From the NCBI RefSeq assembly GCF_000330505.1, contig NW_004191594.1, forward strand, positions 82,845 through 93,320: DNA of 10,476 nt. Reading direction: 5' to 3'. The position numbers and the translations under genes are program-made. Below are positions 1-10,476 of the stretch, in pieces (within the stretch, counting starts at the first letter, position 1; the number at the start of each line of letters is the position of its first letter). The stretch comes from Entamoeba invadens IP1. Its lineage: Eukaryota; Evosea; Mastigamoebida; Endamoebidae. The notes under the pieces are model-generated. The model was not told the DNA's origin, did not search any database, and was given only the letters and a program-made list of their open reading frames with translations.

Positions 1-805
1 TGTACTGGATATACCCCGCCAAAGCTGTTCCAATAGTCTCTGCAAACGTTTGAATGTCATCCTCACCAAAATCGGTACACGTGTTAAACACTTTTTTGAG
101 TTCTTTACGGCCACTTTCTGTGACGGTCATCTGGTCCCACTTCTCAAAAGCAATAGAAAGTAGGTCCGCGGTGTTTGCAGGAAGACCGGCCTGGACGACT
201 TCCAAGTATTGATAGAAATCGACTTGGGCTTCAACAGGGGCACTTGATGCCCAAGCTCCGTCGACTACATTCGGATATTTCTGGCGCATCCAAGCAGCCA
301 AATTTCCACTGTATGACCCACCAATCACAATAACAGGGTGATCGATGAAATTACGAGTTTCTTGAATGTATGTGATGATCTCTATATAATCCATCATAGC
401 TTGTTCCGCGGTGCAATAAATCAATTTGTCCATCTTTAATGAAGGAGTCGAATCTCCATAGAAACGATGCTCGATCGCTAACATTAACCCGTTGGTACGT
501 GCAGCTAAGGTATCGATGATATAGTGATTGTCGAGAGTCTTACTCGACTCGGGACCTTCACCACCTAACATCACAAATAGTGGTGAATGCAAATCTGTCC
601 CATCTAAGTACTTCTCACTCACAAAATACTTCACTTCAAATTCTTCATCATTGTTGGCGTTGAAATGATCCATTGGAACACTGTATGTATGCGTTTCAAT
701 CTCACTTGTGTTCGTTTCAACAGAACGTGCTAATTTATTGAGTCGGTGTTGATGTTTTGTGAGACGAGAACTGCTCAACACAACTAAGAAAAACAGCAGA
801 AGCAT
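1..805 (-). CDS. S28-family serine carboxypeptidase (PRSS16/PRCP-like), 3' end beyond the window
   Basis: This is the N-terminal 268 residues of a secreted or lysosomal peptidase of family S28 (Pro-X carboxypeptidase, DPP7 and thymus-specific serine protease group), which removes residues next to proline or trims peptides in acidic compartments. The start is the ATG at 805-803, directly before a hydrophobic signal peptide (MLLLFFLVVLSS). The frame is closed upstream by TGA. Visible family motifs are GGEGP (residues 81-85), EHRFYGDS (112-119) and the nucleophile elbow GGSYSG (162-167) with the predicted catalytic Ser164, followed by LAAWMRQKYP and WASSAP (about 185-190). The elbow reads GGSYSG where PRCP has GGSYGG, and the run ASSAPVEAQVDF resembles the PRSS16 branch more. 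The catalytic Asp and His would lie past the left edge, so completeness cannot be judged. No intron is needed. Family assignment is firm; exact substrate is unknown. Confidence 0.93.
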   Translation of the reverse strand, partial: MLLLFFLVVLSSSRLTKHQHRLNKLARSVETNTSEIETHTYSVPMDHFNANNDEEFEVKYFVSEKYLDGTDLHSPLFVMLGGEGPESSKTLDNHYIIDTLAARTNGLMLAIEHRFYGDSTPSLKMDKLIYCTAEQAMMDYIEIITYIQETRNFIDHPVIVIGGSYSGNLAAWMRQKYPNVVDGAWASSAPVEAQVDFYQYLEVVQAGLPANTADLLSIAFEKWDQMTVTESGRKELKKVFNTCTDFGEDDIQTFAETIGTALAGYIQY

Positions 806-1317
806 GAAATTATACAGTTCATCTATTTTCACCCTTTTTCCTCAAAATTACTTGTTTGAAATTTCGAAGTAAGTCCATTTTTTTGTAGAACGTTCGGATT
901 AATTCTTTGTTTTTTTTATTATTTTTTTATTATCTATTAAATTAATATTAATTTAAAATACTAATTAGTAAAGTATTTATTTTGAAATTATTTAATTATT
1001 AATCATTATACCAGAACACAATTGTGATTTTTTGGTTTCATTTTATGAAAATGTTTTTTTTTATTCTAATAAAAAAAACTTTGAGTCAATAAAGAAAACT
1101 AAAAATTTCCTTTTTTAATAATTATAATAATAAAGGAAGTTATATAATATATTATTAATTTATTTAAATTTAATTAATAATATTTGAACAGTACCCACAT
1201 TTGTTATAGTTAAATTAACCAAATTAATTATATTAATAATAAAGAATAATAATATTACTATAATATATAGTTATAAAGATACCAACTCAATTAATAAAAA
1301 AAACTAAAATTTAATTA
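806..1317. other. A/T-rich spacer between two minus-strand genes
   Basis: These 512 nt separate the end of the HAD gene from the start of the S28 gene. They would hold the HAD 3' processing signals (its stop is followed on the minus strand by TAATTAAATTT and a run of T) and the S28 promoter. The sequence is nearly all A and T and contains an inverted repeat of ATTATTAAT with ATTAATAAT around 1150-1185, unremarkable at this base composition. I see no coding frame, tRNA or other RNA gene. Confidence 0.6.
816..822 (-). promoter_or_regulatory. Putative GAAC core promoter box of the S28 peptidase gene
   Basis: On the minus strand this reads ATGAACT, with GAACT beginning 15 nt before the start codon. 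It matches the GAAC element reported for Entamoeba core promoters and is one of four similarly placed boxes in this window. The position implies a very short 5' leader. A palindrome GAACGTTC also lies further upstream at 888-895. Confidence 0.35.
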
Positions 1318-1971
1318 TTAAAAAAAGAGGCTTTTTACTCTTTCGTCATCGAAAGAGTCGACTGCAATATCACAACATTGAGAGTCGCCTTTTGCTACCG
1401 ATTGAATTAAAACAGTCATGAAACCCGCTTCTTTTGCTTTTTGAAGAGCCAACTTTGAGTCTTCGAATACGACTGTGTCTTTAATATCAACCCCAAGTCT
1501 TTTAGAGGCTTCAATGTAAATATCAGCATATGGCTTACACCTTTTCATTTCAGAGCCAACAATAATAAAATTGGTACAATTGAGTATTCCATGTTTTTCA
1601 AGAAACAAATTGATAGTGCCTTTAGTAGACGAAGAAGCGATTGCAAAAGGGATGTTGTGTGAATGAAGTGTTTTTATGAACTCGATGGCACCACTTATAG
1701 GTTTTGCGTTGAGTGTTGCCTCCCGTGAGTTATCAACAAAATAATTTGTTAACGTTTCTTGAGTGAATGTGTGAGACAATTGTGGGAATGTACACAAGTA
1801 GTTGTGCGCTACACTTTGAACACTCCCAACATATACCTTCTCTTTCTGTTCAGGTGTCAATACTACACCATTCGATTTTTCAAATGCGTCATACATATCA
1901 AACCACGCGTGTAATCCATCAACAATAGTTCCATCAAAATCTGCAACTACTGCTTTATAATGTGAGGACAT
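1318..1971 (-). CDS. HAD-superfamily phosphatase (subfamily IA, beta-phosphoglucomutase-like)
   Basis: This 217-residue protein is a small cytosolic haloacid-dehalogenase-type hydrolase that probably dephosphorylates a sugar phosphate or nucleotide-like metabolite; the substrate cannot be told from the sequence. All four HAD motifs are present. Motif I is VVADFDGT, with nucleophile Asp11 and acid/base Asp13. Motif II is IASSST. Motif III is the lysine in RCKPYADIY. Motif IV is VVFEDSKLALQKAKEAG, which supplies the Mg-binding acid. The helical stretch between motifs I and II (about residues 17-85) fits a C1 cap. The start is the ATG at 1971-1969; the open frame extends one TTG codon further, which I do not use. 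There is no signal peptide or membrane segment, and no GAAC box could be found upstream. Relatives include pseudouridine-5'-phosphatase and 2-deoxyglucose-6-phosphatase, but I cannot choose among them. Confidence 0.9.
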   Translation of the reverse strand: MSSHYKAVVADFDGTIVDGLHAWFDMYDAFEKSNGVVLTPEQKEKVYVGSVQSVAHNYLCTFPQLSHTFTQETLTNYFVDNSREATLNAKPISGAIEFIKTLHSHNIPFAIASSSTKGTINLFLEKHGILNCTNFIIVGSEMKRCKPYADIYIEASKRLGVDIKDTVVFEDSKLALQKAKEAGFMTVLIQSVAKGDSQCCDIAVDSFDDERVKSLFF

Positions 1972-2731
1972 CAAATGTTTTTTTTCTAGTTATGACGTTA
2001 ATACATAATAATAATTGTATATGTATTATAAATATCTTAGGAATATATATACTCATTGTCTATTAATTTAAATAAAATATTATTTTTCCAACATTTCCAT
2101 TTTTTCTATTATATGTATTAGTAATAATAATTACAATCTAATACTTTGTTTTGCTTATTTTGATAACTATCAATAATTATAAAATTTCAATTTATAATTA
2201 TAATATATCGAATATTACTTTACAACTAAACTTTATAAATATTTTTTAATAAATATATAGTTTTTTTATTTCTATTATTTTTCTTAATTAATTTTTGAAT
2301 TAAAAAAAAATAATTTCAATAAAGAGGCATAATATTTTTAATGTCAATGACGTGGTGATATATAAATAAATATAACTAATTTTGATTAAAAATATACTAA
2401 TAATTAATAAAAATACTATACTATCAATAATACACTGTAATGATTATATCAACACAATTTTGCATAATTTTAAATAAAATGTTATAAAGGCTGTTATTTT
2501 ATCACTTTCAATTTGTAATTATTCTGAAGGTTTTTGGTTTTATGTATGTTATTTAGTCAACACGTGTGAACAAATAACAGCTTTAAAAGAACACTACATT
2601 TTATTTTAAATTATCGGGACATTTCAACAAAAAAGGCAAATCACTCTTTTCAGTGATGTGGTAACAAGTTCTCCTTTGTCATCTAAGGGTTATATAAACA
2701 CTAAAACTATTATGTTCATTAGTCTTAAATT
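1972..2731. other. Divergent intergenic region with two promoters
   Basis: These 760 nt lie between the start of the minus-strand HAD gene and the plus-strand chaperone gene, so both must be transcribed outward from here. The left 500 nt are almost pure A/T with no coding frame. The right 130 nt are richer in G and C and hold the recognisable promoter signals of the chaperone gene. An imperfect inverted repeat, AAAGGCTGTTATTT (2486-2499) against AAATAACAGCTTT (2572-2584), flanks a palindrome ACACGTGT (2560-2567). I see no RNA gene. Confidence 0.6.
2625..2698 (+). promoter_or_regulatory. Putative promoter of the Hsp110-TPR gene
   Basis: Three elements are stacked in the GC-richer part of the spacer: CAACAAA at 2625-2631, a dyad ATCACT (2640-2645) with AGTGAT (2652-2657), and a TATA-like TATATAAA at 2691-2698, 41 nt before the ATG. 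The TATA position fits a transcript starting about 10 nt before the start codon, as is usual in Entamoeba. CAACAAA equals the encystation regulatory motif described in E. invadens, but a 7-mer of this composition can occur by chance. No canonical heat-shock element (alternating GAA and TTC spaced by two bases, three or more units) was found. Confidence 0.4.
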
Positions 2732-4966
2732 ATGAACTTTTTAGGTATTGACATCGGCAGCAAACACTCTTTAATTGCTTACACTGTTGCAGACACCTTT
2801 CCAGAAATCGTTCCAAACTGCGTCTCAAGTCCAGTGACGCCATCTTGTGTGATCTATCAACCCGTCACCAAGTCAGTTTATATCGGCGAAGACGCCGTTG
2901 ACAAACAACTGCGATACCCTAAAAACACAACAACCAATTTTACTATGACTCCAACGTTTTCGCAAAACTTGCCTTATTTCTATTATACTTTAATGATTAA
3001 TAATTTACTGAAAGACGTGAAGAGCTACTTAGACGATAAAACAATGAAAATGAATCCAAAAGACACAGTCGTCACTTTAACAGTCCCTTCTGAAATGCCA
3101 GACACTCAGAAGAACTTGTACAAAGACGTTATTCAATCACACTTCGGATTTCAAGACGTTTTAACACTTAACGATATCGAAGCAGCTGCACTCTGTCTTA
3201 AGACTATGCATTCCGTTGAAAAGAAGAATGTGCTGATTGTCGATATTGGAGCACATCATACCACAGCAGCTGTCTTTGCTGTTGGAGAGACTATCGAGTG
3301 CGTGAACAAAGCATCTGCTGTTGTTGGTGGAAACAACTTCGATGAGAAAATCGTTGAGTATGTCAAGAAGTCGATATTAGAGAAGAACCACATCGACTTA
3401 ATGGGTCAAGGCTATGAGAAGACTTTAATTCGCGCTCAGCGTGCTGTTGAGAAGTCTCGAATTTTGTTATCAACGATTCCAGAGTCATACATAGAAGTTG
3501 ATGGAATTAACGACGGTTCTGTCAAAGTGAAAATGTCGAGGGAGCTCTTACAAACCCTAATAGCAGACGATTTGAAAGTCATTGAAAATCTCGTTCAAAA
3601 AGTTGTTCGAAACAAAGACTTAAAGATTGAACAAGTTGAGGTGATAGGAGGCACAGGGAGAGCTCCTTATGTTGTCAACATCATTAAACATGTAGTGGGG
3701 CAGGAGGTCAAGTTTTTGAATTCGATAGATTCAGCGTGTTCTATTGCCTTAGGTGGGGCTATACATGGTGAAAAAGTGTATAAAAAGAAGGAAGAAGATA
3801 CCACTATGAAGTTCTTAAAAACAGTGGAGAAGATGAAAGACATTGAGAAGAAAGAAAGCGATACAAACACTTTAACCAAACCAGAGAAAGTCGAGAACAA
3901 ACAAGACGGTGAGAAGAAAAAAGAAGAACAAGTGACAGAGAAGCCAATGGAGTCAGAAAACAACGCCCCGAGTGTGTTACTCAAAGAAGTTAACGACGCT
4001 GAAATTCAGAATGAAGAGATTTTGAAGCAAGTGAAAGACCCTCAACATCAAAAAGTAGAAGAAAAGCAACAAATTTCATCTCAACTGTCACCTGAAGTCA
4101 TTAAAAACATTTCAGATGAAATGGACAAGGCAACTTCGATTATAGCGGAGCGCGAGAGGAAGATGTGGATATTGAACGACGTCGAGACGAAGATTAATAA
4201 ATACCGGAACTCAATAGCGACGAAAGAAGGGAATATGCCACAAAGTGAAATCACACAATTAAGTTCGACTATTAACAAATTAGAAGAGTGGTTGGATACA
4301 GCAGAGAGTATGGAGAGTGAGCAGTTAGAGAAGGAATATAAAGAGAATATAACACTTCTCGACACCTCAGCGCCGACATTAAAAACGTATTTGGACGCCA
4401 AAGAAGCGACGCAAAAACTTGAGAAAGAGAAAGCCGAGAAAATGCGAGCGGAGCGGGTGAGTACTGGGGAGACTGCAAAGAAGCGCCCGGAGCCAAAGAC
4501 AAACAAAGAGAAGTACGAAGCGTACGAGAAGGCAAAAGAGAAAGGAACAAAAGCGTTTAAAGACACTGATTGGTTGAGTGCCATTCGCATGTATTCTGCT
4601 GCTCTTGGGCATTTAGAAGCGATGTTTGACATGACTCCTACAGACACTGAGAATAACAAGAAAGGGAAATTGGCCTTATATTTGAACTTGGCAATTTGTT
4701 TCATCAAAGTCAGTAAATTCAACAAAGCACTTGACAACGCGGACTCTGCGTTAAAGATCGATGAGAACAATATCAAAGGCTTATTTAGAAAAGGATTAGC
4801 TTTGAATGGGTTAAAGAAGTATGAAGAAGCGCTTGGAGTATTTAAGAAGCTTGAGACGATTGAGAAGTCTGCGTCCACAGAAAGTTGGATCAAAAACATC
4901 GAAGCCAAGTTGAAACAACAAGAAGAAGAGGCGAAAAGAGTCGCTCGGAGAATGTTTGGTAATTAA
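2732..4966 (+). CDS. Hsp110/Hsp70-like ATPase fused to a C-terminal TPR domain
   Basis: This 744-residue, intronless protein is probably a chaperone cofactor. Residues 1-348 are an Hsp70-fold nucleotide-binding domain: phosphate-1 loop GIDIGS (5-10), phosphate-2 region IVDIGAHHTT (169-178), GGNNFDEKIV (199-208) and adenosine loop VIGGTGRAP (304-312). The phosphate-2 region lacks the DLGGGT consensus, a divergence also seen in Hsp110. Residues 349-455 are a charged Lys/Glu linker, and I find no beta-sandwich substrate domain. Residues 456-565 resemble the helical C-terminal part of Hsp110 (NKLEEWLD, then EYKENITLL). Residues 595-712 are three TPR motifs of FKBP51/52 type with carboxylate-clamp positions Lys602, Asn652, Lys682 and Arg686, ending in a basic helix (715-741). 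This predicts binding to EEVD tails of Hsp70 or Hsp90. The ATG at 2732 is needed because the first strand starts at residue 3. The downstream hydrolase gene begins 102 nt after the stop. Substrate and partners are inferred. Confidence 0.9.
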   Translation: MNFLGIDIGSKHSLIAYTVADTFPEIVPNCVSSPVTPSCVIYQPVTKSVYIGEDAVDKQLRYPKNTTTNFTMTPTFSQNLPYFYYTLMINNLLKDVKSYLDDKTMKMNPKDTVVTLTVPSEMPDTQKNLYKDVIQSHFGFQDVLTLNDIEAAALCLKTMHSVEKKNVLIVDIGAHHTTAAVFAVGETIECVNKASAVVGGNNFDEKIVEYVKKSILEKNHIDLMGQGYEKTLIRAQRAVEKSRILLSTIPESYIEVDGINDGSVKVKMSRELLQTLIADDLKVIENLVQKVVRNKDLKIEQVEVIGGTGRAPYVVNIIKHVVGQEVKFLNSIDSACSIALGGAIHGEKVYKKKEEDTTMKFLKTVEKMKDIEKKESDTNTLTKPEKVENKQDGEKKKEEQVTEKPMESENNAPSVLLKEVNDAEIQNEEILKQVKDPQHQKVEEKQQISSQLSPEVIKNISDEMDKATSIIAERERKMWILNDVETKINKYRNSIATKEGNMPQSEITQLSSTINKLEEWLDTAESMESEQLEKEYKENITLLDTSAPTLKTYLDAKEATQKLEKEKAEKMRAERVSTGETAKKRPEPKTNKEKYEAYEKAKEKGTKAFKDTDWLSAIRMYSAALGHLEAMFDMTPTDTENNKKGKLALYLNLAICFIKVSKFNKALDNADSALKIDENNIKGLFRKGLALNGLKKYEEALGVFKKLETIEKSASTESWIKNIEAKLKQQEEEAKRVARRMFGN

Positions 4967-5041
4967 TAAAGGAAGTCATCGTATTTTTAATATTGTTTTT
5001 TTTGATCCAAAAGAGTAAGAAATGGTCGATAGAGTTATTGA

Positions 5042-5053
5042 GAACTTAAAAAG
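5042..5053 (+). promoter_or_regulatory. Putative GAAC/TATA-like core promoter of the alpha/beta hydrolase gene
   Basis: GAACTTAAAAAG lies 27 nt before the ATG at 5069, inside a 102-nt spacer that also contains the 3' signals of the chaperone gene (TAATAAA overlapping its stop, then a run of eight T near 4997). The box resembles the Entamoeba GAAC element merged with an A-rich TATA-like stretch. Assignment rests only on sequence and position. Confidence 0.35.
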
Positions 5054-5068
5054 TAATTATTAAAGATT

Positions 5069-5974
5069 ATGTGGTTCGAATGCATCGCCTTTGTCTGTAT
5101 AGGTTATATCATTTACCACGTCATACACTTGTACTTCAACCAACACAAACTGATCTTCTACCCAACACATAATGGGGAGGACTTCCCAACACTCGACTAC
5201 ATCAAAGAACACTCCCACCTCCCTTTCGATTTGAAAGAAGTCAAAATCACGACAGATGATAATAACACCGTTTACCTCTACGCATGCTTACAACAAAACC
5301 CAGAGATACACACAACTATTTTGCTGTTCCAGAGTAATGCCGGATCAGTGTTGGACCGCCTCAGATTGGCTGCAAATTACTATAAGCTGTGCGACGTCAA
5401 TTTTTGTATTGCTGTGTATCGGGGCTTTGACAAAGCAACGGGTATCCCCACAGAACAGTACATGACACAAGACTGTGAACGATACTTTGACGCATTACAA
5501 AGTCTTAATATTGATATGAATAAAGTGGTCGTATTAGGACGTTCAATTGGGGTTTCTATGGCATTGAAATTGTTTAACAAGCGCAAGTGTTACGGCTTGA
5601 TCATCGAAAATGGGTTCACCAGTTTATATGGGATGGCCATCAAATTTTTCCCCTTCTTAAAAAGCCTAAGTTTTGTGGTGAAAGACAAATGGGACAATTT
5701 AGAAGAAATCCAAAGAGTGAATGCAGGAAGTAAGATTTTGATGTTTAGCTCTGGAAGTGACGAGATGGTATCGCCAGAAATGATGGGACAACTCTATCTA
5801 AAAGCAAAAGAAAATGGAAGGCTTGTCCGATTTGAATCGTTTTCTGAAGGTAATCACATGAATTTACCAGAATACCCAAGATACTTTGTTATTGTAACTA
5901 AGTACTTGGAAGACTTGGAAAAGTCTGATGAATGTTTTGACTGTGGAACTTTTGAAAATTGTTTGAACGAGTAA
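5069..5974 (+). CDS. Membrane-anchored Bem46/ABHD13-like alpha/beta hydrolase
   Basis: This 301-residue serine hydrolase resembles the Bem46/ABHD13 family, membrane-bound enzymes of poorly known substrate, probably acting on acyl esters or thioesters. Residues 5-23 form a single hydrophobic N-terminal anchor, followed by the family's FYPT stretch (30-33). The core shows the oxyanion region QSNAGSV (88-94, usually HGNAGN), YRGFDKATGIPTE (117-129, the YRGYG..EG.PSE block), nucleophile elbow GRSIG with Ser159, IIENGFTS (178-185), predicted acid Asp231 in SGSDEMVSPEMM, and predicted base His263 in EGNHMNLPEY. The triad is therefore intact. The second glycine usual after the elbow (GRSLGG) is replaced by Val162, and the oxyanion loop starts with Gln rather than His-Gly. 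The ATG at 5069 opens directly into the anchor. The C-terminus carries three cysteines (residues 289-298). The product likely sits in an internal membrane with the catalytic domain on one face; topology is not determined. Confidence 0.88.
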   Translation: MWFECIAFVCIGYIIYHVIHLYFNQHKLIFYPTHNGEDFPTLDYIKEHSHLPFDLKEVKITTDDNNTVYLYACLQQNPEIHTTILLFQSNAGSVLDRLRLAANYYKLCDVNFCIAVYRGFDKATGIPTEQYMTQDCERYFDALQSLNIDMNKVVVLGRSIGVSMALKLFNKRKCYGLIIENGFTSLYGMAIKFFPFLKSLSFVVKDKWDNLEEIQRVNAGSKILMFSSGSDEMVSPEMMGQLYLKAKENGRLVRFESFSEGNHMNLPEYPRYFVIVTKYLEDLEKSDECFDCGTFENCLNE

Positions 5975-6520
5975 ATTTGAAAAATAATTCCATTTTCGTG
6001 TTTTGTGTTGATATTTAATTTTAATATTATTAACTCGTTAATTTTCATTAATATATTTGTTAATATTAATAATTCAAAGGTTGTCCCGTTCTTTGGTATT
6101 AATAAATGAAATATATTAATAATATTTTTTGTAACTCTTTAAAAAATATGTTTTAATTTTTCTAAATTGTTTGTTGCATATTTTTTGCAAAAACAACAAC
6201 ATAAAAAGACTTTATTTCATTTAAATAAAAAAAATATTTTTTGTTATTAACACTTAAAATAACGCACTTGTTTTAACCTGTTTTTCTGGGATATTAATCC
6301 AATTTTTGATGATTATCCTTTTTTTGGCTTGTGTGATGTTATGGACATTAAATAATCTCTAAAAAAAACGGAAATTTATTTAATAAACTCGATATTTCCC
6401 GATTTTTAGACCACTTGAATTTTGTTCAATGTTATTTAAGTGCTAAGTTATATTAGATGTTATTTAATAGTTGTCAATTTTTAGTATTTAAATTAAAACA
6501 CGTGTAAATCATTTACTAAT

Positions 6521-6624
6521 ATTATAACTAATATAATAATTAGTTATAATAAAAATGTTTTTTAACTAAATTGTTATCGAATAACAATGATTGTAAATAA
6601 CACATTACTATATCGGTAAACCGA
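6521..6624. repeat. Cluster of three short perfect inverted repeats
   Basis: ATTATAACTAAT (6521-6532) and its complement at 6539-6550 form a 12-bp stem with a 6-nt loop. TTGTTAT (6571-6577) pairs with ATAACAA (6581-6587) around CGA. TCGGT (6613-6617) pairs with ACCGA (6620-6624) around AA. The first is all A/T and could be chance; the last is GC-containing. Function unknown. Confidence 0.45.
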
Positions 6625-7221
6625 CTTATCATTTATATGAAATAAATAGTGTTTTTCGATTCAATAATATTTTTTCGCCGATAAATTTGTTTTTAAAATT
6701 TAACACAAAGAATTAATCGTTCGTTATTAATTTAAAATTGGGTTTTTTTTAACCCCTTTGATAAAAAATAAACTTATGTTGTTTTTTATTGACATAATTT
6801 ATTAAATAAATTATAATAAAATTTAATAATAATGGTAATGTCGACTTATAACCAAATAACAGTTTTAGCATTTAATACCATCATTATGATATAGAATTCA
6901 ATTTAACTCTTTTTGTGTATCTTATTCCGATATTTTTTACTAAACAACATTTTTTGTAAAATGATATTACGATTGAATTTTTTATGGTTCTATATTTAAA
7001 CAATCTTTTTAATACCCTTTAAATCAAAAATCAAAATTGGGACAGAATTTTATTTTTTCCTTTTGAAATGAAATAAATAGTATAATTAAAATATAATTAT
7101 AGCAAAAAATTAAAAATACGAGTTAATTGTTCAAAACTTAAATAGTTATACACTTATTAACCTCAATTATTCCTTAAAATAATAGTAATTATTAATTTAA
7201 TAAGATATACAGATAGGGTAT

Positions 7222-7386
7222 TTAATGGGTGCCAAGAAATTAGAGGATTGATTGATGTAAAAATACGGGTTTTGTTTTTTTGTTTTTTATTTGTTTTTTT
7301 TTTCTTGATAATAATTGATACGAAAATGGGTGCCAAACTCATTTCATATCTTAAAATAATTCTGGCACCCAATAAGTTTCTGGCAC
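7222..7386. repeat. Inverted-repeat element marked by TGGGTGCCA
   Basis: TGGGTGCCA occurs at 7226-7234 and 7327-7335, and its complement TGGCACCCA at 7363-7371, with a partial extra copy TGGCAC at 7381-7386. The outer pair defines an element of roughly 150 bp whose ends extend as imperfect terminal inverted repeats (left TGGGTGCCAAGAAATT; right, complemented, TGGGTGCCAGAATT). Inside lie ACGGG (7265-7269) and a T-rich tract to about 7315. There is no coding capacity. It looks like a small non-autonomous transposon (MITE) or its remnant; a clear target-site duplication was not found. A structured transcript is the alternative. Confidence 0.5.
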
Positions 7387-7621
7387 TTTGAAAATACTCG
7401 ATCTATAAACAAAGTTGCTCTTCCTTAAAATAGAATTTTTAGACCGCCAGTAATTAAACTATAAATATAGTATAAATGTTTCATTAGAAACTAGATATGA
7501 AAGTCAATTATATTTAATAAGTTAGTTAGCTAAAAATATCAATGGAGTTTTATGGAAGACTGTTTTTTCGAGGCCAAGATGGTTATTGATCAACTGTTCT
7601 TTTGTTTTGTTTCTTAACACC

Positions 7622-7630
7622 GAACTTTGA
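7622..7630 (+). promoter_or_regulatory. Putative GAAC box ahead of the PP2C-like gene
   Basis: GAACTTTGA lies 19 nt before the ATG at 7641, matching the spacing of GAACT boxes at three other genes here. It supports the ATG at 7641, although coding-like sequence further upstream leaves the true 5' end open. Confidence 0.3.
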
Positions 7631-7640
7631 AATTAAGTAT

Positions 7641-9076
7641 ATGTTGCCCAACGTTCATGAAGCCTTTAAGAAGAGGTTTAAGTCTTACATAAAAGCAATA
7701 CCAAAGGCTCAAATAACTCCCATAATCAGAGATGGGTATATTAAATATTTCAACTCCAATCCATTTACAATTACAAGTTGTGAACAAAACTTTGGAATGG
7801 CTTCTTTCAGTACTTACCCAGTCATCAATGGTATTAAACAAGGTGAACCCAACTGTGACTATTCTGGAATATTACAATTACACAATAGTCAAATAACAGC
7901 CATTTGTGATGGGTGTGGATGGGGAAGTGCTTCATGTTTAGCAGCACAAAGTGCTTTGCACGGATTGTGTAAGTGTGTGGAGGACAACATCAGTGGTTGC
8001 AAAACATTGAGAGACGTTGCAACTATTCTTGTTCGGGCAGTTGAATGTGCCCATAATAACGTTTGTTTTCTAATAAATGATATTTCTATTTATGTTACAT
8101 GAAGTACAACAAAAATATCACAACAAAAGGGGGTGTTCTGATTTAGATACAATTTACTAATCTACAGATATTTTCAAATGACAAACAAACAACTGCGACA
8201 ACTACACTTATTTCATCAATAACATTACAATCTGAAGGGAAATTGTATGCACTTGTGATTTCAATTGGCGACTGCCAATCATTTTTATTCAACACAAAGA
8301 CTTCAACGACAACACCAGTGAATGACAAATGGAGTCGGAATATTTGTGAAGTGAATGACTGTGGTGGATGGATTGGGTATTCTGCTAAGGGTGTTCCAAA
8401 TCTAAAAGGATGTTTTTTGAAGCTTTTGGAAGTGAAAGAGGGTGATATTATCCTTTTAATGTCAGATGGCCTCTCAGACAATTTAAACGAGTTTGATCCT
8501 CCACATTCTTCAGTATGTGACTTACTCTCTTCGACCCTCAAAGCTTCAACGTCTCTTGGTAATTTCGTTTATCAGATGACACACTTTGTCATCGAAAAAA
8601 CCAACGAAACTCGAATGTTTCATCAAACCCATACATGTAAGAGGAAAGATACATTAAAAGGTAAATTGGATCATGTCACTTTAATAGCTTCTCGGGTAAA
8701 AGCCTGTTATGAAAATACCCATGATATTAACGAAATAATATCCGAAGAAATCAAAACAATATACCCGTCAAAGTCTGATTTTAAACGACCAAACAGTGTC
8801 TCATATTCTCATGAAAAAATGGAGGACGTACAACGTACATTTTCGAACCCGTCTTCTTCCGAATTCACACACTTCTATCCTTCACTCTCAGAGTCTTCTG
8901 TACTTCCAACACATCTTTGTGTTGGAAGTAATGTCATTTCCATTGAGAAAAAAATGTTTGGCCACTCTGCTGATCCCTCCCCAGACTTCCACAACGTTCA
9001 CATGACAATTACAGAGTCACCATCACCTCTTCCAAGGAAGAAATTCAGAAATTCCTTCATAAACTTATTCCACTAA
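7641..9076 (+). CDS. PP2C/PPM-type phosphatase-like protein, two exons
   Basis: Joining 7641-8060 to 8147-9076 gives 449 residues related to metal-dependent Ser/Thr phosphatases. Recognisable pieces are AICDGCGWGSAS (residues 87-98, the slot of DGHGG), TTATTTLISS followed by ISIGDC (about 155-183), LLMSDGLSDNL (243-253) and KLDHVTLIAS (313-322). Predicted metal-binding Asp90, Asp247 and Asp315 are retained. The histidine of DGHGG is Cys92 and the usual R..MED start motif is not evident, so activity may be altered. The motif style recalls Entamoeba leucine-rich-repeat PP2C proteins, but no repeats precede it here. Residues about 325-449 form a Ser/Pro-rich tail without a recognised domain, ending with basic PRKKFR. 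The two exons are in phase 0. The start is uncertain: the frame is open back to 7590, and a 21-codon ATG frame (7552-7617) overlaps in another register. Much of exon 2 upstream of 8243 lacks an ATG, so it can only be reached by splicing. Confidence 0.8.
8061..8146 (+). other. Spliceosomal intron in the PP2C-like gene
   Basis: The donor is GTTTGT at 8061-8066, the typical Entamoeba 5' splice site, and the acceptor chosen is ATTTAG ending at 8146, giving an 86-nt phase-0 intron with in-frame stops. Splicing joins AHNN to IQFTNLQIFSNDKQ and restores the PP2C core. An alternative acceptor CTACAG ends at 8167, also in phase 0, and would remove seven residues. TAG acceptors are preferred in this genus, hence the choice. 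Confidence 0.7.
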
Positions 9077-9267
9077 AATGACTTAAAAATGTATTTATTG
9101 ATTTTTCCTTTGTTTTACCATTTTACAGTATCAAATATTAGATTTATTTTTACTATATTTTATATTACAGTCCGTTTTTCTTTCAACTAAAAAAGAAAAC
9201 CTCAAAGTATGTTTACTAAATCAATAATAGTAAAAATACCATAAAAATAATTATATGAATTGATAAA

Positions 9268-9275
9268 GAACTTAA
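9268..9275 (+). promoter_or_regulatory. Putative GAAC box of the dehydrogenase gene
   Basis: GAACTTAA starts 22 nt before the ATG at 9290. It sits in a 213-nt A/T-rich spacer after the PP2C stop that has no other recognisable feature apart from T-rich 3' signals. The placement supports the ATG at 9290 over the open but ATG-less frame upstream. Confidence 0.35.
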
Positions 9276-9289
9276 TATTTTATTTGTCA

Positions 9290-10186
9290 ATGTCTTTACT
9301 TGCTGGTGTGCTTATATGCTTGGTGCTTTATATCTTGATAGTCGTCATTTATGCGAAAGGAGTTGGAATGAATTGGCACTATCCAGACCTTCATGGGAAG
9401 ACTGTATGTATATTAGGTGGTACAGCTGGGATAGGGTTAGAGACAGCGAAAAAGATTAAGTCTTTAGGAGCAAATTTGATAATAGTTGGGCGTAACCCGA
9501 GTACTCTTGAGGATGTCACGAATGTTGAAGTGGACTTAAGTGACTTGAAATCCGTTAAAACTGGCGTAGAAAAGTTGGAACATATAGTCGACCATATTGA
9601 CATATTGATAAACAACGCCGGGTGTGTTGTCTTGGAATATGGCCAGAAGACTAAACAAGGGTACGACATCACTGTTGGTGTTAATTATATCGGAACAGCT
9701 TCTTTTGCAATAGGAGTCTCAAGTCTCCTTATGAACGCAAAAGCTCCGCGATTTGTCGTGGTGTCGTCGTTGAACGCGGGAGACTGGCACGAGAAAGAAC
9801 TTCCATTTGACTGGGAAAAAGCACCTGGGGAGGAAGATCCATATATTGTGAGTAAAACTGCCTGTTCACTCTTTGCTGTTGGATATGCTAAAAAGTATCC
9901 AAAAATACAGACAGCACATGTCCACCCTGGGTTTGTGAAAAGTTCATTATGGAGGAATATGACTGGATTTACTAAAGCGTTATATGCAGTCGTATTGTTC
10001 TTGGTTGGGAGAAATTGTTGGGAAGGAGCTCAGACATCATTGTACTGCGCATTGGCACCGAAAATAGTGTCAGGAGAATACTATGCGGACTGCTTGAGAC
10101 AAGAAATTAACGTGCTCTGTCATGATGAAGAGGTCATTGAAAAACTTTGGAAGAAGACGATGGAAGCAATGGAGAAGGTGGATTAA
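9290..10186 (+). CDS. Membrane-anchored short-chain dehydrogenase/reductase (retinol-dehydrogenase-like)
   Basis: This 298-residue SDR probably reduces or oxidises a lipid-like carbonyl or alcohol with NADP(H). Residues 3-23 are one strongly hydrophobic N-terminal segment, so the enzyme is likely anchored in the ER or a related membrane. The Rossmann core shows the glycine motif GGTAGIG (43-49), IIVGRNP (64-70) where Arg68 after the second strand suggests NADP(H), VDLSDL (81-86), NNAG (108-111), catalytic Ser160, YIVSK with Tyr185 and Lys189, and HPG (212-214). The layout fits the RDH11-14/WWOX-like SDR group. A second hydrophobic stretch (229-240) may contact the membrane. The ATG at 9290 was chosen because the open frame upstream to 9251 has no ATG, and a GAAC box lies 22 nt away. 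No intron is needed. The true substrate is unknown; retinoid activity should not be assumed in an amoeba. Confidence 0.9.
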   Translation: MSLLAGVLICLVLYILIVVIYAKGVGMNWHYPDLHGKTVCILGGTAGIGLETAKKIKSLGANLIIVGRNPSTLEDVTNVEVDLSDLKSVKTGVEKLEHIVDHIDILINNAGCVVLEYGQKTKQGYDITVGVNYIGTASFAIGVSSLLMNAKAPRFVVVSSLNAGDWHEKELPFDWEKAPGEEDPYIVSKTACSLFAVGYAKKYPKIQTAHVHPGFVKSSLWRNMTGFTKALYAVVLFLVGRNCWEGAQTSLYCALAPKIVSGEYYADCLRQEINVLCHDEEVIEKLWKKTMEAMEKVD

Positions 10187-10302
10187 GTTTTTGAAATGGT
10201 TTAAACTTGTTATATTATATCTTATTATCTAAATAGAAATAATCTTATTATAATCAATTATTATAACAATATAAATTTTTAATAAATACAGTAGGGAAAA
10301 TG

Positions 10303-10476
10303 AACCTTAGCCCAACAAATGTACTTTAGCCCAAAGAAATTCCTATATTTTTCTTTAAAAACACGGGTTTTTACCAAAAAAACAAATATTTGAGAAAAAT
10401 GACTTATATATAGGTATAGTTTATTATTTTAATATAACAATAGAAATAAATTAGTTTTTCTTTGGGCTAAGGTTAA
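10303..10476. repeat. Inverted-repeat element (MITE-like), right end at the window edge
   Basis: AACCTTAGCCCAA at 10303-10315 is perfectly complementary to TTGGGCTAAGGTT at 10462-10474. A second left copy, TTAGCCCAAAGAAA (10326-10339), is complementary to 10457-10470, so the left end holds two related subrepeats 19 nt apart. The interior is A/T-rich, with AAAAACACGGGTTTT at 10357-10371, and codes for nothing visible. With six G/C in a 13-bp arm, chance is very unlikely at this base composition. It is most likely a non-autonomous DNA transposon of at least 172 bp. The window ends two bases after the arm, so no target duplication can be checked. Confidence 0.6.

What the first reader, a model, noticed from the sequence alone, without database searches (positions are those of the whole stretch)
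2732..4966. Hsp110-like ATPase joined to a carboxylate-clamp TPR domain, with no beta-sandwich substrate domain
The protein runs NBD, charged linker, Hsp110-like helical bundle, then an FKBP51/52-type TPR domain with clamp residues Lys602, Asn652, Lys682 and Arg686. Hsp110 proteins act as nucleotide-exchange factors for Hsp70, and clamp TPR domains dock on the EEVD tails of Hsp70 and Hsp90. One polypeptide with both could be a tethered exchange factor that binds its client chaperone at two sites, or a bridge between Hsp70 and Hsp90. I know of no widely described chaperone with this domain order; novelty is not checked.
Basis: partly seen in the sequence, partly recalled or inferred. Interest (0 to 1): 0.75.

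Follow-up and report, generated by a model that had tools for sequence, protein, structure and literature searches.

The report
Hsp110-like co-chaperone with TPR tail
An Entamoeba gene makes a chaperone-like protein that keeps the two parts with which Hsp110 grips Hsp70, has lost the part that would hold a client protein, and has gained a docking domain for chaperone tails; a similar domain mix was already named in Toxoplasma, but this build has not been explained.

Summary
Window 2732-4966 (+) is one open 744-codon frame: Hsp70-superfamily NBD (1-350), charged disordered linker (374-451), Hsp70/Hsp110-type helical bundle (454-576), FKBP51-type TPR (591-742) with K602, N652, K682, R686. No beta-sandwich domain: the AlphaFold2 model has no strand after residue 329, and the family profile skips the SBD-beta stretch of yeast Sse1. 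Seven relatives share the order: E. histolytica, a second close one, and two distant groups of unknown source. The four clamp residues are kept in 8 of 8. The NBD leans to Hsp110, not decisively. The genome, an Entamoeba by its nearest relative, also has a full-length Hsp110, Hsp70s ending IEEVD and an Hsp90 ending MEEVD.
Best reading (45%): a pared-down Hsp110-type exchange factor held to Hsp70 (or Hsp90) by an EEVD-binding TPR. Nothing biochemical is shown. Against: two Sse1 residues needed for Hsp70 binding are not kept, subdomain IB is shortened, ATP binding is unproven.
The combination is not wholly new: Toxoplasma DnaK-TPR (TGME49_202020, 763 aa) has DnaK and TPR domains and is reported to bind p23. 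Whether it lacks SBD-beta could not be tested. New variant of a known kind.

The parts
2732..4966 (+). whole gene, 744 aa plus stop; one full-length place in the genome assembly
   Evidence: own-genome search
2732..3781 (+). Hsp70-superfamily nucleotide-binding domain, residues 1-350, with shortened subdomain IB and altered phosphate loops
   Evidence: Pfam HSP70; alignment with Hsp70/Hsp110; model
3851..4084 (+). charged, disordered linker, residues 374-451, where SBD-beta would lie
   Evidence: pLDDT under 50 and no strands; residues 349-455 are 44% D/E/K/R
4091..4459 (+). SBD-alpha-type helical bundle, residues 454-576
   Evidence: profile match to Sse1 chain positions 499-655; helices 454-496, 504-524, 529-546, 548-576
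4502..4957 (+). FKBP51-type TPR domain, residues 591-742
   Evidence: FKBP51, E 9e-18; helices
4535..4537 (+). clamp Lys602
   Evidence: kept in 8 of 8
4685..4687 (+). clamp Asn652
   Evidence: kept in 8 of 8
4775..4777 (+). clamp Lys682
   Evidence: kept in 8 of 8
4787..4789 (+). clamp Arg686
   Evidence: kept in 8 of 8

Best explanation
A pared-down Hsp110-type nucleotide-exchange factor with a built-in EEVD anchor. The NBD and the helical bundle, the two parts by which Hsp110 contacts Hsp70, would clasp the Hsp70 NBD and open it to release ADP; the TPR would hold the IEEVD tail of the same Hsp70 (or the MEEVD tail of Hsp90), raising local concentration and competing with other TPR co-chaperones. 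The beta-sandwich client site is gone, so the protein would not hold clients by the usual groove. Shown: domain order, loss of SBD-beta, clamp residues, presence of both EEVD-tailed partners in the genome. Inferred: Hsp70 binding, exchange activity, EEVD binding, and which partner.
Confidence: 0.45

Rival explanations
1. An Hsp90-side scaffold: the TPR docks on Hsp90 MEEVD as in FKBP51, and the NBD plus bundle is a nucleotide-sensing or Hsp70-mimicking adaptor that recruits p23 or clients, with no exchange activity.
For: TPR closest by sequence among PDB chains to FKBP51, an Hsp90 co-chaperone; Toxoplasma DnaK-TPR is reported to interact with p23 (Ueno 2011, second-hand from PMC5693876 passages); both tails are in the genome.
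Against: Clamp residues alone do not choose between Hsp70 and Hsp90; the NBD and bundle keep much of the Hsp110 pattern; homology to Toxoplasma DnaK-TPR was not tested.
Confidence: 0.3
2. A divergent canonical-type Hsp70 whose TPR was added secondarily; it hydrolyses ATP and handles clients through the linker or the bundle.
For: Profile comparison scores own-genome Hsp70 above Hsp110; ATP-bound DnaK is the top structure match.
Against: No SBD-beta; no DVLLLD-like interdomain linker in the Entamoeba members (by eye); catalytic Lys71 absent in the three Entamoeba members and P0015, kept in the other 4 of 8; Asp206 lost in 8 of 8; canonical Hsp70s are split off with 100/100 support in the NBD tree, though long branches were flagged.
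Confidence: 0.12
3. A bridge that holds Hsp70 by NBD and bundle and Hsp90 by TPR at the same time, in the manner of Hop.
For: Two predicted binding faces and a long flexible linker in this species; both tails exist.
Against: The linker is short in E. histolytica P0002; nothing shows ternary binding.
Confidence: 0.1

Closest known systems
Toxoplasma gondii DnaK-TPR / BSM (TGME49_202020)
   Same: DnaK/Hsp70 domain followed by C-terminal TPR in one cytoplasmic protein of similar length (763 aa); its TPR partly aligns with FKBP38 in the published model
   Different: Described as an ATP-dependent chaperone, not as Hsp110-like; SBD-beta and clamp residues are not mentioned in the passages and sections seen; sequence not available here, so homology not tested
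Hsp110 family (yeast Sse1, human Hsp105)
   Same: NBD plus helical bundle; Asp206 lost; best PDB profile match
   Different: The window protein has no SBD-beta, a shortened subdomain IB and an added TPR; A280/N281 not kept
TPR immunophilins (FKBP51/52, Cyp40)
   Same: TPR with the same clamp residues and, against FKBP51, a long first loop and a terminal Met-Phe
   Different: The window protein has an Hsp70-superfamily NBD and no isomerase domain
4j8f, engineered fusion of Hsp70 NBD and Hip middle domain
   Different: Artificial crystallisation construct

Membership tests
Hsp110/Grp170 | NBD of the Hsp110 type | tested here: inconclusive
   Sse1 best PDB profile hit and 45-column test favour it; own-genome profile comparison favours Hsp70; tree flagged for long branches; structure matches tied or slightly for DnaK
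Hsp110/Grp170 | beta-sandwich SBD-beta between NBD and bundle | tested here: not met
Hsp110/Grp170 | SBD-alpha helical bundle present | tested here: met
   sequence match to Sse1 chain positions 499-655 and helices 454-576; contact with Hsp70 not tested
Hsp110/Grp170 | Hsp70-binding residues A280/N281 and N572/E575 of Sse1 | tested here: inconclusive
   A280/N281 kept in 0 of 8; E575 in 8 of 8, N572 in 4 of 8
Hsp110/Grp170 | nucleotide-exchange activity on Hsp70 | not testable with these tools
   needs purified proteins
carboxylate-clamp TPR co-chaperones | three-motif TPR with clamp pattern K5 N9 - N6 - K2 R6 (PMC2939883 passages) | tested here: met
   K602, N652, K682, R686; the N9 position is Thr606, as in FKBP51, in the three Entamoeba members and Asn in the other 5 of 8
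carboxylate-clamp TPR co-chaperones | binds EEVD peptide | not testable with these tools
   needs binding assay
canonical Hsp70 | full Pfam HSP70 coverage with SBD-beta, and catalytic Lys71 | tested here: not met
   (Lys71 is kept in the four P0004-group members)
Toxoplasma DnaK-TPR | sequence homology over both domains | not tested
   its sequence was not obtained; only papers seen

The most novel reading that the evidence does not exclude
A separate class of eukaryotic co-chaperone, present in Entamoeba and at least two other distant lineages, in which an Hsp110-type exchange factor has discarded its client-binding domain and carries an EEVD clamp, so that exchange and tail docking, otherwise done by separate proteins, are done by one.
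Probability: 0.35. Interest if true: 0.72.

Novelty: new variant of a known kind. Interest (0 to 1): 0.5.

Why it matters
A 2022 review lists exchange factors and TPR proteins as separate families of Hsp70 co-chaperone (PMC9346034, passages). A natural protein that joins an Hsp110 clasp to an EEVD clamp, with the client domain removed, would show which part of Hsp110 is enough for its work, and would help test a point left open in PMC5440654 (passages): whether Hsp110 acts only through its complex with Hsp70 or also as a chaperone for clients. It also gives a framework for Toxoplasma DnaK-TPR, a marker of the dormant stage whose role is not settled.

Tried and rejected
Two genes read as one: rejected; one open frame, and the fusion recurs in seven relatives. 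Hidden SBD-beta in the linker: rejected. Bacterial or viral origin: two scans of viral contigs and one of prokaryote genomes confirmed no relative by tblastn; this does not exclude one. Single or repeated origin of the fusion: not settled; the NBD tree flagged long branches, and the TPR tree had 2 starred branches of 11 and did not unite the eight. Distribution: three protein searches each scored only the about 8,000 candidates sharing most words, so absence elsewhere is not shown; other hits (P0005-P0008, Hsp70-like with no TPR in their precomputed Pfam domains; P0012-P0014, P0016, P0017, TPR proteins without HSP70) were set aside. P0005-P0008 then served among the nine canonical rows. The Lhs1-like row was left out of the NBD tree (its first part is missing) and out of the groups counted. 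The first AlphaFold model (8 rows, mean pLDDT 66.3) was followed by one on 19 rows. Whether the genome has Fes1-, BAG-, p23- and Hop-type families could not be checked.

Recalled, from no call: bovine Hsc70 residue numbers for Lys71 and Asp206 (K71M appears in a title); full length of Sse1, from which I infer that the chain is 18 residues short before the bundle, so that N572/E575 are the N and E of its KNTLEEY; that FKBP51 is an Hsp90 co-chaperone is also.

Full report
What was checked. The frame 2732-4966 (+) is open for 744 codons. The window lies in a 35-Mb genome in 233 contigs. The closest named relative is Entamoeba histolytica 'chaperone protein dnaK, putative' (P0002, 660 aa; 66% identity in the best local alignment, which covers 47% of the query; 65% over the multiple alignment). 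I infer that the source is an Entamoeba; no call names the species. A search of the own genome found one full-length place; the other five matches at E <= 1e-5 covered one domain only.

Domains. The best Pfam HSP70 stretch lies in the NBD part, while the genome's own cytosolic Hsp70 covers profile 1-599 and its full-length Hsp110 covers 1-591. The C-terminal part matches FKBP51 over residues 576-742, E 9e-18. AlphaFold2 on a 19-row alignment (mean pLDDT 78.5, pTM 0.57) gives an NBD, a long helix at 337-377, an unstructured stretch at 374-451, helices at 454-576 and a TPR at 591-742, with no strand after 329. Residues 349-455 are 44% charged, and the stretch is about 25 residues in P0002 (by eye). 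I find no SBD-beta.

The clamp. K602, N652, K682 and R686 are present in 8 of 8 family members and in FKBP51. They lie among 22 of 154 TPR positions invariant in all eight (my count); four given positions would all fall there by chance about 3 times in 10,000, taking positions as independent, and the eight are only three divergent groups. The other five TPR controls (four own-genome proteins and P0012) carry the same four residues, so the pattern is that of the class, not special to this protein. The fifth clamp position is Thr606, as in FKBP51. Of eight own-genome Hsp70 loci read, five end IEEVD and three KDEL; one Hsp90 ends MEEVD and the other KTEL.

Relatives. Three protein searches found seven proteins with the same build: P0002 and P0003 (65% and 50% identity), P0004, P0009, P0010 and P0011 (one group, 805-823 aa) and P0015 (806 aa, named by its source 'molecular chaperone DnaK (HSP70)/tetratricopeptide (TPR) repeat protein'). 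Organisms for all but P0002 are unknown to me. Each search scored only about 8,000 candidates.

Mechanism. By PMC4753570 (passages), Sse1 holds Hsp70 with its NBD and alpha-helix bundle and needs ATP binding but not hydrolysis. By PMC5440654 (passages), A280T, N281A, N572Y and E575A impair Hsp70 binding and K69M still works in vivo. The family keeps the NBD and the bundle. E575 matches E485 (8 of 8) and N572 matches N482 (4 of 8), both also kept in canonical Hsp70. A280/N281 are kept in 0 of 8, and not in the genome's own Hsp110. The catalytic lysine is lost in the three Entamoeba members and P0015 and kept in the P0004 group; Asp206 is lost in 8 of 8. Subdomain IB is about 36 residues shorter than in Hsp70 in the Entamoeba members (my count). 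I therefore favour a tethered exchange factor at 45%, with an Hsp90-side scaffold as the main rival.

Novelty. Ten paper searches listed, in the titles and abstract openings that I saw, no Hsp110-TPR and no exchange factor with a clamp TPR; only part of the hits was listed, and most subscription journals are not held. One search found Toxoplasma DnaK-TPR. From the abstract, passages and one named section of PMC5693876 and passages and one section of PMC12254245: 763 aa, DnaK and TPR domains, raised in bradyzoites, cytoplasmic, knockout without a marked differentiation defect but with modestly weaker infection in mice, and reported p23 binding (Ueno 2011, not held, second-hand). So a DnaK plus TPR protein is known; the loss of SBD-beta and the Hsp110 and clamp reading are what is added here.

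Noticed in passing
window 7602-9076 (+): Two frames join into one PP2C-like protein if a 107-nt stretch at 8061-8167 (GTTTGT...AG), a likely intron, is left out; the joined protein passes the PP2C_2 cut-off (32.6 bits against 24), the first frame alone has 13.2 bits.
   Followed up: partly
window 10303-10474: Inverted repeat, AACCTTAGCCCAA / TTGGGCTAAGGTT, 13 nt, 100% complementary, plus an overlapping 32-nt pair at 78%, at the end of the window; possible small mobile element.
   Followed up: no
G000 genome: 75 matches to the HSP70 family, many of them partial and with internal stops, beside intact Hsp70, BiP-like, mitochondrial-type, Hsp110 and Grp170-like genes.
   Followed up: no
window 2-832 (-), 1318-1974 (-), 5069-5974 (+), 9260-10186 (+): Neighbours: S28 peptidase, HAD hydrolase, alpha/beta hydrolase, short-chain dehydrogenase; no other chaperone family was matched in the frames scanned.
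   Followed up: no
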